From IMG/VR virus record IMGVR_UViG_3300021197_001489, positions 1 through 64,000 of that record: a stretch of 64,000 nucleotides of DNA. The stretch is one strand, 5' to 3'. Positions 1 to 64,000 of the stretch are shown one piece after another. The notes under the pieces are model-generated. The model was not told the DNA's origin and made no database searches. It worked only from the letters and a program-made list of their open reading frames with translations. The translations under genes were made by a program, and so were the position numbers. The stretch comes from a virus. How positions within the stretch are numbered: position 1 is the stretch's first letter; each line of letters opens with the position of its first letter.

Positions 1-28
1 GTAAAGCCGTCAAGCAAAGGAGAAAATT

Positions 29-985
29 ATGGAAGCACTCACCTTATGGGCCTTTCTTGGGTTCATATTCGCAGCCTATGCTGTGATAGCAAACGATTCA
101 GTACAAACTCTCGGTACATGGATTGCAAGTAACAATGAGAGATTCAATTGGAAGATTATGTGGGCCGCAGCAAGTGCGGTTTTATTATGGGCATTGTGGT
201 ACGGATTCTATATGTATGGTGACATATCATATGGTCGATTAAACAGAATACCATTTGTAGAAGTACAATGGTATCATGCTATGGCACCACTTGTGTTATT
301 GTTATTAACCCGCGTAGGCGTTCCAGTTAGTACAAGTTTCTTAGTACTAAGTGCATTTGCAAGTACCTTTGTACTAGAAAAGATGCTAGTAAAAAGCATG
401 CTGGGCTACGTCGTAGCAGCAACAGCAGCATACGCTATTTGGTATATTGTTAGTCGTTATCTAGATGAAGCAAAACCAGTTAAAGAAGAACACAAGGCAT
501 ACTGGCGTATTGGGCAGTGGGTAACCACAGGCTTCTTATGGTGGACTTGGCTAAGTCATGACATGGCAAACATTGCTGTGTTCTTGCCAAGACAACTGGA
601 CATTCCGTTGATGTTTATGATCAGTACAGTCTTTGTAGGTGGACTATGGTTTATGTTCCGCGAAGGTGGAGGCAAAATCCAAAAGATTGTACTGGAGAAA
701 CACAACACTCGCTATGTGCGCAGTGCAACTATTATTGATGCAGTATACTGGATTATCTTGTTTTTCTTTAAAGAACTTAACGACATTCCAATGAGCACCA
801 CTTGGGTGTTTGTGGGTATGTTAGCCGGGCGTGAATTTGCAATTGCAAGTTTCATGGGTAAGAAGAAAACACGGAGTGTGTTCCCATTAGTAGGCAAAGA
901 CTTTGGTAAGATGATGATCGGACTAAGTGCATCACTTGCTATTGTATTACTAATACACTATGTGATTGTTCCTAACGGACTATAA
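29..985 (+). CDS. PiT-family phosphate permease-like membrane protein
   Basis: 318 residues with about eight hydrophobic segments. Two features match the inverted repeats of PiT (PHO4) inorganic phosphate permeases: IANDSVQTLGTWIASN near residue 20 resembles the GANDxANxxGT signature, and GVPVSTS (about residue 97) and DIPMSTTW (about residue 253) resemble the family's PVSTT motif. The likely role is phosphate uptake through the host inner membrane, driven by an ion gradient. AAGGAG lies 7 bases before the ATG, fixing the start. The gene converges on phoH, itself a common phosphate-linked phage gene, across a shared terminator. It is shorter than cellular Pit proteins (about 420-500 residues), so it may be a reduced or divergent member. 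The family call is by motif only; the substrate is inferred. Confidence 0.6.
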   Translation: MEALTLWAFLGFIFAAYAVIANDSVQTLGTWIASNNERFNWKIMWAAASAVLLWALWYGFYMYGDISYGRLNRIPFVEVQWYHAMAPLVLLLLTRVGVPVSTSFLVLSAFASTFVLEKMLVKSMLGYVVAATAAYAIWYIVSRYLDEAKPVKEEHKAYWRIGQWVTTGFLWWTWLSHDMANIAVFLPRQLDIPLMFMISTVFVGGLWFMFREGGGKIQKIVLEKHNTRYVRSATIIDAVYWIILFFFKELNDIPMSTTWVFVGMLAGREFAIASFMGKKKTRSVFPLVGKDFGKMMIGLSASLAIVLLIHYVIVPNGL

Positions 986-993
986 GATATAGA

Positions 994-1023
994 ACAGGCA
1001 GTGTAAAAACTGCCTGTCCTTTT
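994..1023. terminator. Bidirectional intrinsic terminator
   Basis: A perfect 9-bp stem (ACAGGCAGT at 994-1002, ACTGCCTGT at 1009-1017) encloses a 6-base loop and is followed by CCTTTT. It sits between the two converging genes (permease and phoH) and can serve both strands. Confidence 0.85.
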
Positions 1024-1027
1024 GACT

Positions 1028-1750
1028 TTAATTTGCGTATAGTTCTAGTACAGTGTCAATAATTGGATGCCGTTGTATATCTGCATTGCTCATATAACAC
1101 ACTGCCAGTCCCGAACTGTGTTTTGCTTCCAGTCTTGCACATAGATCAATCAAGCCATTGTCTTTTAGCCTGCGATCCGTTTGCTCAACATCACCTGTAA
1201 TTATGATCTTGCTATTCTCGCCAATGCGTGTCATAAGCATTTTCATTTGACTTGGTGTTGCATTTTGCATTTCGTCTGCAATGATCCAAGATTCTTTGAA
1301 CGTTCTGCCTCTCATAAACGCCAATGGTGAAATCTCAATGGTTTGATTTTCCAACATACGTTCAATGTCTTTGGGAGAGTAATATTCTCTTAGTACATCA
1401 AACAGTGGGCGTGTCCAAGGTTCCATTTTGCTATTCAAATCGCCTGGAAGAAAGCCGTGTTTCTCATCATCCACACCCACTGCTGGGCGTGTTAACACAA
1501 TGCGCTCACATTCACCTGCACGAAACGCTTTAATAGCCGCCAGCATAGCCAAATACGTCTTGCCAGTTCCAGCAGGACCTGTGGCAATCACAATAGATTG
1601 CGTGTGGTCTAGTAGGTTCAGTATAAGAGTTTCTTGATTTAATGACTTCGGACGAAGTTCTATATGGCGTTGTTTAAGTGCTTGGTTAAAGTTAATGGTG
1701 TTGTCGTTTTGTTGTGGATGGTATTTTGCTTTACGCTTTGCTCGGGACAT
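1028..1750 (-). CDS. phoH: PhoH-like P-loop ATPase
   Basis: About 240 residues. A Walker A motif GPAGTGKT, the following LTRPAVGVDDEKHGFLPG block, a Walker B-like IIADEMQNA and ITGDVEQTD are the classic order of PhoH proteins, RNA/NTP-binding ATPases of unclear exact role that are very common in marine phages. The ATG at 1750 is chosen because AGGAG lies 5-6 bases upstream; an in-frame ATG 12 codons earlier has no such site. It is one of the few minus-strand genes in the window. Its pairing with a phosphate permease-like gene fits a phosphate-stress theme, though phage phoH has not been firmly tied to phosphate. Confidence 0.9.
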   Translation of the reverse strand: MSRAKRKAKYHPQQNDNTINFNQALKQRHIELRPKSLNQETLILNLLDHTQSIVIATGPAGTGKTYLAMLAAIKAFRAGECERIVLTRPAVGVDDEKHGFLPGDLNSKMEPWTRPLFDVLREYYSPKDIERMLENQTIEISPLAFMRGRTFKESWIIADEMQNATPSQMKMLMTRIGENSKIIITGDVEQTDRRLKDNGLIDLCARLEAKHSSGLAVCYMSNADIQRHPIIDTVLELYAN

Positions 1751-1899
1751 TGTATCTCCTCTGTCTCTTCTATTCGCTACCCTCAATAATATTTAGGCCA
1801 ATATACCACTACCATAAACCCGCGTAAATTTTTTGGATTGTACCACTAAATAAGGAACATGCTCAAGCACAGCAATTTCTTTACTCTTATCAATTGTGC

Positions 1900-1905
1900 T
1901 AAATA
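1900..1905 (+). promoter_or_regulatory. T4-type late promoter box, 5 bases before the ATG
   Basis: TAAATA ends 5 bases before the ATG at 1911. A second TAAATA lies at 1847-1852 upstream. T4-type late promoters have TATAAATA at -10, so transcription from this box would begin at or near the start codon. There is no clear Shine-Dalgarno sequence. Confidence 0.5.
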
Positions 1906-1910
1906 CTGTT

Positions 1911-2492
1911 ATGAAAACACTAGACACTGATATTTTCAAAAACGACGAAGACTACTGGATGATTGCCGACAACATCAAAGGCATCTACATGAGTGACGGT
2001 AGCATGAATGTGCTACTAGATTTCGAGCGTGTTCTCAATGAGTTGGATATTTTTGCTTTTCGCAATTGGGAACTAGGTGAGCTAGTTGCTGGACCATCAC
2101 AAGGTCCATACAAAACTTCATGCACATTTATGTGGCCTGCAAAACTGATGCCAGACCCAAGAGGCGCACTGCGTTTGTTGCCATTCGACTGTGAAATATT
2201 TTGGAAAAAGACCAAGATGAAAGTTCCTGTCAAGGTTAAAAACCCAAGCGACTTTAAAGCAGGCACAAAGGTTGCTCGTCTAATTGAAAAAGAAATATGG
2301 CTGGTAGAAGTTATAATGCCAAAGAGTCTAATGGCAGATATCCGCACTGGTTCAATTGAACTAGAAGATGAAACTGTAGATCTGCAGGATCTCGACGACG
2401 CTTACAGTGCAGACTTAGACCAGCAAGCAGTAATGAATCAAGACGCACAAACAGAAATGGATGCACAAACAGATGTCAATGTCCAAGTATAA
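1911..2492 (+). CDS. Conserved phage protein, unknown function
   Basis: 193 residues starting MKTLDTDIFK; the ATG at 1911 is preferred over an upstream in-frame one because it follows a late promoter box. The body is globular, and the tail from about residue 150 is acidic and rich in D, Q and E (repeated QTEMDAQTDVN-like stretches), so probably disordered. The 3' end overlaps the next gene. Late-type promoter and position beside lysis genes suggest a virion or assembly role, which is an inference. I do not recognise a domain. Confidence 0.7.
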   Translation: MKTLDTDIFKNDEDYWMIADNIKGIYMSDGSMNVLLDFERVLNELDIFAFRNWELGELVAGPSQGPYKTSCTFMWPAKLMPDPRGALRLLPFDCEIFWKKTKMKVPVKVKNPSDFKAGTKVARLIEKEIWLVEVIMPKSLMADIRTGSIELEDETVDLQDLDDAYSADLDQQAVMNQDAQTEMDAQTDVNVQV

Positions 2493-3024
2493 TCTCAACG
2501 AAGGCCTAGGTTACAAAGACCTAGCTGGCATGATGAAAAACACCATGTACATTGATGACTTTTCATCAAAAATGGGTGACGATGACGAGATTGTTGTTGC
2601 CAGTTTTTATGTAAGAGATCATCAAGCAGCAATGGACTTGGTTAACTGGTTTGAAAAAGGCTACGATTTTGTCATGGACGCTGACATGAGCCCTGGTGAA
2701 GTAAAACCAAATCGCTATCTGGTTTACGTTGAAATGAAACGCAGAAGTTACACAGGCGAAAACCTAAGTCAATTGGTCAATGACTTCGACACACTAACTG
2801 AATACGAAGGTGACAAATGGGTAATGGGATACAAAGGCGAAGAGTATCCATTTACTGTTGAAACATACAACAGCCTAGTTCCGCAAAGCCCGCAAACTTA
2901 CAGAGAACGCGAACAATTTGCACTCAATGAGATGAGAATTGCAGCAGGTCTTCCTCCCAAAACTATATACAACAAGCGCAAGAAAAAAGATATTAGAAAC
3001 CTTTTAAATAACGCAGGGATGTAA
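2479..3024 (+). CDS. Conserved phage protein, unknown function
   Basis: 181 residues from MSKYNLNEG. Starts at 2461 and 2473 are also in frame; none has a good ribosome site and all lie inside the end of the previous gene, so translation is probably coupled. The protein is globular and mixed in charge, with a basic tail containing KRKKKDIR. It ends directly against the next ATG. Shared late region with the preceding gene; no recognisable domain. Confidence 0.7.
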   Translation: MSKYNLNEGLGYKDLAGMMKNTMYIDDFSSKMGDDDEIVVASFYVRDHQAAMDLVNWFEKGYDFVMDADMSPGEVKPNRYLVYVEMKRRSYTGENLSQLVNDFDTLTEYEGDKWVMGYKGEEYPFTVETYNSLVPQSPQTYREREQFALNEMRIAAGLPPKTIYNKRKKKDIRNLLNNAGM

Positions 3025-3744
3025 ATGTCTTATAAAAGAGTAACTGCTATTGGTGATAGCTTCACTCGTGGTGACGAACTGGCTGATTGTCCTGATTATC
3101 CATCCGACGGTAAGGGCAGTCACATGACCTGGCCGGCATTGATTGCCAAATCTATAAATGCTGAATATAAATGTATGGCAGTCGGCGGCAAAGGCAACCA
3201 ATGGACAAGTTGGGTAGTTGCAAAAAAAATATGTGATGCACATGAGTATGGAAACACTCCCTCGCTTTTTATTATAAACTGGAGTTGGTTTGAGCGATTT
3301 GACTATGTTAATATTGATGACGATTTGTGGGTAACCACTCACCCAGGGCATGAAAATAAAATAGATCATTATTTTTATCGTAATTTAGACAGTGAATTGT
3401 GGAACTTATTTAGAAACTTACAACAAATACACAGCACAATTTCTCTACTGAAACAGCACAACATTGATTTTATTATGACTTGCCTAGATCCAACATACAA
3501 TACTAACGTAAAAGATTTTCGTTCTGATAGTTTTGTCCAGGATATTAGAGGGCAAGCATGGACCAAAGTCATTGCCCAATTGCAAGAACAAGTATTACCA
3601 TATATCATTGCGTTTAACGGGATGAGTTTTTTAGATTGGGCTAACCATCATAATTATCAACTTGGACCAAATGGTCATCCGTTAGAAGAAGCACATGCTG
3701 CGGCTGCTGAGTATGTACGGCGTACAGTGCCGTTACTGCACTAA
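3025..3744 (+). CDS. SGNH/GDSL-like hydrolase-fold protein
   Basis: 239 residues. IGDSFTRG near the N-terminus matches block I (GDSx) of SGNH hydrolases, a GGKGNQ stretch fits the glycine block II, and GPNGHPLEEAH near the C-terminus fits the block V histidine. Such enzymes remove acyl groups from carbohydrates or lipids; in phages they may act on host surface glycans. ATG abuts the stop of the previous gene. Two more proteins in the window (43500 and 54586) show the same N- and C-terminal pattern. The substrate is unknown and activity is not assured. Confidence 0.6.
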   Translation: MSYKRVTAIGDSFTRGDELADCPDYPSDGKGSHMTWPALIAKSINAEYKCMAVGGKGNQWTSWVVAKKICDAHEYGNTPSLFIINWSWFERFDYVNIDDDLWVTTHPGHENKIDHYFYRNLDSELWNLFRNLQQIHSTISLLKQHNIDFIMTCLDPTYNTNVKDFRSDSFVQDIRGQAWTKVIAQLQEQVLPYIIAFNGMSFLDWANHHNYQLGPNGHPLEEAHAAAAEYVRRTVPLLH

Positions 3745-3747
3745 ATA
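3742..3747 (+). promoter_or_regulatory. T4-type late promoter box upstream of endolysin
   Basis: CTAAATAG overlaps the stop codon of the previous gene and lies 24 bases before the endolysin ATG, with AAGGA in between as ribosome site. Confidence 0.45.
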
Positions 3748-3771
3748 GCAGTAGTTATTAAGGATAATGTT

Positions 3772-4281
3772 ATGCAAGCAAACTATGAAAAGTGTTTAGA
3801 AACTATACTACATCACGAAGGCGGCTATGTAAATCATCCTAAAGATCCAGGTGGAGAAACCAACTTGGGTGTTACCAAAAGAGTCTATGAAGACTTTGGT
3901 GGTGAGAAGGATATGAAAGACCTTTTAATTGAGGACGTTGCTCCTATCTATGAAAAGAATTACTGGGGCAGAATGAAATGCGGCGACATGCCAAGTGGGC
4001 TTGATTTGTGTGTGTTTGACTTTGGAGTTAATGCAGGAACTGGGCGTAGTGCAAAGTACTTGCAAACAATGATTGGCACTGTGGCAGATGGCGGCATTGG
4101 ACCTAATACACTAGGCGCACTGGCTAACTATGTGGAAGAAGTTGGAGTTGAAGGTGCTATAAGAAACTTTCAGGAAGCACGACAGGAATACTACGAAAGT
4201 TTAAGCACATTTGAAACATTTGGACGTGGCTGGACCCGACGTGTTGATGAAACTACAGAACTTGCGGTTTCAATGATCTAA
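3772..4281 (+). CDS. Endolysin, GH108-type muramidase
   Basis: 169 residues. The N-terminal block HHEGGYVNHPKDPGGETNLG is the hallmark of glycosyl hydrolase family 108, with the catalytic Glu in EGGYVN. This is followed by YEKNYWGRMKCGDMPSG and VFDFGVNAG, as in phage N-acetylmuramidases, and a peptidoglycan-binding-like region (DGGIGPNTLGAL). It cleaves the cell-wall glycan at lysis. There is no signal peptide, so export needs a holin. The stop overlaps the ATG of the inner spanin by one base (TAATG), giving a lysis cassette of endolysin, i-spanin and o-spanin. Confidence 0.9.
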   Translation: MQANYEKCLETILHHEGGYVNHPKDPGGETNLGVTKRVYEDFGGEKDMKDLLIEDVAPIYEKNYWGRMKCGDMPSGLDLCVFDFGVNAGTGRSAKYLQTMIGTVADGGIGPNTLGALANYVEEVGVEGAIRNFQEARQEYYESLSTFETFGRGWTRRVDETTELAVSMI

Positions 4282-4784
4282 TGCTTAGGATTTATGCAAT
4301 ATTAGTTATTGTAGGTTTGCTAGGCGGCGTAGGGTATGCGGCCAAGAGCTATTACAATGATACCCAAAATGCAATAAAATCACTGAGCGAAAACAATGCA
4401 AAGTTAGAAATTGCAGCCGAAACTGCTGAAGCAAGCACAAAAGCACTACAAGCCGATATGGTTAAGAGTGCAGCACTTACTAAACAGTTGCAAAGTGAAT
4501 TACAAAAAGCCGAAGCATACGGTGATGAACTGAGATCTAAACTAAACAAATTAAATTTAGTTGTAGAAGCATTAAAAAATGCAAAAGTATTAGAAGGAAA
4601 AATGAATGGCGCAACAGCAAAATTATGGCGCGAGTTTATGGGCGACACTGGCAATGATAATCAGCCTGAGCTTCCTCAGTGGTTGCAGCAGTCTGATGCC
4701 GGAGCCGGAAGTGAAAGTAGTAACTCAAGTCCAAAAGTCAGTGATACCGACAGTAGCAAGACCGAAAGCAGTACAACTAACTGA
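4281..4784 (+). CDS. Inner-membrane spanin (Rz-like)
   Basis: 167 residues: one N-terminal membrane segment (about residues 4-21), then a long periplasmic coiled coil rich in A, K, E, L and Q (about 30-105), then a Ser/Thr/Asp-rich low-complexity tail. This is the i-spanin plan. The tail-coding part overlaps the outer spanin gene in another frame, which probably explains the low-complexity end. It partners the lipoprotein encoded from 4606 to fuse inner and outer membranes at lysis. Called by architecture and context, since spanins have little sequence conservation. Confidence 0.75.
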   Translation: MLRIYAILVIVGLLGGVGYAAKSYYNDTQNAIKSLSENNAKLEIAAETAEASTKALQADMVKSAALTKQLQSELQKAEAYGDELRSKLNKLNLVVEALKNAKVLEGKMNGATAKLWREFMGDTGNDNQPELPQWLQQSDAGAGSESSNSSPKVSDTDSSKTESSTTN

Positions 4785-4998
4785 CACTCGAGTCTTTGTC
4801 GTTACCAAAGATAACTATGATGAATTCGTCAAAGAGTTCACAGAGATCTATGGCGAACTTGCATTTGTGGCATTGTCAATGAAAGACTACGAGAACCTTG
4901 CACTCAACATTGCTGACATCAAAAGGTACTTGCAGCAACAAACCAAAATTATTGTGTATTACGAAAACGCAGTAACGGAGAAATCAGATGGCGACTAA
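4606..4998 (+). CDS. Outer-membrane spanin lipoprotein (Rz1-like)
   Basis: 130 residues beginning inside the inner spanin gene in another frame; the overlap is 179 bases. AGAAGGA about 7 bases upstream supports the ATG at 4606. A hydrophobic signal ends in a lipobox, LSGC with Cys27 as the lipidation site, so the mature protein is anchored to the outer membrane. Mature residues form helix-rich stretches. Position and architecture match Rz1-type o-spanins, though this one is larger than lambda Rz1. It overlaps the next gene by 11 bases. Confidence 0.75.
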   Translation: MAQQQNYGASLWATLAMIISLSFLSGCSSLMPEPEVKVVTQVQKSVIPTVARPKAVQLTDTRVFVVTKDNYDEFVKEFTEIYGELAFVALSMKDYENLALNIADIKRYLQQQTKIIVYYENAVTEKSDGD

Positions 4999-5410
4999 AC
5001 TAAATGAAGGCACCGAAGTAGCTTTACCTCTTAGAAATATTGTAAGCATGCTTGTTTTTACAGCATTAGCAACTTGGGCATATTTTGGTATTGTTGAAAG
5101 ACTGAATAAAGTCGAAACAAAACAGACTATGATGGTAGCAGACTTAGATCAAAACACTGAGTTTCGTATTAAATGGCCAAGAGGAGAAATGGGAAGTTTA
5201 CCTGCTGACAATGAACAATTTATGTTGATTGAACATTTGGCAGGAGAACTTGAAAGTTTAGCCACTGAGATCGAAGAAGGCAGGGCGCCTTATGATCAAC
5301 AACAAAAACTAACACTTGAGTTTTATGAAAAGAGAATTAACAATTTAGAAGAACAAATTGAAAAACTCAAAGACGCTCAGTTAGAAATTAAACAAAAGAA
5401 CGGACACTAA
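4988..5410 (+). CDS. Single-pass membrane protein with coiled coil
   Basis: 140 residues. One membrane segment lies at about residues 17-36 (NIVSMLVFTALATWAYFGI), followed by a polar region and a C-terminal coiled coil with many E, K and L (about 105-137). It follows the spanins closely and could belong to the lysis group (a holin or antiholin has one to three such segments), but a soluble part this large is also compatible with a virion or membrane-anchored scaffold role. Function not established. Confidence 0.6.
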   Translation: MATKLNEGTEVALPLRNIVSMLVFTALATWAYFGIVERLNKVETKQTMMVADLDQNTEFRIKWPRGEMGSLPADNEQFMLIEHLAGELESLATEIEEGRAPYDQQQKLTLEFYEKRINNLEEQIEKLKDAQLEIKQKNGH

Positions 5411-5411
5411 A

Positions 5412-5687
5412 ATGACAACTGAAATGGTATGCATCACTCTATTATTATATGTCAATGGCGCAGTAGAATCGCACGTTGGACATCACAAAATGGTAGACTG
5501 CTTGAAAGCAAAAAAAACTAATGAAAGATCTTATGATGGTGAAAAGCCATTTAGGTTTACATGCCAAAAACGCCTGGTAGAAGTTGGAAAGGATGCTAGC
5601 GGCAAGGACTATATTGTTCGTTTGCTAGATACAGATGAGAATCCACGGATCAAAGCGAAAAGTATTACAGAGAAGCTAGGAGGATGA
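5412..5687 (+). CDS. Small secreted or membrane-linked Cys protein, paralogue A
   Basis: 91 residues with a hydrophobic N-terminus (VCITLLLYVNG), then a motif with DCLKAKKT and a later FTCQKRLVEV. The next gene has the same layout (ECLKAKRT, LACKKLIVKV), so these are tandem paralogues. Two conserved cysteines may form a disulfide if exported. One base separates it from the gene before. No known function. Confidence 0.6.
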   Translation: MTTEMVCITLLLYVNGAVESHVGHHKMVDCLKAKKTNERSYDGEKPFRFTCQKRLVEVGKDASGKDYIVRLLDTDENPRIKAKSITEKLGG

Positions 5688-5688
5688 T

Positions 5689-5943
5689 ATGGTTAAAGAG
5701 GCAATCGTATTATTAATGTTCTTTGGCAGTCCTCTGCAAATACAAGAATACACAGTGAGAGACGGTCTGAGTGAATGTTTGAAAGCAAAACGAACAATTT
5801 CACGTAACGTAAAATCACCCGGATCAAACGCATATAAAGGTTCTATGAGATTGGCTTGTAAGAAACTTATAGTAAAAGTGGATGAAGATAACCGTATACT
5901 TGAATTTGTAACCGTTAAGAAAAGTGAATTAAAACCATTCTAA
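5689..5943 (+). CDS. Small secreted or membrane-linked Cys protein, paralogue B
   Basis: 84 residues, related to the preceding gene through the hydrophobic N-terminus, the ECLKAKRT block and the LACKKLIVKV block. AGGAGG lies about 6 bases before the ATG at 5689. The C-terminus is basic. Function unknown; the pair probably arose by duplication. Confidence 0.6.
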   Translation: MVKEAIVLLMFFGSPLQIQEYTVRDGLSECLKAKRTISRNVKSPGSNAYKGSMRLACKKLIVKVDEDNRILEFVTVKKSELKPF

Positions 5944-5949
5944 GAGAGC

Positions 5950-5978
5950 TTGACAGCCTCACAAAAAAATAGTATAAT
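5950..5978 (+). promoter_or_regulatory. Sigma70-type promoter for dnaJ (nearly leaderless)
   Basis: TTGACA at 5950-5955, 17-base spacer, TATAAT at 5973-5978. The ATG of dnaJ starts 6 bases after the -10 box, so the transcript should begin at or next to the start codon. Confidence 0.75.
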
Positions 5979-5983
5979 ACACT

Positions 5984-6796
5984 ATGAATAATCCATATAG
6001 TACACTGGGCGTGAGCAAAAATGCGACTGAGGCTGAACTGAAACAAGCCTATCGTAAACTTGCTATGGAAAATCATCCAGACAAAGGTGGAGATCAAAAT
6101 CGCTTCGCTGAGATTAGCAGTGCGTACGACACACTGAAGGACCCACAAAAACGTGCTGCATACGATCATTTCGGAACGGCAGATCCACAACAACAAAGAC
6201 CACATGGCTTTGGTGGGTTTCAGCAAAGTGGACAGCCGTTTGATCTTGACAGCATCTTTGAAATCTTTGGCCAACGCATGCACCCAAATGCCAGGCGCGG
6301 CCCTCCAGATGCCAGAGTAAGCATGGTAATTGATCTTGCTGATGCAGTTCGTGGCGGCAAACGTGCATTTGCAGTGCAAACACCCAATGGACAAACCAGT
6401 ATTGAAATAACCATACCCAAGGGCGTAGTTGACAACGAAAACATACGCTATCCAAAACTTGCGCCAGGTGGCATGGACTTGGTTGCAAACTTTAGAGTTC
6501 GGGCGCACCAGCATTGGCAGCGTGATGGACTTGACATGCACTGTGAGCGTCCAATAGATTTTTGGCAATTGATACTGGGAACTACACTGAGCATAACAGA
6601 CATCTTGGATCGCACATACGGATTGACCATACCGCCAACAACTAAACCGGGTGCAGTAATGAGACTGCGTAACAAAGGCATAGAACGCGAAGGACACAAC
6701 ACAGGTGATCTTTTTGTTAAGCTACGAGCAACTATGCCAGACAACATCAATGAAGAAATACTAAAAGTAATCCGCGAACACCAAGTCAATAAATAA
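5984..6796 (+). CDS. dnaJ: DnaJ/Hsp40 co-chaperone, type II
   Basis: 270 residues. The J domain occupies about residues 3-62, with the essential HPD triad (NHPDKGG). A Gly/Phe-rich linker follows (GFGGFQQSG). The C-terminal substrate-binding region is DnaJ-like (LADAVRGGKRAF, ITIPKGV, HQHWQRDGLDMH), but the four CxxCxGxG zinc repeats are absent, making this a type II J protein like CbpA. It should stimulate host DnaK. ClpA follows 21 bases downstream, so a proteostasis pair is likely. Confidence 0.9.
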   Translation: MNNPYSTLGVSKNATEAELKQAYRKLAMENHPDKGGDQNRFAEISSAYDTLKDPQKRAAYDHFGTADPQQQRPHGFGGFQQSGQPFDLDSIFEIFGQRMHPNARRGPPDARVSMVIDLADAVRGGKRAFAVQTPNGQTSIEITIPKGVVDNENIRYPKLAPGGMDLVANFRVRAHQHWQRDGLDMHCERPIDFWQLILGTTLSITDILDRTYGLTIPPTTKPGAVMRLRNKGIEREGHNTGDLFVKLRATMPDNINEEILKVIREHQVNK

Positions 6797-6817
6797 TTTA
6801 AAGAACAAAGGAAACAG

Positions 6818-9118
6818 ATGCAACAGAATCCTGAAATTGAACATATCCTAGGACAAGCGCAACGCTTGGCAAAAACCAAAAAGCATGCTTATGTAACGCT
6901 GGAGCATTTGACACTTGCATTGGTTAGACATACTCCGTTTTGGAATTGCCTTGAAAAGTTTGGAGCCAGCCCAGTTGCTATTGACGAAGAGCTAGAACTT
7001 TACCTTGATGCGCAAATGGGATTGATTGATCATAAAGATCGCAGCGAACCAAAGAAAACCAATGCAATAGAAAGAGTGTTTAATCGAGCATTAACACAGG
7101 TGATGTTTGGCGGGCGGCGCAGCATGGAAACTGTTGATATCTGGTTAGCCATCATAGCAGAAAACAACAGTCATGCACAGTACTTTATGCTAAAGCATGG
7201 CGTTACCAAGCAAGAGTTTGTGCCGTTTTGGCAAGAGAATTATGCTCGTCGAAATAAGTCACCTGACATGGTTGCAGATCAAGCAGACGAGATCCTGGAA
7301 GAGCATTGTACAAATATCACACAACTTGCAGTAGATGACAAACTTGAGCCTGTGATTGGGCGCGATGCTGAACTAGAAGAAATTGTCACTGTGTTAGCCA
7401 AACGTTTTAAAAGCAATGCGCTATTGGTTGGCGATCCTGGCGTTGGCAAAACTGCTATTGCCGAAGGTCTTGCCACATTGATCAAAGACAACCATGTACC
7501 TACGTTCTTGCAAAACTTTGAAGTGTGGGGATTGGAAATTGGCAGTTTGCTAGCAGGCTCAAAATATCGCGGCGAGTTTGAAGAAAAACTTAAAGACGTT
7601 ATTGCTGCACTGGAAACAAAGAAAAACTGCATACTGTTTATTGACGAAGCGCACACCATGAAAGGCGCAGGCGCAGGAGGTGGCGGCGGCTTAGATTTTG
7701 CCAACATGCTCAAACCAGCAATTACCAAAAACAATATCAAAGTAGTAGCAAGCACAACTTGGGAAGAGTTTTACGAAAGTTTCGAACAGGATCGTGCGCT
7801 AATGAGACGTTTTTATAGAATCAGCATTGACGAACCTGATCAAGCAACCACAGTTAAAATATTGGAAGGGCTAAAGCCACGGCTTGAAAAGTTTCACAAT
7901 GTGAAAGTTGACAGTCCTGCTATTGTTAAAGCAGTTGACCTCGCCACACGTTACATGGCTGACAAAAAAAATCCTGATAAGAGCATTGACTTAATTGATG
8001 CTGCCTGTGCTGTTGAGCGTGTAAAAGATCAAGAAGGTTTAGTGGTCACTGAAGATCTCATTGATGTGCAAGTATCTCGTATTGCAAATATTCCAGAAAC
8101 CAAAGTCAAAAGCGATGCTAGCGATAAAGTGCTTGAACTTGACAGCAATATTAAACAACGTCTGTTTGGTCAAGATCATGTTGTTGACGAAGTGCTAGAA
8201 AGACTCTACGTGAACTATGCCGGCATCAGTACCACTGGACGGCCAATGGGTGCGTTTCTGTTCTTAGGTCCAACTGGTACAGGTAAAACTGAATTCGCAA
8301 AATTGCTAGCAGAAAACCTGGACATGGAAATGCTGCGTTACGACATGAGTGAGTATCAAGATCGCCACACGGTGAGCAGCCTACTTGGTGCACCCCCGGG
8401 CTTTGTGGGATACAACGACAGCAATCTTGGCGGCGGCAAACTGATCAGTGATGTTAGCAAACATCCATACAGTGTGCTACTGTTTGATGAAATTGAAAAG
8501 GCACACCCTGACGTAAGCAATATTTTCCTACAAATGATGGATGAAGGAAAGATTGCTGGTGCAAATGGAAAAGTTGTTGATGTTAAAAACTGTATTATTA
8601 TTATGACATCAAACTTGGGTGCTAGAGATAATGAAAACAACAACATTGGCTTTGGACAAGACTTAACAAAAACAGGATCCGAGGACAAAGCAGTTAAAGA
8701 CTTCTTTAAACCTGAGCTTCGTAATCGACTGGATCTTACTGTTAAATTTAAAACACTTGAGACACTGGCCATTAAGAAAATTGTTGCCAAGTTCACAGGC
8801 GAGTTACGCAAAAGTCTCAAAAGTAAAAACATCAATCTTATTGTTACTGAGGCATTGGTTGATCGTTTAGTTGAAGTGGGATATGATCCTAAAATGGGAG
8901 CAAGACCATTGGGACGCAAGATTGATGAGTTAATCAAAGTTCCGCTGTCAAAGAAAATACTGTTTGAAAAACTAAGTAATTGTCACGTCACTGCTGACTG
9001 GGTGCGGATTAAAGCTAAGAAATATGCTGTAGGTCTTACCAGCAAGCCTAAAACAACAGTGAGTGGCGGCGAAGTAAATCAGGATGGTATTGTAATTGTT
9101 AACGAATCAGAAAATTAA
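6818..9118 (+). CDS. clpA: ClpA-type AAA+ unfoldase
   Basis: 766 residues, close to ClpA (758). An N-terminal Clp repeat domain (about 1-145) precedes two AAA+ modules with Walker A GDPGVGKT (about 206) and GPTGTGKT (about 485), Walker B FIDEAHT and LFDEIEKAHP, and an NRLD arginine finger. No long middle coiled coil of the ClpB type is seen. An IGF tripeptide near residue 609 sits where ClpA carries its ClpP-docking loop (IGL). It should therefore unfold substrates for a peptidase, and a clpP gene is encoded at 39183. AAAGGAA precedes the ATG. Confidence 0.9.
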   Translation: MQQNPEIEHILGQAQRLAKTKKHAYVTLEHLTLALVRHTPFWNCLEKFGASPVAIDEELELYLDAQMGLIDHKDRSEPKKTNAIERVFNRALTQVMFGGRRSMETVDIWLAIIAENNSHAQYFMLKHGVTKQEFVPFWQENYARRNKSPDMVADQADEILEEHCTNITQLAVDDKLEPVIGRDAELEEIVTVLAKRFKSNALLVGDPGVGKTAIAEGLATLIKDNHVPTFLQNFEVWGLEIGSLLAGSKYRGEFEEKLKDVIAALETKKNCILFIDEAHTMKGAGAGGGGGLDFANMLKPAITKNNIKVVASTTWEEFYESFEQDRALMRRFYRISIDEPDQATTVKILEGLKPRLEKFHNVKVDSPAIVKAVDLATRYMADKKNPDKSIDLIDAACAVERVKDQEGLVVTEDLIDVQVSRIANIPETKVKSDASDKVLELDSNIKQRLFGQDHVVDEVLERLYVNYAGISTTGRPMGAFLFLGPTGTGKTEFAKLLAENLDMEMLRYDMSEYQDRHTVSSLLGAPPGFVGYNDSNLGGGKLISDVSKHPYSVLLFDEIEKAHPDVSNIFLQMMDEGKIAGANGKVVDVKNCIIIMTSNLGARDNENNNIGFGQDLTKTGSEDKAVKDFFKPELRNRLDLTVKFKTLETLAIKKIVAKFTGELRKSLKSKNINLIVTEALVDRLVEVGYDPKMGARPLGRKIDELIKVPLSKKILFEKLSNCHVTADWVRIKAKKYAVGLTSKPKTTVSGGEVNQDGIVIVNESEN

Positions 9119-9761
9119 AAAAGAAACTCGCAGTAGCCTGTATTTTAACGAATACAAACACTGCTTAAAGTTTTACTTGCCCGATGTGTTTACATTACGC
9201 TATCGTTCGCATGTGAAGATTGACGAAATATTAGCATACAATGCTAAACGAAACTTCAACTGGGGAGGTAGTTGGCAACGTAATACAAATTCACACGGTA
9301 CCAGTGAGGATTTACACGAACTTTTGTATTTCATTGAAGATATGGTTGACAGTTGCAAGTTAACAGTTCAAAGACATCACGGATATCTATACACCAATAA
9401 TTGGGATGTAATTGAAACAGTTAGTAAACTTGAGTATATTATGGCCATTCAAGGCAAGTCAGTTGAGCTTGCTGAAGCTGGCACAATGAAGTTAAAGAGT
9501 CCTAATCACGTCTACCGTACCTATTTTAAAACACAACGTATACAGCAAGAAGAAAAATCACGCATGGCTCAGTTTATAAATTCACAAACTGAAGTTCGCC
9601 CAGGCCCTGGATTTAAAGACTTCTTAACTAACTGGACCAACTATTGTTATGTGCAACAAAATCACTTTGTAGATCACAATGATATGGGTGTCATAACCAT
9701 GCTACAACTGGTGTGTCCTATCAAAATTAAGAAAACTCTAGAGTTAATATGCGATAAATAA
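9096..9761 (+). CDS. Conserved phage protein, unknown function
   Basis: Up to 221 residues; the only plausible early start is a TTG at 9096 inside the end of clpA (an ATT is an alternative), so the start is uncertain. The recognisable body begins about residue 14 (SLYFNEYKHCLKFYLPD). The protein is aromatic and His-rich, without signal or membrane segments. It ends in a lysine-rich stretch whose stop overlaps a late promoter box. No domain recognised. Confidence 0.6.
   Translation: MLTNQKIKKETRSSLYFNEYKHCLKFYLPDVFTLRYRSHVKIDEILAYNAKRNFNWGGSWQRNTNSHGTSEDLHELLYFIEDMVDSCKLTVQRHHGYLYTNNWDVIETVSKLEYIMAIQGKSVELAEAGTMKLKSPNHVYRTYFKTQRIQQEEKSRMAQFINSQTEVRPGPGFKDFLTNWTNYCYVQQNHFVDHNDMGVITMLQLVCPIKIKKTLELICDK
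9755..9760 (+). promoter_or_regulatory. T4-type late promoter box, 5 bases before the ATG
   Basis: GATAAATAA overlaps the upstream stop codon and ends 5 bases before the ATG at 9766. It marks the start of the long late region from 9.8 to 22 kb. Confidence 0.5.
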
Positions 9762-9765
9762 CAGT

Positions 9766-9945
9766 ATGGCAAAGATAAATTCAACATCAATAGCAATTAC
9801 AGTTAGTGAACTAGCAAAGGACGATAGCCCTGCACGTGAACTTCTCAGTGATGATATTATTGCACAACTAGAAGCAGTAATTACACAACTAGCAAGCGAA
9901 AGTGCCCCTGGCGGCGTGCTTGTAGAAGTACTAAAAGCAGAGTAA
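9766..9945 (+). CDS. Small acidic helical protein
   Basis: 59 residues from MAKINSTSIAI to VLKAE. The centre is helical and acidic (SDDIIAQLEAVITQL), with a Ser/Pro/Gly-containing turn after it. A TAAATA box ends 5 bases before the ATG and the next gene begins 1 base after the stop, so it is expressed with late genes. Probably a small structural or assembly protein; not recognised. Confidence 0.6.
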   Translation: MAKINSTSIAITVSELAKDDSPARELLSDDIIAQLEAVITQLASESAPGGVLVEVLKAE

Positions 9946-9946
9946 C

Positions 9947-10345
9947 ATGAAGTCTAGCAGTCTTGTACTAATTCCGGTTACTGTCTATAGCGGCACCACA
10001 ACTATTACTGGTGGTCGGCAAAAAGGCGTGGGTTACTACCAAGGACAAGGCAACGGACAAAACATCAGATTTATTGCAAACGACTTTCCTGGAATAGTAA
10101 CCATACAAGCAAGTTTAGATACAGATCCAAAAACAGCTGATAGTTATCCAGCAGAATATCCTACTGGACTTATTGAAGCTGACTGGTTTGATGCCTATAC
10201 ATTCCCCGGAGACAGTGCAGTAGATGGATCAACTGCTATTACAACAGACTACAGTATATACTTGCCTGGTAAGTTTACCTGGATCCGCGCAGTTGTAAGC
10301 CAATTTACCGACGGCGAAATTGGACCAATTACACTTAGTTACTAG
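9947..10345 (+). CDS. Beta-rich probable virion protein
   Basis: 132 residues, rich in T, S, G, Y and V, with no charged coiled coil or membrane segment. Alternating hydrophobic stretches (GIVTIQASL, FTWIRAVVSQFTD) suggest a beta sandwich. Late-region position between two TAAATA-driven genes supports a virion component. I cannot assign a specific structural role. Confidence 0.6.
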   Translation: MKSSSLVLIPVTVYSGTTTITGGRQKGVGYYQGQGNGQNIRFIANDFPGIVTIQASLDTDPKTADSYPAEYPTGLIEADWFDAYTFPGDSAVDGSTAITTDYSIYLPGKFTWIRAVVSQFTDGEIGPITLSY

Positions 10346-10352
10346 AAACAGA

Positions 10353-10358
10353 TAAATA
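10353..10358 (+). promoter_or_regulatory. T4-type late promoter box, 5 bases before the ATG
   Basis: GATAAATATC ends 5 bases before the ATG at 10364, the same spacing as at 1900 and 9755. No ribosome site lies in between. Confidence 0.5.
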
Positions 10359-10363
10359 TCATT

Positions 10364-11665
10364 ATGTTAAAAAAGTTAGTCATCATACCAGGCGGGTTTC
10401 ACCCATTCCATGCAGGACATAAAGCATTATATGATGCTGCGGTAAGCCAGTTTCCAAGAGCAGACGTTTACATTGCTGCCACTGATGACCAAAACGCAAG
10501 ACCATTTCCGTTTAAACTGAAGCAGCAACTGGCACAGATTGCTGGCATCCCCAAGCATAGATTTATACAGGTTGGAAATCCATTCCAAGCCAAAGAAATT
10601 ACTCAACATTATGATCCAGATAGCACACAACTTATTTTTGTAAGATCAGATAAAGATTCAGGAGTGGCTCCACTGCCTGGCAGTGTAAAGAAAGACGGCA
10701 GCGCCGGATACTTACAGCCCCTGAATCGACGCAATCCAGAGCCAATGACAAAACACGGCTTTATGACATACTTGCCAACAATATCGTTTGGTCCAGGTAT
10801 GAGCAGCGCAACAGAGATTCGCGCCAAGTGGCCTACAATGAGCGACGACAGCAAAGCTGATCTTGTTAGCAGTTTGTATCCTGCAGCAAACGACAGTGTA
10901 GCATCCAAAGCAGTGGAAATTTTCAACACTGTGCTAGGTGAAGAAAAAGAAATGATCACTATGCCGCTGGGTATGTCAATAGAAGAGCCAAAGCAAGAAG
11001 CAAAGATTATCAAAACTGATGATTCAGTTAGCATACTACCAAGTGGCGGTATGGGCAGTTACGACGAAGCCACTCTCAAAAGCAACCTTGGCAGCAAACT
11101 ACGCACACTAGCGGATCTACTTGACAGCGGCGACTACGATAATCTTGAATACCACATCTATCAAAGCGGTGCAATGCAAGCAATGATTGAAGCACTTGGC
11201 CAGTACAAGCGTTTTAAAGATAAAAAAGGCAATCGTCCAATCAAGAAAAACGTTGAGATTGATATAAGCAACGAATCAGGTTTTTCACAAGAGTTACCAA
11301 CTATTGACCAAGAAATGAATGCTTATTTCAAAGACAAAAAAGATATGGGCGAGTCAGAAGATTACTTGCCAGAAGACGAGCTGATTGTTGAATATGTATT
11401 CCAAAGTCGTCCACTGAGAGTACTTGACAATATTGCAGGGCGCAAAGATCAAACACCATTTCCAATCAAGTTTGATGACGGTTCGCAAGTTATGGTATCT
11501 CCGGCAATGGCCAAGAAGTTTATGTCAATCTACCTAAGCAAAGATGTTGCTTTTCAAAAACAGATTGATCAAAAAATAAGCCAAAAGTCAGTGTTTGTTG
11601 ATGTGTTCAATAACTTGGTTAAAGGTCTACGCAGTACTGGCGTAACAGTTGGCGACCGCAGTTAA
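10364..11665 (+). CDS. Nucleotidylyltransferase-fold protein with C-terminal extension
   Basis: 433 residues. The N-terminal 180 residues have the features of the HxGH nucleotidylyltransferase superfamily (NMN, pantetheine-phosphate and related adenylyltransferases): PGGFHPFHAGH at about 8-18 and GMSSATEIR near 145, equivalent to the ISSTxxR nucleotide-binding motif. The remaining ~250 residues are of unknown type, with an acidic middle and a conserved-looking FPIKFDDGSQVMVSP stretch near the end. Late promoter and location argue for a virion-associated form of the enzyme. It could also make a dinucleotide such as NAD; the substrate cannot be read from the sequence. Confidence 0.7.
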   Translation: MLKKLVIIPGGFHPFHAGHKALYDAAVSQFPRADVYIAATDDQNARPFPFKLKQQLAQIAGIPKHRFIQVGNPFQAKEITQHYDPDSTQLIFVRSDKDSGVAPLPGSVKKDGSAGYLQPLNRRNPEPMTKHGFMTYLPTISFGPGMSSATEIRAKWPTMSDDSKADLVSSLYPAANDSVASKAVEIFNTVLGEEKEMITMPLGMSIEEPKQEAKIIKTDDSVSILPSGGMGSYDEATLKSNLGSKLRTLADLLDSGDYDNLEYHIYQSGAMQAMIEALGQYKRFKDKKGNRPIKKNVEIDISNESGFSQELPTIDQEMNAYFKDKKDMGESEDYLPEDELIVEYVFQSRPLRVLDNIAGRKDQTPFPIKFDDGSQVMVSPAMAKKFMSIYLSKDVAFQKQIDQKISQKSVFVDVFNNLVKGLRSTGVTVGDRS

Positions 11666-11689
11666 TTACACCCACTAGATAAACTCTAT

Positions 11690-11695
11690 TAAATA
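11690..11695 (+). promoter_or_regulatory. T4-type late promoter box
   Basis: TTAAATAC lies 28 bases before the ATG at 11724, with a GAGG ribosome site in the leader. Confidence 0.4.
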
Positions 11696-11723
11696 CCCAT
11701 ATAATTAACTTCACGAGGAACCT

Positions 11724-12659
11724 ATGGCTGAAGAAATCAAATCTGAAGAGACATTGCCACAAATGCCTGAAACACAACCAGAGCCCGCTGATCCTAACAA
11801 GATTCAAGTAAACATTGACAAAATTAGAGAAACAAAAGTGCATATCTGTTTGCCTTGCTATGGCGGACAGCTTACTGAGTCAACGTTTATGAGTTTTATC
11901 CGTTGGGGTAACACTGCTCGGCAGTTGAACATAGACTGGACAGTGGAAACACTTACAAATGAAAGTTTGATCAGCCGTGCTAGAAATACCATGTCAGCTA
12001 AATTCCTTAACAATCCCGCCAGCACACATTTAATGTTTATTGACGCTGACATAGGCTGGGAACCTTGGCACTTGTTATTGCTACTGCACCACGACAAGGA
12101 TGTAATTGGTGGTATGTACCCTCTCAAGAGCTTGCCAGTTAAATGGTGTGTTAACGGCTTTGACGGTGCAAAAACTGAAGACAATGACAAAGTGCAAGAA
12201 GTAAGCAAAACAGGCACAGGATTCATGTTAATCAAACGTCATGTATTTGAAAAACTCAATGAACATCCAGCAGTGGTTCCTTTTATCAATGACATTGGTT
12301 TGCCCGACGAACTTAACACACATATGAAAACATACTTTGATACTGATGTTCGCGAAGGTCGCTACTATTCAGAAGACTGGACATTCTGTGAAAACTGGCG
12401 TGATCTGGGTGGAGAAGTTTGGGTTGACAAACGTGTGCTACTCAAGCACACCGGCACATACACATATGATCACACTGCACAGCAAGCCCTTTATGATGCA
12501 CTAAAAACAGAGCTTGAAACCAATCCTGTGCCGCCGCAACATCCTGAGCAAGGCAAAATTGAAATGCCAGAACAGCAAGCAGCACTAGCACCTGAACGCA
12601 GAAGTGCAAAAGTACTTGCTAAAACAGGTGGCAAAAAGAAAAAGAAAAAAGCCAGTTAA
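11724..12659 (+). CDS. GT-A type glycosyltransferase
   Basis: 311 residues. After a Pro/Glu-rich N-terminus comes a GT-A core: VHICLPCYGGQ, a LISRARNTMSAKFL helix, and FIDADIGW containing the metal-binding DxD-type motif, then GGMYPLK and SKTGTGFMLIKR. The C-terminus is Pro/Gln-rich and ends in a run of lysines (KKKKKK). It likely transfers a sugar to DNA, a virion protein or a host glycan; which is not visible. A GAGG ribosome site precedes the ATG and a terminator follows. Confidence 0.75.
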   Translation: MAEEIKSEETLPQMPETQPEPADPNKIQVNIDKIRETKVHICLPCYGGQLTESTFMSFIRWGNTARQLNIDWTVETLTNESLISRARNTMSAKFLNNPASTHLMFIDADIGWEPWHLLLLLHHDKDVIGGMYPLKSLPVKWCVNGFDGAKTEDNDKVQEVSKTGTGFMLIKRHVFEKLNEHPAVVPFINDIGLPDELNTHMKTYFDTDVREGRYYSEDWTFCENWRDLGGEVWVDKRVLLKHTGTYTYDHTAQQALYDALKTELETNPVPPQHPEQGKIEMPEQQAALAPERRSAKVLAKTGGKKKKKKAS

Positions 12660-12667
12660 AGAAAATC

Positions 12668-12691
12668 AGCAGCGGAAACGCTGCTTTTTTT
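12668..12691 (+). terminator. Intrinsic terminator
   Basis: A 7-bp stem AGCAGCG/CGCTGCT with a GAAA tetraloop is followed directly by a run of seven T. It closes the late unit ending with the glycosyltransferase. Confidence 0.9.
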
Positions 12692-12713
12692 GTGATTAAA
12701 TTGTAAAAAACGG

Positions 12714-12741
12714 TTGACCTTTTGGATGTATGTGTTATAAT
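12714..12741 (+). promoter_or_regulatory. Sigma70-type promoter
   Basis: TTGACC at 12714-12719, 16-base spacer, TATAAT at 12736-12741. It lies 67 bases before the ParB-like gene, which has GGAGAA before its ATG. Confidence 0.75.
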
Positions 12742-12808
12742 ATATGTATAGTTAGAGCAAAGGGTATTGTACCCAGCGCAGTTTTATTGTAAAATGGAGA
12801 AGTAAAAC

Positions 12809-13849
12809 ATGGACCGTCTTGTTAGAAAGTTCACCGACGTTGTAGAAGAAGTTCGTATTCAGTTAGAAGCCGAGTTTGGCGTAACCCAAGAACAGTTGGA
12901 ATCATTTCGCAAAAGAGTTGATGCCAACGGACACAATTTTCCAATTGGCAGTAACATGGTAGACATTGACACACTGTACTTAGACTATGAAGTACAACGT
13001 GCCGCTATTGCCAAGCACATCTTACACATCATGAAAACCTACGATCCGCGGCTTTGCACACCTGCTAGTGCTTGTAAGGTTGATGGACAGGACTACACCA
13101 CACTGTATGATGGTCAACAGCGTAGTATTGCTAATGCATTGCTTGGCTTTACATATGTGCCCGCTACAGTGGTAGAAACCAAAGATGTAGCGTTTCCAAG
13201 TTATGCATTTGAGGAGCTAAACGAGACAGGTGTACAGCGTCTTGCACCAGGCGACTTGCATCGCAATGCACTTACACGTTATCGTTTGGGATCACGTGAA
13301 ATTAGAAACGTAAAAGCCCGTACACTGCAAGACCAGTTTGATTTTGTAGGCATTGACTTGCAGGACAAAGGTCAGAGAAAAAGTGCCAACTTGCGCGGTT
13401 CAAATGATTACTTCTTTAGCCACTTCAAGTATGCATACAAAGGCATTGACCTTGATCAAAGCGGCGGCGTACTAGAAGAAATACTGGATGCTATTATCTC
13501 TGTATTTCCGCTACAGGAAGAAGTTGATCAAGGTTGTTACATTGGACTGTACGAACTTGCAAGACTGGATACACGCCAAGAGCTCAATGGTGATTGGATG
13601 AAGCAGGTGCTTCGCAGTGCCAAGAAATACTGTAATTCAAGCGCAACTGTGCATGCAAAGGCCAAGATGCAAAACGCATATGTAAACCCAGGTGCTACTT
13701 GGAGTGCGCCCAGCAACATGAGCAACTTCTTGCGTGAAGTATACATCATGGATGGTGGTACACTGGATCTTCCATACCACGGAGAAGGTGCGCTTATGCA
13801 AGTTGCAACTAACCCTGCTCCGGGACTGATTGCCAAGGCAGCAGCATAA
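12809..13849 (+). CDS. ParB/DUF262-like domain protein
   Basis: 346 residues. LYDGQQRSIANALLG near residue 110 resembles the ParB/Srx-type GxxRxxA motif as found in ParB-like and DUF262 NTP-using nuclease-like proteins. Around it are VDIDTLYLDYEVQR and a VPATVVE strand. The rest is helical and unassigned. It overlaps the next gene by one base (TAATG), so both are cotranslated from a sigma70-type promoter. A DNA- or NTP-binding role is likely; partition function is unproven. Confidence 0.6.
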   Translation: MDRLVRKFTDVVEEVRIQLEAEFGVTQEQLESFRKRVDANGHNFPIGSNMVDIDTLYLDYEVQRAAIAKHILHIMKTYDPRLCTPASACKVDGQDYTTLYDGQQRSIANALLGFTYVPATVVETKDVAFPSYAFEELNETGVQRLAPGDLHRNALTRYRLGSREIRNVKARTLQDQFDFVGIDLQDKGQRKSANLRGSNDYFFSHFKYAYKGIDLDQSGGVLEEILDAIISVFPLQEEVDQGCYIGLYELARLDTRQELNGDWMKQVLRSAKKYCNSSATVHAKAKMQNAYVNPGATWSAPSNMSNFLREVYIMDGGTLDLPYHGEGALMQVATNPAPGLIAKAAA

Positions 13850-14400
13850 TGTTGAAAGAAGCAATTGAAAACTTTCGCCAGCCAGTTTACACAAAAACTG
13901 CTCGTAGCACAGACACATACGCCAGCATTAACAATCGCTGTGCTACACAGATATCACGCCTGGTTGAAGAATACAACAGTGTAAAAAACGATCAGCAACT
14001 GTTGCGCGAAATACGCAACGAAATTGATTATCAGTTGCGTAGGTATCACAACTATGCTATTAAGGAAAACATTGGTGCGCACTACATTGAAGTAGGACTG
14101 GAAGGCAACGGCATCTTTGAACACATGATACCTGCTAGCACTGTGCGTGACCTTTGTATTGCAGGTATTATCAGTGCCAAGCAAGCACTGAATGTGCCGA
14201 CTTGCAGACTAAGCAAACAGCGTGATGATCTGTTGCGTGAAAAGGGTTGGGTAAGCAAGACACCAGACATCTACAATTTTTGGAAACGCTACAAATACTG
14301 CTTTGACACTGAAGGAGTGTTTACCACATGGGATGGACAGGCAGTAAACACTGATATGACACTGAATGACCACTTTGAGTATTTTGTTGTTAAACAGTAA
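13849..14400 (+). CDS. Unknown protein, partner of ParB-like gene
   Basis: 183 residues, coupled to the preceding gene by a TAATG overlap. The N-terminal half is helical and basic. A central FEHMIPAST stretch resembles the HNH-like EH-xIP core seen in some phage nucleases, but the remaining metal ligands are not obvious. The C-terminal part is aromatic (NFWKRYKYCF). With the ParB-like partner it may form a DNA-processing pair; this is weakly supported. Confidence 0.5.
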   Translation: MLKEAIENFRQPVYTKTARSTDTYASINNRCATQISRLVEEYNSVKNDQQLLREIRNEIDYQLRRYHNYAIKENIGAHYIEVGLEGNGIFEHMIPASTVRDLCIAGIISAKQALNVPTCRLSKQRDDLLREKGWVSKTPDIYNFWKRYKYCFDTEGVFTTWDGQAVNTDMTLNDHFEYFVVKQ

Positions 14401-14405
14401 TACCA

Positions 14406-14411
14406 TAAATA
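14406..14411 (+). promoter_or_regulatory. T4-type late promoter box before the 937-residue gene
   Basis: CATAAATACTG ends 7 bases before the ATG at 14419, again too close for a normal ribosome site. Confidence 0.45.
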
Positions 14412-14418
14412 CTGTATC

Positions 14419-17232
14419 ATGAAAGCAACCTGGTTCGAAAATAAAGAATTAATAACACTGTACACTGATGAACGCTATTTTGGCGCAGATGTGCCTGACA
14501 GTTACGCAAAGCGTCCTAGCAAGCCTGTGCCAGTAGACAGTTTGTTTGGCTACGAGCCGTCAAGCAAGATGGATGACATACATCACAAAGATGAAGTATT
14601 ACAAATTGCATTAAAAATGAAATCAGGTACCTGGGACGGCGACCCTATCGTGGTTCGCAAAGATCCTAAAGGCTATCAAGTGTTGGACGGACATCATAGA
14701 ATGCATGCAGCTCGCAAAGCAGGCTTGGACACACTTGATGCAGTCATAGTTGGTCACGAAGATATAGAATATTCAGATGAAGTCAAAGAACAAAAGGTAA
14801 ATGAAGATACCGAAGAGTTCATGCACGGTGATTGTCCTATATTTGCAATAGCACTTAGTCGACTAAGCGGACTTCCACTACAAGCAATGCTTGATTATAG
14901 CGATGAATTAGATAAAACTGTTCTTGTACATGCTTTTGTAGGGTATAAAAACGGACAAGTAATCGATGCAAGTGGTGTTCGCAGTATCGAAAGCATAGAA
15001 GATGACTATCCAGTTGAAGATGAACCGTATGTTACAGACATAAGTGAAAAAGAATTAATTGCATTAGGTTATGATGGAAACTGTCCTACAATAGATATTG
15101 CAAAACAACATGCAGAAAAAGTATTATCAACATTAAACGAAGCATCGGGTTACATACCAACTGCCGCACAAGCAAACGATCCTCGTTTTAAAACTGCACT
15201 CACTGTAGATGTGCGTCCGGGTGAAGATCAACGCAATATTTCAAAACTGGGTCTTGATCTAAACAAAGAACTGGTAAAGAAGACATCGCCAAAACGCAAA
15301 AACAAAAACTCAGTTCACACACTGCAAAATCTAGGACTAGCTGAAAGTCTTGCACTTGATTACCAAATAATGAAAGAAGATGATCTATTCGAAGTAAACA
15401 TGAGCCCTGGCGCATTGCGTGACTGGGCAAAAAGTGACGAAGCAAAAGGCATTGTTGCAGGCTTTGAAATGGAACTTATTTTTGCAGATACTGAAGGGGC
15501 TGATGGTGATTATGATGAAGCAATACCAGACTGGGACAGAGATGAAGGTCATAGAGGGCGCAGTTTTGATGCTGTAATTGACTGGTTTGACGATGACGAA
15601 TATGGTTATGCTATCAGCAACGATAATCCAGAACGTACCCGTGAACAAATGGATGAAGACTTCTTTGAAAAGGCCGACGAATGGGTAAACTCAGAGTTTG
15701 AAGAAGTAGCTGCTGAAAAAGTTCGTGAGATCATGGACGACGATGTTTGGGATGCAACCAAAGAAGAACGTTACGATGATACAGCAAACGAACTGTTTGA
15801 AAAAAGCTATGAAGCATTGGATGAAGAAGAACAAGAACAAGTTAGAGATACAGCATTTGACTACTATCTAAACGAAGTTGATGAGGCAGTCAGTGATCAG
15901 TACAATAATGAATACTGGGAACAGGCCATGGAAGACTTCCGTGAAGATCGCTGGGGCGACTATACCTGGGTACAATATTACAACGACGCTGATATAACTT
16001 ACATGAGTGATATAGCCGAACGCTTTGGAATAGCCTGGCCATTTTTAACTGGTGGCGGCGGCCTTGGAAATCGCAGTTGGGAAGAAATTGAACAGTCATT
16101 GATCAACGAACCGCTTGCTGACACAGACTTTTCCATAACCATTGGCGCTGGCTATCATGGCACTGCACGGCGCGACAACTTGTTTATTCTAGAACCTGAC
16201 AGCAGCCTGGAATCAGATGATGGCAGTGACACTGGCGTAGAAATTGTATCGCCGCCAATGCCATTGGGACTGGCAACAACCACACTGGAAAACATGCTAA
16301 TTTGGGCCAAAGACCCAGACACTGATGCTTACACAAACGGCAGCACAGGCTTGCACATGGGCATGAGTGTTCCAGGAACAGAGAATGTTGACTATGTGAA
16401 ACTGGTATTGTTCTCAGGTGACAAGTATATACTGGAAAAATACGGACGATCGGCCAACAGTTACACACCAAGTGCGCTTGACCAGTTACAGCGCAGAGGT
16501 CAAATGTTTGTGCAAAATCCAGAGATACTGAATGATATACTGGCAAAGATGCACGACAAATTAGACGATGCCGCCGAAGGCCTTATTCGCGGCAGCACAG
16601 GTGACATGAAGTACACTTCAATGAGCATAAAGAAAGGCTACATTGAATTCCGTTCACCAGGCGGAGACTACTTGTCAATGGACATTCCTGATGTTATCAA
16701 CACCATGCTGAGATTTGCCAGAGCTATGAAGATTGCCAGTGATCCAAATGCATACAGACAAGAGTACCAAAAGAAACTGTACAAATTAACAACCGCAGGC
16801 GGCGAAGGCATTGTTAATAAATTTAATAAACTGTTTGCAGATTATCAGACAGGAACACTCAGTGCCGAAAGTCTAAAGCGGCAATGGGCTAATTTAGTAT
16901 CAGATGAGAATACTACTATATTAAACAAACTAGATGATAAGCCTGATACCAAACGTGTCGGACTTGCAAAGCAAATACTGCAACCCAAGCCAAGTGTGGG
17001 TGCAGACAATGCAGCAGACAGTCAGCAGGTGCAACAGCGAGTAGAACCAAAGAACTATAATTACATGATGCCAATGGTTGACTTGGCGGGCGACGTGCAA
17101 AACACAGCGACAGGCACTGTAACAGCAACCAGCGAAGACGAAGCCAAAAGGCTAATCAATACTGAAGTAAGAGCCCGGAATCCAGACTTGCAACCTCTGT
17201 GGAGCCAAAGTAGAATAGAACAAGGCAGATAA
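14419..17232 (+). CDS. Multidomain ParB-like/amidoligase-like probable virion protein
   Basis: 937 residues. About residues 55-115 form a ParB-like fold (GDPIVVRKDPKGYQVLDGHHR, then MHAARKAG). At about 135-155 GDCPIFAIALSRLSGLP looks like the start of a papain-like Cys domain. At about 240-260 ASGYIPTAAQANDPRF begins a short domain. About 335-800 resemble putative amidoligases (ATP-grasp-like COOH-NH2 ligases): GFEMELIF, GVEIVSPP, STGLHMGMS and YIEFRSPGG, with a long acidic insert at 370-520. LNE before ASGYIP and LFE before VNMSPG fit prohead-protease sites, so it may be cut into separate head proteins. Late promoter 7 bases upstream. Function inferred from motifs only. Confidence 0.65.
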   Translation: MKATWFENKELITLYTDERYFGADVPDSYAKRPSKPVPVDSLFGYEPSSKMDDIHHKDEVLQIALKMKSGTWDGDPIVVRKDPKGYQVLDGHHRMHAARKAGLDTLDAVIVGHEDIEYSDEVKEQKVNEDTEEFMHGDCPIFAIALSRLSGLPLQAMLDYSDELDKTVLVHAFVGYKNGQVIDASGVRSIESIEDDYPVEDEPYVTDISEKELIALGYDGNCPTIDIAKQHAEKVLSTLNEASGYIPTAAQANDPRFKTALTVDVRPGEDQRNISKLGLDLNKELVKKTSPKRKNKNSVHTLQNLGLAESLALDYQIMKEDDLFEVNMSPGALRDWAKSDEAKGIVAGFEMELIFADTEGADGDYDEAIPDWDRDEGHRGRSFDAVIDWFDDDEYGYAISNDNPERTREQMDEDFFEKADEWVNSEFEEVAAEKVREIMDDDVWDATKEERYDDTANELFEKSYEALDEEEQEQVRDTAFDYYLNEVDEAVSDQYNNEYWEQAMEDFREDRWGDYTWVQYYNDADITYMSDIAERFGIAWPFLTGGGGLGNRSWEEIEQSLINEPLADTDFSITIGAGYHGTARRDNLFILEPDSSLESDDGSDTGVEIVSPPMPLGLATTTLENMLIWAKDPDTDAYTNGSTGLHMGMSVPGTENVDYVKLVLFSGDKYILEKYGRSANSYTPSALDQLQRRGQMFVQNPEILNDILAKMHDKLDDAAEGLIRGSTGDMKYTSMSIKKGYIEFRSPGGDYLSMDIPDVINTMLRFARAMKIASDPNAYRQEYQKKLYKLTTAGGEGIVNKFNKLFADYQTGTLSAESLKRQWANLVSDENTTILNKLDDKPDTKRVGLAKQILQPKPSVGADNAADSQQVQQRVEPKNYNYMMPMVDLAGDVQNTATGTVTATSEDEAKRLINTEVRARNPDLQPLWSQSRIEQGR

Positions 17233-17236
17233 AAAC

Positions 17237-17524
17237 ATGAAACCACCCTTTACCAGGATTGAATTTGATTTGCATTTCCAATGGAAAAAGAACCCACCTG
17301 CATACAGACTGTATGTTAACGATGAAATGTTCACTGAGCGTACATACATTTGGAGCGGCACACAGTACCTATCTGAAATACTACAGCTAGAAGCGCCGCC
17401 AGGCAAATATATCATACGCATCGAAAACCTAGGAAAAGGCACATTTAAAATGCGTAATCTTACATGCACTGTAGGCAGTGCATTAATTTTAGACAATCAA
17501 ACATTTCAGGTATTAGCAGCATGA
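17237..17524 (+). CDS. Small beta-rich protein, unknown function
   Basis: 95 residues with alternating strand-like segments (IEFDLHFQWKK, YRLYVNDE, YIIRIENLGKGTF). No signal or membrane segment. It starts 4 bases after the preceding stop, and its end overlaps the next ATG (GCATGA). Likely a virion or assembly protein by position. Confidence 0.6.
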   Translation: MKPPFTRIEFDLHFQWKKNPPAYRLYVNDEMFTERTYIWSGTQYLSEILQLEAPPGKYIIRIENLGKGTFKMRNLTCTVGSALILDNQTFQVLAA

Positions 17525-17709
17525 AGATAAAAGAACTACTAGAAGATGCAAGTGCAGGATCAAGCGGTGCAGGTAGCATGGCTCCAGTTGAAGTTCCACT
17601 AGGTGCTGTGATCACTCGTGGTGCACCTGCTACAAAAAAACGCAAACGCAAGTATGCTAATGCAGTAGACACTGCTAAATACACTGAACTACAACAAACA
17701 AAGGATTAA
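17521..17709 (+). CDS. Small basic protein with capsid-targeting-like N-terminus
   Basis: 62 residues. The start MKIKELLE|DASAG resembles the T4 capsid-targeting sequence (MKTYQEFIAE, cut after Glu by the prohead protease): a short amphipathic start ending in LxE. The following SAGSSGAGSMAPVE is flexible, and the C-terminal half is basic (TKKRKRKYANA), as expected for a DNA-contacting internal head protein. ATGA overlap with the upstream gene sets the start. Function inferred. Confidence 0.6.
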   Translation: MKIKELLEDASAGSSGAGSMAPVEVPLGAVITRGAPATKKRKRKYANAVDTAKYTELQQTKD

Positions 17710-17713
17710 AAAA

Positions 17714-18070
17714 ATGGCAAGCGTCACACGGATACACCCAACTTCAACAACACCTAATTCATCAATTGCTCCAACACAATCAGTAGCATTTTTTACAGTC
17801 GATTATATCAATGCAATTAACGGATCTGCTGGTCCCGAAGGAGCTCAGGCTGCTGTGCTTCAAGCAATAACAAACATAGCAACTATCATACAGTCTGGAC
17901 CATTAGGCAACAGTAATACAGAACAAACATTTGCTCTTGACAGAAACTCTTTGCCGAATTCAACGGCAGTCGCAGCATTACAGGCTGCTATTAGAGCCCT
18001 TGGCACATATGATGGCGTTAACCTATCGTCTGCAACTGTTACTGAAAAAGACCTGTATATAGCGGTATAA
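17714..18070 (+). CDS. Unknown probable virion protein
   Basis: 118 residues, low in charge and rich in A, T, S and N; the N-terminal 25 residues are Pro/Ser/Thr-rich and flexible, the rest includes helical AAVLQAITNIATII. Four bases separate it from the previous gene. Its composition resembles phage decoration or neck-type proteins, but nothing specific is recognised. Confidence 0.55.
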   Translation: MASVTRIHPTSTTPNSSIAPTQSVAFFTVDYINAINGSAGPEGAQAAVLQAITNIATIIQSGPLGNSNTEQTFALDRNSLPNSTAVAALQAAIRALGTYDGVNLSSATVTEKDLYIAV

Positions 18071-18076
18071 TAAAAA

Positions 18077-18517
18077 ATGTTAGCTGATGATCTTAAAACA
18101 CTTCTTGCAACTGAATATGCATTTGTAATAAAAACACAAAACTTTCACTGGAACGTAGAAGGACCTGATTTTGCACAATACCACAACTTCTTTCAGGAAC
18201 TATACGAAGAAGTTTATGGCATCATTGATCAAACAGCAGAATACATTAGAACACTAGACGTATACGCACCAGGATCATTTGAAAGATTCACAGAGCTCAG
18301 TGTTATCATGGGGCAAACAAAAATCCCAAGAGCAATGCTGATGATTCAAGAATTACTTGATGATAACAGTGCAATACTGCAAATTTTAACACAGACTTTT
18401 CAATCAGCAACAGACGAAAACAACGAAGGCATTGCCAACTTTATTGCAGAACGTATGGATGCCCATAACAAGCATGCATGGATGTTGCGCAGTTTTCTCA
18501 AAGGAAGTAGAGCATAA
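18077..18517 (+). CDS. dps: Dps/ferritin-like protein
   Basis: 146 residues forming a four-helix bundle of Dps type. KTQNFHWNVEGPDF followed by HNFFQELYEEVYGIIDQTAE supplies the His, Asp and Glu of the inter-subunit ferroxidase site, and DAHNKHAWMLRSFL is the usual C-terminal helix. Dps oxidises iron, stores it and can coat DNA. In this phage the gene lies among probable head-internal proteins, so it may be packaged or protect DNA during infection; that is inference. One-base overlap with the next gene (TAATGAG). Confidence 0.85.
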   Translation: MLADDLKTLLATEYAFVIKTQNFHWNVEGPDFAQYHNFFQELYEEVYGIIDQTAEYIRTLDVYAPGSFERFTELSVIMGQTKIPRAMLMIQELLDDNSAILQILTQTFQSATDENNEGIANFIAERMDAHNKHAWMLRSFLKGSRA

Positions 18518-19482
18518 TGAGTATTGATCCACAAGAAGTAGCAAGTTTTGCCGACCTAGTTTCTAAAATGAATTCAATTGACAAAGGCGAAACGGTGAAG
18601 TCCACAAGCAATCATATTCAAGAAGGCATGAAGGCAAACAGCATGAATGCTATACTTGAGAATTTGTATCGAGACCAACCGTTTGAGAGTGCTAAAACTG
18701 TAAGCACAAAAGAATTTGAACCTGGCTATAAGCCAAAGCAACTTCCAGCAGACTTCAAAATGCCAAGTGTTGGACCAGTACTGGGCGGCGACGAAGAGAA
18801 AATCCCCACAAAAGGATACATGGTTGGCGATAGTATCGATGCTGATATGATCCGACAAATGGCTTCTGATGCTGACGAAGTTGAAATTGCTATCACAGAC
18901 AAAGGCGAATACGACGAAGAAGGTGCTGCAAGCAAAGATCAACTGGCACGAGCTGCTGATGCGGCACTAGAATTGCAAGGCATACTGGACGACGATGAGA
19001 ACTTACCTGAATGGGTGCAAAACAAAATTACAAAAGCATTAGACTATCTTGATACCAGCCGAGACTACATGAAGCAAGAGCTTGATGAGTACACTCCGCA
19101 TCCAGGTTCAGAAGAGTCATGGGATGGTGTAAGTCCTGACACTGATCAAACACTTAGTGGCCCAATCAACCCAGCGCCAAAAGCTGCAGAACTACCCGAA
19201 GACAAGGTTGGGATCAAACGCAGCATCATGGATTACGTTGGTGATATTGAAAGCAAAGCAGAAAGCAACAAACTGGTAGAGCCAGTGAAAACATACGAGC
19301 GTGACGGTAAAACTATCAAAATCTTTGGTACCGAAGATGATGGCTATAGAGTAAAAGTCAATGACAAAGACAGTAAAAAAACTTTTGGGAAATTAGAAAA
19401 TGCTGTTCGTGCTTGCGAAACGTTTCTCGAAAGACTAGAAGAACGTGCAAAATTAAAACATGATTATATGGATGAAAAATAA
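18517..19482 (+). CDS. Acidic multidomain probable virion protein
   Basis: 321 residues, strongly acidic in the middle (EEIAITDKGEYDEEG-like composition). LPEWVQNKITKALDYLDTSR near residue 165 is a helical block I have seen in other marine myovirus proteins. The C-terminal ~60 residues (KTIKIFGTEDDGYRVKV) look like a small beta domain. It contains several [LI]xE sites. It overlaps both neighbours by one base and is therefore cotranslated with Dps and the next gene. Role probably structural. Confidence 0.6.
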   Translation: MSIDPQEVASFADLVSKMNSIDKGETVKSTSNHIQEGMKANSMNAILENLYRDQPFESAKTVSTKEFEPGYKPKQLPADFKMPSVGPVLGGDEEKIPTKGYMVGDSIDADMIRQMASDADEVEIAITDKGEYDEEGAASKDQLARAADAALELQGILDDDENLPEWVQNKITKALDYLDTSRDYMKQELDEYTPHPGSEESWDGVSPDTDQTLSGPINPAPKAAELPEDKVGIKRSIMDYVGDIESKAESNKLVEPVKTYERDGKTIKIFGTEDDGYRVKVNDKDSKKTFGKLENAVRACETFLERLEERAKLKHDYMDEK

Positions 19483-20993
19483 TGAAATACTTTGACCTTT
19501 TTGAAAGCAGTTTTGGAGACAACTCACTGGCTGATCGCCAAATGAAAGCAGATATGGCAGCCAAGAAAGATGTCCCTTTTTCTGGTCCATACCGTAAAGC
19601 AGGCGAAAAACGCACTGACAAATACGGAAATGAAATAAAGAATGCAGCAAGGCATCTTGCTAGGAAAGCAGCCAGAGGCGAAGTAAATGAAGAAATGATG
19701 TATGGACAAAGTGATTTTGACATGATCAAAGTTGTGGGAGATTATGTGCTAGGTGCAACTGATCACAGTGATGAGGATCGTCCAGCATTTGATTACTACA
19801 TACTGAAAAAAGAAGGCGACAAGTACCGCAAAGTGAGAAATCTGGATAGCAGAGTAAACACTGGCCCAGGTACAAAGCATCGGATTGCAGTGCGTGACTT
19901 TATGGATCTTGTTGACACAATCAACGAAGCCGACAACTTTGAAGTTAATCCAGCACAAAAGTCACTGGCTGACATTGGACGCAAACTGATGGACAAAGCA
20001 GCAACAACCAAAGATGACAAACTGTCAACTGCACTAAGCCGTGTAGGCAATGAGCTAACTTCATATGGCACAATTTTTGGTGCCAGAAGCATTGAAGAAC
20101 TTGAAAAGAACACTGGCATTGCTAAAGCAAGCATCATGAAGATGCTGGACTATGGCAAGAAGATGGTTGAAAAAGAAGGCATTGCACAAATTGCTGACAA
20201 AGACGAAGTTGAAGAAGGCAAGATGGCAAACATCGCCATGGGTGCGCTGCTTGGACTTGGTGCTATGTGGAGTGCAGGTGAAGCAACCAGTGCTAAGAAT
20301 TCGCCTCTTGGTGATGCACTAAAAGCTGCTGCACAAGCAGGCGACGACATTGCAATGGATCACTATAAGAATCTTGACTTGTATGTTGATGGCAATGATC
20401 GCAGTATTATGAAAATGCTAAACGGCAAGTATCTAAAAAAAAAGATAGACGATGATGCACCTCCTGGTGCTAAAGCAGAACGCATGGTCAAGCATATTAA
20501 AAAAGGATATGCCAAGGACGGCTTAACTGATACTGAGCGTTCAATTGCTTATGCCACAGCATGGAAACATCATAACAGGAAAAATGAAGATGCTGAGCCA
20601 GCACTGGCTACAAACAAGCGTACTGAGCGTATCCTCAATTTGCTACGAGCAAAATCACCAACTGCCAAAAACGATCTTGAAGCATTGATACTGAGCTTTG
20701 ACAAAGGCCAGTTGCAAGATCGCATGGACATCAATCGTCTATATGGTGAAAACAACACTGAAGAACAAAACATTGCAAATCTACAGCGCGATGTTGAAGA
20801 GCTAAAACGTTTGGTGTCTACGCAGAATGAATCACTCACAGAAGCACAGTTTGATGAAGCTGCAGGCGAGAAAGATGCTTGCTATCACAAAGTAAAAAGC
20901 CGTTACAAAGTGTGGCCAAGTGCTTATGCGTCGGGTGCGCTAGTACAGTGTCGTAAAAAAGGGGCAGCCAACTGGGGAAACAGCAAAAAATGA
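19482..20993 (+). CDS. Large protein with capsid-targeting-like N-terminus and basic Cys domain
   Basis: 503 residues. MKYFDLFE|SSFGD fits a T4-like capsid-targeting sequence ending in LxE. Internal sites TINE|ADNF (about residue 147) and SLTE|AQFD (about 453) could also be cut. A helical domain with SLADIGRKLMDKA follows the first, then a Gly/Ala-rich hydrophobic segment (MGALLGLGAMWSAG). The last ~45 residues form a basic Cys domain (KDACYHKVKSRYKVWPSAYA), known from many phages and giant viruses but of unknown function. Probably an internal head protein or processed polyprotein. Confidence 0.65.
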   Translation: MKYFDLFESSFGDNSLADRQMKADMAAKKDVPFSGPYRKAGEKRTDKYGNEIKNAARHLARKAARGEVNEEMMYGQSDFDMIKVVGDYVLGATDHSDEDRPAFDYYILKKEGDKYRKVRNLDSRVNTGPGTKHRIAVRDFMDLVDTINEADNFEVNPAQKSLADIGRKLMDKAATTKDDKLSTALSRVGNELTSYGTIFGARSIEELEKNTGIAKASIMKMLDYGKKMVEKEGIAQIADKDEVEEGKMANIAMGALLGLGAMWSAGEATSAKNSPLGDALKAAAQAGDDIAMDHYKNLDLYVDGNDRSIMKMLNGKYLKKKIDDDAPPGAKAERMVKHIKKGYAKDGLTDTERSIAYATAWKHHNRKNEDAEPALATNKRTERILNLLRAKSPTAKNDLEALILSFDKGQLQDRMDINRLYGENNTEEQNIANLQRDVEELKRLVSTQNESLTEAQFDEAAGEKDACYHKVKSRYKVWPSAYASGALVQCRKKGAANWGNSKK

Positions 20994-21403
20994 GAAATTT
21001 AATCAGTATTATTGAAGCAATTGGAAAAAATTGTCCACTACCAACGCAAGATTTAGAACTAAACACCAAAAATCGTGACGCAAGTATCAAAGCAAAGCAC
21101 ATTCAATATGGTCCTCTTAATGTTGGCGTACCTGGTGATTACTGGATAGACATTGCTGACTACTGGAATACCAGCGAAGAGGCTGCTAAAGCAAGCAACT
21201 GTTCAGTTTGTGCAGCGTTTGATATATCACCAAGGATGCTAGACTGTATGCCCGGCGAGCTTGAAGACAAAGACGGTTATCTGGGCTATTGCTGGATGCA
21301 CAAGTTCAAATGTCACAGTGCTAGAAGTTGTAGAACATGGGCTGGCGGCGGACCAATTGAAACTGACGAGACAAGTTATAGTTGGGACAAAGAGTCAGCA
21401 TGA
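20990..21403 (+). CDS. Cys/His-rich protein with capsid-targeting-like N-terminus
   Basis: 137 residues. The N-terminus MRNLISIIE|AIGK ends in IxE like a capsid-targeting sequence. The body has about nine cysteines and several histidines: NCPLP, NCSVCAAF, LDCMPG, LGYCWMHKFKCHSARSC. This could bind zinc or an iron-sulfur cluster. The ATG overlaps the stop of the previous gene (ATGAG) and its own stop overlaps the next ATG, keeping the five-gene block cotranslated. Function unknown. Confidence 0.6.
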   Translation: MRNLISIIEAIGKNCPLPTQDLELNTKNRDASIKAKHIQYGPLNVGVPGDYWIDIADYWNTSEEAAKASNCSVCAAFDISPRMLDCMPGELEDKDGYLGYCWMHKFKCHSARSCRTWAGGGPIETDETSYSWDKESA

Positions 21404-21786
21404 GAATACTAGAAGTACTCACAGAAAAATGCTGGAAGGGCTACCGAAAGAAGGGCATGAAAACCATGTTCGGCAAGCGTGTTCCTAACTGTGTTAAAAA
21501 AGAAGACGTGCAACTTGGATCAGATGGTGAACTGGTATTTGCTGAACATCTAGACGAAGATCTCAAAAAATGGTTTAAAGAAAAATGGGTGCGCTTTGGT
21601 CCTGACGGCAAGATCCGCGGTGATTGTGCTAGAGGCAGTGACTCAGAAGGCAAACCAAAGTGTTTGCCACAGAAGAAAGCGCAAGCACTGGGCAAGAAAG
21701 GCCGCAAAACTGCTGCCAACAGAAAGCGCAAGCAGGATCCCAAGAAGAACAGACGTGGCAAAGCAAAGAACGTAGCAACAAAATGA
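21400..21786 (+). CDS. Basic protein with capsid-targeting-like N-terminus
   Basis: 128 residues. MRILEVLTE|KCWKG ends in LxE, as in capsid-targeting sequences. KKGMKTMFGKRVPNC follows, then a helical acidic patch, then a highly basic C-terminus (KWVRFGPDGKIRGDC, KPKCLPQKKAQALGKKGRK) common in marine phage proteins. The strong positive charge suits packaging with DNA. The start at 21400 is supported by an ATGA overlap; an upstream in-frame ATG at 21382 lies inside the previous gene. Confidence 0.65.
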   Translation: MRILEVLTEKCWKGYRKKGMKTMFGKRVPNCVKKEDVQLGSDGELVFAEHLDEDLKKWFKEKWVRFGPDGKIRGDCARGSDSEGKPKCLPQKKAQALGKKGRKTAANRKRKQDPKKNRRGKAKNVATK

Positions 21787-21992
21787 GAGCTACAGAATTT
21801 GTCAATGAAAACTTTGCTGATGGTAAGAAAAAAGGCAAAAGCAGACCTGGCAGAGTAAAGAAGTCAGGTGCTAGTTGTAAAGGATCTGTTACTAGCCTTA
21901 GAGCAAAGGCTAAAAAAGCAAGCGGTGAACGTGCTAGAATGTATCACTGGTGTGCGAACATGAAAAGTGGTCGCAAGAAATCCAAGTCATAA
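21783..21992 (+). CDS. Small basic protein with capsid-targeting-like N-terminus
   Basis: 69 residues. MRATEFVNE|NFADG has a VxE variant of the cut site. The rest is very basic and carries ASCKGSVTSLRAKAKKASGE and MYHWCANMKSGRK, a small Cys module often found in phage proteins. ATGA overlap with the preceding gene sets the start. Likely DNA-associated; function unknown. Confidence 0.6.
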   Translation: MRATEFVNENFADGKKKGKSRPGRVKKSGASCKGSVTSLRAKAKKASGERARMYHWCANMKSGRKKSKS

Positions 21993-22000
21993 TTACTTGT

Positions 22001-22174
22001 ATGAGCCAAGTATCCTATACACCAACAAAATGTAAGAATTGCGGCGATAATAGCCACTGCGGCACAGCTAACTGGCGTGAAGAACGAGACTATGACGGTG
22101 GTTATCACTTAATCAAAGCGTGTGATGCATGTAGATGTGATCTTTGTGTTGTGCCCAATTATCAAGATGGCTGA
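22001..22174 (+). CDS. Small zinc-ribbon-like protein
   Basis: 57 residues from MSQVSYTPTKC. Cysteine pairs CKNCGDNSHCG and CDACRCDLC could bind one or two zinc ions. The gene starts 8 bases after the previous stop and overlaps the following glycosyltransferase (ATGGCTGA). Possibly a regulatory or adaptor protein; not recognised further. Confidence 0.55.
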   Translation: MSQVSYTPTKCKNCGDNSHCGTANWREERDYDGGYHLIKACDACRCDLCVVPNYQDG

Positions 22175-22868
22175 AAACTTTATTACAATACTGTTGCCAA
22201 CTCGTAAACGCACTGCCATGGTAGAAAAAAGTGTGCGCGGACTGATTGCATTGGCACTTGATCCCAGTCGCATACACGTTGCCATTGCATACGACAGTGA
22301 CGATACCGAAAGCAAAGACTACTTGAGCAGTAACGAGTGGAAGCACTTGGTTGAGCACCCTGGTGCTACACAATCTGTACTGGAAATTAACAGAGTAGGC
22401 TGGATGGCACTACACGAATACTACAATAAGTTAGCAACCAGCATAGACAGTGATTGGTACTTTGTTTGGAACGATGATGCGTTTATGCAAACCAACGGAT
22501 GGGATCAAGAAATATGGGAAAACAAAGACTATCCTGGGTTGATCAGCATGGAAAGCAACGGTAAGCTACCTGGCTCTACACTGTTTCCATGTGTAAGCGC
22601 ACAATGGGTCAACACATTTGGCATGATTGGAATGAATCCGGTGGACCAGTGGATACAGGACATTGCATACGAAATTGGTTCATACAAAAGGATTGAAAGT
22701 AAAATTTTTCACGACCATTTTCAATTTACTGGCAACAACAATGACGAAGTATACCAAGAAACAAGCAAAAACAAAAAGTTTACAAAACGTGCTTACAAAA
22801 CAGCAGAAATGCACAAACTAAAACAAGTTTGGATTGCACGTTGGAAAGATGCATTGAATGAAATGTAA
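22167..22868 (+). CDS. GT2-like glycosyltransferase, paralogue 1
   Basis: 233 residues from MAENFIT, the ATG at 22167; an upstream ATG lies inside the zinc-ribbon gene. ITILLPTRKR begins a GT-A Rossmann half, and WYFVWNDDAFM holds the metal-binding acidic motif. LHEYYNKLA and TGNNNDEVYQE are shared with the protein at 39800, showing that the two are paralogues. Likely acts in the cytoplasm on a glycan, DNA or virion protein. First of three overlapping glycosyltransferase genes. Confidence 0.7.
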   Translation: MAENFITILLPTRKRTAMVEKSVRGLIALALDPSRIHVAIAYDSDDTESKDYLSSNEWKHLVEHPGATQSVLEINRVGWMALHEYYNKLATSIDSDWYFVWNDDAFMQTNGWDQEIWENKDYPGLISMESNGKLPGSTLFPCVSAQWVNTFGMIGMNPVDQWIQDIAYEIGSYKRIESKIFHDHFQFTGNNNDEVYQETSKNKKFTKRAYKTAEMHKLKQVWIARWKDALNEM

Positions 22869-23562
22869 AATAATAGTTTTAGCCAGCAGCGATATATCTG
22901 TGTCAATGGGCAACAAGTGCATTGCTCGCGCAAAAGAGTTTGGCATCGATGCAAAAGTAAGCAATGGTGTACACGGTGAAGATGCACACAAGATACTTGC
23001 TGACTTAGGATTACGCCAATACAAAGCAAAAATGAAAGGTGGGAGACTAGGAGTTCTTGGTTGTTTCCTCAGTCATTACTTCTTGTGGAATGAGTGTATA
23101 AAATCAAATGAACCTTACATGATATTAGAACATGATGCATATATGCTACGTCCATTGCCCAGTAAAGTTCTAAAACTTTTTCCTGACGTACTCAAGCTAG
23201 ACAGCTTAGATCCCTACTTAGAAACATACAATCAAGATCTGGAGGATCAGCCCAAAGAAGATAGCATATGGAGCTTGCGTGATAGAAAAGAACATGGGAA
23301 ACATATACACGAACGAGGATTATACTCAATTGGTGGTTACGGATACATAATTAAACCACATGCGGCCAAAGAAATCATTACAGAATGTAAGACGCATGGC
23401 TTTCGGCCTGCTGATCATCAGATACACACAACAACTAATATTGACATACATCACATTTCACCTAGTGTTGTAAGAATACACAAAGACTACCACGATCACG
23501 ATGCAATGAAAACACTGTCTCTGACACGCAACCTTGAGGCCAACAGCACACGAACCACATGA
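22858..23562 (+). CDS. Family 25-type glycosyltransferase
   Basis: 234 residues. VLASSDISVSMGNKCIARA near the N-terminus, GVLGCFLSHYFLWNECI in the middle, ILEHDAYM with the acidic metal motif, and GGYGYIIKPHAAKEI match GT25 enzymes of LPS biosynthesis. These modify surface sugars. The start overlaps the previous gene by 11 bases and the end overlaps the next by 4, so three transferases are coupled. Confidence 0.75.
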   Translation: MKCKIIVLASSDISVSMGNKCIARAKEFGIDAKVSNGVHGEDAHKILADLGLRQYKAKMKGGRLGVLGCFLSHYFLWNECIKSNEPYMILEHDAYMLRPLPSKVLKLFPDVLKLDSLDPYLETYNQDLEDQPKEDSIWSLRDRKEHGKHIHERGLYSIGGYGYIIKPHAAKEIITECKTHGFRPADHQIHTTTNIDIHHISPSVVRIHKDYHDHDAMKTLSLTRNLEANSTRTT

Positions 23563-24332
23563 AACTACAGATACCCGCAGAATCAATTAGGATCAGAGAG
23601 CAATTGTTTGGTTACTTGCTTGCAAACTATGATTGCAAAATCATAAAAGATAGCAGTGACATTGAAGTTGAACGAACACTGGTGTTCTCTGCTCCGTTTG
23701 ACAATTACTTACAACAAGCAATTAAACAGCTCAGCATTAACTTCTTTTACATTGACAACGGCTACATTGGCAACCACAATTATAAAAAACCTTGGTACTA
23801 TCGAGTCAGTTACAATCAACTTCAAAACACAAGGATTGGCCAGTTTGGAAACAGCAGGATACACACACTGGAACTTGATGGACGCTATGAAGATTGGAAC
23901 GCAGATGGTGAGTATAATTTACTTGTGATGCCTTTACCCAACAAGCTGTTTTCCTGGTTTGGCAAGGACTACGAAGCATGGAGAGCAGAAACTATACAAC
24001 ACTATGAAAAACAGGATACATACTGTAAAGTTAGAGACAAGCCTGGAGGTAGAGCAAGCCGCCAAGAACGCTTTAGGGATATCCTGCCATTGATACGTGG
24101 AGCAAAGAAAGTGATTACGCATCACAGCATGGCAGCAGTTGAAGCACTGTGTCTTGGCAAGCCAATTGAGATACTAGGTGAAAGTGCAGTACAACATTGG
24201 CAAAATCAAGTCAACTTTAATAGGCAGGAAATGCTAGAACACATCGCACACAGCCAGTTCAGTAGAGACGAGTTTGCAGACGGAACTGCCTGGCAGGTTA
24301 CAATGGATTACCAGTTTTACAGACAGCCTTAG
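23559..24332 (+). CDS. Probable GT-B type glycan enzyme
   Basis: 257 residues. VITHHSMAAVEALCLGKPIEIL near residue 190 is like the donor-binding end of GT-B glycosyltransferases (H-S-x-A-xEA-xxxGxP). The N-terminal half is less clear but aromatic-rich. The context of two preceding transferases supports the call. The acceptor is unknown. The ATG overlaps the stop of the GT25 gene (ACATGA). Confidence 0.6.
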   Translation: MKLQIPAESIRIREQLFGYLLANYDCKIIKDSSDIEVERTLVFSAPFDNYLQQAIKQLSINFFYIDNGYIGNHNYKKPWYYRVSYNQLQNTRIGQFGNSRIHTLELDGRYEDWNADGEYNLLVMPLPNKLFSWFGKDYEAWRAETIQHYEKQDTYCKVRDKPGGRASRQERFRDILPLIRGAKKVITHHSMAAVEALCLGKPIEILGESAVQHWQNQVNFNRQEMLEHIAHSQFSRDEFADGTAWQVTMDYQFYRQP

Positions 24333-24368
24333 GACCGTAATCCTTAGGCTAGGGCGGGAACTGCCCTA
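24325..24368 (+). terminator. Two adjacent hairpins after the glycosyltransferase block
   Basis: AGCCTTAGGA (24325-24334) pairs with TCCTTAGGCT (24341-24350) apart from one T:T mismatch; TAGGGC (24350-24355) pairs with GCCCTA (24363-24368) across a 7-base loop. There is no clear T-run, so termination or 3' end protection is only likely. The stop codon lies in the first stem. Confidence 0.45.
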
Positions 24369-24419
24369 AAATCAAGCATCGCTACCCTGGTTTTAAAAGT
24401 GCCAACTTTACCAAAACTA

Positions 24420-24448
24420 TTGACAACATAGCAACTATCGTATATACT
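24420..24448 (+). promoter_or_regulatory. Sigma70-type promoter for the replication genes
   Basis: TTGACA at 24420-24425, 17-base spacer, TATACT at 24443-24448. AAGGAG precedes the ATG at 24479. Confidence 0.75.
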
Positions 24449-24478
24449 AGCAAAGTATTTTAAAGGAGTATACATCAT

Positions 24479-24736
24479 ATGAGCGTACAATTTGACAGCG
24501 AAAGCAAAGCAAAACTAACACAGATTATCAATGAAGGCATGCAAGTAATGAGTGAAGTTGAAGCACTCAATGCCGGGCTTGCAGATACAGTAAAAGCCAT
24601 TGCAGAAGAAATGCAAATCAAGCCAAGTGTGCTTAAAAAAGCAATTCGCATTGCACACAAAGCCAGTTATACCACTGAAAAAGAAGACCAAGAACTACTT
24701 GAAGAAATCCTCACAACCGCTGGACGGACACTATAA
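24479..24736 (+). CDS. Small helical DsbA-like (T4 double-strand DNA-binding) protein
   Basis: 85 residues, all alpha. The C-terminal part MQIKPSVLKKAIRIAHKASY, followed by an acidic helix, resembles T4 DsbA, a DNA-binding protein linked to late transcription (unrelated to the disulfide enzyme). It sits just before the DNA polymerase in a unit started by a strong promoter. The similarity is modest, so treat the family as likely. Confidence 0.55.
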   Translation: MSVQFDSESKAKLTQIINEGMQVMSEVEALNAGLADTVKAIAEEMQIKPSVLKKAIRIAHKASYTTEKEDQELLEEILTTAGRTL

Positions 24737-24742
24737 ACTTAT

Positions 24743-27403
24743 ATGAGCTATGTTGACGCACTGTTTGATCGCGACAAAGACCGCATCCACGTAGTAGAAC
24801 GTATTGATGGACGCAGGGAGTATCGAGAATATCCTGCAAGCTATCAGTTTTATTATGCAGATCCTCGAGGCAAACACAAAAGTATCTATGGTACACCTGT
24901 AAGCAGATTCCACACACGAAACAACAAAGAGTTTCGCAAAGAACTGCGATTGCAATCAGGCAAACAGATCTTTGAAAGTGATATCAATCCGGTGTTTCGC
25001 TGTTTTGAAGAAAACTACAAAGATGACATTGCCCCTAAGTTACAAACAGCGTTCTTTGATATTGAAGTTGACTTTGATCCAGTACGTGGCTATTCGCCAA
25101 CCAACGATCCATTCAATGCAATCACTGCTATTTCTGTTTACTTGCAGTGGATGGAACAACTGGTAACATTGGTTGTTCCTCCCAAGAATATGAGCTGGGA
25201 AACAGCACAAGATATATGCAATCAGTTTGAAAACACCATGCTGTTTGAACGCGAAGAAGAAATGCTGAAGGTGTTTTTGGATCTTATCGAGGATGCAGAT
25301 GTACTAAGTGGCTGGAACAGCGAAGGGTATGATATTCCTTACACTGTTAACAGAGTTGCAAGAGTGTTGAGCAAAGATGATACAAGACGTTTTTGTTTGT
25401 GGAGCCAACTACCCAAGAAGCGCACGTTTGAACGCTTTGGTGCTGAAAACATTACATTCGATCTTATTGGCAGAGTGCATATGGATTACATGCAACTGTA
25501 TCGCAAGTATACCTATGAAGAGCGTCACAGTTACAGTTTGGATGCTATTGGTGAATATGAACTGGATGAGCGTAAGACTGCTTATGAAGGCACACTGGAT
25601 CACTTGTACAATCACAATTTTAAAACATTTATTGAATACAACAGGCAGGATACTGCACTGTTGGACAAGCTGGACAAGAAACTGCGATTCCTTGCTCTGG
25701 CAAATGAACTAGCGCATGCAAACACTGTGTTGCTACAAACCACAATGGGTGCTGTTGCTGTGACAGAGCAAGCAATTATCAATGAAGCACACGAACAAGG
25801 GTTGGTTGTTCCTAATAGACGTGAACGATTAACAGATGAAAACACTGCGGCTGCAGGTGCATATGTTGCATATCCCAAGAAGGGCATCCACGAATGGGTT
25901 GGTGCAATTGACATCAACAGTTTGTATCCTAGCGCCATTCGTGCGCTAAACATGGGCAACGAAACTATCATTGGGCAGTTGCGTCCAATCATGACTGATC
26001 GTTATATCAAAGACAAGATTTCAAACAAAAGTTCGTTTGCTATGGCGTGGGAAGGGCTGTTTGGTACACTGGAATACACTGCCGTTATGAAAATGGAAGT
26101 TGGAACTGAAATTACAGTTGACTGGGAAAACGGCGACGAAACAGTACACAGTGCAGCAGAAATATGGAAGATCATATTTGACAGCAATCGGCCTTGGATA
26201 CTGAGCGCAAATGGCACCATCTTTACATATGAAAAAGAAGGAGTTGTTCCGGGCTTGCTTGCACGTTGGTATAGAGAACGCCAAGAGATTCAAGCAAAAT
26301 TGCGAGCAACAACTGATCCTGATGAGCGTGAGTTTTTAGATAAACGTCAGCTAGTAAAGAAGATTAATCTAAATAGTCTGTATGGTGCTATTCTCAACCC
26401 AGGATGTAGGTTCTTTGATAAACGTATTGGGCAAAGCACAACACTAACTGGCAGGGCTATTGCACATCACATGGATGCATTTACAAATGAAGCAATCACA
26501 GGCACATATGACCATGTAGGTGATGCAGTAATCTATGGCGATACTGATTCAGTATACTTTAGTGCATGGCCTGTAATCAAGAAGGATGTTGAAGAAGGCA
26601 ACATGGAATGGAGCAAGGAAATTTGCATACAGCTCTATGATGCTATAAGTGATCAATTGAACGAAAGTTGGCCAGCATTTATGGAGCAAGCATTCCACGT
26701 TCCAAGGGCTAACGGTGTTATAATCAAAGGCGGTCGCGAGCTTATTGCAGACAGAGGGCTGTACATTACCAAGAAGCGTTATGCAGTAAACATATTTGAC
26801 TTAGAAGGCAAACGTTTGGATGTTGAAGGCAAGCAAGGCAAGATCAAAGCAATGGGTTTAGACTTGAAACGCAGTGACACTCCAAAAGTAATCCAAGACT
26901 TTTTGATGACGTTGCTGGTTAAAGTGCTTGCTGGTGCACAGCGTGAAGAAATAATTGAGATGATTAAAGCATTTAAGTATGACTTCAAGGAACGGCCTGC
27001 TTGGGAAAAAGGTTCTCCTAAGCGTGTTAACAACTTAACCAAGTACAGCGCAGAAGAAAAGAAACTGGGCAAAGCCAATATGCCAGGACATGTTAGAGCT
27101 GCAATGAACTGGAATTCAATGAAGAAAATGAACAGTGATAACTATTCACAGAGCATCATTGATGGCATGAAAACTATTGTTTGCAAACTAAAGCCCAATC
27201 CACTAAACTGGACCAGTATTGGCTACCCAACCGACGAACTGCACATTCCGCAGTGGTTTAAGGACTTGCCTTTTGATGATGCACTAATGGAAGCAACTGT
27301 GGTAGATCAAAAAATTGACAACTTGTTAGGTGTGCTTGCATGGGATCTAGCAAGTGAAACAGATACTTCAAATACCTTTAGCAGTTTGTTTGAGTTTGAG
27401 TAA
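24743..27403 (+). CDS. Family B DNA polymerase (gp43-like)
   Basis: 886 residues, the size of T4 gp43 (898). The 3'-5' exonuclease carries FFDIEVDF (about residue 102). Polymerase motif A is DINSLYPSAIR (about 390), motif B is KINLNSLYGA (about 540), motif C is YGDTDSVYF (about 598), and a later KKRYAV block is typical. It replicates the phage DNA together with the clamp encoded two genes downstream. The ATG at 24743 has only a weak ribosome site and may depend on coupling. It overlaps the next gene by one base. Confidence 0.97.
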   Translation: MSYVDALFDRDKDRIHVVERIDGRREYREYPASYQFYYADPRGKHKSIYGTPVSRFHTRNNKEFRKELRLQSGKQIFESDINPVFRCFEENYKDDIAPKLQTAFFDIEVDFDPVRGYSPTNDPFNAITAISVYLQWMEQLVTLVVPPKNMSWETAQDICNQFENTMLFEREEEMLKVFLDLIEDADVLSGWNSEGYDIPYTVNRVARVLSKDDTRRFCLWSQLPKKRTFERFGAENITFDLIGRVHMDYMQLYRKYTYEERHSYSLDAIGEYELDERKTAYEGTLDHLYNHNFKTFIEYNRQDTALLDKLDKKLRFLALANELAHANTVLLQTTMGAVAVTEQAIINEAHEQGLVVPNRRERLTDENTAAAGAYVAYPKKGIHEWVGAIDINSLYPSAIRALNMGNETIIGQLRPIMTDRYIKDKISNKSSFAMAWEGLFGTLEYTAVMKMEVGTEITVDWENGDETVHSAAEIWKIIFDSNRPWILSANGTIFTYEKEGVVPGLLARWYRERQEIQAKLRATTDPDEREFLDKRQLVKKINLNSLYGAILNPGCRFFDKRIGQSTTLTGRAIAHHMDAFTNEAITGTYDHVGDAVIYGDTDSVYFSAWPVIKKDVEEGNMEWSKEICIQLYDAISDQLNESWPAFMEQAFHVPRANGVIIKGGRELIADRGLYITKKRYAVNIFDLEGKRLDVEGKQGKIKAMGLDLKRSDTPKVIQDFLMTLLVKVLAGAQREEIIEMIKAFKYDFKERPAWEKGSPKRVNNLTKYSAEEKKLGKANMPGHVRAAMNWNSMKKMNSDNYSQSIIDGMKTIVCKLKPNPLNWTSIGYPTDELHIPQWFKDLPFDDALMEATVVDQKIDNLLGVLAWDLASETDTSNTFSSLFEFE

Positions 27404-28362
27404 TGGAGTTAATTGATCTGGTAAAATACAAAGTGCTACTTGACAAACTTAGTTTGCACGAGCCAAGGCTTGCAATACAAGCACTGCTCCACCAGTTTAA
27501 CAACGATGTAAACACACACAATATGGACTTTGATAATCTCAAAGATTCCATGACTGACAGTACAAAAAATATAACAACAGAAATAAATGTATTGTACCAA
27601 AATCTCGATCAACTCAAATGTAGAATTAATGAAAGTATTGTCAATATTGAGACTCCGTACTTGGAAGTAAAAAGTGAGACTATTTACAAAGAAGGTATTA
27701 ACGACGACTGGGATTATAAACTAGATCGAGATAGATTTAAAAAATTGTTATATGATCCTGCAACTTTTGACTTTTTTGTTGGCAGACTTAACGAACACGT
27801 TAATTGGAAATACCCAGGTCTGCAACTTGGTCCGAGGATAGGTGATATCACTGATCATCTAGTCGCACTTGATCCATTGTACCTTGTTGATGAACACCGA
27901 GACATGTTTAAAGTTGTTAAACAATTGTGGTCTAAGCAATATCAGCAACGGTTACGTTACTATGTCAATGATGAACAACAAGCAAATGTGTTAGGAGGAT
28001 TGCTGCCACTTGGACAATTTGGATTTGTCGTTGCAGTTGATTATTTTAACTTTCGTCCTCTTCGTCTTATTAAACAATATTTGGCCACACTAACCACTTT
28101 TTTGCGACCCGGCGGCGTAGTTATTTTTACATATAACAACTGTGATTATCCGATTGGTGTTGACAATTTTCTAAATTCGTACTACACTTATACTCCAGGA
28201 CGCTTAGTAAAAGCAGCTTGCATTGAGTATGGATTTAAAATACTAGCTAGCTTTGACATGGATAATAATGTAAGCTGGTTAGAAATAAAAAAACCCGGAA
28301 CACTCAGTAGTCTTAAAGGCGGACAATGTCTGGGGGCTATAAAATACTTAGGAGAAAACTAA
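27403..28362 (+). CDS. SAM methyltransferase-fold protein
   Basis: 319 residues. The N-terminal ~95 residues are helical, possibly a coiled coil. The C-terminal part has a class I methyltransferase layout: HLVALDPLYLVD as the strand-2 acidic position, QFGFVVAVDYFNF, and TTFLRPGGVVIFTYNNCD, the usual LxPGGxxxF after strand 5. A clear glycine-rich motif I is missing, so activity is uncertain. Lies between polymerase and clamp, suggesting a DNA-linked role. Confidence 0.55.
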   Translation: MELIDLVKYKVLLDKLSLHEPRLAIQALLHQFNNDVNTHNMDFDNLKDSMTDSTKNITTEINVLYQNLDQLKCRINESIVNIETPYLEVKSETIYKEGINDDWDYKLDRDRFKKLLYDPATFDFFVGRLNEHVNWKYPGLQLGPRIGDITDHLVALDPLYLVDEHRDMFKVVKQLWSKQYQQRLRYYVNDEQQANVLGGLLPLGQFGFVVAVDYFNFRPLRLIKQYLATLTTFLRPGGVVIFTYNNCDYPIGVDNFLNSYYTYTPGRLVKAACIEYGFKILASFDMDNNVSWLEIKKPGTLSSLKGGQCLGAIKYLGEN

Positions 28363-29094
28363 ATGAGAGACTATCTACTAGACTTGGTTGAACACAGCTA
28401 TGATTTGGGCTGTATCGATCTTATTAAAATTACAGGCACAGACAAAGAAACAAACATTGATGGTCTAGCAGAAGACAAAAGTGTTGTGTTGAATGCAAAA
28501 TTCCATACGCCAGTTGCTGAGTTTATGGGTACATTTGGTATGCCCAACTTGTCCAAGCTAAAGATCTTGCTTAACATTGGTGAATACAAAGAAGGTGCTG
28601 ATATTTCTGTAACACACCAGGAGCGCAACGGCGAACAAGCACCAGTTGGGTTGCATTTTAAAAATGCTGCTGGCGACTTTAAAAACGACTATCGCTTTAT
28701 GGTAAGTGAAATTGTTTCAGAAAAGTTGAAAACTGTCAAGATGAAAGACGTTAACTGGACTGTGGAGTTTGAACCAACCACTGCTAGCATCATGCGACTA
28801 AAGATGCAAGCACAGGCAAACGCAGAAGAAACAACGTTTCAGACCAAAACTGAAGATGGTAACTTGAAGTTTTTGTTTGGTGATCATAGCACACACGCAG
28901 GTGACTTTGTGTTTCAGCATGATGTAGCAGGACAACTAACTCGCTCTTGGAGTTGGCCAGTGCAGCAATTTATTGCAATCATGAATTTAACTGGTGATAA
29001 AACTGTGCGTATTTCAGATGAAGGCGCTACAAAGATCACTGTTGATAGCGGCATTGCTGTATACAACTATATTTTGCCTGCTCAAAGCAAGTAG
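28363..29094 (+). CDS. Probable sliding clamp (gp45-like)
   Basis: 243 residues, near the T4 gp45 size (228). Alternating beta strands and two similar halves suggest a clamp fold; VAEFMGTFGMPNLSKLKILL and a later KNDYRFMVSEIV resemble clamps of marine T4-like phages. Position right after polymerase supports this. It starts directly after the previous stop and its stop overlaps the next GTG. Clamp loader genes are not in the window. Confidence 0.6.
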   Translation: MRDYLLDLVEHSYDLGCIDLIKITGTDKETNIDGLAEDKSVVLNAKFHTPVAEFMGTFGMPNLSKLKILLNIGEYKEGADISVTHQERNGEQAPVGLHFKNAAGDFKNDYRFMVSEIVSEKLKTVKMKDVNWTVEFEPTTASIMRLKMQAQANAEETTFQTKTEDGNLKFLFGDHSTHAGDFVFQHDVAGQLTRSWSWPVQQFIAIMNLTGDKTVRISDEGATKITVDSGIAVYNYILPAQSK

Positions 29095-29714
29095 TGATTG
29101 ATAATCGATACATACAAGACTTCCACAAAGCACCATACATGTGGGGTCTATTGTGTATTGATTGTTGGGATGTTCCTGCAAATCGGCCATTTTATCAACG
29201 TGCAGTTGACCAACTGGAACAGTACCGCATTGGTCCTGTAGTTAATTGTTGTGCCGATTTACAACTTGACTATCAAGACAAAAGTGTATACAATACATTA
29301 AATGAATATCTTTGGACAAACAAAAATGAAACAGTGCTATCTAATTTAATAAACTGTGCCGGGCACCGAAAAACAGATCAACATTTGCACGATAAAATTT
29401 TTACTGGGTCTACTGTTCATCTAAGTAGTGTTGATACATTTCGCAATCATGTACAAAAATATTGGCCAAATGTGCAAGATTGGATTATATTAGGAAGTGC
29501 ATGGGGTATATGTGTGACACACGGGCCATTGGGTTTTAATAAGTTAGTCAGTGCTATGCCGTCAGTAAAGTTCAATGTATTTCCGGAGTGGAGTATACAA
29601 GACGAAAACGCAGAATATATCAATGAACAAACATTACAAGATGATTTTAACGTCTGGGCTCAGTATCCAGCAGTGCCAGGCTGTTATAGATGGATTCGTA
29701 GAGTAAAACAATGA
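29094..29714 (+). CDS. Unknown protein, possible cysteine-hydrolase fold
   Basis: 206 residues from a GTG start (TAGTG overlap with the clamp). WGLLCIDCWD near the N-terminus and ILGSAWGICVTHGPLG further on vaguely resemble isochorismatase-like hydrolases (strand ending in D; GxxxxxCVxxT loop), but the match is weak. It overlaps the DpdA-like gene by 4 bases. Function unknown. Confidence 0.5.
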   Translation: MIDNRYIQDFHKAPYMWGLLCIDCWDVPANRPFYQRAVDQLEQYRIGPVVNCCADLQLDYQDKSVYNTLNEYLWTNKNETVLSNLINCAGHRKTDQHLHDKIFTGSTVHLSSVDTFRNHVQKYWPNVQDWIILGSAWGICVTHGPLGFNKLVSAMPSVKFNVFPEWSIQDENAEYINEQTLQDDFNVWAQYPAVPGCYRWIRRVKQ

Positions 29715-31249
29715 ACTTTGAACAAGATAATCTAACCAAAAAACAAAAAGACTACGCTATATTCCTTCCTGCAATCAGCAGTTTTTATGCTGGCTACATT
29801 GGCAAGGAACGATATCCTGTGGATGACAAAAACAAAAGCGTCATTGGTGATAGACTGCCCAAAGGATTGGGCAATATGGAATCAATGAACTGGCTTAACA
29901 GCAAAGAAAGTTTATTTCCATACAAGTACAGTTTGTACAGTGCCGGACATGCTGACATGGATCTAAGCAAGCATGTACCCAAAGAGGACATGGTTCGTAA
30001 CAGAGAAGCAGACACTATCATGCTTGCTGACTCGGGAGGGTTTCAGATTGCCAAAGGTGTGTGGCCAGGTGAGTGGGCCAACCCCAAAGACAAAAACGCT
30101 GAAAAAAAGCGTGAACAAGTTATTGCTTGGCAAATGGGCATTGCTACACATGGAATGACCATGGATATTCCTACATGGACTTACCTGGATAAAAAAGCTA
30201 GCGAGCTTTGCGGTATTCACAGCTATGATGATGCTGTAAACGCAACTCACTTTAACAACGAGTTTTGGATGGCTAACAGAGGTGGTGATCTCAAAATCCT
30301 AAACGTACTGCAAGGCAGTAACCACGCAGAAGCAGATCATTGGTATGACAAAATGAAAGGCTTTTGCAGCGACAAAGTGGATCGCCCTTTTAATGGTTGG
30401 GGCATGGGTGGACAAAACATGTGTGATGTTCACCTAGTGTTGAAAAGACTGGTTACGCTTATCCACGAAGGCTTATTGGAAAAAGGGCAGCATGACTGGA
30501 TGCACTTCTTAGGTACTAGCAAATTAGAGTGGGCATGTTTGCTCACTGATATACAACGCAGTGTTAGGCGTCATGCAAACAGTAACTTCACTGTATCTTT
30601 TGATTGTGCAAGCCCGTTTTTAGCAACTGCAAACGGACAGGTTTACAACAGCATACGCATTGAAGATAGAGGCAAGTGGAGCTATCAGATGGAACCTACC
30701 ATTGATAACAAAAAGTATGCTGGTGATAGTACACCGTTCCGTGATGCAGTGCTTGCTGATGGAGTACACAAACTGTTTGAAGACAGCCCAATCACTGAGC
30801 GTTTAACCATTGGTGACGTGTGCCACTATGCTCCAGGCATGCTAAACAAAATTGGCAAAGAAGGTAAAACATCATGGGACAGTTTTTCATATGCATTGCT
30901 TATGGGGCATAATGTCTGGATGCACATCGAAAGTGTGCAACGTGCTAATAGAGAATATGATGCAGGTGTAGTTCCAGGTATGCTAGTACAGGAAACATTT
31001 GACAGAATACTATTCCGCGAAGTGGTTGAGCGTGTGTTTGAACAGCAAGACTATGCCAAGTCAATGAACATCATCAACGAATACAGCAAGTTTTGGGACA
31101 GTGTCAAAGGCACAAGGGGTTTTACTGGCAAGCGTATTGTAAACGCTGCAACACAGTTTAACAGTTTATTTGATGTAGAAGAAGGCGATGTTGCAGACGA
31201 ACCAGAACTTGATCAAAAGGCACTGGAAGCACTTGACAACATGGCATAA
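29711..31249 (+). CDS. dpdA: DpdA-like DNA 7-deazaguanine transglycosylase
   Basis: 512 residues. MLADSGGFQIAKG (about residue 105) is the DSGGFQ substrate motif of tRNA-guanine transglycosylases, and VSFDCASPFLATANG (about 295) corresponds to the nucleophile region of TGT (FDCVxPTRxARNG) but with a changed arginine. It lacks an evident CxCxxC zinc site of canonical TGT. Phages encode such TGT relatives (DpdA) to exchange guanine in DNA for 7-deazaguanines. FolE, QueD and QueE of the precursor pathway are encoded at 35-42 kb, which supports DNA rather than tRNA as target. The exact modified base is unknown. Confidence 0.8.
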   Translation: MNFEQDNLTKKQKDYAIFLPAISSFYAGYIGKERYPVDDKNKSVIGDRLPKGLGNMESMNWLNSKESLFPYKYSLYSAGHADMDLSKHVPKEDMVRNREADTIMLADSGGFQIAKGVWPGEWANPKDKNAEKKREQVIAWQMGIATHGMTMDIPTWTYLDKKASELCGIHSYDDAVNATHFNNEFWMANRGGDLKILNVLQGSNHAEADHWYDKMKGFCSDKVDRPFNGWGMGGQNMCDVHLVLKRLVTLIHEGLLEKGQHDWMHFLGTSKLEWACLLTDIQRSVRRHANSNFTVSFDCASPFLATANGQVYNSIRIEDRGKWSYQMEPTIDNKKYAGDSTPFRDAVLADGVHKLFEDSPITERLTIGDVCHYAPGMLNKIGKEGKTSWDSFSYALLMGHNVWMHIESVQRANREYDAGVVPGMLVQETFDRILFREVVERVFEQQDYAKSMNIINEYSKFWDSVKGTRGFTGKRIVNAATQFNSLFDVEEGDVADEPELDQKALEALDNMA

Positions 31250-31261
31250 CCAGTGTATAGT
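31233..31261 (+). promoter_or_regulatory. Sigma70-type promoter
   Basis: TTGACA at 31233-31238 (inside the end of the DpdA-like gene), 17-base spacer, TATAGT at 31256-31261; AAGGAG precedes the ATG at 31285. Confidence 0.7.
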
Positions 31262-31284
31262 TATAGAACAATAAGGAGTACTCA

Positions 31285-31473
31285 ATGTCCAATCCTGAAA
31301 AACGTTATGAATACTTGGTAAAAGAACACAAGCGACTTCACGATCTGGTTGAATACATGAAAAATGACAGCGTTAGTGGCGAAGCAATGGCTAAAGCTAA
31401 AAAACGTAAACTTGCAGCCAAAGAAGAAATGATCCAACTAAAACAAGAACTGGGACACACAGATGAATCGTGA
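31285..31473 (+). CDS. Small coiled-coil protein, DUF465/SlyX-like
   Basis: 62 residues, a helical hairpin rich in K and E. The pattern LVKEHKRLHDLVEYMKND then KAKKRKLAAKEEMIQLK resembles the DUF465 family, small bacterial proteins of unknown function. Own sigma70-type promoter, good ribosome site. Overlaps the next gene by 11 bases. Confidence 0.6.
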   Translation: MSNPEKRYEYLVKEHKRLHDLVEYMKNDSVSGEAMAKAKKRKLAAKEEMIQLKQELGHTDES

Positions 31474-31966
31474 CGGACATGAAGCTGTTAAATTCTTTTA
31501 CGGCACTGAAGTAGAACACACACCAGCATATGGTAAGCAAACACTGTTTGTGGTAGGTGTACAACCAGTTGAAGATATTGAGAAAGCATACAAAGACTGC
31601 GAACACATCTTTTTTGGTGCTAATCACAGCTACGATCCTCCTAAAGACAGCATTGAAGAATATGGAGAATGGGAATACATGATCAAGTATTTCCTCAAGC
31701 AGGGCATATTGTGTACGCTAGATGTGCCATACAGTCAACTGGAAGAGATTCACGATGATGGTTACGATGAATACAACAACTTTATAGCACAGTTGCGTAT
31801 CAGTATTCCTTATGTCAGCTCGTACAACTATAACACAATGGTCAAAATTGATGATAAAGACTTTGACGCAACCAACCCGGGCGTGTGGACACACAACCTA
31901 CACAAACTTATGGACAGGACTGTGTTTACTCCATGGAGTGACTACAGCAAAGACGAGGTAGTATAA
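31463..31966 (+). CDS. Conserved marine phage protein, unknown function
   Basis: 167 residues. VKFFYGTEVEHTPAYGKQTL near the N-terminus and HIFFGANHSYDPP in the middle look highly conserved and carry possible metal-binding His and Glu residues. No membrane segment. One-base overlap with the next gene (TAATG). Placed between DpdA-like and FolE genes, so a nucleotide-related job is possible but not shown. Confidence 0.6.
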   Translation: MNRDGHEAVKFFYGTEVEHTPAYGKQTLFVVGVQPVEDIEKAYKDCEHIFFGANHSYDPPKDSIEEYGEWEYMIKYFLKQGILCTLDVPYSQLEEIHDDGYDEYNNFIAQLRISIPYVSSYNYNTMVKIDDKDFDATNPGVWTHNLHKLMDRTVFTPWSDYSKDEVV

Positions 31967-32391
31967 TGAATCAAGAACAGCGTGAAAATATTGAACACAG
32001 TAAAGATGTTGCTCGTCGATCAATTTGGGTAACATTTCAGCAAGAAGGAATTCACAAGTACCCTGCAGCACTGGATGACCCAAAGCTGGCAACAGGCGAC
32101 TGGGATGACGTTTCTTTTTTAGGATACCCACATCGTCATATGTTTCACTTCAAAGTGGCAATTGATGTATTTCACAATGACAGAGATATTGAGTTTATTC
32201 AATTCCAGCGTTGGCTAAAGCGTCTTTACAGCGGAGATATCTTACAACTTGATTATAAAAGTTGCGAGATGATTGCAGACGAGCTATATACACACATAGC
32301 TGGCAAGTATCCAGGCCGTAACGTTGTTATTAATATAAGCGAAGATGGCGAAAACGGATGCGTTATCAGTTACCCTTCAACTAGTCATTAA
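31966..32391 (+). CDS. Conserved marine phage protein, unknown function
   Basis: 141 residues. YPHRHMFHFKVAIDVFHNDRD carries four or more histidines, and KSCEMIADELY plus NISEDGENGCVISY near the end look conserved. I recognise the pattern from other phage proteins without a known function. Translated in overlap with the preceding gene. Confidence 0.6.
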   Translation: MNQEQRENIEHSKDVARRSIWVTFQQEGIHKYPAALDDPKLATGDWDDVSFLGYPHRHMFHFKVAIDVFHNDRDIEFIQFQRWLKRLYSGDILQLDYKSCEMIADELYTHIAGKYPGRNVVINISEDGENGCVISYPSTSH

Positions 32392-32401
32392 GGAAAGCAT
32401 T

Positions 32402-32677
32402 ATGGCTAATCAATATAGAAATCCACGCACAGAAGCTGTGTGGAATGACTTAGACGCATACTTGTTGTTTTGTCAAAACTATGGGTATCGTTACAATCCC
32501 GAAGACCTTTACAACAACAAAAAGTATCCTTACCAGCAATTCCGCAAATACTCCGCTGGCAAGAACTGCAAAAATATGTGGGAGGAAGATACCAAGCGTA
32601 TGAATGGTTTCCGTCCACGACACAACGACAATAATAGAAATAACAACCAAGGCCGTTATCACAGCGGCAGGAGATAA
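32402..32677 (+). CDS. Small basic protein, unknown function
   Basis: 91 residues from the ATG at 32402, which has AAGGA upstream. NYGYRYNPEDLYNNKKYPYQ then FRKYSAGKNC is aromatic and basic; the C-terminal 20 residues are Arg/Asn-rich (RHNDNNRNNNQGR) and disordered. It may bind nucleic acid. No family assigned. Confidence 0.55.
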   Translation: MANQYRNPRTEAVWNDLDAYLLFCQNYGYRYNPEDLYNNKKYPYQQFRKYSAGKNCKNMWEEDTKRMNGFRPRHNDNNRNNNQGRYHSGRR

Positions 32678-32680
32678 GCT

Positions 32681-33874
32681 ATGCGTAAACTCTTCTACAT
32701 GGGCCTCGAAAGCTATGAGGCACGTTACACTCTTCAATTGACTGATTGGAATCGGCGTGTTTTTGAGCGTAGAGGCCTTGATGTTGTGTATGTCCCAGGT
32801 AACACTATTGATGATTCAAAAAGCATCAGTGTAGGACAGGTGCTTGACGCACATGGACGCAGTTACTTTGGCATGAGTCAGATCATGAATCTGGTACAGA
32901 TGATGCGCAACGGTGAATGTGGAGGAGGAGACGTAGTTTATTTTGAAGATATGTTCCAACCTGGAATTGAAAGTCTTCCATATATTATGGACCAGATTTC
33001 AGAAGAACAAAGACCCCAAGTTTATGTACGCTGTCTAGCCCAAGCAATTGATCCGGATGATTTCGTGCATGTATGGGGCATGTCAAAGTGGATGGGCCTA
33101 TACGAAAAGATGGTGAATGAGTTTGCAACAGTGTTGGCTACCAATGAAGAAATGGTAGCACACATGAAAATTGCAGGCTGGGAAGCACCCATCTATAACA
33201 TCTCAGGCCTGGCATTTGGCAAACAAGAAGTTCGTGAAAGGTTGGGCGAAGCGATAAAGCCTTTTCACGAACGCTCTAACAGAATTGTGTTTACTGCACG
33301 TTTTGACCAAGAAAAACAACCAGACTTTTATATGGATCTAGCAGAACGCTATTCAGAACAGTATCCAGGCAAACAAACATTCGCTATACTACAAGGCGGA
33401 CCGCTACGCAGTAACAACGACAAGTACATCGAACGTGCAAGAGCGTTGCAAGCAAGCGGTATTCTTGAGATTCACGAGGATCTTAAAAAGGATCAATACT
33501 ACAAGATTGTAAACGACAGTCGTGTACTTTTTAACTGTGCGTTGCAAGACTGGGTAAGTAACACTGTCAGTGAAGCAGACGCACTGGGCTGTAATGTTTT
33601 GTATCCAGCCTATCGCAGTTTCCCTGAAACATTCGCCAATGATCCAGATCGGCTTTATGTTCCATGGAGCATTGACGATGCTGAAAACAAACTGACTAAC
33701 TTGTTACGCAACCCACATCACAACATGGGTTTGATCTCTGATTGGACAGATGGCACAATTGACAGAGTCATTGACATCATGGAAGGCAATGGCGAACAAT
33801 GGTTGCGCACAGGCAATCGCTACAGAGATCATGTTGCTGGCGCAAAGTACGCAGTAACAAAGATTGAAGCATGA
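32681..33874 (+). CDS. GT-B (family 4-like) glycosyltransferase
   Basis: 397 residues. The C-terminal half is GT4-like: RIVFTARFDQEKQPDFYMDLA, AILQGGPL, and VSEADALGCNVLYPAYRSFPE, the ExxxxGxP-type donor-binding region. It probably transfers a sugar from a nucleotide donor and is coupled by a 4-base overlap to a UDP-glucose epimerase-like gene that could supply the donor. The acceptor is unknown. Confidence 0.75.
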   Translation: MRKLFYMGLESYEARYTLQLTDWNRRVFERRGLDVVYVPGNTIDDSKSISVGQVLDAHGRSYFGMSQIMNLVQMMRNGECGGGDVVYFEDMFQPGIESLPYIMDQISEEQRPQVYVRCLAQAIDPDDFVHVWGMSKWMGLYEKMVNEFATVLATNEEMVAHMKIAGWEAPIYNISGLAFGKQEVRERLGEAIKPFHERSNRIVFTARFDQEKQPDFYMDLAERYSEQYPGKQTFAILQGGPLRSNNDKYIERARALQASGILEIHEDLKKDQYYKIVNDSRVLFNCALQDWVSNTVSEADALGCNVLYPAYRSFPETFANDPDRLYVPWSIDDAENKLTNLLRNPHHNMGLISDWTDGTIDRVIDIMEGNGEQWLRTGNRYRDHVAGAKYAVTKIEA

Positions 33875-34833
33875 GCAAGATAGTAATCATCACAGGTGCT
33901 GGTGGCTACATTGGTGGACAAACAGCAATATACTTCAAAGAACAAGGCTGGGTAGTCGTTGGTATTGATCGTCGGCCTTGTCCGCCGCACCTAGCTCAAT
34001 GGTATACCAGTTACCACGAAGCAGAGTTCTCATCACCCAAGGGTTTAATGTGGTTCACTGAGTATCGTCCTGATGCTATTGTGCATTGTGCTGGCTCAAG
34101 TCTTGTTGGCCCAAGTATAAAAGATCCACGCACATATTATGAAAACAATTTTATTGCAACCAAGCAATTGTTAGACTGGATGGTCGAGCATGGTGTACAC
34201 AGTAAATTTATTTTTTCAAGCAGTGCCGCAGTATATGGCGATCCTGTAACTACACCTATCTATGAAGCTGATCCGAAGGATCCTATTTCACCTTATGGTA
34301 TTAGCAAGCACATGGTTGAGCAACTGCTAGAAACTTACAGTGTAGCATACAACATTAATTATGTTGGGCTACGCTACTTCAACGCTGCTGGTGCTGATCC
34401 TCTCGGGCGACACGGGCAAGAAAAAGCTGCTACACACATTATTGCCCGCGTAATGGAAGCAATTCGTGACAACAAGGTGTTTACGCTGTTTGGTACAGGA
34501 CTTGCCACTGATGATGGAACTTGTGTGCGTGACTATGTGCATGTTGCAGACATTGCCAAAGCACACTGTTATGCAACAGAGCAGCGTGTGGTTCCAGGTT
34601 TTTACAATCTAAGCACAGGGCGCGGTGCCAGTAACTTGGAAATTATTGCCAAGTGTTGTGCCGTTAGCGGCAGCAAGCCACAGGCAGTGGTCGAAGGACC
34701 TACACGAGAAGGTGACCCGGACATACTGGTTGCCAACAACGAAAAGTTTTTCAAAATATCAAACTGGCAAAACGAATATCACATTGACGATATCGTTGAG
34801 CATGCATGGAAATGGTATACACGTGAGCTTTGA
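33871..34833 (+). CDS. galE: UDP-glucose 4-epimerase-like SDR
   Basis: 320 residues. GAGGYIGGQTA is the NAD-binding GxxGxxG motif, SSAAVYG and YGISKHMVE give the Ser and YxxxK catalytic residues, and LRYFNAAGADP is typical of GalE. It interconverts UDP-sugars in the cytoplasm, probably feeding the glycosyltransferases of this phage. Overlaps both neighbours. Substrate could also be another UDP-sugar. Confidence 0.85.
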   Translation: MSKIVIITGAGGYIGGQTAIYFKEQGWVVVGIDRRPCPPHLAQWYTSYHEAEFSSPKGLMWFTEYRPDAIVHCAGSSLVGPSIKDPRTYYENNFIATKQLLDWMVEHGVHSKFIFSSSAAVYGDPVTTPIYEADPKDPISPYGISKHMVEQLLETYSVAYNINYVGLRYFNAAGADPLGRHGQEKAATHIIARVMEAIRDNKVFTLFGTGLATDDGTCVRDYVHVADIAKAHCYATEQRVVPGFYNLSTGRGASNLEIIAKCCAVSGSKPQAVVEGPTREGDPDILVANNEKFFKISNWQNEYHIDDIVEHAWKWYTREL

Positions 34834-35416
34834 CCGGTTTACAGAGTTTGAACAAGCATTAAGCAAGTTTACTGGCGCACCGTATGTGGTCCTCACTGAC
34901 TGTTGCACACATGCTATTGAACTTTGTTTGCGCTATAAAACCCCAGGGCCTTGTGTTATACCTGCACACACCTATCTAAGCATTCCGATGACTTTTCACA
35001 AACTAGACATTCCATACTACTATGACACAAACAATGACTGGCAGTATGAATATAGACTAGTACCTAGCAACATCTGGGATAGTGCCAGAGCATTTGATCG
35101 TGGTATGTATCGTACAGGTGCGTTACAGTGTCTAAGTTTTGGACACAGCAAGCGACTTGAAATTGGGCATGGTGGTGCTATTCTCACAAACAAAAAACAC
35201 GAGTATGATGCACTACGGCGAATGGCATATGATGGAAGAGATCTAAATATCTCACCGTGGCAAGATCAAAAAGTATTCCATGTTGGGTATCACTATAAAC
35301 CCAGTATTGAAGATTGCGAGAAAGGTATACACATGCTCGCAGAAAACAAACTTAAAACCAAAGAGTCACAATTGGTAGAGTATCCTAACTTATTAGATAT
35401 ACAAATCCAGGATTGA
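34823..35416 (+). CDS. Shortened DegT/DnrJ/EryC1-like aminotransferase
   Basis: 197 residues if it begins at GTG 34823 (ATG 34802 is the other choice); either start lies within the end of galE. APYVVLTDCCTHAIELCLRY, CVIPAHTYLSIPMTF, and SFGHSKRLEIGHGGAIL follow the DegT family of PLP sugar aminotransferases, with the K in HSKRLEIGHGG at the PLP-lysine position. Family members have about 370 residues, so the C-terminal domain is missing. It may be a minimal enzyme making an amino sugar, or a decayed copy. Confidence 0.6.
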   Translation: MSFDRFTEFEQALSKFTGAPYVVLTDCCTHAIELCLRYKTPGPCVIPAHTYLSIPMTFHKLDIPYYYDTNNDWQYEYRLVPSNIWDSARAFDRGMYRTGALQCLSFGHSKRLEIGHGGAILTNKKHEYDALRRMAYDGRDLNISPWQDQKVFHVGYHYKPSIEDCEKGIHMLAENKLKTKESQLVEYPNLLDIQIQD

Positions 35417-35417
35417 C

Positions 35418-35446
35418 TTGACAGTTTACATAAATAACCGTACAAT
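35418..35446 (+). promoter_or_regulatory. Sigma70-type promoter for folE, with embedded late-type box
   Basis: TTGACA at 35418-35423, 17-base spacer, TACAAT at 35441-35446. The spacer contains CATAAATAA, a late-type box, so the gene may be read both early and late. Confidence 0.7.
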
Positions 35447-35496
35447 ATAATTAACTTATTGTGGTCATCCTCGACCCAAACTCGGAGAATCATTAA

Positions 35497-36192
35497 ATGA
35501 CAATCAAAGAAAAAATTAAACAAAGACTACAAGACGCCAACGTTAGATACTGGGCCAACGACAACATTGCTGATTACCTTGAAGAAGGTGAAAAGCAACA
35601 GTTACTTGAAGAGGCAGTTCCTGCTTTTGAAAACATGTTACAACATCTGCTAATTGATACTGAGACAGACCCTAACAGTCAAGATACTGCAAGGCGTATG
35701 GCTAAGATGTATATCAATGAAATTATGAGCGGACGTTACGAGAAAATGCCTAATCCAAGTGCATTTCCTAACTACATTGAAGGTGGTTATGAAGGCATGT
35801 TGGTAGTGAGAAGCGAACTTACAAGTTTATGTTCGCACCATCACCAAACAGTAAAAGGTGTGGCATACATTGGTATCATTGCTGGTCCTAAACTATTGGG
35901 ACTTAGCAAATATACAAGAATTGCACAGTGGTGTGCTAGACGCGGGACACTACAAGAAGAACTAAATGTAATGATTGCTGATGCAATACAAAGAGAAACT
36001 GGCAGTGACAATATTGGTGTATATGTACAAGCAACACATGGTTGTTGTGAGAACCGTGGCATTATGGCAACCAGTAGTTTGACTCAGACTACAGTTTTAC
36101 GTGGTGCGTTTAAAAAAGATGCTGATGTTAGAAAAGAATTTATTGACAATGTAAAATTGCAACAAGACAATAGTAGGTATACTTGTAGTTAA
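35497..36192 (+). CDS. folE: GTP cyclohydrolase I
   Basis: 231 residues. DTARRMAKMYINE, LCSHHHQTVKGVAYIGI, GLSKYTRI, ARRGTLQEELN and HGCCENRG are the FolE signatures; Cys and His of LCSHHH and the Cys of HGCC bind zinc. It makes dihydroneopterin triphosphate from GTP, the first step to 7-deazaguanine and folate. GGAG before the ATG and its own promoter. With QueD, QueE and the DpdA-like gene it points to DNA modification. Confidence 0.93.
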   Translation: MTIKEKIKQRLQDANVRYWANDNIADYLEEGEKQQLLEEAVPAFENMLQHLLIDTETDPNSQDTARRMAKMYINEIMSGRYEKMPNPSAFPNYIEGGYEGMLVVRSELTSLCSHHHQTVKGVAYIGIIAGPKLLGLSKYTRIAQWCARRGTLQEELNVMIADAIQRETGSDNIGVYVQATHGCCENRGIMATSSLTQTTVLRGAFKKDADVRKEFIDNVKLQQDNSRYTCS

Positions 36193-36249
36193 ATGTTGTT
36201 CGGGTGATGCATTAGTTATAGAACACCCTCTAATGAGAAAGGAAAATCA

Positions 36250-37320
36250 ATGAAACTATTTAAATTCCTGGCAGTAGCCCTGTCAGTGTTATTCTTCAGT
36301 GTTTCAGCAAATGCTGGAGATAAACTAAAGGTCGGATTTGTATATGTTGGGCCTATAGGTGACCATGGATGGACTTATCGTCACGACATTGGTCGTCAAC
36401 AAGTAGAAGAAGCATATGGAGACAAAGTTGAAACAGTGTTTGTTGAAAGTGTGCCAGAAGGTCCTGATGCTGAACGTGTAATGCGTTCAATGGCAAAAGG
36501 TGGAGCAGACATTATCTTTGCAACCAGTTTTGGCTATATGCCATCAATGCTTAAAGTTGCCAAGGAGTTTCCAGATGTAGCATTTGAACATGCAACTGGT
36601 TACAAACGTGCAGACAATATGGCAACATATGGCTTACGTCTATATCAAGCAAGACATGTACAAGGTATTATTGCAGGTATGATGACAAAGACAAACAAGA
36701 TTTGTTATGTTGCTGCTTTCCCAATTCCAGAAGTTATTCGTGAGATTAACACATATTACATGGGTGCAAAGAAGATGAACCCTGACGTAGAGATCATGAT
36801 TACTTGGGCCAACACCTGGTATGATCCAGGCAAAGAGTCACAGGCTGCTAAAGTTATGATGGCTGAAGGTTGCGACATGGTTGCACAGCACACTGATTCA
36901 CCTGCTCCATTGCAGGCTGCACAATTAGAAGGTAAATTAGGCTTTGGTCAAGCAAGTGATCAAATTAAATTTGCTCCTAAGGCACAATTGACTGCAACTA
37001 TTGACAACTGGGGTCCTTACTATGTAAAGCGAGTTGGCGAAGTAATGAACGGCACTTGGGCAACTGGTGACTACTTTGGTCATATGAATGACGGTTCCGT
37101 TCAAATGGCACCGTTTACTAACATGCCAGCAGATGTTGCTGCTAAAGCAAACGAAATCAAGAATGCTATCGAAGCAGGCAAGTATTTTGCATTTACTGGT
37201 CCACTCAAGGACAACAAAGGCAAAGTACAACTTAAAGCGGGCGAAATTGCAGACGACGGACATCTTAATAGTATGATGTATTATGTAGAAGGCATTAACG
37301 CACAAGTGCCTGGTAACTAA
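36250..37320 (+). CDS. BMP-family substrate-binding lipoprotein-like periplasmic protein
   Basis: 356 residues with a signal peptide (MKLFKFLAVALSVLFFSVSANA). The mature part follows the BMP/PnrA family of ABC-transporter binding proteins: VGFVYVGPIGDHGWTYRHD, GADIIFATSFGYM, and ANTWYDPGKESQAA. These bind nucleosides in many bacteria. There is no lipobox, so it is a soluble periplasmic form. No permease genes are nearby, so it would have to feed the host transporter. AAAGGA precedes the ATG, and a weak promoter (TTGTTC/TATAGA) lies at 36196-36223. Ligand inferred. Confidence 0.85.
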   Translation: MKLFKFLAVALSVLFFSVSANAGDKLKVGFVYVGPIGDHGWTYRHDIGRQQVEEAYGDKVETVFVESVPEGPDAERVMRSMAKGGADIIFATSFGYMPSMLKVAKEFPDVAFEHATGYKRADNMATYGLRLYQARHVQGIIAGMMTKTNKICYVAAFPIPEVIREINTYYMGAKKMNPDVEIMITWANTWYDPGKESQAAKVMMAEGCDMVAQHTDSPAPLQAAQLEGKLGFGQASDQIKFAPKAQLTATIDNWGPYYVKRVGEVMNGTWATGDYFGHMNDGSVQMAPFTNMPADVAAKANEIKNAIEAGKYFAFTGPLKDNKGKVQLKAGEIADDGHLNSMMYYVEGINAQVPGN

Positions 37321-37322
37321 AA

Positions 37323-38183
37323 ATGATTCCAGTTATTGATTTCACAAGCGAAACAGTACTGGAAGAGATTCGCGAAGCCTACACAACAGTAGGCTTCGCT
37401 GTCCTTACCAATACACTTAACCAACAAGACCAACAAACCATGGAAAACTGGTTTGACTTTATGAAGCAGTTCTTTGAACTAGACTTGCATACCAAAAAGA
37501 AATACAGTTACCAAGCAGAAAACAATCTTGGATACAGTGTTATGGGCGCAGAAAATGTAGACCCAACTGCTCCTAAAGACATGAAAGAAAGTTTCAATTA
37601 TAACAACACTCGTATGCCAGACGAACTATGGCCTACTGAGATAGACTTTTTTAAAGTTACAGCATTAAATTCTGTGCGTATTGCAGATAATTTAACTTTG
37701 CGTATCCTTGAAAAGTTTGATACAATCCTCGACTGCGGCACTACACTGGTAGATGCGCATCAGGATCCTTATAATACTACTCGTGTTATTCACTATCCTG
37801 CGTACACAGGTCCACTTGAAGATAAACAAATGAGAATAGGAGAACACAGTGATTACGGCACTATTACACTTCTTTGGCAGATTAATGACGTTCCGGGGCT
37901 CGAAGTCCAAGATCTCGAAGGCACGTGGCACCCGGTGCCGTATGCAAATGATGGAGTAGTTGTTAACATAGGCGACTTACTACAGCGTTGGACCAATGAC
38001 TACTTCAAATCAACAAAACACAGAGTTGTAAACAGCCACATAGATCAAACACGTTACAGCATGCCGCATTTTGTAGACCCTACCCCAGGAACAATAGTGG
38101 CAAACTTGCGTGACGAGGATGCAAAGTATGATCCTATCGAAAGCAAGGAATACTTGATGTGGCGATTAGCACAGAGTTATTAA
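37323..38183 (+). CDS. 2-oxoglutarate/Fe(II) oxygenase, isopenicillin N synthase-like
   Basis: 286 residues. GEHSDYGTITLL gives the HxD pair, STKHRV the distal His, and RYSMPHF the RxS that binds 2-oxoglutarate, all in the order of isopenicillin N synthase-like dioxygenases. An N-terminal DIOX_N-like part begins at IPVIDFTS. It oxidises an unknown small molecule or base. It starts 2 bases after the BMP gene, so the pair may form a transcription unit. Confidence 0.85.
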   Translation: MIPVIDFTSETVLEEIREAYTTVGFAVLTNTLNQQDQQTMENWFDFMKQFFELDLHTKKKYSYQAENNLGYSVMGAENVDPTAPKDMKESFNYNNTRMPDELWPTEIDFFKVTALNSVRIADNLTLRILEKFDTILDCGTTLVDAHQDPYNTTRVIHYPAYTGPLEDKQMRIGEHSDYGTITLLWQINDVPGLEVQDLEGTWHPVPYANDGVVVNIGDLLQRWTNDYFKSTKHRVVNSHIDQTRYSMPHFVDPTPGTIVANLRDEDAKYDPIESKEYLMWRLAQSY

Positions 38184-38201
38184 CCAGCTGATGATTAAAG
38201 G

Positions 38202-38230
38202 TTGACAAGCAATATGAATTGTTGTATAAT
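38202..38230 (+). promoter_or_regulatory. Sigma70-type promoter
   Basis: TTGACA at 38202-38207, 17-base spacer, TATAAT at 38225-38230: a consensus match. GGAGAAG precedes the ATG at 38257. Confidence 0.85.
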
Positions 38231-38256
38231 AAACATTGAAACAGCGGAGAAGCGGT

Positions 38257-38637
38257 ATGCATAGTGTAGACACGTTAGATGTGGCGAAACAAGAGGGTAG
38301 AGCTCCTTGGACTGATGTGCAGTTGGAAACACGAGATTTTATTGTTTTCAACGACGGCTTTCCAGTAACGCCAGGGCATGCACTAGTAGTGCCTCGTGAA
38401 TCTACTATGGAGAAACTTCTCCGCTGCTTTAATTATGCAGTGCAAATGGGAAATGCCAACGTCGAAGCAGATACCAATGCTGTTACAGGATTTAACGTTG
38501 GCATGAATGTAGGAACTAGTGCTGGTCAAACTGTGATGTACCCACATGTGCATTTGATTTTAAGGCGAGACAAAGACTGTGTAGATCCAGTTGGCGGTGT
38601 ACGCAACGTTATTCCAGGTGCCGGCAACTACAGATGA
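38257..38637 (+). CDS. HIT-family nucleotide hydrolase
   Basis: 126 residues. DGFPVTPGHALVVPRE and the active-site YPHVHLILRR (HxHxx, His triad type) define the HIT family, which hydrolyses nucleoside phosphoramidates or dinucleoside polyphosphates. An in-frame TTG at 38236 is an unlikely start, since GGAGAAG lies just before the ATG at 38257. First gene of a promoter-driven unit that continues with QueD and ClpP. Confidence 0.85.
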   Translation: MHSVDTLDVAKQEGRAPWTDVQLETRDFIVFNDGFPVTPGHALVVPRESTMEKLLRCFNYAVQMGNANVEADTNAVTGFNVGMNVGTSAGQTVMYPHVHLILRRDKDCVDPVGGVRNVIPGAGNYR

Positions 38638-38706
38638 TAACTACTATAGACGCCGTTGGTTCACCCGTCTCTAAACATTCTGACCTACTAACACTAGGAG
38701 AATAGA

Positions 38707-39183
38707 ATGCCATATTACAGCACAAAAACATACGGACACAACATTGGACTAAGTGCAGTGTTTCGCCAACCACACGCAGATCATTCGCATTGCAAGTTCT
38801 TGCATGGATACAGTTTACAATTTAAATTTGTATTTGGTTGCAGAGATCTTGACAACAAAAACTGGGCAGTTGACTTTGGTGGCTTAAAGCCGCTTAAACA
38901 ATGGCTCGAAGATAGTTTTGATCATAAAGTTGTATTAGATGAAAATGATCCTCACTTGGATGACTTTCGAGTACTAGAAGAAAAAGGCCTAGCACAACTT
39001 AACATTGTTGCAGGTGTTGGCGCAGAAAAGTTTGCAGAACATGCATGGCGCTTTGCTGACAAACTTATCCGTGAAGCAACTGATGACCGTTGTTGGTGCG
39101 ACAGTGCAGAGTGTGCAGAACATGGTGCTAACAGTGCCATCTATACACCATTTATAATCCGCAAAGAAAGGTTTACTGAATAA
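38707..39183 (+). CDS. queD: 6-carboxytetrahydropterin synthase
   Basis: 158 residues. [13 protein letters not shown] supplies a zinc His pair, [23 protein letters not shown] is the family core, and an additional HADHSHC His/Cys pair lies upstream. QueD converts dihydroneopterin triphosphate to 6-carboxytetrahydropterin, the second step to preQ0. It ends overlapping the clpP ATG (TAATG). AGGAGAATAG precedes the start. Confidence 0.88.
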
Positions 39184-39800
39184 TGTCATTGATCCCAATG
39201 GTAGTAGAGACTACCTCTAAAGGCGAACGTGCATACGATATCTACAGTCGCTTGCTAAAAGATCGCATTGTAATGCTAAACGGTGTAGTTGAAGATCAGA
39301 TGGCAAACAGTGTAATTGCACAGTTGCTATTTTTAGAATCAGAAGATCCTGACAAAGACATCTTGCTATATATTAATTCACCAGGCGGGCAAGTAAGTGC
39401 AGGACTTGGTATATATGATACAATGCAGTTTATCAAGTGTGATATCAGCACTGTGGTTATTGGACAAGCATGTTCAATGGGCAGTTTCCTTGCACAAGCA
39501 GGCACAGCAAAAAAGCGTATTGTGCTTCCTGAATCGCGCACAATGATTCACAGAGTAAGTTCAGGCACACGTGGCACATCAGGTACTGTTCATGTACAAG
39601 AACTTCAATTTGAAGATGCATTGCGCAGTATGGAAGAGTCTAAGAAAGTCAATCGACGTCTTACTGAACTTTATGTAAAACATAACACAGCAGGCAAGAC
39701 CTATGATGAGATGGCAGAAACAATGAAGTTTGACACATTTCTAACAGCACAGGAAGCAGTTGAATGGGGACTTGCAGACCGGGTAATGGAGAATAGATAA
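39183..39800 (+). CDS. clpP: ClpP serine peptidase
   Basis: 205 residues, a normal ClpP length. The triad is visible as Ser98 (QACSMGS), His123 (MIHRVS) and Asp184 (KFDTF); [13 protein letters not shown] forms the oxyanion/handle region. It degrades proteins fed by a Clp ATPase; this phage also encodes a ClpA with an IGF docking loop. MIHR replaces the usual MIHQ. Overlaps queD and the next glycosyltransferase by one base each. Confidence 0.93.
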
Positions 39801-40642
39801 TGCCTTTTAATATTGAGGCAACTAAAAAAATATCTGTGCTGTGCGCAACACGAGGTCGTCCACAGATGATCATGGAAAGTATGCAAAGCATGCTAGCCAC
39901 TGCTGACGATCCTGACAGTATTGAGTTTTTACTTGCCATCGATGATGACGATCAGGATACCATTGATTTTGTACAAAGTGATATTGTACCTGAGTTTGAA
40001 GAACGTGATCAAGACCTATATGCATTTGTGCAACCAAGATTAGGGTATGCTAGACTTAATGAATATTACAATCAGTTAGCTGGGGAGAGCCATGGAGAAT
40101 GGTTGATTGTGTGGAACGATGATGCCAGAATGGAAAGTCAAGGCTGGGATACTGAAATCCTCAGCCACAGCGGCAAATTTGCAGTACAGCGGTTTAACGA
40201 CAACCACGGACACCCATATGCTATTTTTCCAGTTCTTCCACGTGATTGGATTATAATGTATGGTTGTATATCACCGCACCAGATTGTTGATGGATGGGTT
40301 AGCCAAGTGTGTTACATGAATGACGCAATAATTCAACTTAAAAGTACTTGCTTTCATGACAGACATGACTTGACAGGTAACAACAATGATACTACCTATC
40401 AAGAGAGAAATCCACAGCAGAACGAAGGCAATCCAGAAAATCCCAAAGACTTTCTCTATCCAGCAACACACCAGTTAAGAATACAGTGGGGCTTCAAAAT
40501 GGAATGGCTACGCAAGTTGCTCAAGCAAGACAATGGCTATCTTGACAGAGTCAAGCGGGGTGAAATTGATGTATGGACTAAAATGCGCGAGAATGATCCT
40601 AAAAAGTTTTTGGGCACGTTTAAGGTAGACGTAGGTGGTTAA
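39800..40642 (+). CDS. GT2-like glycosyltransferase, paralogue 2
   Basis: 280 residues. ISVLCATRGRPQMI begins the GT-A fold, FLLAIDDDDQDT and LIVWNDDARM hold acidic motifs, and LNEYYNQLA plus LTGNNNDTTYQE match the protein at 22167. It is longer at the C-terminus, with a Pro/Glu insert and a helical end. TAATG overlap with clpP. Acceptor unknown. Confidence 0.75.
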   Translation: MPFNIEATKKISVLCATRGRPQMIMESMQSMLATADDPDSIEFLLAIDDDDQDTIDFVQSDIVPEFEERDQDLYAFVQPRLGYARLNEYYNQLAGESHGEWLIVWNDDARMESQGWDTEILSHSGKFAVQRFNDNHGHPYAIFPVLPRDWIIMYGCISPHQIVDGWVSQVCYMNDAIIQLKSTCFHDRHDLTGNNNDTTYQERNPQQNEGNPENPKDFLYPATHQLRIQWGFKMEWLRKLLKQDNGYLDRVKRGEIDVWTKMRENDPKKFLGTFKVDVGG

Positions 40643-40677
40643 GCAGTGTATTATAGTGTAATAGAAGGACGCAAACT

Positions 40678-41265
40678 ATGAAAAAAGTCTATGTAACATG
40701 GCACGATGTACAGCGGCAAACACAAGAAATACTTAGGCAGTTGCAAAAAGATTGTTGGAAGCCGGATTACATTGTAGGAGTTACACGTGGCGGATTAACA
40801 CTTAGCAATCTGCTTAGTCAATACTTGGACATCACAATGTACACACTTGATGTAAGACTGCGTGATGGTAAACATGTCCCATGTGAAAGCAATACCAAAC
40901 TTGCAGAAATAGCATTTGGAATAAATGATGGTAGATCAAAAGGCGCACGTTGGGATGTTGGGCAACGTAAAAAAGTGCTGATAGTAGACGACATCAATGA
41001 TTCCGGGCAAACTATTAACTGGATAAAAGCAGACTGGGAACACACTATTAGTAGTAAAATACACGAAGATGTTGCCTATGTGTGGGATACTGTTTGGAAC
41101 GACAGTACACGTTTTGCAGTACTCTATGATAATGTAGCAAGTGATGCAAACTTAAAAGTATCTTATGCTGCGGAAGAAATAAACAAAGTTGAAGATCCAA
41201 GCTGGGTTGTTTTCCCTTGGGAAGAATGGTGGAGCAGATGGGATCCTAATGAGGAGATAATGTAA
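40678..41265 (+). CDS. Phosphoribosyltransferase
   Basis: 195 residues. DYIVGVTRGGLTLSNLLSQYL followed by KVLIVDDINDSGQT is the PRPP-binding signature of type I phosphoribosyltransferases, most like the xanthine/hypoxanthine group. It would attach ribose-5-phosphate to a purine-type base. Another PRTase (apt-like) is encoded at 45879. AAGGACG precedes the ATG; TAATG overlap with queE. Confidence 0.8.
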   Translation: MKKVYVTWHDVQRQTQEILRQLQKDCWKPDYIVGVTRGGLTLSNLLSQYLDITMYTLDVRLRDGKHVPCESNTKLAEIAFGINDGRSKGARWDVGQRKKVLIVDDINDSGQTINWIKADWEHTISSKIHEDVAYVWDTVWNDSTRFAVLYDNVASDANLKVSYAAEEINKVEDPSWVVFPWEEWWSRWDPNEEIM

Positions 41266-42137
41266 TGAGCAAAGTTAAGATAGCAGAAATCTTCTACAGT
41301 CTACAAGGTGAAGGCAAGTGGGCAGGAGTACCTAGCGTATTCTTGCGCAGCTTTGGTTGTAACTTTGAATGTAGAGGCTTTGGGATGCCTGCTGGAGAAC
41401 ACACTGACAATCCAGAGCAGATTGCCAAAGACGTTGACAAGTTTGAAAAATATGAAGACTTGCCGCTAACTGAGTTTGGTTGCGATAGTTACGCTTCATG
41501 GCACAAGGACTTTAAAAAGTTTAGCCCTGTTATGGAATCTCAGGATATTGTGCAACGCATGCACAAGTTGATTCCAAACAACCGTTGGAGCGATGGTAAC
41601 CAATTTGGACAAGATGTACACTTGGTTATCACAGGCGGTGAACCATTGCTAGGTTGGCAACGTGCTTGGCCTGGCATTATCAAATTGTGCAAACTTTCTG
41701 GATTGCAAAACATTACATTTGAAACAAATGGCACACAGCCACTAAGTGACGAGTTCTGTAAGTTCTTAAACGAGTTTACTGAGTTCGGACGTTACCGTGA
41801 TCGACTTACATTTTCAGTAAGTGCAAAATTGCCTTGTTCAGGAGAAAAGTGGGAAGATGCTATCAAGCCTGATATTATCAAGCACTACCAAAGTCACGGA
41901 CATACTTTTCTTAAGTTTGTTGTTGCTACAGAAGCTGATGTTCAAGATGTAGAACGTGCTGTTAGCGTGTACAGAGATAATGGATTTCATGGACCAGTAT
42001 ACTTGATGCCAGTAGGCGGCGTTCCAAATCAGTATCATTTGAATGTCAAAGATGTAGCAGCACTGGCAATGACAAAAGGGTATCGTTACAGCCCAAGATT
42101 GCAAGTAGATATATGGAAGAACGCATGGGGAACCTAA
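41265..42137 (+). CDS. queE: 7-carboxy-7-deazaguanine synthase, radical SAM
   Basis: 290 residues. FYSLQGEGKWAGVPSVFLR is the QueE opening; LVITGGEPLL and FETNGTQPL are further QueE/radical SAM motifs. The cluster cysteines are Cys32, Cys36 and probably Cys73 (GCDSYASW), so CX3C is followed by a 36-residue insert before the third cysteine, unlike the usual CX3CX2C. QueE makes 7-carboxy-7-deazaguanine from carboxytetrahydropterin. It ends inside the start of nadE. Confidence 0.88.
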   Translation: MSKVKIAEIFYSLQGEGKWAGVPSVFLRSFGCNFECRGFGMPAGEHTDNPEQIAKDVDKFEKYEDLPLTEFGCDSYASWHKDFKKFSPVMESQDIVQRMHKLIPNNRWSDGNQFGQDVHLVITGGEPLLGWQRAWPGIIKLCKLSGLQNITFETNGTQPLSDEFCKFLNEFTEFGRYRDRLTFSVSAKLPCSGEKWEDAIKPDIIKHYQSHGHTFLKFVVATEADVQDVERAVSVYRDNGFHGPVYLMPVGGVPNQYHLNVKDVAALAMTKGYRYSPRLQVDIWKNAWGT

Positions 42138-42895
42138 CAGAAGAAATCCCACAGTGGATTAGAAAATATGCACTGGACAACAACTTTGGACAATTAGTTG
42201 TTGGAGTCAGCGGAGGCATTGACAGTGCTGTTGTATCAACGCTGTGTGCATTAAGTGGTGTACCAACATTGTGTTTGGTAATGCCTATTAGACAAAAAGC
42301 AGAACAAACTGACATGGGCATTGATCATTGCTTGCAGTTAAACACACATTACATGAATGCCAGTTTTGAAACTGTTGATCTTACCAAGGTGTTTGATGAA
42401 TTTGAGAATCTTTTTCAAAATGCATACTCGCCACTGGCATTAGCAAACAGTCGTGCAAGATTACGCATGATGACACTGTACCAAAAAGCACAAACACACG
42501 GCGGGCTTGTAGTAGGAACAGGCAACAAAGTAGAAGACTTTGGTGTTGGGTTTTACACAAAGTATGGTGACGGTGGTGTTGACATTTCGCCTATTGCTGA
42601 TCTAACAAAAACTGAAGTATGGGCATTAGGCAAGGAGCTAGGAGTTAGCAACGCAATCATTGATGCAAAGCCAACAGATGGACTGTGGGATGATGGTCGT
42701 ACTGACAATGATCAACTAGCAGGGATGAGCTATAGCGATATCGAACGCTGTATGTCTATTCAAGAACAAGGTATTGATATAGAAACACTTAGCAATTATG
42801 ACCAAGATTGTTTAGCAAAATATATTGAAATCAGAGAACGCAATTTACATAAAATGAACCCAATTCCGGTGTTCAGCAAATCAAAGGAGACTTAA
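42125..42895 (+). CDS. nadE: NAD synthetase
   Basis: 256 residues from the ATG at 42125, which has GGAAG upstream; an in-frame ATG at 42113 has none. VVGVSGGIDSAVV is the PP-loop, GGLVVGTGNKVEDFGVG and FYTKYGDGGVDISP and LTKTEVWALGKEL are NadE signatures. It amidates nicotinate adenine dinucleotide to NAD using ammonia (no glutaminase domain). It is not QueC, in spite of its place after queE. It could raise NAD for replication or counter NAD-depleting defence. Confidence 0.92.
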   Translation: MGNLTEEIPQWIRKYALDNNFGQLVVGVSGGIDSAVVSTLCALSGVPTLCLVMPIRQKAEQTDMGIDHCLQLNTHYMNASFETVDLTKVFDEFENLFQNAYSPLALANSRARLRMMTLYQKAQTHGGLVVGTGNKVEDFGVGFYTKYGDGGVDISPIADLTKTEVWALGKELGVSNAIIDAKPTDGLWDDGRTDNDQLAGMSYSDIERCMSIQEQGIDIETLSNYDQDCLAKYIEIRERNLHKMNPIPVFSKSKET

Positions 42896-42896
42896 A

Positions 42897-43106
42897 ATGA
42901 AAGTAGGCGAACATATTATACACGCGGCGCGGAAACAAGCCGAAGGTGACATTGCAGTGCATCAAGCAAATATTGAAGTGTATAAAACCATGCCAGCAGG
43001 CATTGGCGAACATTCAGATATTACCGAAGCAGTGATTGCAGAGTTAAATAAACTAGCAGAAGCAGACGATAGACTGGAAATGATTAACAAATACTTTTCA
43101 GAATAA
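42897..43106 (+). CDS. Small conserved helical protein
   Basis: 69 residues, helical and charged: GEHIIHAARKQAEGDIAVHQ, then MPAGIGEHSD and a C-terminal helix. It begins 1 base after nadE, with AAAGGAG upstream. The pattern recalls small conserved proteins of T4-like marine phages; no function known. Confidence 0.65.
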   Translation: MKVGEHIIHAARKQAEGDIAVHQANIEVYKTMPAGIGEHSDITEAVIAELNKLAEADDRLEMINKYFSE

Positions 43107-43114
43107 GGAACCAC

Positions 43115-43498
43115 ATGTTAGATAAACTAAAAAAAGCAATGGGCATAAAAGAAAAGCCTGTTGTGCCAGAAAAGAAAAAGCGTACAAAGAAAACCGATAA
43201 AGAAATAGCAACTGCTGCCGGTGAACCTTATGTTGCTATTCTCAGTATGGATGTTGACCCAGAAGATATAAACAATGGTGCATTTGAACTAGATTGGAAC
43301 GAAAAATTTATTGCCAATCTAGTTCGCGCTGGCTATCAAGGACAGCCAAACGAGCCCGAGCATGAAATTGTTGATCGTTGGTTTCAAAATGTTTGCCGTA
43401 ACGTAGTAATGGAAACTTACGAACAGTTCCAAGCTGATCCTGAGATTCGTTTTACGAGCAGTAGAGATCTTGGCAACGGTTACACAGAAGTAAAATAA
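43115..43498 (+). CDS. Conserved phage protein, unknown function
   Basis: 127 residues. A Lys-rich N-terminus (PEKKKRTKKTDKE) is followed by a domain with PYVAILSMDVDPEDINNG and FELDWNEKFIANL that I know as a widespread uncharacterised marine myovirus protein. AAGGA precedes the ATG. It is followed at 1 base by a TTG-started gene. Confidence 0.65.
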   Translation: MLDKLKKAMGIKEKPVVPEKKKRTKKTDKEIATAAGEPYVAILSMDVDPEDINNGAFELDWNEKFIANLVRAGYQGQPNEPEHEIVDRWFQNVCRNVVMETYEQFQADPEIRFTSSRDLGNGYTEVK

Positions 43499-43499
43499 C

Positions 43500-44198
43500 T
43501 TGATACTGTACGTCAACGGTGATAGCCATACAGCGGGTGCTGAATGTACAAATAACCATGCATTTGCTTGTGATGATCCAAAACTGTTTATGATGGGAAG
43601 GCAGCCGCATCCGGACAATCTAGCACATTCGTGGAGTAAACTGCTAAGTCAACACTTGAGCTGTGCGCTAAAATGTGATGCGGAAAGTGCTAGCAGCAAT
43701 GATCGCATAATACGCACCACCCGCGATTGGATATCTAATCATCACAGGGATAGTTATCGAACACTTTATATTATACAGTGGAGCACATGGGAGAGAGAAG
43801 AATGGCTTATAGACGGAGATTATTTTCAGGTCAACGCCTCCGGTATAGACGACGTTCCTTATTCTCATCAACAGTCTTACAAAGACTACGTCGCAAACGT
43901 AAATTGGCAACAAAAAACACAAGACGCTCACGAAAAAATATGGTCTTTTCATCAAGAATTAAACGAGCTGGGCATAAAGCACATATTCTTTAATGGCAAT
44001 ACCACGTTCTCTGGTATTCCAGATAGACAAGACTGGGGTAGCAGTTATATTGATCCATACGGAACTATTACATTTGACAGCGTTATCAGTGAGACATGCG
44101 AAACAGTTGCGCCAACAAGTTATCACTATGGCCCTGATGGGCATCGAGTGTGGGCGCAATATCTTACAAAATATATCGTTGACAACAAGCTGGTTTAG
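43500..44198 (+). CDS. SGNH-like protein with TTG start
   Basis: 232 residues, starting with TTG. YVNGDSHTAG gives the block I Ser-position (GDSH) and YGPDGHRVWAQYL the block V His, as in SGNH hydrolases and DltD-like acyl-transfer relatives. A related pair exists at 3025 and 54586. Function on glycans or lipids is possible; catalytic competence not shown. Confidence 0.55.
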   Translation: MILYVNGDSHTAGAECTNNHAFACDDPKLFMMGRQPHPDNLAHSWSKLLSQHLSCALKCDAESASSNDRIIRTTRDWISNHHRDSYRTLYIIQWSTWEREEWLIDGDYFQVNASGIDDVPYSHQQSYKDYVANVNWQQKTQDAHEKIWSFHQELNELGIKHIFFNGNTTFSGIPDRQDWGSSYIDPYGTITFDSVISETCETVAPTSYHYGPDGHRVWAQYLTKYIVDNKLV

Positions 44199-44207
44199 TG
44201 CTACAAT
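44179..44207 (+). promoter_or_regulatory. Sigma70-type promoter
   Basis: TTGACA at 44179-44184, 17-base spacer, TACAAT at 44202-44207, lying at the 3' end of the SGNH-like gene. AAAGGG precedes the exonuclease ATG at 44235. Confidence 0.75.
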
Positions 44208-44234
44208 AATAACATAATCAGCGAAAGGGTTGTT

Positions 44235-45236
44235 ATGAAGTATCTACTTATTGACACTGCTAATATGTTTTTCCGCGCAAGACACGTTGCATTTCGTGCA
44301 AGTGATCCATGGGAGAAAGTTGGGTATGCATTGCATATCAGCATGGCAGCCATTAACAAGGTAGCCAAGCAGTTTGATACTGATCATGTGGTGTTCTGCT
44401 TGGAAGGGCGTTCATGGCGTAAGGATCACTATAAGCCTTACAAGGCCAATCGTGCAGCAGCAAGAGCAGCACTTACTGAGCGTGAACAAGAAGAAGAGAA
44501 ACTTTTTTGGGACACCTTTGACGACTTCAATAAGTATTTGCAAGATAAGACAAATTGTAGTGTGCTTAGAGAACCTGACGCAGAAGCAGACGACCTAATA
44601 GCACGTTGGATACATTTGCATCCTGAAGATGATCATGTTATCATTAGCAGCGATTCAGACTTTTACCAACTGCTAGCAACGAACGTAAGACAGTTCAATG
44701 GCATCACTGATCAATTGATTACTATCGAAGGCATATTTGATGCCAAGGGTAAACAGGTGCTAGACAAGAAAACTAAACTGCCAAAAGAAGTTCCTAACCC
44801 TGAGTGGTTGTTGTTTGAAAAGTGCATGCGCGGCGATAGCAGCGACAATGTGTTTTCGGCATACCCGGGTGTGCGCAAAAAAGGTACAAAGAACAAAGTT
44901 GGTTTGATTGAGGCATTTGAAGACCGTGCCAGCAAAGGCTATGCATGGAACAACATGATGCTACAGCGTTGGACTGATCACGAAGGCAAAGAGCATCGTG
45001 TACTAGATGATTATCAACGCAATAGAGAACTTATTGATCTCACTGCACAACCCGATGCAGTTAAGGATCGTGTTGATCTAGTTATTATTACACAGGTAAG
45101 CAACAAAGACGTTGGGCAAGTAGGCTCAAAGTTCCTTAAATTTTGTGGTAAATATGAGTTGAATCGACTCAGTGACAATGCAGAGCAATACGGACGTTGG
45201 CTTAATCAAACATATCAAGGAGCATTAAAAGCATGA
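44235..45236 (+). CDS. 5'-3' exonuclease / T4 RNase H-like FEN nuclease
   Basis: 333 residues. LLIDTANMFFRAR, FCLEGRSWRK, PDAEADDLIARW and ISSDSDFYQLL, then GDSSDNV, give the acidic metal ligands of FEN-type 5' nucleases. Length fits T4 RNase H (305). It removes RNA primers and flaps at the replication fork. Own promoter; the stop overlaps the next ATG by 4 bases (ATGA). Helix-clamp region is less clear. Confidence 0.88.
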   Translation: MKYLLIDTANMFFRARHVAFRASDPWEKVGYALHISMAAINKVAKQFDTDHVVFCLEGRSWRKDHYKPYKANRAAARAALTEREQEEEKLFWDTFDDFNKYLQDKTNCSVLREPDAEADDLIARWIHLHPEDDHVIISSDSDFYQLLATNVRQFNGITDQLITIEGIFDAKGKQVLDKKTKLPKEVPNPEWLLFEKCMRGDSSDNVFSAYPGVRKKGTKNKVGLIEAFEDRASKGYAWNNMMLQRWTDHEGKEHRVLDDYQRNRELIDLTAQPDAVKDRVDLVIITQVSNKDVGQVGSKFLKFCGKYELNRLSDNAEQYGRWLNQTYQGALKA

Positions 45237-45679
45237 ATGACACAATTGCAAGACCAATTGTTGACGGTGAATTTTGGATTCTCAAGGAGAATGACCAAAA
45301 AGTAGGCAGTGTAGAAAGAGCCAGAGGTGGCTACTTTGTGCGCACCAATGAAGGTGTAAAACAGTACAAATCCATACATGCACTGCGTGACATTGCCAAG
45401 CTCAACTTTGAAGATGCACCTGAAAAAGTTGCATATCCAGAGTTTCAAGTTAATGGATTTGAAACTGATGCAAAGCCGTATAATGCAGTATACAATGTTA
45501 AAACACGTTTGCCAATCTACACCAAAGAACCAAAGTCAAAGAGCTGGTATGCAGCAGGCTGGTATGAAATCACTGTCAACAACAAAACTACTATTGAGTT
45601 TTGTCCTAAACTGATCTTGCTTGAGCGTTATTTTTATCGCGGACCAGCAATGAGTGCAGATGGATTTACATTTAAGTGA
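45233..45679 (+). CDS. Conserved phage protein, unknown function
   Basis: 148 residues, beta-rich with many aromatic residues (SKSWYAAGWYEI, FCPKLILLERYFYRGP). The C-terminal block looks conserved in marine T4-like phages. ATGA overlap with the exonuclease gene and GTGA overlap with the next one. Function unknown; co-expressed with replication genes. Confidence 0.65.
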   Translation: MNDTIARPIVDGEFWILKENDQKVGSVERARGGYFVRTNEGVKQYKSIHALRDIAKLNFEDAPEKVAYPEFQVNGFETDAKPYNAVYNVKTRLPIYTKEPKSKSWYAAGWYEITVNNKTTIEFCPKLILLERYFYRGPAMSADGFTFK

Positions 45680-45879
45680 GCGGACTTTATATACGCAAAT
45701 TCATTGATCGTGTGCAAGCATGCGACAGCAAGGGTGTTAACGACTTTGTTTGGCCACTTGCTGATGCAAAGAACTTACACGGCGATATCACAAAATTGCT
45801 CCTGGACATTGAAGCACTACAGCAAGCTCGCAGCAACGAACAAATCACGCAAGTTGAGGTATCTGGTGGAGATTGGTAA
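45676..45879 (+). CDS. Small helical protein with GTG start
   Basis: 67 residues. FIDRVQACDSKGVNDFVWPL and NLHGDITKLLLDIEAL form two helices; the remaining tail is short and polar. GTG start in an AAGTGAG overlap with the previous stop. Similar small proteins occur in marine T4-like phages. No function. Confidence 0.6.
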   Translation: MSGLYIRKFIDRVQACDSKGVNDFVWPLADAKNLHGDITKLLLDIEALQQARSNEQITQVEVSGGDW

Positions 45880-46397
45880 TGGATATTGAACCATATATTA
45901 GAACTGTGCATGACTATCCTGTATCAGGTGTAAAATTCTACGACATGAACAGTTTGTTTGCAAGCCCTGTGTGGAGCAGTGTAGTTACAACCATGGTAGA
46001 AGTCATTGATGAGTTATATGAAGCACCCACACACGTTGTAGGACTGGAAAGCAGAGGATTTGTTGTTGGTGCAGCGATAGCACAGGAAATGCGTTTGCCG
46101 TTTGTAATGGTGCGCAAAAAAGGCGCAAAGTATCCGGGTAAACTGTTTGAAGAAACCTACAATCTTGAATACGGCAGTGACACACTTACACTGCAAGAAG
46201 GTATACTAGGGCATGTTAGCAGATGTATTATCACTGACGATCTGGTAGCAACAGGCGGCAGTGCATTGGCAACCAAACGCTTGATTGAACAAACTGGTGC
46301 GCGGGTATTGGGTATTATTGCTCCAGTGAATCTAGCGTACCTAAACAAAGTAACCAGTTTAGACACACCAATTACAGCTCTATTAGAGGTTAACTAA
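45879..46397 (+). CDS. apt: Adenine phosphoribosyltransferase-like
   Basis: 172 residues, a normal Apt length. HDYPVSGVKFYDM resembles the Apt opening (DFPKPGIxFxD), VVGLESRGFVVGAAIA and VMVRKKGAKYPG and LEYGSDTLTLQEG are Apt motifs, and RCIITDDLVATGGSA is the PRPP loop. It salvages adenine to AMP. The ATG at 45879 is chosen over a TTG two codons earlier because it makes a TAATG overlap. Confidence 0.9.
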   Translation: MDIEPYIRTVHDYPVSGVKFYDMNSLFASPVWSSVVTTMVEVIDELYEAPTHVVGLESRGFVVGAAIAQEMRLPFVMVRKKGAKYPGKLFEETYNLEYGSDTLTLQEGILGHVSRCIITDDLVATGGSALATKRLIEQTGARVLGIIAPVNLAYLNKVTSLDTPITALLEVN

Positions 46398-46428
46398 GCA
46401 GTTAACCCAGTTATCTACGCAGTTTATC

Positions 46429-46435
46429 ATAAATA
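46429..46435 (+). promoter_or_regulatory. T4-type late promoter box
   Basis: CATAAATAAC lies 19 bases before the ATG at 46455, with GGAGAT as ribosome site in the leader. Confidence 0.45.
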
Positions 46436-46454
46436 ACTGTGGAGATAATGAAAC

Positions 46455-46754
46455 ATGAGCAGACCAAAACCCACAGTATTAGTTGAAATTACAGACAAAA
46501 CAACCTACAAAACAGAGCAGGTGCTTGCCAGTGATGGTATTTGGGCAGTGTACTTTGATAGCAATCCAATCAATCTAAAAACTTCAAACATATTGGTACA
46601 ATATCCTGGACCAAAGTACAAAAAGGTCAGCTTTTCAAATCCAGGACACGCAATTAGTCTTGCTAAAAAGCTCAACGCACAGTTTAAAACAGACAAGTTT
46701 ACTGTGGTATTGCTTACCAAAGGCGAAACTGTTTACGCAGCCAATGAGAAATAA
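46455..46754 (+). CDS. Small beta-rich conserved protein, late-type promoter
   Basis: 99 residues. VLVEITDKTTYKTEQ, ILVQYPGPKYKKVSF and NPGHAISLAKKLNAQF alternate strands with one helix, and the protein is basic. It could bind DNA or RNA. GGAG ribosome site. It overlaps the following gene by 11 bases. I do not recognise the family. Confidence 0.6.
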   Translation: MSRPKPTVLVEITDKTTYKTEQVLASDGIWAVYFDSNPINLKTSNILVQYPGPKYKKVSFSNPGHAISLAKKLNAQFKTDKFTVVLLTKGETVYAANEK

Positions 46755-47094
46755 ACAAGAGCTCACAAACCTCATAATAGAACTGCTTCCAGAAAATAAA
46801 CCGGACTATAAAACTGCACTGCATTCATGGTGGTACAACACCAGAGATGGTGGTGGCATGCGATTAACGTCTACTGGGTTTGTGATATTTAAAAAATTGG
46901 ATTTTGAATATTGGGATTTTGTACTACCTGAAGGTTATTCACGTAAGAACAAACGTGTAATACTAGGATTGGATCGCAAACTGAGTTGGCCTTACTACTA
47001 CGGCAAATACCGTATCAGTTTTTTTAGCAGTCGCGATGCCATGATGGTCAATCTAACAGGCGACATAGAGCAGTGGCTTACTAACAACTTTTAA
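46744..47094 (+). CDS. Conserved phage protein, unknown function
   Basis: 116 residues from the ATG at 46744, inside the end of the previous gene. SWWYNTRDGGGMRLTSTGF and the basic SRKNKRVILGLDRKLSWPYYYG block look like a winged-helix-sized nucleic acid-binding domain, but that is a guess. Its stop overlaps the minus-strand gene at its 3' end by 14 bases. Confidence 0.6.
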   Translation: MRNKQELTNLIIELLPENKPDYKTALHSWWYNTRDGGGMRLTSTGFVIFKKLDFEYWDFVLPEGYSRKNKRVILGLDRKLSWPYYYGKYRISFFSSRDAMMVNLTGDIEQWLTNNF

Positions 47095-48085
47095 GTTGTG
47101 CCAAACAACGTTGTTCGATACTTTCTGCATAATCATTCATTAAAAAATCAAAGTTGTATTCTGCATTTTCTTGGGCAGCGTCTACATCCCATTCAGAATC
47201 TGTAATTCTTTCCCAATTGAGGTGCAATGCAGTATCCAATCTCTGTTCTGCCGGCAAATTATCGTAACTTAAATCAAAAACGTTATCAAACAGTTGAAAT
47301 CCACGCTGAGCTATTTCGCAATGTATACCTTGATGTCCAATGCACATAAACGGATGCTTTGCTGCAATAGCCAATAGTGTTTTTTCTGTTATAATACCAG
47401 GATGGTCGGCATAAATGGTCTCGGTTACTATGCTTGTTTTACTCTGCTGATATAAAGGCATAAGTTTTACAAAATTACTTACATTATTAAAATCATATTT
47501 GTTATAAGGACACATCGGTGCTGGATTGTGATTGATATGCGACGTAAATCCTAACGGTTCACTTCCAAGCATATCATACATTTTTATCCTGTGTTCTCGC
47601 AACGTCCCATTTAAGCAGAGAAAATTGTACTTTATATCTTTGTGGTGAACATCTTTCCATTCACTGTGGCGTTCTTTAAGACTGTATACCAGTTCATAAC
47701 TGTGACTGGCAAACTCAACACACTTTACATTACCAATGTAAAGATCAGTTAAACCATGATCCCAGTGTAAAAAAATAGTTTTTGATTGTTGTTCCGGAGT
47801 CAAGTGTTCTTCAATAAAATGCAATTCTGTACACAGGGTATTGTTGTAGTAGTGACAAAAATCTTGAGCGTGTAAAACTAAACGAAAATTTCTTCTCTTC
47901 CAATCATTTGCAGTAATATTTGCTAGATGATCTTTGAGGTTAATTGCCCATCGCCCTTGTTCAATAGGACGGTCTAAAATACTAGGCACAAAATATGCAT
48001 TGAATCCGGAGGAGCGCAATAATAAATCAATTGTTTTTTTAAATTTTTCTCCAGCGTATGTATCTGGCATTACTGTCATTGACAT
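47081..48085 (-). CDS. Glycosyltransferase-like protein (exostosin/GT10-type end)
   Basis: 334 residues from the ATG at 48085; the longer frame reaches into the neighbouring promoter and is unlikely. IVTETIYADHPGIITEKTLL, AIAAKHPFMCIGHQG, and a C-terminal FDLSYDN follow the pattern of phage glycosyltransferases related to exostosin or fucosyltransferase donor domains (EKTxxAIxxxxPFIxxG). The N-terminal half is unassigned. It is an isolated minus-strand gene, convergent with its left neighbour. Confidence 0.65.
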   Translation of the reverse strand: MSMTVMPDTYAGEKFKKTIDLLLRSSGFNAYFVPSILDRPIEQGRWAINLKDHLANITANDWKRRNFRLVLHAQDFCHYYNNTLCTELHFIEEHLTPEQQSKTIFLHWDHGLTDLYIGNVKCVEFASHSYELVYSLKERHSEWKDVHHKDIKYNFLCLNGTLREHRIKMYDMLGSEPLGFTSHINHNPAPMCPYNKYDFNNVSNFVKLMPLYQQSKTSIVTETIYADHPGIITEKTLLAIAAKHPFMCIGHQGIHCEIAQRGFQLFDNVFDLSYDNLPAEQRLDTALHLNWERITDSEWDVDAAQENAEYNFDFLMNDYAESIEQRCLAQLKSC

Positions 48086-48106
48086 TTGTGTTACCTGTGC
48101 TATAAT
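48079..48106 (+). promoter_or_regulatory. Sigma70-type promoter overlapping a divergent gene start
   Basis: TTGACA at 48079-48084, 16-base spacer, TATAAT at 48101-48106. The -35 box overlaps the start codon of the minus-strand glycosyltransferase gene. Confidence 0.75.
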
Positions 48107-48140
48107 ATAGTTATTGTTTAGAACAGTAGCAGGTATAATT

Positions 48141-48848
48141 ATGTATTTAACGTACAAAGAAATAACAAAGTACGAAAGTGTTAACCAACAAATCAAAAAT
48201 CAAGGCTATGGCAGATACAGTATGAGTCGAGATGATGTTGCAGGACTTAAAGTGCAACAGTTTACACTGACAAAAATTGCAGCCGAACACAGTCGAATTA
48301 ATCTGGACCAGATACTGGAAACTGGTTTAAAATACAATGTACCAACAGTTATAGTCAAACCACAATTGATACAGTTTATTGGGCACGACACTTTTATAGA
48401 AAGTTCACATATACTAGATGCTAAAGCTATTAAACGCTTCACTGACGACGATACCTTTGGACGCTGGGCAAACGGTCCTAAGTGGCGCGACGTAACAAGC
48501 AGTAACGGATACCATATGCTTGAACTTGGCGGATACTTTCAGCATTTTTGGGCAATGAGTCCACAATGTGGCTATTACCAATTAAATCATCTTGGCACCG
48601 ACTACAACAAAACAACAAATCGCAAAACGCAGATTCAAGAACTGTGGAATTGGGGATGGCCAGCACGGCGCGGTCGTCCTGTGCATGTTGGTTTCGAGCA
48701 ATACAGCGGCAATTGCCAAGAAATTGAAATGCTCACTGACATGGCAGAAGTGCTATGCGAACGACAACGATACAGTGAAGTTGCTAAACGTACACTGGCC
48801 AACTTCCGCAGCATTAACAGAGAGTATTCGTGGCCTGGTTACTGGTAG
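48141..48848 (+). CDS. Unknown protein
   Basis: 235 residues from the ATG at 48141. Mixed alpha/beta composition, with VPTVIVKPQLIQF and a Trp/Gly-rich stretch (WNWGWPARRGRPVHVGF). No membrane segment or motif known to me. Driven by the promoter just upstream and followed by a late-type TAAATA at 48849. Confidence 0.6.
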   Translation: MYLTYKEITKYESVNQQIKNQGYGRYSMSRDDVAGLKVQQFTLTKIAAEHSRINLDQILETGLKYNVPTVIVKPQLIQFIGHDTFIESSHILDAKAIKRFTDDDTFGRWANGPKWRDVTSSNGYHMLELGGYFQHFWAMSPQCGYYQLNHLGTDYNKTTNRKTQIQELWNWGWPARRGRPVHVGFEQYSGNCQEIEMLTDMAEVLCERQRYSEVAKRTLANFRSINREYSWPGYW

Positions 48849-48854
48849 TAAATA
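48849..48854 (+). promoter_or_regulatory. Possible T4-type late promoter box
   Basis: GTAAATAC overlaps the stop codon before the zinc-ribbon gene; AAGGAG follows before its ATG. The match is only TAAATA, so it may be chance. Confidence 0.3.
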
Positions 48855-48873
48855 CACTTGCAAGGAGACTGTT

Positions 48874-49047
48874 ATGAACAGTACAGTTGAATATATACAT
48901 CATTACACTTGTGACGAGTGTAAAGGTTGGTGGAGTATCGCAAGTCATGAAAACTACAAGCCCAAGGCAATGTATTGCCCACATTGCGGTCATAAGCATA
49001 GTGTTATTAATGTTCTCGATGTCAGAGACGGCCGAAAGCGGCGCTAG
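48874..49047 (+). CDS. Small zinc-ribbon protein
   Basis: 57 residues. YTCDECKGWWS and YCPHCGHKHS form a CxxC...CxxC zinc ribbon. AAGGAG gives a strong ribosome site. The gene overlaps the next one, which begins within it in another frame. Small zinc-ribbon proteins are common in phages, with mostly unknown regulatory or RNA-linked roles. Confidence 0.6.
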   Translation: MNSTVEYIHHYTCDECKGWWSIASHENYKPKAMYCPHCGHKHSVINVLDVRDGRKRR

Positions 49048-49369
49048 AACCTACACTGGAAAAGAAGATAAAGCACACTGCAAATTATGGAATACAAATC
49101 CGTTACGCTGGCCACAAAAGATATTGGGACTTGAGCCCATGGAGTGCAGACGAAAAGCAGTACCTCCAACTACTACTAATACAATCACTTGCAGACTGAA
49201 AAGTGAATATGTAGATCCCGAAACAGACGAACGCATGTGTATATATGAACGTGGTGCTACAGGACATCTAGACCTCACAGTGGCAATGGACAAGTACTTT
49301 CAATGCCCTAGAACTCAACAGTGTACACAAGCACCTGGAGGCCCCGGAGATAGAAACACATTGGATTAA
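49019..49369 (+). CDS. Cys-containing unknown protein
   Basis: 116 residues if it starts at MSETAESG (49019); ATG 49010 and a TTG further upstream are alternatives. CKLWNTNPLRWPQ, MECRRKAVPPTTTN, CRLKSEYVDPETDERMCIY and two Cys near the end (QCPRTQQC) suggest a disulfide- or metal-stabilised domain. The start is uncertain, because the region upstream is shared with the zinc-ribbon gene. No family recognised. Confidence 0.5.
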   Translation: MSETAESGARTYTGKEDKAHCKLWNTNPLRWPQKILGLEPMECRRKAVPPTTTNTITCRLKSEYVDPETDERMCIYERGATGHLDLTVAMDKYFQCPRTQQCTQAPGGPGDRNTLD

Positions 49370-49408
49370 AATAACTTCATTGCCACTGTTGCGGATAAGT
49401 AAATCGTC

Positions 49409-49484
49409 GCTGGTTTAGCTCAGTTGGTAGAGCAATGGTTTTGTAAACCATAGGTCGGGAGTTCGAGCCTCTCAACCAGCACCA
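49409..49484 (+). tRNA. tRNA-Thr (TGT)
   Basis: A full 76-base cloverleaf: acceptor GCTGGTT/AACCAGC, D loop with AGCTCAGTTGGTAGAGC, anticodon stem ATGGT/ACCAT with loop TTTGTAA (anticodon TGT), TTCGAGC T loop, and an encoded ACCA end. Phage-encoded CCA supports a functional tRNA. A T-run follows. Confidence 0.95.
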
Positions 49485-49511
49485 TTTTTTCTGTAAAAAT
49501 ATGCAGTAGTG

Positions 49512-49528
49512 GCGAGTTCGCTTTTTTT
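49512..49528 (+). terminator. Weak terminator-like hairpin after tRNA-Thr
   Basis: GGCGAGTTCGC with a short stem (GCG/CGC, AGTT loop) is followed by seven T. The T-run after the tRNA at 49485-49490 may also serve. A weak candidate. Confidence 0.35.
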
Positions 49529-49595
49529 ATTTAGAGCGTAACACTCTGATTATCTAACTTGTTCGAACTGCACTTACTGCATACACAATTACTTA

Positions 49596-49624
49596 TTGAC
49601 ATTTAATCGAAATAGTGCTATTAT
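49596..49624 (+). promoter_or_regulatory. Sigma70-type promoter
   Basis: TTGACA at 49596-49601, 17-base spacer, TATTAT at 49619-49624. Drives the genes from 49658. About 110 bases of non-coding sequence lie between the tRNA and this promoter, with no other signal seen. Confidence 0.7.
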
Positions 49625-49657
49625 AAGTATAGTTTGAATATAGAGAGACTCAAATAA

Positions 49658-49993
49658 ATGGTACAAAAGTTTAATCAAGCAGGCATAGCATGTGTCTGTG
49701 CAGATGCAATGAATCAAGCAATAAGAAAAAGTATGGACCTTCCTCAGGACCAAATGATCAACATACCACCAGACTGGTTCGATGCAAATTGTGCTTGTAC
49801 TAAACTTGCACCAGGGTGGGGAGCAAAAGCAGACTACAATGCATATGATGCACATGCATATTATCAAAGTCTAGTAGAACTAAAAGATGTTTCTGCCAAA
49901 GTAGTAGAACAAATTGCAGGCAAAGAAGCATTAAAAATTTATTGGTCAGAAGTAGAAACTAGACAAAAAAGAATATGGCGCGATTACAAATAA
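49658..49993 (+). CDS. Unknown small protein
   Basis: 111 residues. N-terminal half has four Cys (CVCAD, CACTK), the C-terminal half is a charged helix (VSAKVVEQIAGKEALKIYW). No signal peptide or membrane segment. Directly abuts the lipoprotein gene. I do not recognise it. Confidence 0.55.
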   Translation: MVQKFNQAGIACVCADAMNQAIRKSMDLPQDQMINIPPDWFDANCACTKLAPGWGAKADYNAYDAHAYYQSLVELKDVSAKVVEQIAGKEALKIYWSEVETRQKRIWRDYK

Positions 49994-50227
49994 ATGTTTT
50001 GGAATTTATTGGCAGTTTCCCTTGTGTTCTTTGTACTGATAATTGCAGCGTGTAGTCCAATTGTTGGCACCACTAGTTTAGTACACAGTATAGTAAAAGG
50101 CGATGCCTTTGGCACAGCAACTGGTATCATTGGTCAAATAATATCAACTGTTACGCCCGAAGAACACCCGCCTAAGCAAAAATCAAAAGCAGAGATTATG
50201 GAAGATTTGCGTAACGCTATGAACTAG
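49994..50227 (+). CDS. Small phage lipoprotein
   Basis: 77 residues. The signal FWNLLAVSLVFFVLIIAAC ends in a lipobox-like IAAC, giving a lipidated Cys20. The mature part has a Gly/Ile-rich segment (GTATGIIGQIIS) and a charged tail. Phage-encoded small lipoproteins often block superinfection at the membrane; that role is only a possibility here. Direct neighbour of a bL33-like gene. Confidence 0.6.
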   Translation: MFWNLLAVSLVFFVLIIAACSPIVGTTSLVHSIVKGDAFGTATGIIGQIISTVTPEEHPPKQKSKAEIMEDLRNAMN

Positions 50228-50258
50228 GCATATAAGTAAAAAAACAAAGGTAGATAAC

Positions 50259-50465
50259 ATGGCAGCTAAGAAAAACAAAGATTCAAAAGCCTGGATGATA
50301 CCAGAGGGTGAAAAACGTGAAAATGCAACATATCATTTTCTTGCCCGCAAAAGCATAAGCATGATCCGTGAAGGTAAGAAATTGCGTATGCGTAAGTATC
50401 ATCCTAAATTAAAACAACATGTTTGGTTTGTAGAAACAAAGATGCCAAGCCACAGCGCAAAATGA
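50259..50465 (+). CDS. bL33-like ribosomal protein
   Basis: 68 residues. LRMRKYHPKLKQHVWFVETK closely follows the C-terminal pattern of ribosomal protein bL33 (K-R-KYDPxxRKHVxFxEAK), with a basic N-terminal part before it. The region ATYHFLARKSISM stands where bL33 has its beta strands. It could replace or modify host bL33 in the large subunit. It overlaps the next gene (AAATGA). The similarity is clear in the second half, less so before. Confidence 0.6.
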   Translation: MAAKKNKDSKAWMIPEGEKRENATYHFLARKSISMIREGKKLRMRKYHPKLKQHVWFVETKMPSHSAK

Positions 50466-51145
50466 ATCAATACATATTTGATGTTGACGGCACACTAACG
50501 CCCAGCAGAGAAAAAATTGATCCTGAGTTTGGTGCATGGTTCATTGACTTTTGCAACAACCACAGTGTGTATCTGGTAACAGGCAGTGACCGTCTGAAGA
50601 CCATTGAACAGGTAGGCGAAACAGTGTACAACAGTTGTGTTCGTGTGTATCAGTGTTCAGGAAATGAAGTATTTGAGAAAAACAAACGTATTCGTGTTAG
50701 TGATTGGCAGTTACCCGATGCAGCACAAACCTGGCTACAAGAACAGTTGGACAAAAGTAAATTTTATAGAAAGACTGGCACCCACATTGAACACAGGACT
50801 GGCATGGTTAACTTTAGCATTGTTGGTCGACAAGCCAACATGGAAGAACGAGCAATGTATGTTCAATGGGATGAACACAAACTGGAACGCATGATAATTG
50901 CTGCACAGTTTAACTTTCGCTTTCAAGATCTGCAGGCAACTATTGGTGGCGACACTGGCATTGATATCTATGCTAAAGGCAAAGACAAAGCACAGATTGT
51001 TAAAGACTTTGACCTAACAGATACGCTGTGGTTCTTTGGTGATGCTATGCGTCCAAGCGGCAACGATTACTCACTGAGCAAAGTTGTAAATCATGCAGTG
51101 CCAGTGAAGGATTGGCAAGATACGTGGCGTATATTAAGTGAATAG
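50462..51145 (+). CDS. Phosphomannomutase-like HAD phosphatase
   Basis: 227 residues from the ATG at 50462 (overlapping the bL33-like stop). FDVDGTLTPSR is the HAD motif I, with the extra acidic/Thr pattern of eukaryotic-type PMM. HRTGMVNFSIVGR and GGDTGIDIYAKGKDKAQIV match PMM2-type motifs, and WFFGDAM the last acidic motif. It may convert mannose-6-P to mannose-1-P for nucleotide sugars, matching the several glycosyltransferases. A simple sugar phosphatase is the alternative. Confidence 0.75.
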   Translation: MNQYIFDVDGTLTPSREKIDPEFGAWFIDFCNNHSVYLVTGSDRLKTIEQVGETVYNSCVRVYQCSGNEVFEKNKRIRVSDWQLPDAAQTWLQEQLDKSKFYRKTGTHIEHRTGMVNFSIVGRQANMEERAMYVQWDEHKLERMIIAAQFNFRFQDLQATIGGDTGIDIYAKGKDKAQIVKDFDLTDTLWFFGDAMRPSGNDYSLSKVVNHAVPVKDWQDTWRILSE

Positions 51146-51146
51146 T

Positions 51147-51596
51147 ATGAATATTACTGTTACAGGCACTAGTAAAGGATTAGGTAAAAGTATTGCAGAC
51201 TATTGTGAACAATCACACACAGTGGTCAGGTTTGGTCGAGAATATGACTTGCGTGATTACTCCGTGCGGCAAAAAATTATACAACAAGAAAGTGATATTC
51301 TTATTAGTGTAGCAAAACCTAATTTTTCACAAACGGAATTATTGTATGAGTGGTATAATGTACATGGTACTAGTAAGCGGGTGATTAATATTGGAAGTGC
51401 GGTTGTACATAAAGAATTTTGGGGAGATGATATTCACATGATGAGGTATCATACACAAAAACGCAGTCTCGCACATGCTGTGGCTCAAATTGATCATCCA
51501 AACATCTCTATTATAAACCCAGAACACCTCTACAACAAAAATGCATTTGATTATGCTGTATTGGAAAAATGGTGCAAGGAGAATATTTTTATATGA
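51147..51596 (+). CDS. Short-chain dehydrogenase-like Rossmann protein
   Basis: 149 residues from the ATG at 51147; a GTG at 51138 is in frame. VTGTSKGLGKSIAD is the SDR TGxxxGxG motif. INIGSAVVH stands near the usual Ser strand, and YHTQKRSLAH supplies a YxxxK. It is shorter than typical SDRs (about 250). Probably NAD(P)H-dependent; substrate unknown. Overlaps the radical SAM gene (ATATGA). Confidence 0.7.
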   Translation: MNITVTGTSKGLGKSIADYCEQSHTVVRFGREYDLRDYSVRQKIIQQESDILISVAKPNFSQTELLYEWYNVHGTSKRVINIGSAVVHKEFWGDDIHMMRYHTQKRSLAHAVAQIDHPNISIINPEHLYNKNAFDYAVLEKWCKENIFI

Positions 51597-52738
51597 AACC
51601 AAAAGATTTATACGAAAATAGAGTATTTTGCTCAGCACCATGGAACAATTTATATATCAATCCAGATGGAAAAATTCTAACCTGCAGTATAGGAAAATGC
51701 AATGTAGGAAATCTTAGTGATAACAGGATACAGGATATTGTCCAGGACAATGATGTCTTAAAAGAAATTCAACAAAGTATGATAGACGGCAAGCGCCATA
51801 AAAATTGTGGTACTTGCTATAAGCTAGAAGATAGTGGAGTAAGTTACAGTTTAAGAAAGCACTACAAAAGCAAAATTAGTAATTTTAATAATTTAGATCA
51901 GTATGATATTGCTTCAGGCAGTTTAGATGTGACCAGTTTTGATCTAAGATACGACAACACTTGTCAAAATGCATGTGTTTACTGTGGTCCGGCACTAAGC
52001 AGTAGATGGGAAAAAGAACTGGGTGTAACAGTTCCAAAGCCAAGTCTTGGCAATATAGATAATACCAAGAAGTATGTATCAGAAAATCTTGCGAATCTCA
52101 AAGAAATATACCTAGCAGGTGGAGAACCTTTGGTTACCAAAGACTTTGCTGTTATATTAGAAGAGCTGCACAAAGTAAATCCAAATTGCAAAATTAGAAT
52201 TAACAGTAATATTAAAAATATTAATACTCCGGTGTACGAATTAAGCAAAAAGTTTCGTAATCTAAGATATACACTGAGTGCAGAAGCAGTTGAACAGCAA
52301 TTCGAGTACATAAGATATCCGCAAACATGGAGTAGTTTTCAAAAAAATGTTAAACAAGTTATTGATGAAGTCCCTTCATATAACTTTAACATGGCATTAA
52401 ATGTTCTTAACATGTATGGATTATTTGATTGCATAGACTATCTTAGAAGTATAGGAGCACACGATAATAGTTTAATAATTACGCATGTAAACAATCCATC
52501 TTGGTGTAATATTAATAATCTGTCAGATGAATTATTAGATGAATTTGTTGAACGTTGTAACCTGTACATGTCACAAACAGATCCAAAATACAGTCTGTAT
52601 TCAGCATTGGAAGGTTGTGTAAATTTTGTTCGGGTATCTTTCGATAAAAATATCAATGATACAAGATTAAATTTAGAAACATTAGATATAAGAAGAAACT
52701 TAAATAGTAAAAATATTTTTCCATATATTTACAAATAG
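51593..52738 (+). CDS. Radical SAM protein with N-terminal SPASM/twitch-like cysteines
   Basis: 381 residues from the ATG at 51593 with AAGGAG upstream. An N-terminal auxiliary motif (FCSAPWNNLYINPDG, CSIGKCNVGNL, later CGTCYKLEDSG) resembles SPASM/twitch cluster ligands. The radical SAM core follows with CQNACVYCG (CX3CX2C, about residue 123) and LAGGEPLV. Such proteins modify peptides or small molecules by radical chemistry. No obvious small precursor peptide gene lies next to it. Substrate unknown. Confidence 0.8.
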   Translation: MKPKDLYENRVFCSAPWNNLYINPDGKILTCSIGKCNVGNLSDNRIQDIVQDNDVLKEIQQSMIDGKRHKNCGTCYKLEDSGVSYSLRKHYKSKISNFNNLDQYDIASGSLDVTSFDLRYDNTCQNACVYCGPALSSRWEKELGVTVPKPSLGNIDNTKKYVSENLANLKEIYLAGGEPLVTKDFAVILEELHKVNPNCKIRINSNIKNINTPVYELSKKFRNLRYTLSAEAVEQQFEYIRYPQTWSSFQKNVKQVIDEVPSYNFNMALNVLNMYGLFDCIDYLRSIGAHDNSLIITHVNNPSWCNINNLSDELLDEFVERCNLYMSQTDPKYSLYSALEGCVNFVRVSFDKNINDTRLNLETLDIRRNLNSKNIFPYIYK

Positions 52739-52745
52739 GTATAAA

Positions 52746-52937
52746 ATGTTAAGTAAAAAATGTAAACAGCATCTAGCAGATGTAAATGAAACAGGACTAG
52801 AGCACATGATAGTAGCACTAAAAGTTGCAGTAAAATTGCAATTGTTAGTGCCTGCATTAATTATACACAGCGTTGCTCCACGTTTCTTTACAACTACTGC
52901 CAGTGATACAATGAAGAATATATTAAAAAATAGATAA
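52746..52937 (+). CDS. DUF6356-like small protein
   Basis: 63 residues. CKQHLADVNETGLEHMIVAL then LVPALIIHSVAPRFF and MKNILKNR closely follow the DUF6356 family, small proteins of alphaproteobacteria and their phages with a hydrophobic centre. It may lie at the membrane. Function unknown. Confidence 0.7.
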   Translation: MLSKKCKQHLADVNETGLEHMIVALKVAVKLQLLVPALIIHSVAPRFFTTTASDTMKNILKNR

Positions 52938-52958
52938 TGTTGGCCGACTGTTAAACAA

Positions 52959-53225
52959 ATGAGCAAATATGATGAAAAACGTATGAAAGAAATCCAAACC
53001 AGATTGGTAAAACACATACAGCAAAACCTTAAAGAAGATGAAGACTATGTGCTGCTTGCGACCATGCTTTTAAAACACAGTATAGTGCTTTATAGAACGT
53101 TCCTAACAGATCAACAGATAGTTAAAATGTTAGCCCGTGCAGGAGAAACAATCAATGACGCCGCGCACGACATTGACAAGTTTATCGACACAGACGAAAC
53201 TGGCAATCCTCCCACAGTACATTAA
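52959..53225 (+). CDS. Small helical protein
   Basis: 88 residues, nearly all alpha-helical and charged: MKEIQTRLVKHIQQNLKED, YVLLATMLLKHSIVLY, and an acidic end. No motif or membrane segment. It precedes the tRNA-Arg promoter. Function unknown. Confidence 0.6.
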   Translation: MSKYDEKRMKEIQTRLVKHIQQNLKEDEDYVLLATMLLKHSIVLYRTFLTDQQIVKMLARAGETINDAAHDIDKFIDTDETGNPPTVH

Positions 53226-53235
53226 AAAAAATTGG

Positions 53236-53264
53236 TTGACACATAGCACAATATATTATATACT
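53236..53264 (+). promoter_or_regulatory. Sigma70-type promoter for tRNA-Arg
   Basis: TTGACA at 53236-53241, 17-base spacer, TATACT at 53259-53264. The tRNA begins 14 bases after the -10 box. Confidence 0.8.
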
Positions 53265-53278
53265 AATAAGACAATCGC

Positions 53279-53355
53279 GGTTCCATAGCTCAGCTGGATA
53301 GAGCAACTGCCTTCTAAGCAGTAGGTCGGGAGTTCGAATCTTCCTGGAATCGCCA
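53279..53355 (+). tRNA. tRNA-Arg (TCT)
   Basis: A 77-base cloverleaf: acceptor GGTTCCA/TGGAATC with one G-U pair, anticodon stem ACTGC/GCAGT with loop CTTCTAA (anticodon TCT), TTCGAAT T loop, discriminator G and encoded CCA. It reads AGA/AGG codons, which are frequent in this AT-rich genome. Confidence 0.93.
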
Positions 53356-53376
53356 ACTTTAGCAAGGAGTAAGACT

Positions 53377-53613
53377 ATGGAAGTATTACTATTATTTGGA
53401 GCATTAGCAGCAGGTCATCATTACTTGACTCAAGATGAACCAGTTGCACCAGTTGCACCACAAGCTGTACACAGCGCACAATCCATTGGAGAAATTGTAA
53501 ACTTTGGTCACGACGATGTTAGTCTTGCAAGCATTGACTGGAGCAAGGCAGGAAATTCCATTGTTGGCGATTCATCCGAGAATGGAATTCAGTGGATCTT
53601 TATCACAAACTAA
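53377..53613 (+). CDS. Small protein, unknown function
   Basis: 78 residues. The N-terminus is hydrophobic (VLLLFGALAAGHHYL), followed by a Pro/Val-Ala repeat (PVAPVAPQAV, encoded by a short tandem repeat) and a polar end. It may be membrane-anchored or secreted. AAGGAG precedes the ATG. Confidence 0.5.
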   Translation: MEVLLLFGALAAGHHYLTQDEPVAPVAPQAVHSAQSIGEIVNFGHDDVSLASIDWSKAGNSIVGDSSENGIQWIFITN

Positions 53614-53629
53614 TAGAAGGAATAGTAAA

Positions 53630-53854
53630 ATGAAAGTATCAGTAGACGTTTATACCAAAGACATCGAAGCAGGCTTGGCAGCATTTAAACTTGCACTAGA
53701 CAGTGGTGCAACAGATGCACAATTGCGCAGCAACGAAGATTGGGAAACAAAGAAATTCGAAAGTCTCAATCTAATGTTTGAAGCAGACAACAAGAGTGAA
53801 GCTATTAGCAGCCTAGACAACGGTCCGTTCAAACGCGATCAATCAGATCTTTAA
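53630..53854 (+). CDS. Small protein, unknown function
   Basis: 74 residues from the ATG at 53630, with AGAAGGA upstream. VSVDVYTKDIEAGLAAFKLAL and WETKKFESLNLMFEADNKSE suggest a small alpha/beta fold. The stop abuts the next ATG (TAAATG). The function is not known. Confidence 0.55.
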   Translation: MKVSVDVYTKDIEAGLAAFKLALDSGATDAQLRSNEDWETKKFESLNLMFEADNKSEAISSLDNGPFKRDQSDL

Positions 53855-53998
53855 ATGAAAAAGATCTCAAGTCTAGTTCATAATCCGTTATTTGTTGGAG
53901 CCCTTGGTTTGACAAACCTATTTGCCAGTCAAGGCAACATATGGATGATAATTACAGGATTGGTATTGATTGTAATCGCCGCAATGGATGCATTCTAA
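53855..53998 (+). CDS. Tiny membrane protein
   Basis: 47 residues. After a short basic start come two hydrophobic stretches (LFVGALGLTNLFA and IWMIITGLVLIVIAAMDAF), probably a membrane hairpin. The ATG directly follows the preceding stop. The coding sequence ends two bases before tRNA-Gly. Could be a holin-like or membrane-altering protein; nothing specific is visible. Confidence 0.5.
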   Translation: MKKISSLVHNPLFVGALGLTNLFASQGNIWMIITGLVLIVIAAMDAF

Positions 53999-54000
53999 TT

Positions 54001-54074
54001 AGGGGATAAGTGTTACGGTAGCACGACAGGCTCCAACCCTGTAAGCGTGGGTTCGACTCCTACATCCTCTGCCA
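54001..54074 (+). tRNA. tRNA-Gly (TCC)
   Basis: A 74-base cloverleaf: acceptor AGGGGAT/ATCCTCT, anticodon stem ACAGG/CCTGT with loop CTCCAAC (anticodon TCC), TTCGACT T loop, discriminator G and encoded CCA. The first base is A rather than the usual G of tRNA-Gly. Confidence 0.85.
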
Positions 54075-54089
54075 ATTATAGGAAATACC

Positions 54090-54593
54090 ATGTACAAAGT
54101 ATCAGCATATTTCAAGAACCAAACAGTGATAAAATACTTTGTAGATCAGTATGAAGCAATTGATTTTAGAGACACAGTGGATGCTCACTATCCACTGAAA
54201 GTAATTTTTGAAGAAGGAGTTTATCCAATGCATACGTTTATCATTAACTGCTGGAACAGTGTGATGAATTACGAACACAATCCGTTACGTCATATTCCAG
54301 ACATGAATACAAGACACATGATAATGCAGGTGTTAGCCTGGATGTGGTGCATTGTGTTTGGCATCATGGTAGGAAGCTGGACTGTGTTTAGCATCAGTGC
54401 TGTTGCACATGTTGCACTAATTGCTGGTATCTGTATCACAGTTGGCGTGTTTGAAACAGCAAGACGTAAGCCAGATTTTTTTAGATTGCGCTCGGATGGT
54501 TATCATTCTGTAAGTCGCACACGCGGACATATGTGGATCAATGGTAAAAAAGTAGAACTAGATCCAAATGATCCTGGCGGCGAACATGAATAA
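54090..54593 (+). CDS. Two-pass membrane protein, unknown function
   Basis: 167 residues. The N-terminal part is soluble (YKVSAYFKNQTVIKYFVDQ), then two membrane segments at about residues 80-98 (VLAWMWCIVFGIMVGSW) and 101-121 (FSISAVAHVALIAGICITVG), then a basic tail. An extra ATG at 54228 would give a shorter form. It overlaps the SGNH-like gene by 8 bases. Confidence 0.6.
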   Translation: MYKVSAYFKNQTVIKYFVDQYEAIDFRDTVDAHYPLKVIFEEGVYPMHTFIINCWNSVMNYEHNPLRHIPDMNTRHMIMQVLAWMWCIVFGIMVGSWTVFSISAVAHVALIAGICITVGVFETARRKPDFFRLRSDGYHSVSRTRGHMWINGKKVELDPNDPGGEHE

Positions 54594-55344
54594 ATGTTTA
54601 ATACTGGGATGTTCGCATGCTAATGGTGCAGAAATGCACAAAGAACCAGGGTTCAACATTGCTCAATATAACTTTGTTGAACAAATCGAATATGGCGCCA
54701 GAAACAGCTATCCTGTATTACTAGCTGAACAGCTTGGTTATGATCCTCTAAATCATTCAATAAGCGGTGGAAGCAATGATGCAATGTACAGAATTGCATC
54801 AGAACAAATCCACAATCTCACTGATCAAGATATTGTTATTGCTTGCTGGACTGGCGTAGATCGCAGCGAGCTTTGGCATCAAGAGCATAGATGCTGGCGT
54901 CCTATTAACTACAACAATAATCAAATACATCAGATTAGTCCCAATGAATACAGCCTTGAAGGCATTAACATAGGCGCTGTAGTTGATCGAAATCAAGATT
55001 ATCATGAATACGCAAAACAATGGATAGTGTTCCAGGGACATTATCAAAGTGGTTATCACAATAAAATAAAAAATGTGCTTGCACTAAACTGTTTAACAAC
55101 CAGTCGTGGTATTCGCACTATTAACCTGGACAGTTTCCAAGGCTTCAACGCAAACCCGGATTTTTCATCCTGGTTTCCCTGGCCTGAAACGGTATATCGT
55201 CCATTTGATGTACACGAAGACGAATTTGTTCCCTTTTGTCTTGGTAAAAATTACCCACACGACCCCAGCGGACACTTTTTCCGTCCTGCACATGAAGCAT
55301 ATAGCAAACATGTTTATAATCATGTCAAAAATTTTGCCGCCTAA
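54586..55344 (+). CDS. SGNH-like protein
   Basis: 252 residues from the ATG at 54586. LILGCSHANGAEM corresponds to the block I position but with GCSH instead of GDSx; SISGGSNDAMY fits block II/III; DPSGHFFRPAHEAY fits block V. The protein is therefore a distant relative of the ones at 3025 and 43500. Function unknown. Confidence 0.5.
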   Translation: MNKCLILGCSHANGAEMHKEPGFNIAQYNFVEQIEYGARNSYPVLLAEQLGYDPLNHSISGGSNDAMYRIASEQIHNLTDQDIVIACWTGVDRSELWHQEHRCWRPINYNNNQIHQISPNEYSLEGINIGAVVDRNQDYHEYAKQWIVFQGHYQSGYHNKIKNVLALNCLTTSRGIRTINLDSFQGFNANPDFSSWFPWPETVYRPFDVHEDEFVPFCLGKNYPHDPSGHFFRPAHEAYSKHVYNHVKNFAA

Positions 55345-55353
55345 GTTGTGCCA

Positions 55354-55361
55354 TATAAATA
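55354..55361 (+). promoter_or_regulatory. Consensus T4-type late promoter box
   Basis: A perfect TATAAATA lies 10 bases after the stop of the SGNH-like gene and 134 bases before tctA. It starts a long untranslated leader. Confidence 0.55.
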
Positions 55362-55371
55362 AAATTAGACA

Positions 55372-55436
55372 GCGCCAACTACGGCGCGGGTAAAACTGGA
55401 CGCTCACTGAAAGTGATTTTAATGTTGTGTAACATT
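55372..55436 (+). other. Structured leader upstream of tctA-like gene
   Basis: Three hairpins lie in series: GCGCC/GGCGC (55372-55387), TCACT/AGTGA followed by TTTT (55404-55420), and AATGTT/AACATT (55421-55436). The 55345-55495 region holds no gene. The second hairpin with its T-run could act as a terminator or attenuator; no known riboswitch class is recognised. Confidence 0.45.
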
Positions 55437-55495
55437 AGACGCCCTGCCCTATGTTAATCTAGTCTCCCAAAAATTAAATGGTTTAAAGGACCGAT

Positions 55496-56830
55496 ATGTT
55501 TGAATTACTTTCTGCTTTTGTTGTAGGATTAGGTTTAGGTGTTGTGTCTGGAATTGTTCCAGGTCTCAATGTGTTTGTAAGTATCTTACTGGTATTTCCA
55601 CTGTTGATAACTTGGGAACCAACCAGCATTATGTTTATGTATATCACATTGGCCAGTGTGCATCAGTACTTTGGCAGTGTAAGTGCCACTGTGTTTGCTA
55701 TACCTGGCACCAGCACCAGTTTACCTGCACTACACGAAGGGCATGGTATGTTTCAAAGTGGCAGAGGCAGCGAAGCAATTATGACAGCCGCAATTGGCAG
55801 TTTCTTTGCTAGTTTTTTTGCTATTGTTCTAATACATTTCATGTTGCCTTATCTCAGCATTTTCTATCAAATTTTTAACACACACATACAGGCATTGCTG
55901 TTAACAGTTGCCGCAGTAACAATCATAGTGTTCGCTGACAACAAAATTTGGATTAGTCTATTGCTTTGGATAGTAGGAAATACACTGGCCATGGTAGGCC
56001 TACACGAATACTATGGCGGCATTACATTTATGACTTTTGGAATTCCGGCACTGTACACAGGTATTGATCTATTACCTGTGATGATTTCACTGTATGTGGT
56101 TCCTGTGTTTTTGAGAGCAAGTAAGTCAGGCGGCCGTATTGAATTTAAAGGTGTAAGCATGGGAGGCTATGTTGATGCCGCGCGCCGCATGTACAAACAA
56201 ATGAAAATGACACTTTTGCGTAGCAGTATTATTGGAGCATTAGTTGGCTTCATACCTGGCATCAGTTGGGGGTTGAGTACAATGCTTGCTTACAACTCCG
56301 AACTGGGTATACGCAAACGTAAAAAACTATACAATACACAGGGAGATGCAAACTGTTTGGTGGCTGCAGAAAGCAGTAACAACGCAGGTGTGTACACCAG
56401 TATGGTGCCTATGCTGTTTGCAGGTATACCTATCACTGCAAGTACTGCACTCATATACAACATATTCATGTTTAGAGGCATCAACCCAACGCTGCCATTC
56501 TTTGAAAGTTTATACGAAATAACCTTAGTTGGGTTTGGCATAAGCAGTGTTATAGGATTGCTTATAGCAGGCAAATATGTTAATTTTCTCAAGTTTTTAA
56601 GTGGACTGGACATACGCAAATTTTACACTGTGATGTTTTTGCTGCTGGTTGTGATTTGCTACTTTGTGGCAGAACAATACTATGCAGGATTTGACAACAT
56701 GATGATGTTGGTTTGTCTGTTACCTTTTGGGTACCTACTTAGAAATTACAACACAATGCCATTGATATATGGTTTTGTGTTGCAAGATATTTTTATAGAA
56801 AGTGTTTATAGACTAACATTTTTCTATTAA
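55496..56830 (+). CDS. tctA: TctA-family tripartite tricarboxylate transporter permease
   Basis: 444 residues with about ten to twelve membrane segments. VVSGIVPGLNVFVSILLVFP, FAIPGTSTSLPALHEGHGM, and GALVGFIPGISWGLST are typical TctA motifs; they form the two repeats around the substrate path. It would import carboxylates (citrate-like or others) across the host inner membrane with a TctC binding protein, encoded next. No TctB small subunit is seen. GGA precedes the ATG. Confidence 0.85.
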   Translation: MFELLSAFVVGLGLGVVSGIVPGLNVFVSILLVFPLLITWEPTSIMFMYITLASVHQYFGSVSATVFAIPGTSTSLPALHEGHGMFQSGRGSEAIMTAAIGSFFASFFAIVLIHFMLPYLSIFYQIFNTHIQALLLTVAAVTIIVFADNKIWISLLLWIVGNTLAMVGLHEYYGGITFMTFGIPALYTGIDLLPVMISLYVVPVFLRASKSGGRIEFKGVSMGGYVDAARRMYKQMKMTLLRSSIIGALVGFIPGISWGLSTMLAYNSELGIRKRKKLYNTQGDANCLVAAESSNNAGVYTSMVPMLFAGIPITASTALIYNIFMFRGINPTLPFFESLYEITLVGFGISSVIGLLIAGKYVNFLKFLSGLDIRKFYTVMFLLLVVICYFVAEQYYAGFDNMMMLVCLLPFGYLLRNYNTMPLIYGFVLQDIFIESVYRLTFFY

Positions 56831-56857
56831 AAAAACCTTTTTTTATTAAAAAGGATG

Positions 56858-56886
56858 TTGACAACAAGCTGTTTTGTTGTTATTAT
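56858..56886 (+). promoter_or_regulatory. Sigma70-type promoter for the TctC-like gene
   Basis: TTGACA at 56858-56863, 17-base spacer, TATTAT at 56881-56886. An A/T-rich inverted repeat (CCTTTTT/AAAAAGG, 56836-56853) precedes it and might end the tctA transcript. AAAGGAG precedes the ATG at 56913. Confidence 0.75.
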
Positions 56887-56912
56887 ACTGAACAAACTTT
56901 AAAGGAGTTATA

Positions 56913-57812
56913 ATGTTTGATATTAGAAAAACTGTTTCAGTGGCAGTATTAGCACTGACAATGATGATTGGCGCAAACGGTACATCAGTTGCCGGCACAG
57001 ACATCACCACCCTTAAAGGTCCTGGTGATGTTAATGTAATGCTGATGTATCGCGCAGGCGGTTCATATGGACGTATGAGTCAGCAGGTGATTGCACCAAA
57101 TCTTGGTGATGATTTTAAAGAAATCAAAAACATTCGTGGTTGTGCAAAGATGGCAGATTTTGTCAAAAACACAGACGAAAAAATGTTTGGTTTGTGGGAT
57201 TGGTTCTCAACCAATGAGCCACTAGCAGACGGCAGCAAGAATCCTTGCTTCCTTGAGCAAGAAAACATTGTTAGTATTAGCCATGCATTTCCATATCGTG
57301 CATGTTTCGTAGCTGGTGCCAATGGCCGCAGTCTTGATGACTTCGTAAATGGCAAAGGTATTAAGGTTGGCATCCTGGCCAATGGTGTATACAAAGCACA
57401 GGCAACTCAGGTAATACATAGCATCAACCCTGATGCAAAAATCATTCCTTATAGCAGTAGTAAAAAATACATTCCTGGATTAAAGTCTGGCGAAGTAGAC
57501 TATCTTTACTCAGCACAAATGCGTGATTGGATGACATGTGTTGCTTCAACAGATGCAAAAGAAACACAGTTTACACCCTTTGGTACACTGTCAGACAACT
57601 TTCTTGCAGACAAAAACACCTATCCAGCATTTGCAGCATTTAATATGGACATGGACGAAGCATTTGCATTCGCGCAAAAAATTCAACAAAGTCCAGAAAT
57701 GGTCAAGTTCCTTGCTGGTGTCGGACACGTTATGCCGACACAGGTGACAATGCCACGTCGTGAGCAGCTGGCCTTTATGAATGAATGGTACGCAACCATT
57801 CAGGAAAAATAA
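56913..57812 (+). CDS. TctC/Bug-like periplasmic solute-binding protein
   Basis: 299 residues with a signal peptide (VAVLALTMMIGANGTSVAG). LMYRAGGSYGRMSQQVIAPNL resembles the PxGGxxDxxAR opening of TctC-type binding proteins, and a later VGILANGVYKAQATQVI and SGEVDYLYSAQMRDW fit the two-lobed fold. Encoded right after TctA, it should present a carboxylate to it. The sequence is divergent, so ligand and even partner are inferences. Confidence 0.65.
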   Translation: MFDIRKTVSVAVLALTMMIGANGTSVAGTDITTLKGPGDVNVMLMYRAGGSYGRMSQQVIAPNLGDDFKEIKNIRGCAKMADFVKNTDEKMFGLWDWFSTNEPLADGSKNPCFLEQENIVSISHAFPYRACFVAGANGRSLDDFVNGKGIKVGILANGVYKAQATQVIHSINPDAKIIPYSSSKKYIPGLKSGEVDYLYSAQMRDWMTCVASTDAKETQFTPFGTLSDNFLADKNTYPAFAAFNMDMDEAFAFAQKIQQSPEMVKFLAGVGHVMPTQVTMPRREQLAFMNEWYATIQEK

Positions 57813-57842
57813 AACAATGATGAATGTAGCAGGTGTAGCGTA

Positions 57843-59021
57843 ATGCTGTATTACCAAGTTGGAGATAAAACGTATTACACCAATGTAGATGCACTTGCTG
57901 CATTCACCAAAAATCCTACTCATGATTTGCAACTGAAACTTGAGTTTAATTTTACCAATCAACCACATCTTTGGCTAACCGAACCTAAATTAAGTGTGCA
58001 TGCTTACATGGATGAGCATGCAAAAATATTATATGATAGATATAGAAAAGTTCATTTAAGATACAGCGGCGGCACCGACAGTCACACTCTGTTACAAAGT
58101 TTTGTCCGCACCAAAGGCGTAGTTGACCTTGAACACATAACCACAGCAGAAATGAGTGACTTCAGCAGAGACTTGTATATACACAACAAAGCAGATTTTG
58201 CGGAGGTTGCAAAGCTAGATGCGGTAAACAGTTTCAGCGTATTTGATCATCATGGACTTACACTTAAAGAATTTAATCGTGCTCTTAGCAATTACAAAGG
58301 ACATCTAAACAACGCCTTGGGCAACCAAAGTTTATATTGGGACATGTGCTCAGACCGAACAACACTCACAGGCATCATGGAAAATGATGTTGTTGTTACT
58401 GGTAAAGAAAAACCCAGGTTGGTTATAGAAAATGGTTGGTGGTGTTGGACTGTCCTTGATGCCAATTTAAGCGACAGTCAGGCTGACTTTGACAGAGGAT
58501 TGCAGGTTTGGTTTTATATGACAGATGATGTCCCAGAGTTGCAAATCAAGTTGGCCTGGGTTAAATTAAAATATTTAGAACAAATAGCCAGAGAACAAAG
58601 TACAACAATAACAGAGAGCTGGCTAGCTAATATTCAACAAACCACAAGCATGTACTATCAAAGAATTAATCATGCCATGGGCTACAGTGCATTGAACCCT
58701 GTGTTAAATTCAGTCGTGGGTAAAATCAGTGACCCAAGCCAAACACGCATAAAAGAATACAGACAGTGGAATGACAACAACAACATCACTGATATGTTCA
58801 ATGATTACTGTCAAGATATTGTAAGTAATGTGCGCAGTGATTTCTATACAAGTGCAGGAAACTCATTTCAAACAGAGCGTCATGAACTAAGTGCAGCGGA
58901 AGCATATCAAACAGAGGTAGAAGACCACCAAACTGATTCTAAGCAAATCTATAACATCAGTGGCATATGGCATAAAAAAATACCTATCACGCCAGTAAGC
59001 CCAGACCTGCTGCCAATTTAA
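57843..59021 (+). CDS. PP-loop ATPase, asparagine synthetase-like
   Basis: 392 residues. LRYSGGTDSHTLLQSF near residue 73 is the N-type ATP pyrophosphatase loop (SGGxDS), as in asparagine synthetase and QueC. There is no N-terminal glutaminase Cys2 and no QueC-type zinc cysteines. A C-terminal helical part is rich in Q, N and Y. The enzyme should adenylate an acceptor and add nitrogen or sulfur; the substrate is unknown. Confidence 0.65.
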   Translation: MLYYQVGDKTYYTNVDALAAFTKNPTHDLQLKLEFNFTNQPHLWLTEPKLSVHAYMDEHAKILYDRYRKVHLRYSGGTDSHTLLQSFVRTKGVVDLEHITTAEMSDFSRDLYIHNKADFAEVAKLDAVNSFSVFDHHGLTLKEFNRALSNYKGHLNNALGNQSLYWDMCSDRTTLTGIMENDVVVTGKEKPRLVIENGWWCWTVLDANLSDSQADFDRGLQVWFYMTDDVPELQIKLAWVKLKYLEQIAREQSTTITESWLANIQQTTSMYYQRINHAMGYSALNPVLNSVVGKISDPSQTRIKEYRQWNDNNNITDMFNDYCQDIVSNVRSDFYTSAGNSFQTERHELSAAEAYQTEVEDHQTDSKQIYNISGIWHKKIPITPVSPDLLPI

Positions 59022-59030
59022 CTTTTTCGG

Positions 59031-59074
59031 TTGACAAAGTTTCTAACTGTGTTATACTGTATGTACAGTTAGAA
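59031..59074 (+). promoter_or_regulatory. Promoter with a 10-bp palindrome around its -10 box
   Basis: TTGACA at 59031-59036, 16-base spacer, TATACT at 59053-59058. TTCTAACTGT (59041-59050) and ACAGTTAGAA (59065-59074) form a perfect inverted repeat flanking the -10 box. As the left arm lies upstream of the transcription start, this looks like an operator rather than an RNA hairpin. Confidence 0.7.
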
Positions 59075-59088
59075 AACAGGAGCAAAAT

Positions 59089-59424
59089 ATGTCAAAGATT
59101 CAAGAAGCCGCTGCCCAGCTTGTAATGGAAAGAGTCCCTTTCCAAGTAGCAAAAACCATCCGTGATCAAATTTGCGCACAAGACAAAATGGCTATGTGGG
59201 CTTGGGGAGCAAAAGATTTGGTTGCTCATCCAACAGGATTGAGCTTTAAAAGTTCAGGACTTGCTACTTGGAAAGGCACTGTGTTTGTTCAGTACAACGA
59301 AGGTGCCGATGACTACACTGTAGAATTCTTTAAAATCCGCAAAGCTGAAAAGAAAATTACCAAAACTGTTGCAGGTGTGTATTGCGATCAGCTGGTACAG
59401 GTAATTGACAGTGTCGTTGGATAA
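59089..59424 (+). CDS. Conserved phage protein under operator control
   Basis: 111 residues. MAMWAWGAKDLVAHPTGLSF and KGTVFVQYNEGADDYTVEFF look conserved; the fold is probably alpha/beta. A strong promoter with a palindrome lies just upstream, and AGGAG sets the start. It may be an autoregulated gene, but a DNA-binding motif is not evident. Not recognised. Confidence 0.6.
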   Translation: MSKIQEAAAQLVMERVPFQVAKTIRDQICAQDKMAMWAWGAKDLVAHPTGLSFKSSGLATWKGTVFVQYNEGADDYTVEFFKIRKAEKKITKTVAGVYCDQLVQVIDSVVG

Positions 59425-59439
59425 GCAATAAGTATTGCC

Positions 59440-59874
59440 ATGGAAACTGTTGCAATTAATTTTGATTTAGACAGTAACAATTATGCTGCTGGGTTGGGCT
59501 TTTTGGTTGTGTACCAAAATCAAGTCCTTGTTGATATTGACAAGGTTGCCAGCAAGAATAGTATTAAATTTGATCTTGACGTTGAAGACGGAGATCACGC
59601 ACTGCAATTTACAATGAAGAATAAAACTATAGATAATACTGTAGTAGACGAACACGGCAATATTGTATCTGATTCCTACTTAACTATTGCCAATATGCAT
59701 TTGGAAAATGTCGATCTTGGTTACACCTTTATTGAAAACAGTGTATACCATCATGACTTCAATGGCAGCAAGGACAAAATAGAAGAAACATTCTATGGCA
59801 CAATGGGCTGCAATGGTACTGTGACATTTCGATTTACCACGCCGTTTTACATTTGGTTATTGGAAAATATTTAA
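59440..59874 (+). CDS. Beta-sandwich-like conserved phage protein
   Basis: 144 residues, beta-rich: VAINFDLDSNNYAAG, FDLDVEDGDHALQFTMKNK, MGCNGTVTFRFTTPFY. The central part looks like a carbohydrate-binding or calcium-binding beta sandwich. I know the pattern from marine phages without a function. Its stop overlaps the end of the minus-strand membrane protein by 4 bases. Confidence 0.6.
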   Translation: METVAINFDLDSNNYAAGLGFLVVYQNQVLVDIDKVASKNSIKFDLDVEDGDHALQFTMKNKTIDNTVVDEHGNIVSDSYLTIANMHLENVDLGYTFIENSVYHHDFNGSKDKIEETFYGTMGCNGTVTFRFTTPFYIWLLENI

Positions 59875-60233
59875 TCTATGCTGCCAGGAAACATTTCTTC
59901 AATTACAGCGTCGAATATTTCTATCATGCCAAAGCCAATTATTAAACAGACTGGGAAAACAATAAAGAACACTATAGCAAGCAGTATACGCATAACTCGG
60001 TTGCAACGCTCAAAGTAAAAGTGTGCAAACCATTTAAGAGCACCCTTTACTCGTTCTTTAATCCATTCGCCAAAAAAGTTTCTAAACAGGCGCATAACAA
60101 TAAGAACTGGGCTGGTTAAAACATCCCAGAGCATTAATACAAGATCAACCAATAAGTCCACAATGTGATCTATAGTTAGCCACGCTTTGAATTTTTGCCA
60201 GCGTTGTTTAGTAGCAGAGAAAATCTTATTCAT
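59871..60233 (-). CDS. Membrane protein, minus strand
   Basis: 120 residues. Basic N-terminus, an amphipathic stretch (VDLLVDLVLMLWDVL), then a strong membrane segment (VMRILLAIVFFIVFPVCLIIGFG) and an acidic C-terminal end. A TAAATA box ends 4 bases before its ATG on the minus strand. It is divergent from the ExbB/ExbD-like operon. Function unknown; co-localised membrane genes suggest a link. Confidence 0.65.
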   Translation of the reverse strand: MNKIFSATKQRWQKFKAWLTIDHIVDLLVDLVLMLWDVLTSPVLIVMRLFRNFFGEWIKERVKGALKWFAHFYFERCNRVMRILLAIVFFIVFPVCLIIGFGMIEIFDAVIEEMFPGSID

Positions 60234-60237
60234 AGCG

Positions 60238-60254
60238 TATTTACTTTATAAATA
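60238..60254. promoter_or_regulatory. Divergent T4-type late promoter boxes
   Basis: TATAAATA at 60247-60254 reads rightward to the ExbB-like gene (ATG at 60273, GGAG in between). TAAATA on the minus strand (60243 to 60238) reads leftward and ends 4 bases before the ATG of the membrane gene. Confidence 0.55.
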
Positions 60255-60272
60255 TGAGTAACGGAGAGCAGC

Positions 60273-60722
60273 ATGAGTATGTTTTTAAGGTGGTGGCTAC
60301 TGTTCTGCACCAGTTGTGCGGCTATGTTTACCGCCTATAGTTTTGGGTTTGTTGATGCACTGATTGCAAAAGATGTCACGCGACTTAGTTTTGCTATACT
60401 TGCAGTGTTCTTTTTAAGTAGCATGTATGTTGGATGGATGACCTATAAACGAAGCAAAGGTGCAGTAGTGAAAGTTGGTGTAAATGTTGGATGGTTTATC
60501 ACTGAACTACTGCTTGCCTTGGGCATGATTGGAACAGTTATTGGATTTATCTTGATGCTGGGCGGAAGTTTCGAAAGTTTAAATCTTTCTGATACTGGCA
60601 GCGTAAAGACTGCACTAACTGCTATGGCAATAGGTATGAGTACTGCACTGTATACTACACTCGTAGGAATGGTGTGCAGCCAAATCCTCAAGGTGCAGCT
60701 GGTCAATGTCGAATCCAAATAA
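60273..60722 (+). CDS. MotA/TolQ/ExbB-like proton channel protein
   Basis: 149 residues with three or four membrane segments. LALGMIGTVIGFILMLGG and LTAMAIGMSTALYTTLVGM are the paired helices that form the ion path in TolQ/ExbB/MotA proteins (xGxxGTVxG and AxxxALxTTxxG motifs). It is smaller than ExbB (about 240), as the cytoplasmic loop is reduced. It overlaps its ExbD-like partner by 17 bases. Confidence 0.75.
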   Translation: MSMFLRWWLLFCTSCAAMFTAYSFGFVDALIAKDVTRLSFAILAVFFLSSMYVGWMTYKRSKGAVVKVGVNVGWFITELLLALGMIGTVIGFILMLGGSFESLNLSDTGSVKTALTAMAIGMSTALYTTLVGMVCSQILKVQLVNVESK

Positions 60723-61371
60723 TAGATTAAAATACAAAAGCAGTATAGGCTTTACTGATTTACTATTCAATCTTGTTATTGGGTTTGTATACCTTTTTGT
60801 GATTGCATTTATACTGATTAATCCTGTTGCTAAAAAAGGCGATGTAATTAAAAAAGCAGAATACTTGGTTACAATAGAATGGAATCATGAGTACAATGAT
60901 GATATTGATTTGTGGATTAAAGACCCTGCCGGCAACATTGTTAGTTTTTTACAAAAAAGCAAAGGCTTGATGCATTTAGAAAAAGATGATCTAGGTCACA
61001 GCAACGATAGCTATCACAAAGGTGCACAAAAGAAAACACTTTATCTCAACAGAGAAGTTATAACACTGAGAGGCACACTAGAAGGCGAATATCAAGTAAT
61101 GGCACATGTGTACAACAGAAAGTTTACAATGAGAGACGGCGAAGTACGTCAGGACTTGCCAGGTATAATAGAAGTCACAGTAATAAAGATTAATCCTTAT
61201 TTGGAAACTTATTTTGAAAGAGTGCCCTATATTGAAACTGGACAAACATTAAGTTTGGTAAGGTTTACAGTGGGAGAAAAACATAGATATCTTGATCACA
61301 ATAATGATCCAAGTTCTTTTATAACTAAAAAAGGAACCAGCGGTTTGGGGAGGTATAACACAATACCATAA
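60706..61371 (+). CDS. ExbD/TolR-like protein with YfaP-type periplasmic domain
   Basis: 221 residues. A single N-terminal membrane helix (GFTDLLFNLVIGFVYLFVIAF) has an Asp at its start as in ExbD/TolR/MotB, where it carries protons. Then comes a periplasmic domain with TIEWNHEYNDDIDLWIKDPAGN, resembling the DUF2135/YfaP domain (DxDLxVxDPxGN) instead of the normal ExbD fold, and a polar end. It should form a PMF-driven stator with the preceding gene. One-base overlap with the next gene (TAATG). Confidence 0.65.
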   Translation: MSNPNNRLKYKSSIGFTDLLFNLVIGFVYLFVIAFILINPVAKKGDVIKKAEYLVTIEWNHEYNDDIDLWIKDPAGNIVSFLQKSKGLMHLEKDDLGHSNDSYHKGAQKKTLYLNREVITLRGTLEGEYQVMAHVYNRKFTMRDGEVRQDLPGIIEVTVIKINPYLETYFERVPYIETGQTLSLVRFTVGEKHRYLDHNNDPSSFITKKGTSGLGRYNTIP

Positions 61372-61832
61372 TGTTTGATTTCAACCTACTTCCATTTTTT
61401 GCCAGCATGTTGGTTCTAACACTGATAGTGTTGGGTATTGGTGTGCATTTTTATCGCAATGCACTTGTGATGTTTATAGTGATTCCTGTAGCACTGTTTT
61501 GTGCATTTTCAGGATACAACACTATTACCACAATGCTAGGCTATCCTATTAAACACATTATTCCTGAAGATAGTATGTATCTCAATCATATTGAAAATGG
61601 TGACGGCTCAGAATTGTATGTATGGGTATTAGAACCAGAACGCATGATGCCAAAAAACTACAGTATTCCTGCAACAGACGAAAATAAGAAACAAATGCAA
61701 CGTGCCAAAGGTCGCACAGACAAAGGTATAAACCAACAAATAGGCAAATACAAAAGCGAGCGCAGTGGCGAGCGCAACGAAGGCGACTATATGGTTTATG
61801 ACTTTAGCATTGATCCGCAAGGGTTGAAATAA
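61371..61832 (+). CDS. Third membrane protein of the ExbB/ExbD-like operon
   Basis: 153 residues. Two membrane segments (about residues 6-26 and 31-52), then a soluble, charged region with ELYVWVLEPERMMPKNYSIP and a basic Lys/Gln/Arg-rich tail. It is translated in one-base overlap with the ExbD-like gene, so the three products likely form a complex. Function unknown. Confidence 0.6.
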   Translation: MFDFNLLPFFASMLVLTLIVLGIGVHFYRNALVMFIVIPVALFCAFSGYNTITTMLGYPIKHIIPEDSMYLNHIENGDGSELYVWVLEPERMMPKNYSIPATDENKKQMQRAKGRTDKGINQQIGKYKSERSGERNEGDYMVYDFSIDPQGLK

Positions 61833-61859
61833 CATATACACTGCCTATTAGCCAATAGT

Positions 61860-61888
61860 TTTACAAACTTTGTTCTTTTGTGTATAAT
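61860..61888 (+). promoter_or_regulatory. Sigma70-type promoter for aprB-like gene
   Basis: TTTACA at 61860-61865, 17-base spacer, TATAAT at 61883-61888. TTAAATAG directly after it may serve as a late box too. AAAGGAGA precedes the ATG at 61922. Confidence 0.65.
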
Positions 61889-61921
61889 ATTTAAATAGCT
61901 GCATATTCCAAAGGAGAAACT

Positions 61922-62410
61922 ATGCCAACATTTGTATACATGACTGCATGCGATGGATGTGGACATTGCGTCGACATTTGTCCAAGTGACATCATGCACA
62001 TTGATCCAGTAACAAGACGAGCAGTAAACATAGAACCAAACTTTTGCTGGGAGTGCTATTCATGCGTAAAAGCATGTCCACAAAATGCAATTGACGACAG
62101 AGGCTACAGTGACTTTGCGCCTATGAATCACAAGGTCAGAGTATTACGAGAACCAGAAAAAGGCGTTATCAGTTGGCGACTCAAATTCAGAGACGGCAGA
62201 GAAAAACACTTTGAATCACCTATTCGCACAACACCTTGGGGCAGTATACAATGCGCCAGTGAGTACGACGTGCCAGATGCAACACTAAATGACTCACAGC
62301 AACTAGCACATGAACCAGAATACTTACTGGCAGATGGCGGGTTGCGCATGATTAGTAAGAATAAATTTGTTAAATACGAGTACACAGGAGACACACATGC
62401 CACCACGTAA
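61922..62410 (+). CDS. aprB: Adenylylsulfate reductase beta subunit (AprB)-like ferredoxin
   Basis: 162 residues. Two 4Fe-4S sites: Cys10, 13, 16 and 20 (CDGCGHCVDIC) and Cys42, 45, 48 and 52 (CWECYSCVKAC). The rest follows AprB, not plain ferredoxin: PQNAIDDRGYSDFAPM, VISWRLKFRDG and IRTTPWGSIQ. AprB carries electrons to AprA, which interconverts APS and sulfite. No aprA is in the window. The sequence looks SAR11-like. Own promoter; overlaps the oxygenase gene by 14 bases. Confidence 0.88.
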   Translation: MPTFVYMTACDGCGHCVDICPSDIMHIDPVTRRAVNIEPNFCWECYSCVKACPQNAIDDRGYSDFAPMNHKVRVLREPEKGVISWRLKFRDGREKHFESPIRTTPWGSIQCASEYDVPDATLNDSQQLAHEPEYLLADGGLRMISKNKFVKYEYTGDTHATT

Positions 62411-63500
62411 TCATAATAACTGGACAGCAACACCCAAGGTTGAATACATCAGCAGCGAATGCTACAATAACTTTGAAGTGTTTGAACAAGAGCAAGAGCA
62501 CATCTTTTCAAAAGTGTGGGTACCAATGTGCCACAAGTCAGAGCTTTCGGAAGCAGGTAGGTTTAGAACAACCAAGATTGCTGGTCAAAATGTTATAGCA
62601 ATTAACAATGGCGACACTATTAAAACATACTTAAATCCTGGAAAGTTCAGTACTCCAGCTGGATCAATGACACGAGTTCAATTCTTAATGGATGACTATA
62701 CTCCATTGCATACTGAAGTCAAACATGGTGGAATGGTATGGACAACGTTGGATTCTAATCCTACACAAAGCGTAGATGAGTGGACAGCAGGTGCATTTGA
62801 TTGTATTGCTGATGCCATTGATACCGAAGAGATGGAAGTATTCCATTACCATAAAGCTGTTATAGATACCAATTATAAACTGTGGCATGATACCAACAGT
62901 GAATTCTATCACGACTTCATGCATTATTTTAATAGAGTGAGTGGCTTCAATGATGAATATTTCGCTAGAAAAAATATCCCTTTTGATAATGGTCACGTTA
63001 ATGTGTCTAGCTTTACTGTTAACTATGAAGAGTATGACGGATTTGAAGATCGCGGGGACTTATCTTTTCCCAATTTGCCGCCCAACCAGTGGTACATGGT
63101 TGACCTCTTCCCAGGATTCAATTTTAACCTCCGCGGGAGTGCATATCGTTCAGACTCGGTGACTCCACTAGGTCCTAACAAAGTTCTTATCGAATTTAGA
63201 GGTTATGGATTACTCAATGATACTCCTGAAGAAAGACAAACACGCATTAAGCACCACAATAGTATATGGGGACCTTTCGGCAGAAACTTGCACGAAGACC
63301 TTATTGGCGTGGCTGGTCAAGGCACTACAATGCGTGAAGGTACAGAATCAAGAAACATACTGCACGGCAGACATGAAAATTCTACAATACATGATGAAGT
63401 TGGAATGAGACATTATTATGAAGCATGGGGTAACATGTTGGGTGTAAGTCCAATGAATCCACTACAAGGACAACTACAAGATGTTAGTAAGGCTGCGTAA
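62397..63500 (+). CDS. Rieske-type oxygenase alpha-subunit relative lacking the Rieske site
   Basis: 367 residues from the ATG at 62397 (AGGAG upstream). The catalytic domain is recognisable: NYKLWHDTNSEFYHDFMH gives the two His, and NLHEDLIGVAGQ the Asp of the mononuclear iron site. The N-terminal domain has the RFRTTKIAGQNVIAI entry strand but no CxH...CxxH pairs, so it cannot hold a 2Fe-2S cluster. It may take electrons from the AprB-like ferredoxin encoded in front. Substrate unknown. Confidence 0.7.
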   Translation: MPPRNHNNWTATPKVEYISSECYNNFEVFEQEQEHIFSKVWVPMCHKSELSEAGRFRTTKIAGQNVIAINNGDTIKTYLNPGKFSTPAGSMTRVQFLMDDYTPLHTEVKHGGMVWTTLDSNPTQSVDEWTAGAFDCIADAIDTEEMEVFHYHKAVIDTNYKLWHDTNSEFYHDFMHYFNRVSGFNDEYFARKNIPFDNGHVNVSSFTVNYEEYDGFEDRGDLSFPNLPPNQWYMVDLFPGFNFNLRGSAYRSDSVTPLGPNKVLIEFRGYGLLNDTPEERQTRIKHHNSIWGPFGRNLHEDLIGVAGQGTTMREGTESRNILHGRHENSTIHDEVGMRHYYEAWGNMLGVSPMNPLQGQLQDVSKAA

Positions 63501-63578
63501 AAAGATATTTAAACTGATGGATTGGCTATCTAGAGACTCTGGCTGCAAACATATGGGTCGTAATTAAAAGAGGCAATT

Positions 63579-63800
63579 ATGAAAGAATTCATGCTTGTTA
63601 TCTCTATGTGGGGGAACACTGGTTCCGAATGGGAATACATCGGTAATCAAATGGTATTGCAACAACCAATGACTGAAGCCCAATGCGAGTACATGGTTGA
63701 CAAAGATATGTGGACTCAATACATTGAAAATGAATACTATATGATGGTTGCACAGTGTTATCCTAAACACTGTGCTGGTCAAGAAACCTGTGAAAAATAG
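63579..63800 (+). CDS. Small Cys-containing protein, unknown function
   Basis: 73 residues. MLVISMWGNTGSEWEYIGN and MTEAQCEYMVDKD and AQCYPKHCAGQETC: a hydrophobic start and four Cys suggest a small secreted, disulfide-linked protein. Its layout resembles the small proteins at 5412 and 5689, and similar ones occur in marine phages. AGAGG is near the ATG. Confidence 0.55.
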   Translation: MKEFMLVISMWGNTGSEWEYIGNQMVLQQPMTEAQCEYMVDKDMWTQYIENEYYMMVAQCYPKHCAGQETCEK

Positions 63801-63801
63801 T

Positions 63802-63903
63802 TGGCTTTGGGGGGAGGATTCGAACCTCCACGCTTAAATATATTGCAACACATTTAAACAGACCGTAAACAGCGGCCCACGTCTACCATTTCGTCACCCC
63901 AAA
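63802..63903 (-). tRNA. Odd class II tRNA, anticodon GTT
   Basis: On the minus strand, acceptor TTTGGGG/CCCCAAA, a leucine-like D arm (GACGAAATGGTAGACG), anticodon stem GGCCG/CGGTC with loop CTGTTTA (anticodon GTT), a long A/T-rich variable region of about 30 bases that can fold (TTAAAT/ATTTAA), T arm GGAGG/CCTCC with TTCGAAT, discriminator G and encoded CCA. At 102 bases it is longer than normal. GTT would read Asn codons, but Asn tRNAs have short variable loops, so the identity is uncertain. Confidence 0.7.
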
Positions 63904-63910
63904 CTGGTTG

Positions 63911-64000
63911 TTATGCGGCTAGTGCAACCTCTTGCTTTTTATCCATTGCCGCAATCATTCTTGTTAAGCCAATACCGCCGCCTACTCTTGGGAAGAAGTC
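63911..64000 (-). CDS. C-terminal end of a class II synthetase-like protein (AsnA or aaRS type), partial
   Basis: The last 29 residues are in frame up to a TAA at 63911. FFPRVGGGIGLTRMIAAM matches motif 3 of class II aminoacyl-tRNA synthetases and of the related aspartate-ammonia ligase AsnA (GGGIGxxR), with the Arg that binds ATP. The rest lies outside the window, so the exact enzyme cannot be named. It adjoins the GTT tRNA on the same strand, 7 bases before it. Confidence 0.55.
   Translation of the reverse strand, partial: DFFPRVGGGIGLTRMIAAMDKKQEVALAA

What the first reader, a model, noticed from the sequence alone, without database searches (positions are those of the whole stretch)
17521..21992. 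A set of probable capsid-targeted, head-internal proteins
Five proteins start with a short stretch ending in a hydrophobic-x-Glu site: MKIKELLE, MKYFDLFE, MRNLISIIE, MRILEVLTE, MRATEFVNE (17521, 19482, 20990, 21400, 21783). T4 internal proteins carry MKTYQEFIAE, which directs them into the prohead and is cut by protease gp21 at [LI]xE. Two are strikingly basic (21400, 21783) and most are Cys-containing. All are cotranslated in a late region. They may be co-injected with DNA and act on the new host first. That five sit together suggests a dedicated cargo operon.
Basis: partly seen in the sequence, partly recalled or inferred. Interest (0 to 1): 0.8.

Follow-up and report, generated by a model that had tools for sequence, protein, structure and literature searches.

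The report
Phage operon of capsid-targeted cargo proteins
A large marine virus of bacteria carries an operon of small proteins whose short front ends look like "load me into the virus head, then cut me off" tags, and the same tag sits on dozens of unrelated proteins, including enzymes, in related ocean viruses, so these viruses probably carry a swappable toolkit of proteins in their heads.

Summary
Five genes at 17521, 19482, 20990, 21400 and 21783 begin with M[KR]…[L/I/V]xE. Five of the window's six such starts fall in one 10-gene, start/stop-overlapping operon with a late-promoter-like site at 14405 (P about 6e-5). The same 316-kb record encodes a T4 gp21-type protease and gp23, with HLAE|N as its likely gp23 site.

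Relatives strengthen the reading. In 2.2 Mb of related virus DNA the leader MxxxEΦΦxE sits on 31 unrelated body clusters; any other residue in place of the last E gives at most 5. The body of 21783 recurs deep inside long proteins, preceded by Glu in 40/40 contexts, with a hydrophobic residue three before the cut in 75% (neighbouring positions 5-15%), as T4 gp21 requires. Cyanophage S-CREM2 gp160, built from the same modules, was found in purified virions. So were the five S-CREM2 proteins with T4-like leaders, including SAM hydrolase, a kinase and cytidylyltransferase.

Best explanation: N-terminal propeptides carry proteins into the prohead, gp21 removes them, and the mature cargo stays with the DNA. 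Delivery into the host is inferred. Not shown: virion presence for this phage. The 20990-type body lacks the leader in some gp21-encoding relatives. Known kind, new variant.

The parts
14405..14411 (+). late-promoter-like ATAAATA core just upstream of the operon
   Evidence: 8 copies in the window, all on the + strand; read in context this one lies 7 bases before gene 14419
14419..17232 (+). 937-aa protein with weak ParB-N and amidoligase-like matches; first gene of the operon, no leader
   Evidence: PF02195 E=1.1e-4 and PF12224 E=0.033, both under the curated cut-off; conserved in relatives
17237..17524 (+). 95-aa conserved protein, no leader
   Evidence: relatives in syntenic loci
17521..17544 (+). 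predicted leader MKIKELLE of 17521-17709
   Evidence: relatives keep MKIRELLE, MRFKEIME, MRAHEIME, MKIKEILE, MKFKEFME
17521..17709 (+). small basic cargo protein (mature pI 9.8)
   Evidence: T4 gp61.1 (MKTFKEFIKE|DMVAGD...KKKK) looks similar by eye only
17714..18070 (+). 118-aa protein, no leader
18077..18517 (+). Dps/ferritin-like protein, no leader
   Evidence: PF00210 E=7e-23; phrog_3636 E=1.5e-29
18517..19482 (+). 321-aa acidic protein (net -27) sharing a segment with cyanophage proteins; no N-terminal leader
19482..19505 (+). predicted leader MKYFDLFE
   Evidence: same leader in L020
19482..20993 (+). 503-aa multi-segment cargo protein ending in module D
   Evidence: phrog_727 E=5e-24 and others; 150 phage records matched at 80-95% identity, mostly over the C-terminal segment
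20871..20990 (+). module D (KDACYHKVKSRYKVWPSAYASGALVQCRKKGAANWGNSKK)
   Evidence: HMM hits in 88 ORFs; found in S-CREM2 gp160, a virion protein
20990..21016 (+). predicted leader MRNLISIIE
   Evidence: alignment A1 and relatives
20990..21403 (+). 7-Cys protein; distant relatives are called high-potential iron-sulfur protein in GenBank
   Evidence: all 7 Cys invariant in 17 aligned sequences; GenBank names; no Pfam HIPIP match
21400..21426 (+). predicted leader MRILEVLTE
   Evidence: Mxxx[ED][VIFL][ILV]xE kept in most of 22 aligned sequences while positions 2-4 vary
21400..21786 (+). basic cargo protein, modules A (21427-21501) and B (21583-21783)
21783..21809 (+). predicted leader MRATEFVNE
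21783..21992 (+). basic cargo protein, module C alone after the leader
   Evidence: at least 593 relatives in viral contigs; preceded by Glu in all 63 distinct contexts counted

Best explanation
The five proteins are head cargo of a T4-like jumbo phage. Late in infection the coupled operon makes precursors with an 8-9 residue leader ending in hydrophobic-x-Glu. The leader binds the prohead core and carries the protein inside. The gp21-type protease then cuts after the Glu and frees the mature protein, which stays with the packaged DNA and is probably ejected with it. In related phages the same signal is fused to swappable bodies: small Cys-containing basic modules, NMNAT/cytidylyltransferase, 5'-nucleotidase, Cu/Zn superoxide dismutase. 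Modules also occur joined in longer polyproteins with gp21-type sites between them. Shown: sequences, gene order, protease, site and leader statistics, virion detection of relatives. Inferred: targeting, cleavage and injection for this phage.
For: gp21 (PF03420) and gp23 (PF07068) in the same record; gp23 site candidate HLAE|N, with LME|S in Vibrio phage 2.275.O. Leader with final E on 31 body clusters against at most 5 for any other residue; E in 83 of 152 starts, I/L/V three before the cut in 82 of 96. Module C in fusions: Glu 40/40, hydrophobic at P3 75% against 15% at P2 and P4. Gene order conserved while leader-bearing cargo varies. S-CREM2 gp160 has modules B, A and D and is in purified virions, 7 unique peptides (PMC10665884). 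S-CREM2 proteins fitting M..[FYL]..F[LIFM].E: 5, all in virions, p=6.5e-4; with the T4 rule widened by chemistry 5 of 6, p=0.003. Cytidylyltransferases found in S-SM1 (MKKFSAFLNE|A) and S-SZBM1 (MRFRQFIIE|A) virions carry leaders (PMC3037559, PMC9146016). T4's own N-termini MKTYQEFIAE, MAKINELLRE and MELITELFDE share the pattern. All three contigs over 200 kb among the module-fetched ones tested have gp21 and gp23.
Against: No virion data for this phage. Leaders are 8-9 residues and do not fit T4 positions 4, 7, 8, 10. Relatives of 20990 without a leader occur in contigs that do encode gp21 (L217, L218, L236). The operon mixes leaderless genes in. Broad motif tests on S-CREM2 were not significant (p=0.11 and 0.06), and the residue-specific pattern was refined after seeing the hits. 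10 of the 16 window genes that start MK/MR lack the motif. 15 shorter contigs show no gp21, which fragments cannot settle.
Confidence: 0.76

Rival explanations
1. The leaders bring the proteins into the prohead as core or scaffold material; after cutting they mostly leave the head, as T4 gp22 and gp67 pieces do, and none act on the host.
For: Polyproteins with many [LIVFM]xE sites resemble core proteins cut into pieces; the T4 review says most core fragments leave the head (PMC9026906).
Against: Module proteins and leader-bearing enzymes are found in mature virions; bodies include folded enzymes such as SOD, NMNAT and 5'-nucleotidase.
Confidence: 0.15
2. The packaged proteins work only inside the head: basic Cys modules neutralise and compact DNA and the redox proteins protect it; nothing is delivered to act on the host.
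For: 21400 and 21783 are very basic; Dps lies in the operon and Cu/Zn SOD is fused to module C in L115.
Against: Cytidylyltransferase, SAM hydrolase and kinase are enzymes of small-molecule or protein metabolism, hard to use inside a head. This is the best rival for what the basic modules do, and it is compatible with the packaging part of the main explanation.
Confidence: 0.3
3. The N-terminal pattern is a by-product of composition or shared ancestry, with no targeting role.
For: Acidic and hydrophobic residues are common near starts; one apparently unrelated gene (28363) also fits. Many census loci were fetched through leader-bearing families.
Against: Final E is 6-fold over the next residue across unrelated bodies; the signature reappears internally before module C; clustering in one operon; none in two non-T4 marine phages, a small sample.
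Confidence: 0.08

Closest known systems
T4 internal proteins IPI-IPIII and the capsid targeting sequence
   Same: short N-terminal propeptide ending in hydrophobic-x-Glu, unrelated mature parts, gp21-type protease and T4-type head genes in the genome
   Different: leader 8-9 residues rather than 10; no match found to IP mature parts; many more bodies, including enzymes and polyproteins
T4 gp24 and Alt N-termini
   Same: MAKINELLRE and MELITELFDE closely resemble leaders such as MKINELLAE and MRLLHLFEE
   Different: gp24 is shell and Alt an ADP-ribosyltransferase; bodies unrelated
Virion-associated cyanophage proteins (S-CREM2 gp6, gp13, gp14, gp136, gp154, gp160; S-SM1 and S-SZBM1 cytidylyltransferase)
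   Same: gp160 shares modules A, B and D; the others carry T4-like leaders; all detected in virions
   Different: leader flavour MKxFxxFLxE; gp160 itself has no clear N-terminal leader; the passages read in the source papers do not mention targeting sequences, and for the S-CREM2 enzymes carry-over from the lysate is left open
phiKZ/SPN3US-type ejection proteins
   Same: many head proteins cut after Glu by a gp21-related protease
   Different: distant phages and motif; no sequence relation tested
PHROG families 727, 3477, 38880 (unknown function)
   Same: contain modules B and/or D of the window proteins
   Different: no function or packaging signal assigned

Membership tests
T4-type capsid-targeted internal head protein | phage encodes a gp21-type (S77) prohead protease and gp23-type capsid | tested here: met
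   PF03420 E=1.7e-27 at 141797; PF07068 E=4.7e-98 at 143646
T4-type capsid-targeted internal head protein | [L/I]-x-E cleavage motif at the end of the leader | tested here: met
   L, L, I, L at P3 in four; V in 21783
T4-type capsid-targeted internal head protein | 10-residue CTS with the key residues at positions 4, 7, 8 and 10 | tested here: not met
   window leaders end at residue 8 or 9; no plus-strand window gene fits M..[FYL]..F[LIFM].E
T4-type capsid-targeted internal head protein | homology of mature parts to T4 IPs or Alt | tested here: not met
   no such family in Pfam or PHROGs hits
T4-type capsid-targeted internal head protein | protein found in the mature particle, N-terminus cut after Glu | not testable with these tools
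   only relatives in published virion proteomes
T4-type capsid-targeted internal head protein | late expression | tested here: inconclusive
   ATAAATA core at 14405 upstream of the operon; no transcript data
High-potential iron-sulfur protein (20990) | Pfam HIPIP profile match | tested here: not met
   none of 17 members matches; the name comes from GenBank relatives at 33-41% identity
High-potential iron-sulfur protein (20990) | conserved four-Cys cluster ligands | tested here: inconclusive
   7 invariant Cys; spacing C71-C74-C86-C101 resembles HiPIP as I remember it; model confidence too low
Dps/ferritin (18077) | Pfam Ferritin over cut-off | tested here: met
   81.6 bits against 24.5

The most novel reading that the evidence does not exclude
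Large marine T4-like phages share a modular head-cargo system: a portable leader, a portable cleavable C-terminal module (C) and swappable bodies let them load and deliver dozens of proteins, among them redox and NAD/nucleotide enzymes, made either as separate small proteins or as polyproteins that gp21 cuts inside the head.
Probability: 0.4. Interest if true: 0.85.

Novelty: new variant of a known kind. Interest (0 to 1): 0.72.

Why it matters
It gives a readable address tag for predicting which proteins very abundant marine phages load into their heads, and perhaps bring into a new host before any gene is expressed. It offers a mechanism for puzzling virion proteomics results (cytidylyltransferase, SAM hydrolase, kinase), where the authors could not exclude carry-over from the lysate. 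It gives a function class to widespread hypothetical families (phrog_727, 3477, 38880). Existing virion mass-spectrometry data can test it now.

Tried and rejected
tblastn of 21783 against the phage records found nothing at E 1e-5. The 503-aa query found no viral-contig relatives because its peptide patterns fell in variable parts. The natural control 'leader absent means gp21 absent' failed: leaderless 20990 relatives occur in gp21-positive contigs. AlphaFold models of 20990 (pLDDT 45.8) and 21400 (61.2) were too poor for fold searches. PDB sequence searches gave nothing or only chance hits. Broad N-terminal motif enrichment among S-CREM2 virion proteins was not significant (p=0.11, 0.06); only T4-shaped patterns were. 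S-SZBM1_190, guessed from map position to be the module protein, is not one.

Full report
What is there. The window is the first 64 kb of a 316,012-base virus record. They belong to a 10-gene string, 14419-21992, whose junctions are -4, -1, +4 or +6 bases, with an ATAAATA late-promoter-like core seven bases before the first gene. All eight ATAAATA cores in the window are on the coding strand; the total is below the shuffle expectation of 16 for both strands. Order: ParB/amidoligase-like protein (weak matches), conserved 95-aa protein, 17521*, 17714, Dps (PF00210), acidic 321-aa protein, 19482*, 20990*, 21400*, 21783* (* = leader). So the leader genes are not all adjacent, but the last four are.

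More than chance. Using a T4-based rule (MK/MR start, hydrophobic-x-Glu ending at residue 8-10), 6 of 79 genes match and 5 of them are in the operon (P=6e-5). Given 16 MK/MR starts about 1 match is expected (P=2e-4). The gene list was drawn up by hand from ORF output, so small changes in these numbers are possible.

Protease and its own site. A Peptidase_S77 (gp21) gene lies at 141.8 kb and gp23 at 143.6 kb, with gp20- and gp22-like neighbours recognised by eye and position. The N-terminus of gp23 has HLAE|N where Vibrio phage 2.275.O has LME|S; gp23 is nearest to that phage and to PA5oct-type jumbo phages, 67% identical. L/I-x-E is T4 gp21's specificity (PMC9026906).

The leader travels between bodies. 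Related loci were fetched with modules A-B and C and with 20990. Among all ATG starts matching M[KR]xx[ED][FILV][ILV]x, the next residue is E for 31 separate body clusters; no other residue exceeds 5. Without clustering, E is 83 of 152, and three before the cut 82 of 96 are I, L or V. The loci were chosen through leader-bearing families, which inflates the counts for A-B and C but hardly the number of clusters. In relatives the operon keeps its order while leader-bearing genes come and go.

Modules and internal sites. 21400, 21783 and the end of 19482 consist of short, mostly basic modules with conserved Cys (A, B, C, D). In cyanophages some of them are joined in one protein, often between the terminase genes. 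Where module C sits inside long proteins with no nearby Met, the residue before it is Glu in 40 of 40 distinct contexts and P3 is hydrophobic in 75%, against 15% at P2 and P4 and 5% at P5. This is the gp21 signature in a place where the N-terminus plays no part. Bodies upstream of module C include 5'-nucleotidase (four of ten scanned), cytidylyltransferase-like (below Pfam's cut-off) and Cu/Zn SOD (3e-44); a cytidylyltransferase-like protein also occurs directly behind a leader.

Virion evidence from relatives. S-CREM2 gp160 carries modules B, A and D (i-E 1e-14, 1e-13, 3e-29) and was found in CsCl-purified virions with 7 unique peptides (PMC10665884 Table 3). The S-CREM2 genes matching M..[FYL]..F[LIFM].E are SAM hydrolase, gp13, APH/ChoK-like kinase, gp136 and cytidylyltransferase: all five are among the 52 virion proteins of 219 (p=6.5e-4). 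With the T4 rule widened by chemistry it is 5 of 6 (p=0.003); looser patterns are not significant. S-SM1 and S-SZBM1 cytidylyltransferases, both found in virions, start MKKFSAFLNE|A and MRFRQFIIE|A. The S-CREM2 authors could not rule out carry-over of such enzymes; a packaging leader is a simpler account.

What lowers confidence. Nothing here shows packaging for this phage. The leaders are shorter than T4's and do not fit its positions counted from the start; aligned from the cut they do. Relatives of 20990 without a leader occur in contigs with gp21, so for 20990 the leader is a lineage-specific addition at best. Structure models were too weak to use.

Verdict. It works like the T4 CTS system; I do not file the proteins as T4 internal proteins, because the positional CTS rule and homology of the mature parts were tested and not met. 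In the open-access library searched, the only paper holding both 'capsid targeting sequence' and 'cyanophage' is a T4 review, where the word cyanophage occurs once and was seen only in a reference title; subscription papers were not searched.

Noticed in passing
L115:8459-10693: One long protein joins a Cu/Zn superoxide dismutase (E=3e-44), a ParB-like stretch (by eye) and module C, with candidate gp21 sites between.
   Followed up: partly
L180:18966-19130 (T4 gp61.1): T4 gp61.1 begins MKTFKEFIKE|DMVAGD and ends in a Lys run: a T4 CTS-type leader on a small basic body, similar in layout to the 17521 protein.
   Followed up: no
L175:43253-45376 (S-SZBM1_194): Long repetitive protein contains an internal ITYREFIAE|G, nearly T4's CTS, in mid-chain.
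   Followed up: no
L176:7704-10313 (S-CREM2 gp12): Cas9-like nuclease found in virions has LRFASFMAE|A near its start, so its true start or leader may lie further in than annotated.
   Followed up: no
L097:11235: MKPLELLKE|WIVKCLNCGCDSHCG... carries a leader on a body resembling the leaderless Cys-rich window gene at 22001-22174.
   Followed up: no
window 6789, 9754, 10352, 14405, 35430, 46429, 55355, 60248: ATAAATA late-promoter-like cores, all on the coding strand; most lie shortly before a listed gene.
   Followed up: partly
window 10364-11665: Cytidylyltransferase/NMNAT-like protein (by eye) without a leader, whereas cyanophage and several contig relatives carry one.
   Followed up: partly
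window 29-985, 55496-57812, 61922-63500: By eye: a phosphate-permease-like gene, tricarboxylate-transporter-like genes, and ferredoxin/Rieske-oxygenase-like genes on a phage record; metabolic genes not checked.
   Followed up: no

Follow-up and report, generated by a model that had tools for sequence, protein, structure and literature searches.

The marine giant phage described here carries two gene pairs, each joining a TctA-type permease to a predicted secreted binding protein, and we propose, with a probability of roughly 0.6, that these constitute two TctB-free, two-component importers of the carboxylate type, serving as auxiliary metabolic genes. One pair, tctA1 and SBP1, lies in the window (the stretch of 64,000 nucleotides analysed, which is part of the 316,012-base virus record IMGVR_UViG_3300021197_001489); the other, tctA2 and SBP2, lies at 286.6–289.1 kb of the same record. 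Nutrient-uptake genes known from phages, pstS among them, for the most part contribute a single component of a transporter that belongs to the host. In this phage a permease gene is accompanied by a binding-protein gene at two places, and one of the pairs is strongly conserved across many marine viral contigs. In an infected cell, the secreted protein would bind a small solute of the carboxylate type in the periplasm and pass it on to the phage TctA; import would be by ion symport, and the solute would then provide carbon, energy or a precursor while the infection proceeds. We infer that the importers work, and likewise which way they transport, what class of substrate they take and that the phage benefits.

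The record contains portal and tail protein genes and a family-B DNA polymerase gene whose product is closest to those of Sinorhizobium phage Phosso (51%) and Agrobacterium phage Atu_ph07 (46%) and next closest to those of other large phages, including CBB, GAP32 and 121Q. Its gene content marks it as a tailed jumbo phage, and a host among the alphaproteobacteria, suggested by the polymerase, is only a guess. Two TGA codons that seemed to lie inside a related portal gene proved to be tandem stops at the gene end. Other genes of the record include a GTP cyclohydrolase I (FolE-type) gene at 35497 and a 6-pyruvoyl-tetrahydropterin-synthase-type (QueD-type) gene at 38707, both recognized by Pfam, as well as many glycan-type genes. 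To the eye, the open reading frames at 41265 and 29711 resemble QueE and DpdA; neither has a Pfam match, so that 7-deazaguanine DNA modification is a suggestion only. Towards the end of the window, an aprB-type gene (TIGR02060, above cut-off) and an overlapping Rieske-oxygenase-type gene (61922–63500) form a pair that recurs in IMG/VR contigs, with AprB at 81–98%; it is preceded by a MotA/TolQ/ExbB-type membrane protein gene and two neighbours (60273–61832), whose order before aprB is kept in two related viral contigs.

The first-pass annotation had set the window's Tct genes beside two further uptake genes and had suggested that the phage reprograms uptake in infected cells. One of the two, a BMP/PnrA-type binding protein with a signal peptide (36250..37320, plus strand), is borne out by Pfam (PF02608, E 2.5e-50) and by its nearest solved structure, the Brucella-type BMP 3s99 (E 2.9e-119); a homologue is present in a related viral contig, and any link to the Tct pair would be conjecture. 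The other, a putative phosphate permease-like reading frame at 29–985, has PiT-like motifs by eye and no Pfam match at E ≤ 1, so that the assignment lacks profile support. The transport genes described below may reprogram uptake in infected cells.

The permease of the first pair, tctA1 (55496..56830, plus strand; 444 aa), is a full-length TctA, as originally annotated, its match to PF01970 scoring 234.5 bits (E 2.4e-69; cut-off 28.9) and covering positions 2–416 of 423. TctA proteins carry a duplicated motif, G-Hy3-G-Hy3-G-Hy2-P-G, in TM1 and TM7 (PMC5812351), and TctA1 has a first copy at G11-x3-G15-x3-G19-x2-P22-G23 and a second at G247-x3-G251-x2-P254-G255. A crude hydropathy scan finds 10 hydrophobic helices in TctA1 and 7 in TctA2, bacterial TctA having about 9–12. 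A PHROG search with tctA1 gave no match. The SBP1 reading frame begins 82 bases past the tctA1 stop codon, and 30 bases past SBP1 begins the third gene of the module (57843..59021, plus strand; 392 aa), which encodes a PP-loop (SGGxDS) protein that is asparagine-synthase-like by the motif RYSGGTDS in its translation and for which no significant Pfam family was found.

Between the two transport genes lies a promoter-like site, TTGACA-N17-TATTAT (56858..56886, plus strand), with 11 of 12 consensus matches and TG before the second hexamer, in a region where the total of consensus promoter matches is at chance level. If real, it could allow the binding protein to be made in excess of the permease, as such systems usually require. 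Sites of the form TTGACA-N16-18-TAnnnT recur at 5950, 24420, 38202, 44179, 49596, 53236, 56858 and 59031, closely 5′ of genes or a tRNA and nearly all on the plus strand. Late-promoter-like sites (TATAAATA) were no more frequent than chance and were set aside.

SBP1 (56913..57812, plus strand; 299 aa) had been called TctC-like with a signal peptide, a call that was staked on the outcome of a profile search. Its N-terminus (about residues 1–27, 56913..56993, plus strand) does resemble a Sec-type signal when the translation is read by eye, with a basic start, a hydrophobic core and small residues ahead of the likely cleavage site. The plain profile search went against the call: PF03401 (TctC) has no match at E ≤ 10 anywhere in the 316-kb record, SBP1 matches nothing in Pfam, PHROG or PDB sequences, and in NCBIfam it touches only a binding-protein-like family, at E 0.018. 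More sensitive comparisons restore the call at moderate confidence. A profile of four SBP1 homologues scored Prob 35 (E 4e-4) against a TctC set and Prob 81 (E 1.2e-5, 258 columns) against TctC and SBP2 together, with reversed controls at Prob 0.1 and two other binding-protein families below 1. An AlphaFold model from a joint SBP1/SBP2 alignment, of medium confidence (pLDDT 57, pTM 0.51), finds its best PDB matches in TctC of Polaromonas (4x9t), 2dvz (BugE), a terephthalate-binding protein and Bug27, and its best viral matches in 'PBP2_Bug_TTT' proteins of uncultured phages (BFVD); the four homologues alone gave a model that was not usable (pLDDT 36). As the joint alignment renders the fold partly circular, we call SBP1 TctC-like at moderate confidence. 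The domain 1 loop motif of TctC, P-F-x-A-G-G-x-x-D (PMC5812351), appears in SBP1 as M-Y-R-A-G-G-S-Y-G, with the AGG retained, and in the homologue on viral contig L087 as GGAYD. A further contig match of SBP1 (L016) was a chance similarity to a response regulator. Taken from the profile–profile comparison and the fold, SBP1 is quite probably a distant TctC-type binding protein.

The second pair is more readily recognized. PF01970 matches the record twice, in the window and at 287868–289124 on the minus strand, where TctA2 (L014:7700-9139, minus strand; 479 aa) is again full length (306.8 bits) and overlaps by 8 bases the start of SBP2 (L014:6649-7707, minus strand; 352 aa), a TctC-type protein with a signal peptide. 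SBP2 matches an annotated TTT substrate-binding protein at E 2e-15 (tblastn); the binding proteins that it matches adjoin tctA in Sagittula and Pseudosulfitobacter, and one of them is itself matched by PF03401 at E 4.6e-9. A phage-only SBP2 profile aligned with these TctC proteins at Prob 99.4 (E 6.8e-22), the two profiles sharing no rows, so that the comparison is non-circular. The relation of SBP2 to TctC is firm.

TTT systems (tripartite tricarboxylate transporters) consist of TctA, TctB and TctC, the function of TctB being unknown (PMC5812351). The absence of TctB, noted at first for the window's pair, holds throughout the 316-kb record: PF07331 (TctB) has no match at E ≤ 10, and a crude scan for small multi-helix reading frames offered no convincing candidate, although a highly diverged TctB could be missed since the family is poorly conserved. 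The proposed importers would operate in the manner of a TTT system, but because TctB was sought and not found, we do not file the phage pairs as complete TTT systems (TC 2.A.80). TctAB fusions are rare, and archaeal TctA proteins without partners exist (PMC5812351). The nearest sampled bacterial relatives of TctA2 are plasmid-encoded TctA–TctB fusions of 647–676 aa with a C-terminal TctB domain, to which it is about 32–36% identical; TctA2 has one further hydrophobic segment at its C-terminus and then ends, making it a phage form without the TctB part. In a tree of 27 TctA proteins, in which the bacterial sequences come almost wholly from plasmids, TctA2 groups with the fusions at 98/100 and the two phage families form separate clades, each at 100/100. 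Independent acquisition is favoured without being proven, since the AU test does not reject one common origin of all phage TctA (p 0.21).

Characterized TTT systems include TctB as a standard part, and TRAP transporters cannot do without its counterpart, DctQ (PMC5812351); pairs that lack TctB may therefore be unable to transport. The phage proteins might instead enter hybrid complexes that raise the TTT capacity of the host, phage TctA borrowing a host TctB or phage binding proteins feeding host permeases. Such borrowing would explain a record without TctB, where bacterial operons have TctB beside TctA or fused to it, and many bacterial TctC (Bug) proteins do lack neighbouring permease genes (PMC5812351). 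Yet each phage binding protein comes with its own permease gene, a superfluous one if host permeases were enough, and the distance of phage TctA from sampled bacterial TctA makes pairing with a host TctB less likely; on balance we consider hybrid complexes rather unlikely, and prefer self-contained two-component importers.

The first pair also has a neighbour that could bear on its use. The tctA1 pair is rarer among viral contigs than the TctA2 pair. Contig L087 keeps the order of the window, with 71% identity for TctA1, 56% for SBP1 and 46% for the PP-loop protein, while in L085/L088 (contig G011, where TctA2 is found too) and in L089 the TctA1 type is more distantly related and is accompanied by a secreted partner of its own. 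Synonymous sites are saturated between the window and L087, so dN/dS is not measurable for TctA1 and SBP1 and recurrence alone is shown. Searches of IMG/VR with TctA1, SBP1 or the PP-loop protein as single sequences returned no relatives; three contigs were reached only when an alignment including the second TctA1 type was used, and two more alignment-based scans brought no additions. Since the method depends on short exact patterns, failure to find a relative is weak evidence of absence. In each of the four contigs a PP-loop gene adjoins the tctA1-type pair or lies close to it, those in L085/L088 and L089 being distant homologues. On L089, two tandem asparagine-synthase-like genes, the first matching PF00733 at E 3.7e-8, occupy 8236–10813 between the pair and the PP-loop gene.

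This neighbourhood, including the two intervening genes of L089, invites the explanation that at least the first pair serves phage biosynthesis rather than general nutrition, importing an acid that the PP-loop enzyme processes, for example in nucleotide or surface-glycan modification; the FolE-, QueD- and glycan-type genes of the phage would suit it. Against that, the much commoner second pair has no PP-loop neighbour, no reaction is assigned to the PP-loop proteins, and similarity is weak for two of the three homologues; we regard precursor import as improbable.

Evidence that such genes matter to the viruses comes from the second pair. Relatives of TctA2 occur at 35 IMG/VR loci (78–100% identity), with SBP2 next to TctA2 wherever the contig extends far enough and the stop/start overlap present in 22 of the 22 loci examined. 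Against the phage of the window, dN/dS is 0.03–0.08 for TctA2 and 0.06–0.12 for SBP2, at unsaturated synonymous sites, values that mark strong purifying selection on both genes. Since one pair is strongly selected across many related viruses, it probably feeds infected cells, and recurrence together with purifying selection, measured for the second pair, fits a working uptake function. These are host-like transport genes in a viral genome, with selection seen for TctA2/SBP2, and we therefore class them as predicted auxiliary metabolic genes. TctA is common in bacteria, and TctA matches in a phage collection were either short or from unverified, bacterial-looking records resembling host carry-over, but chance carry-over, contamination or a chimaera with no phage function is very improbable here and largely refuted by conservation, given the same pairs in contigs from several metagenomes, virus-only clades separate from sampled bacterial TctA, the low dN/dS and kept overlap, and a portal gene on one contig with TctA2 (G009, 124,715 bases).

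Among characterized systems, TctCBA of Salmonella and BctCBA of Bordetella share with the phage pairs a TctA-family permease with the TctA motif adjoining a secreted TctC-type protein; the phage pairs differ in having no TctB, in their strong divergence, in being phage-borne and in occurring as two copies of different families. The fused TctA–TctB and TctC operons of Rhodobacterales and Thalassospira plasmids contain the nearest sampled relatives of TctA2 and a TctC related to SBP2, but their permeases have the C-terminal TctB domain that TctA2 lacks, and gene order and regulators differ. Cyanophage PstS is likewise a periplasmic binding protein that a phage encodes for taking up a nutrient, and one that experiments support (PMC12713726), although it serves an ABC phosphate transporter, whereas here both permease and binding protein, of another family, are phage-borne.

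That whole-transporter genes are rare in phages, as first stated, looks right, with the qualification that earlier papers mention tctA on viral contigs (PMC4164917, PMC8115048) and that BFVD holds 'PBP2_Bug_TTT' phage proteins. These earlier cases are likewise marine and viral: SUP05 viral contigs were reported to carry tctA (PMC4164917), and an OMZ myovirus scaffold has 'tricarboxylate transport' genes next to norB/nirK (PMC8115048). In the passages concerned they are a domain hit or a passing mention, with neither a paired binding protein nor a second copy nor any analysis of selection. A search of the literature, outside subscription papers and preprints, turned up no account of a paired, TctB-free cassette in a jumbo phage.

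Beyond the two importers as such, we entertain a bolder and more doubtful history, in which a marine jumbo phage lineage evolved TctB-free importers of its own, at least one of them by dropping the TctB half of a TctAB fusion, and in which the two now differ in substrate, one of them working together with a PP-loop enzyme that acts on what is taken up. If so, viruses would be maintaining a minimal form of binding-protein-dependent secondary transporter. The natural absence of TctB offers a direct test of whether that subunit is necessary and, if the pairs are functional, giant marine phages would control the uptake of dissolved organic acids in the bacteria they infect.
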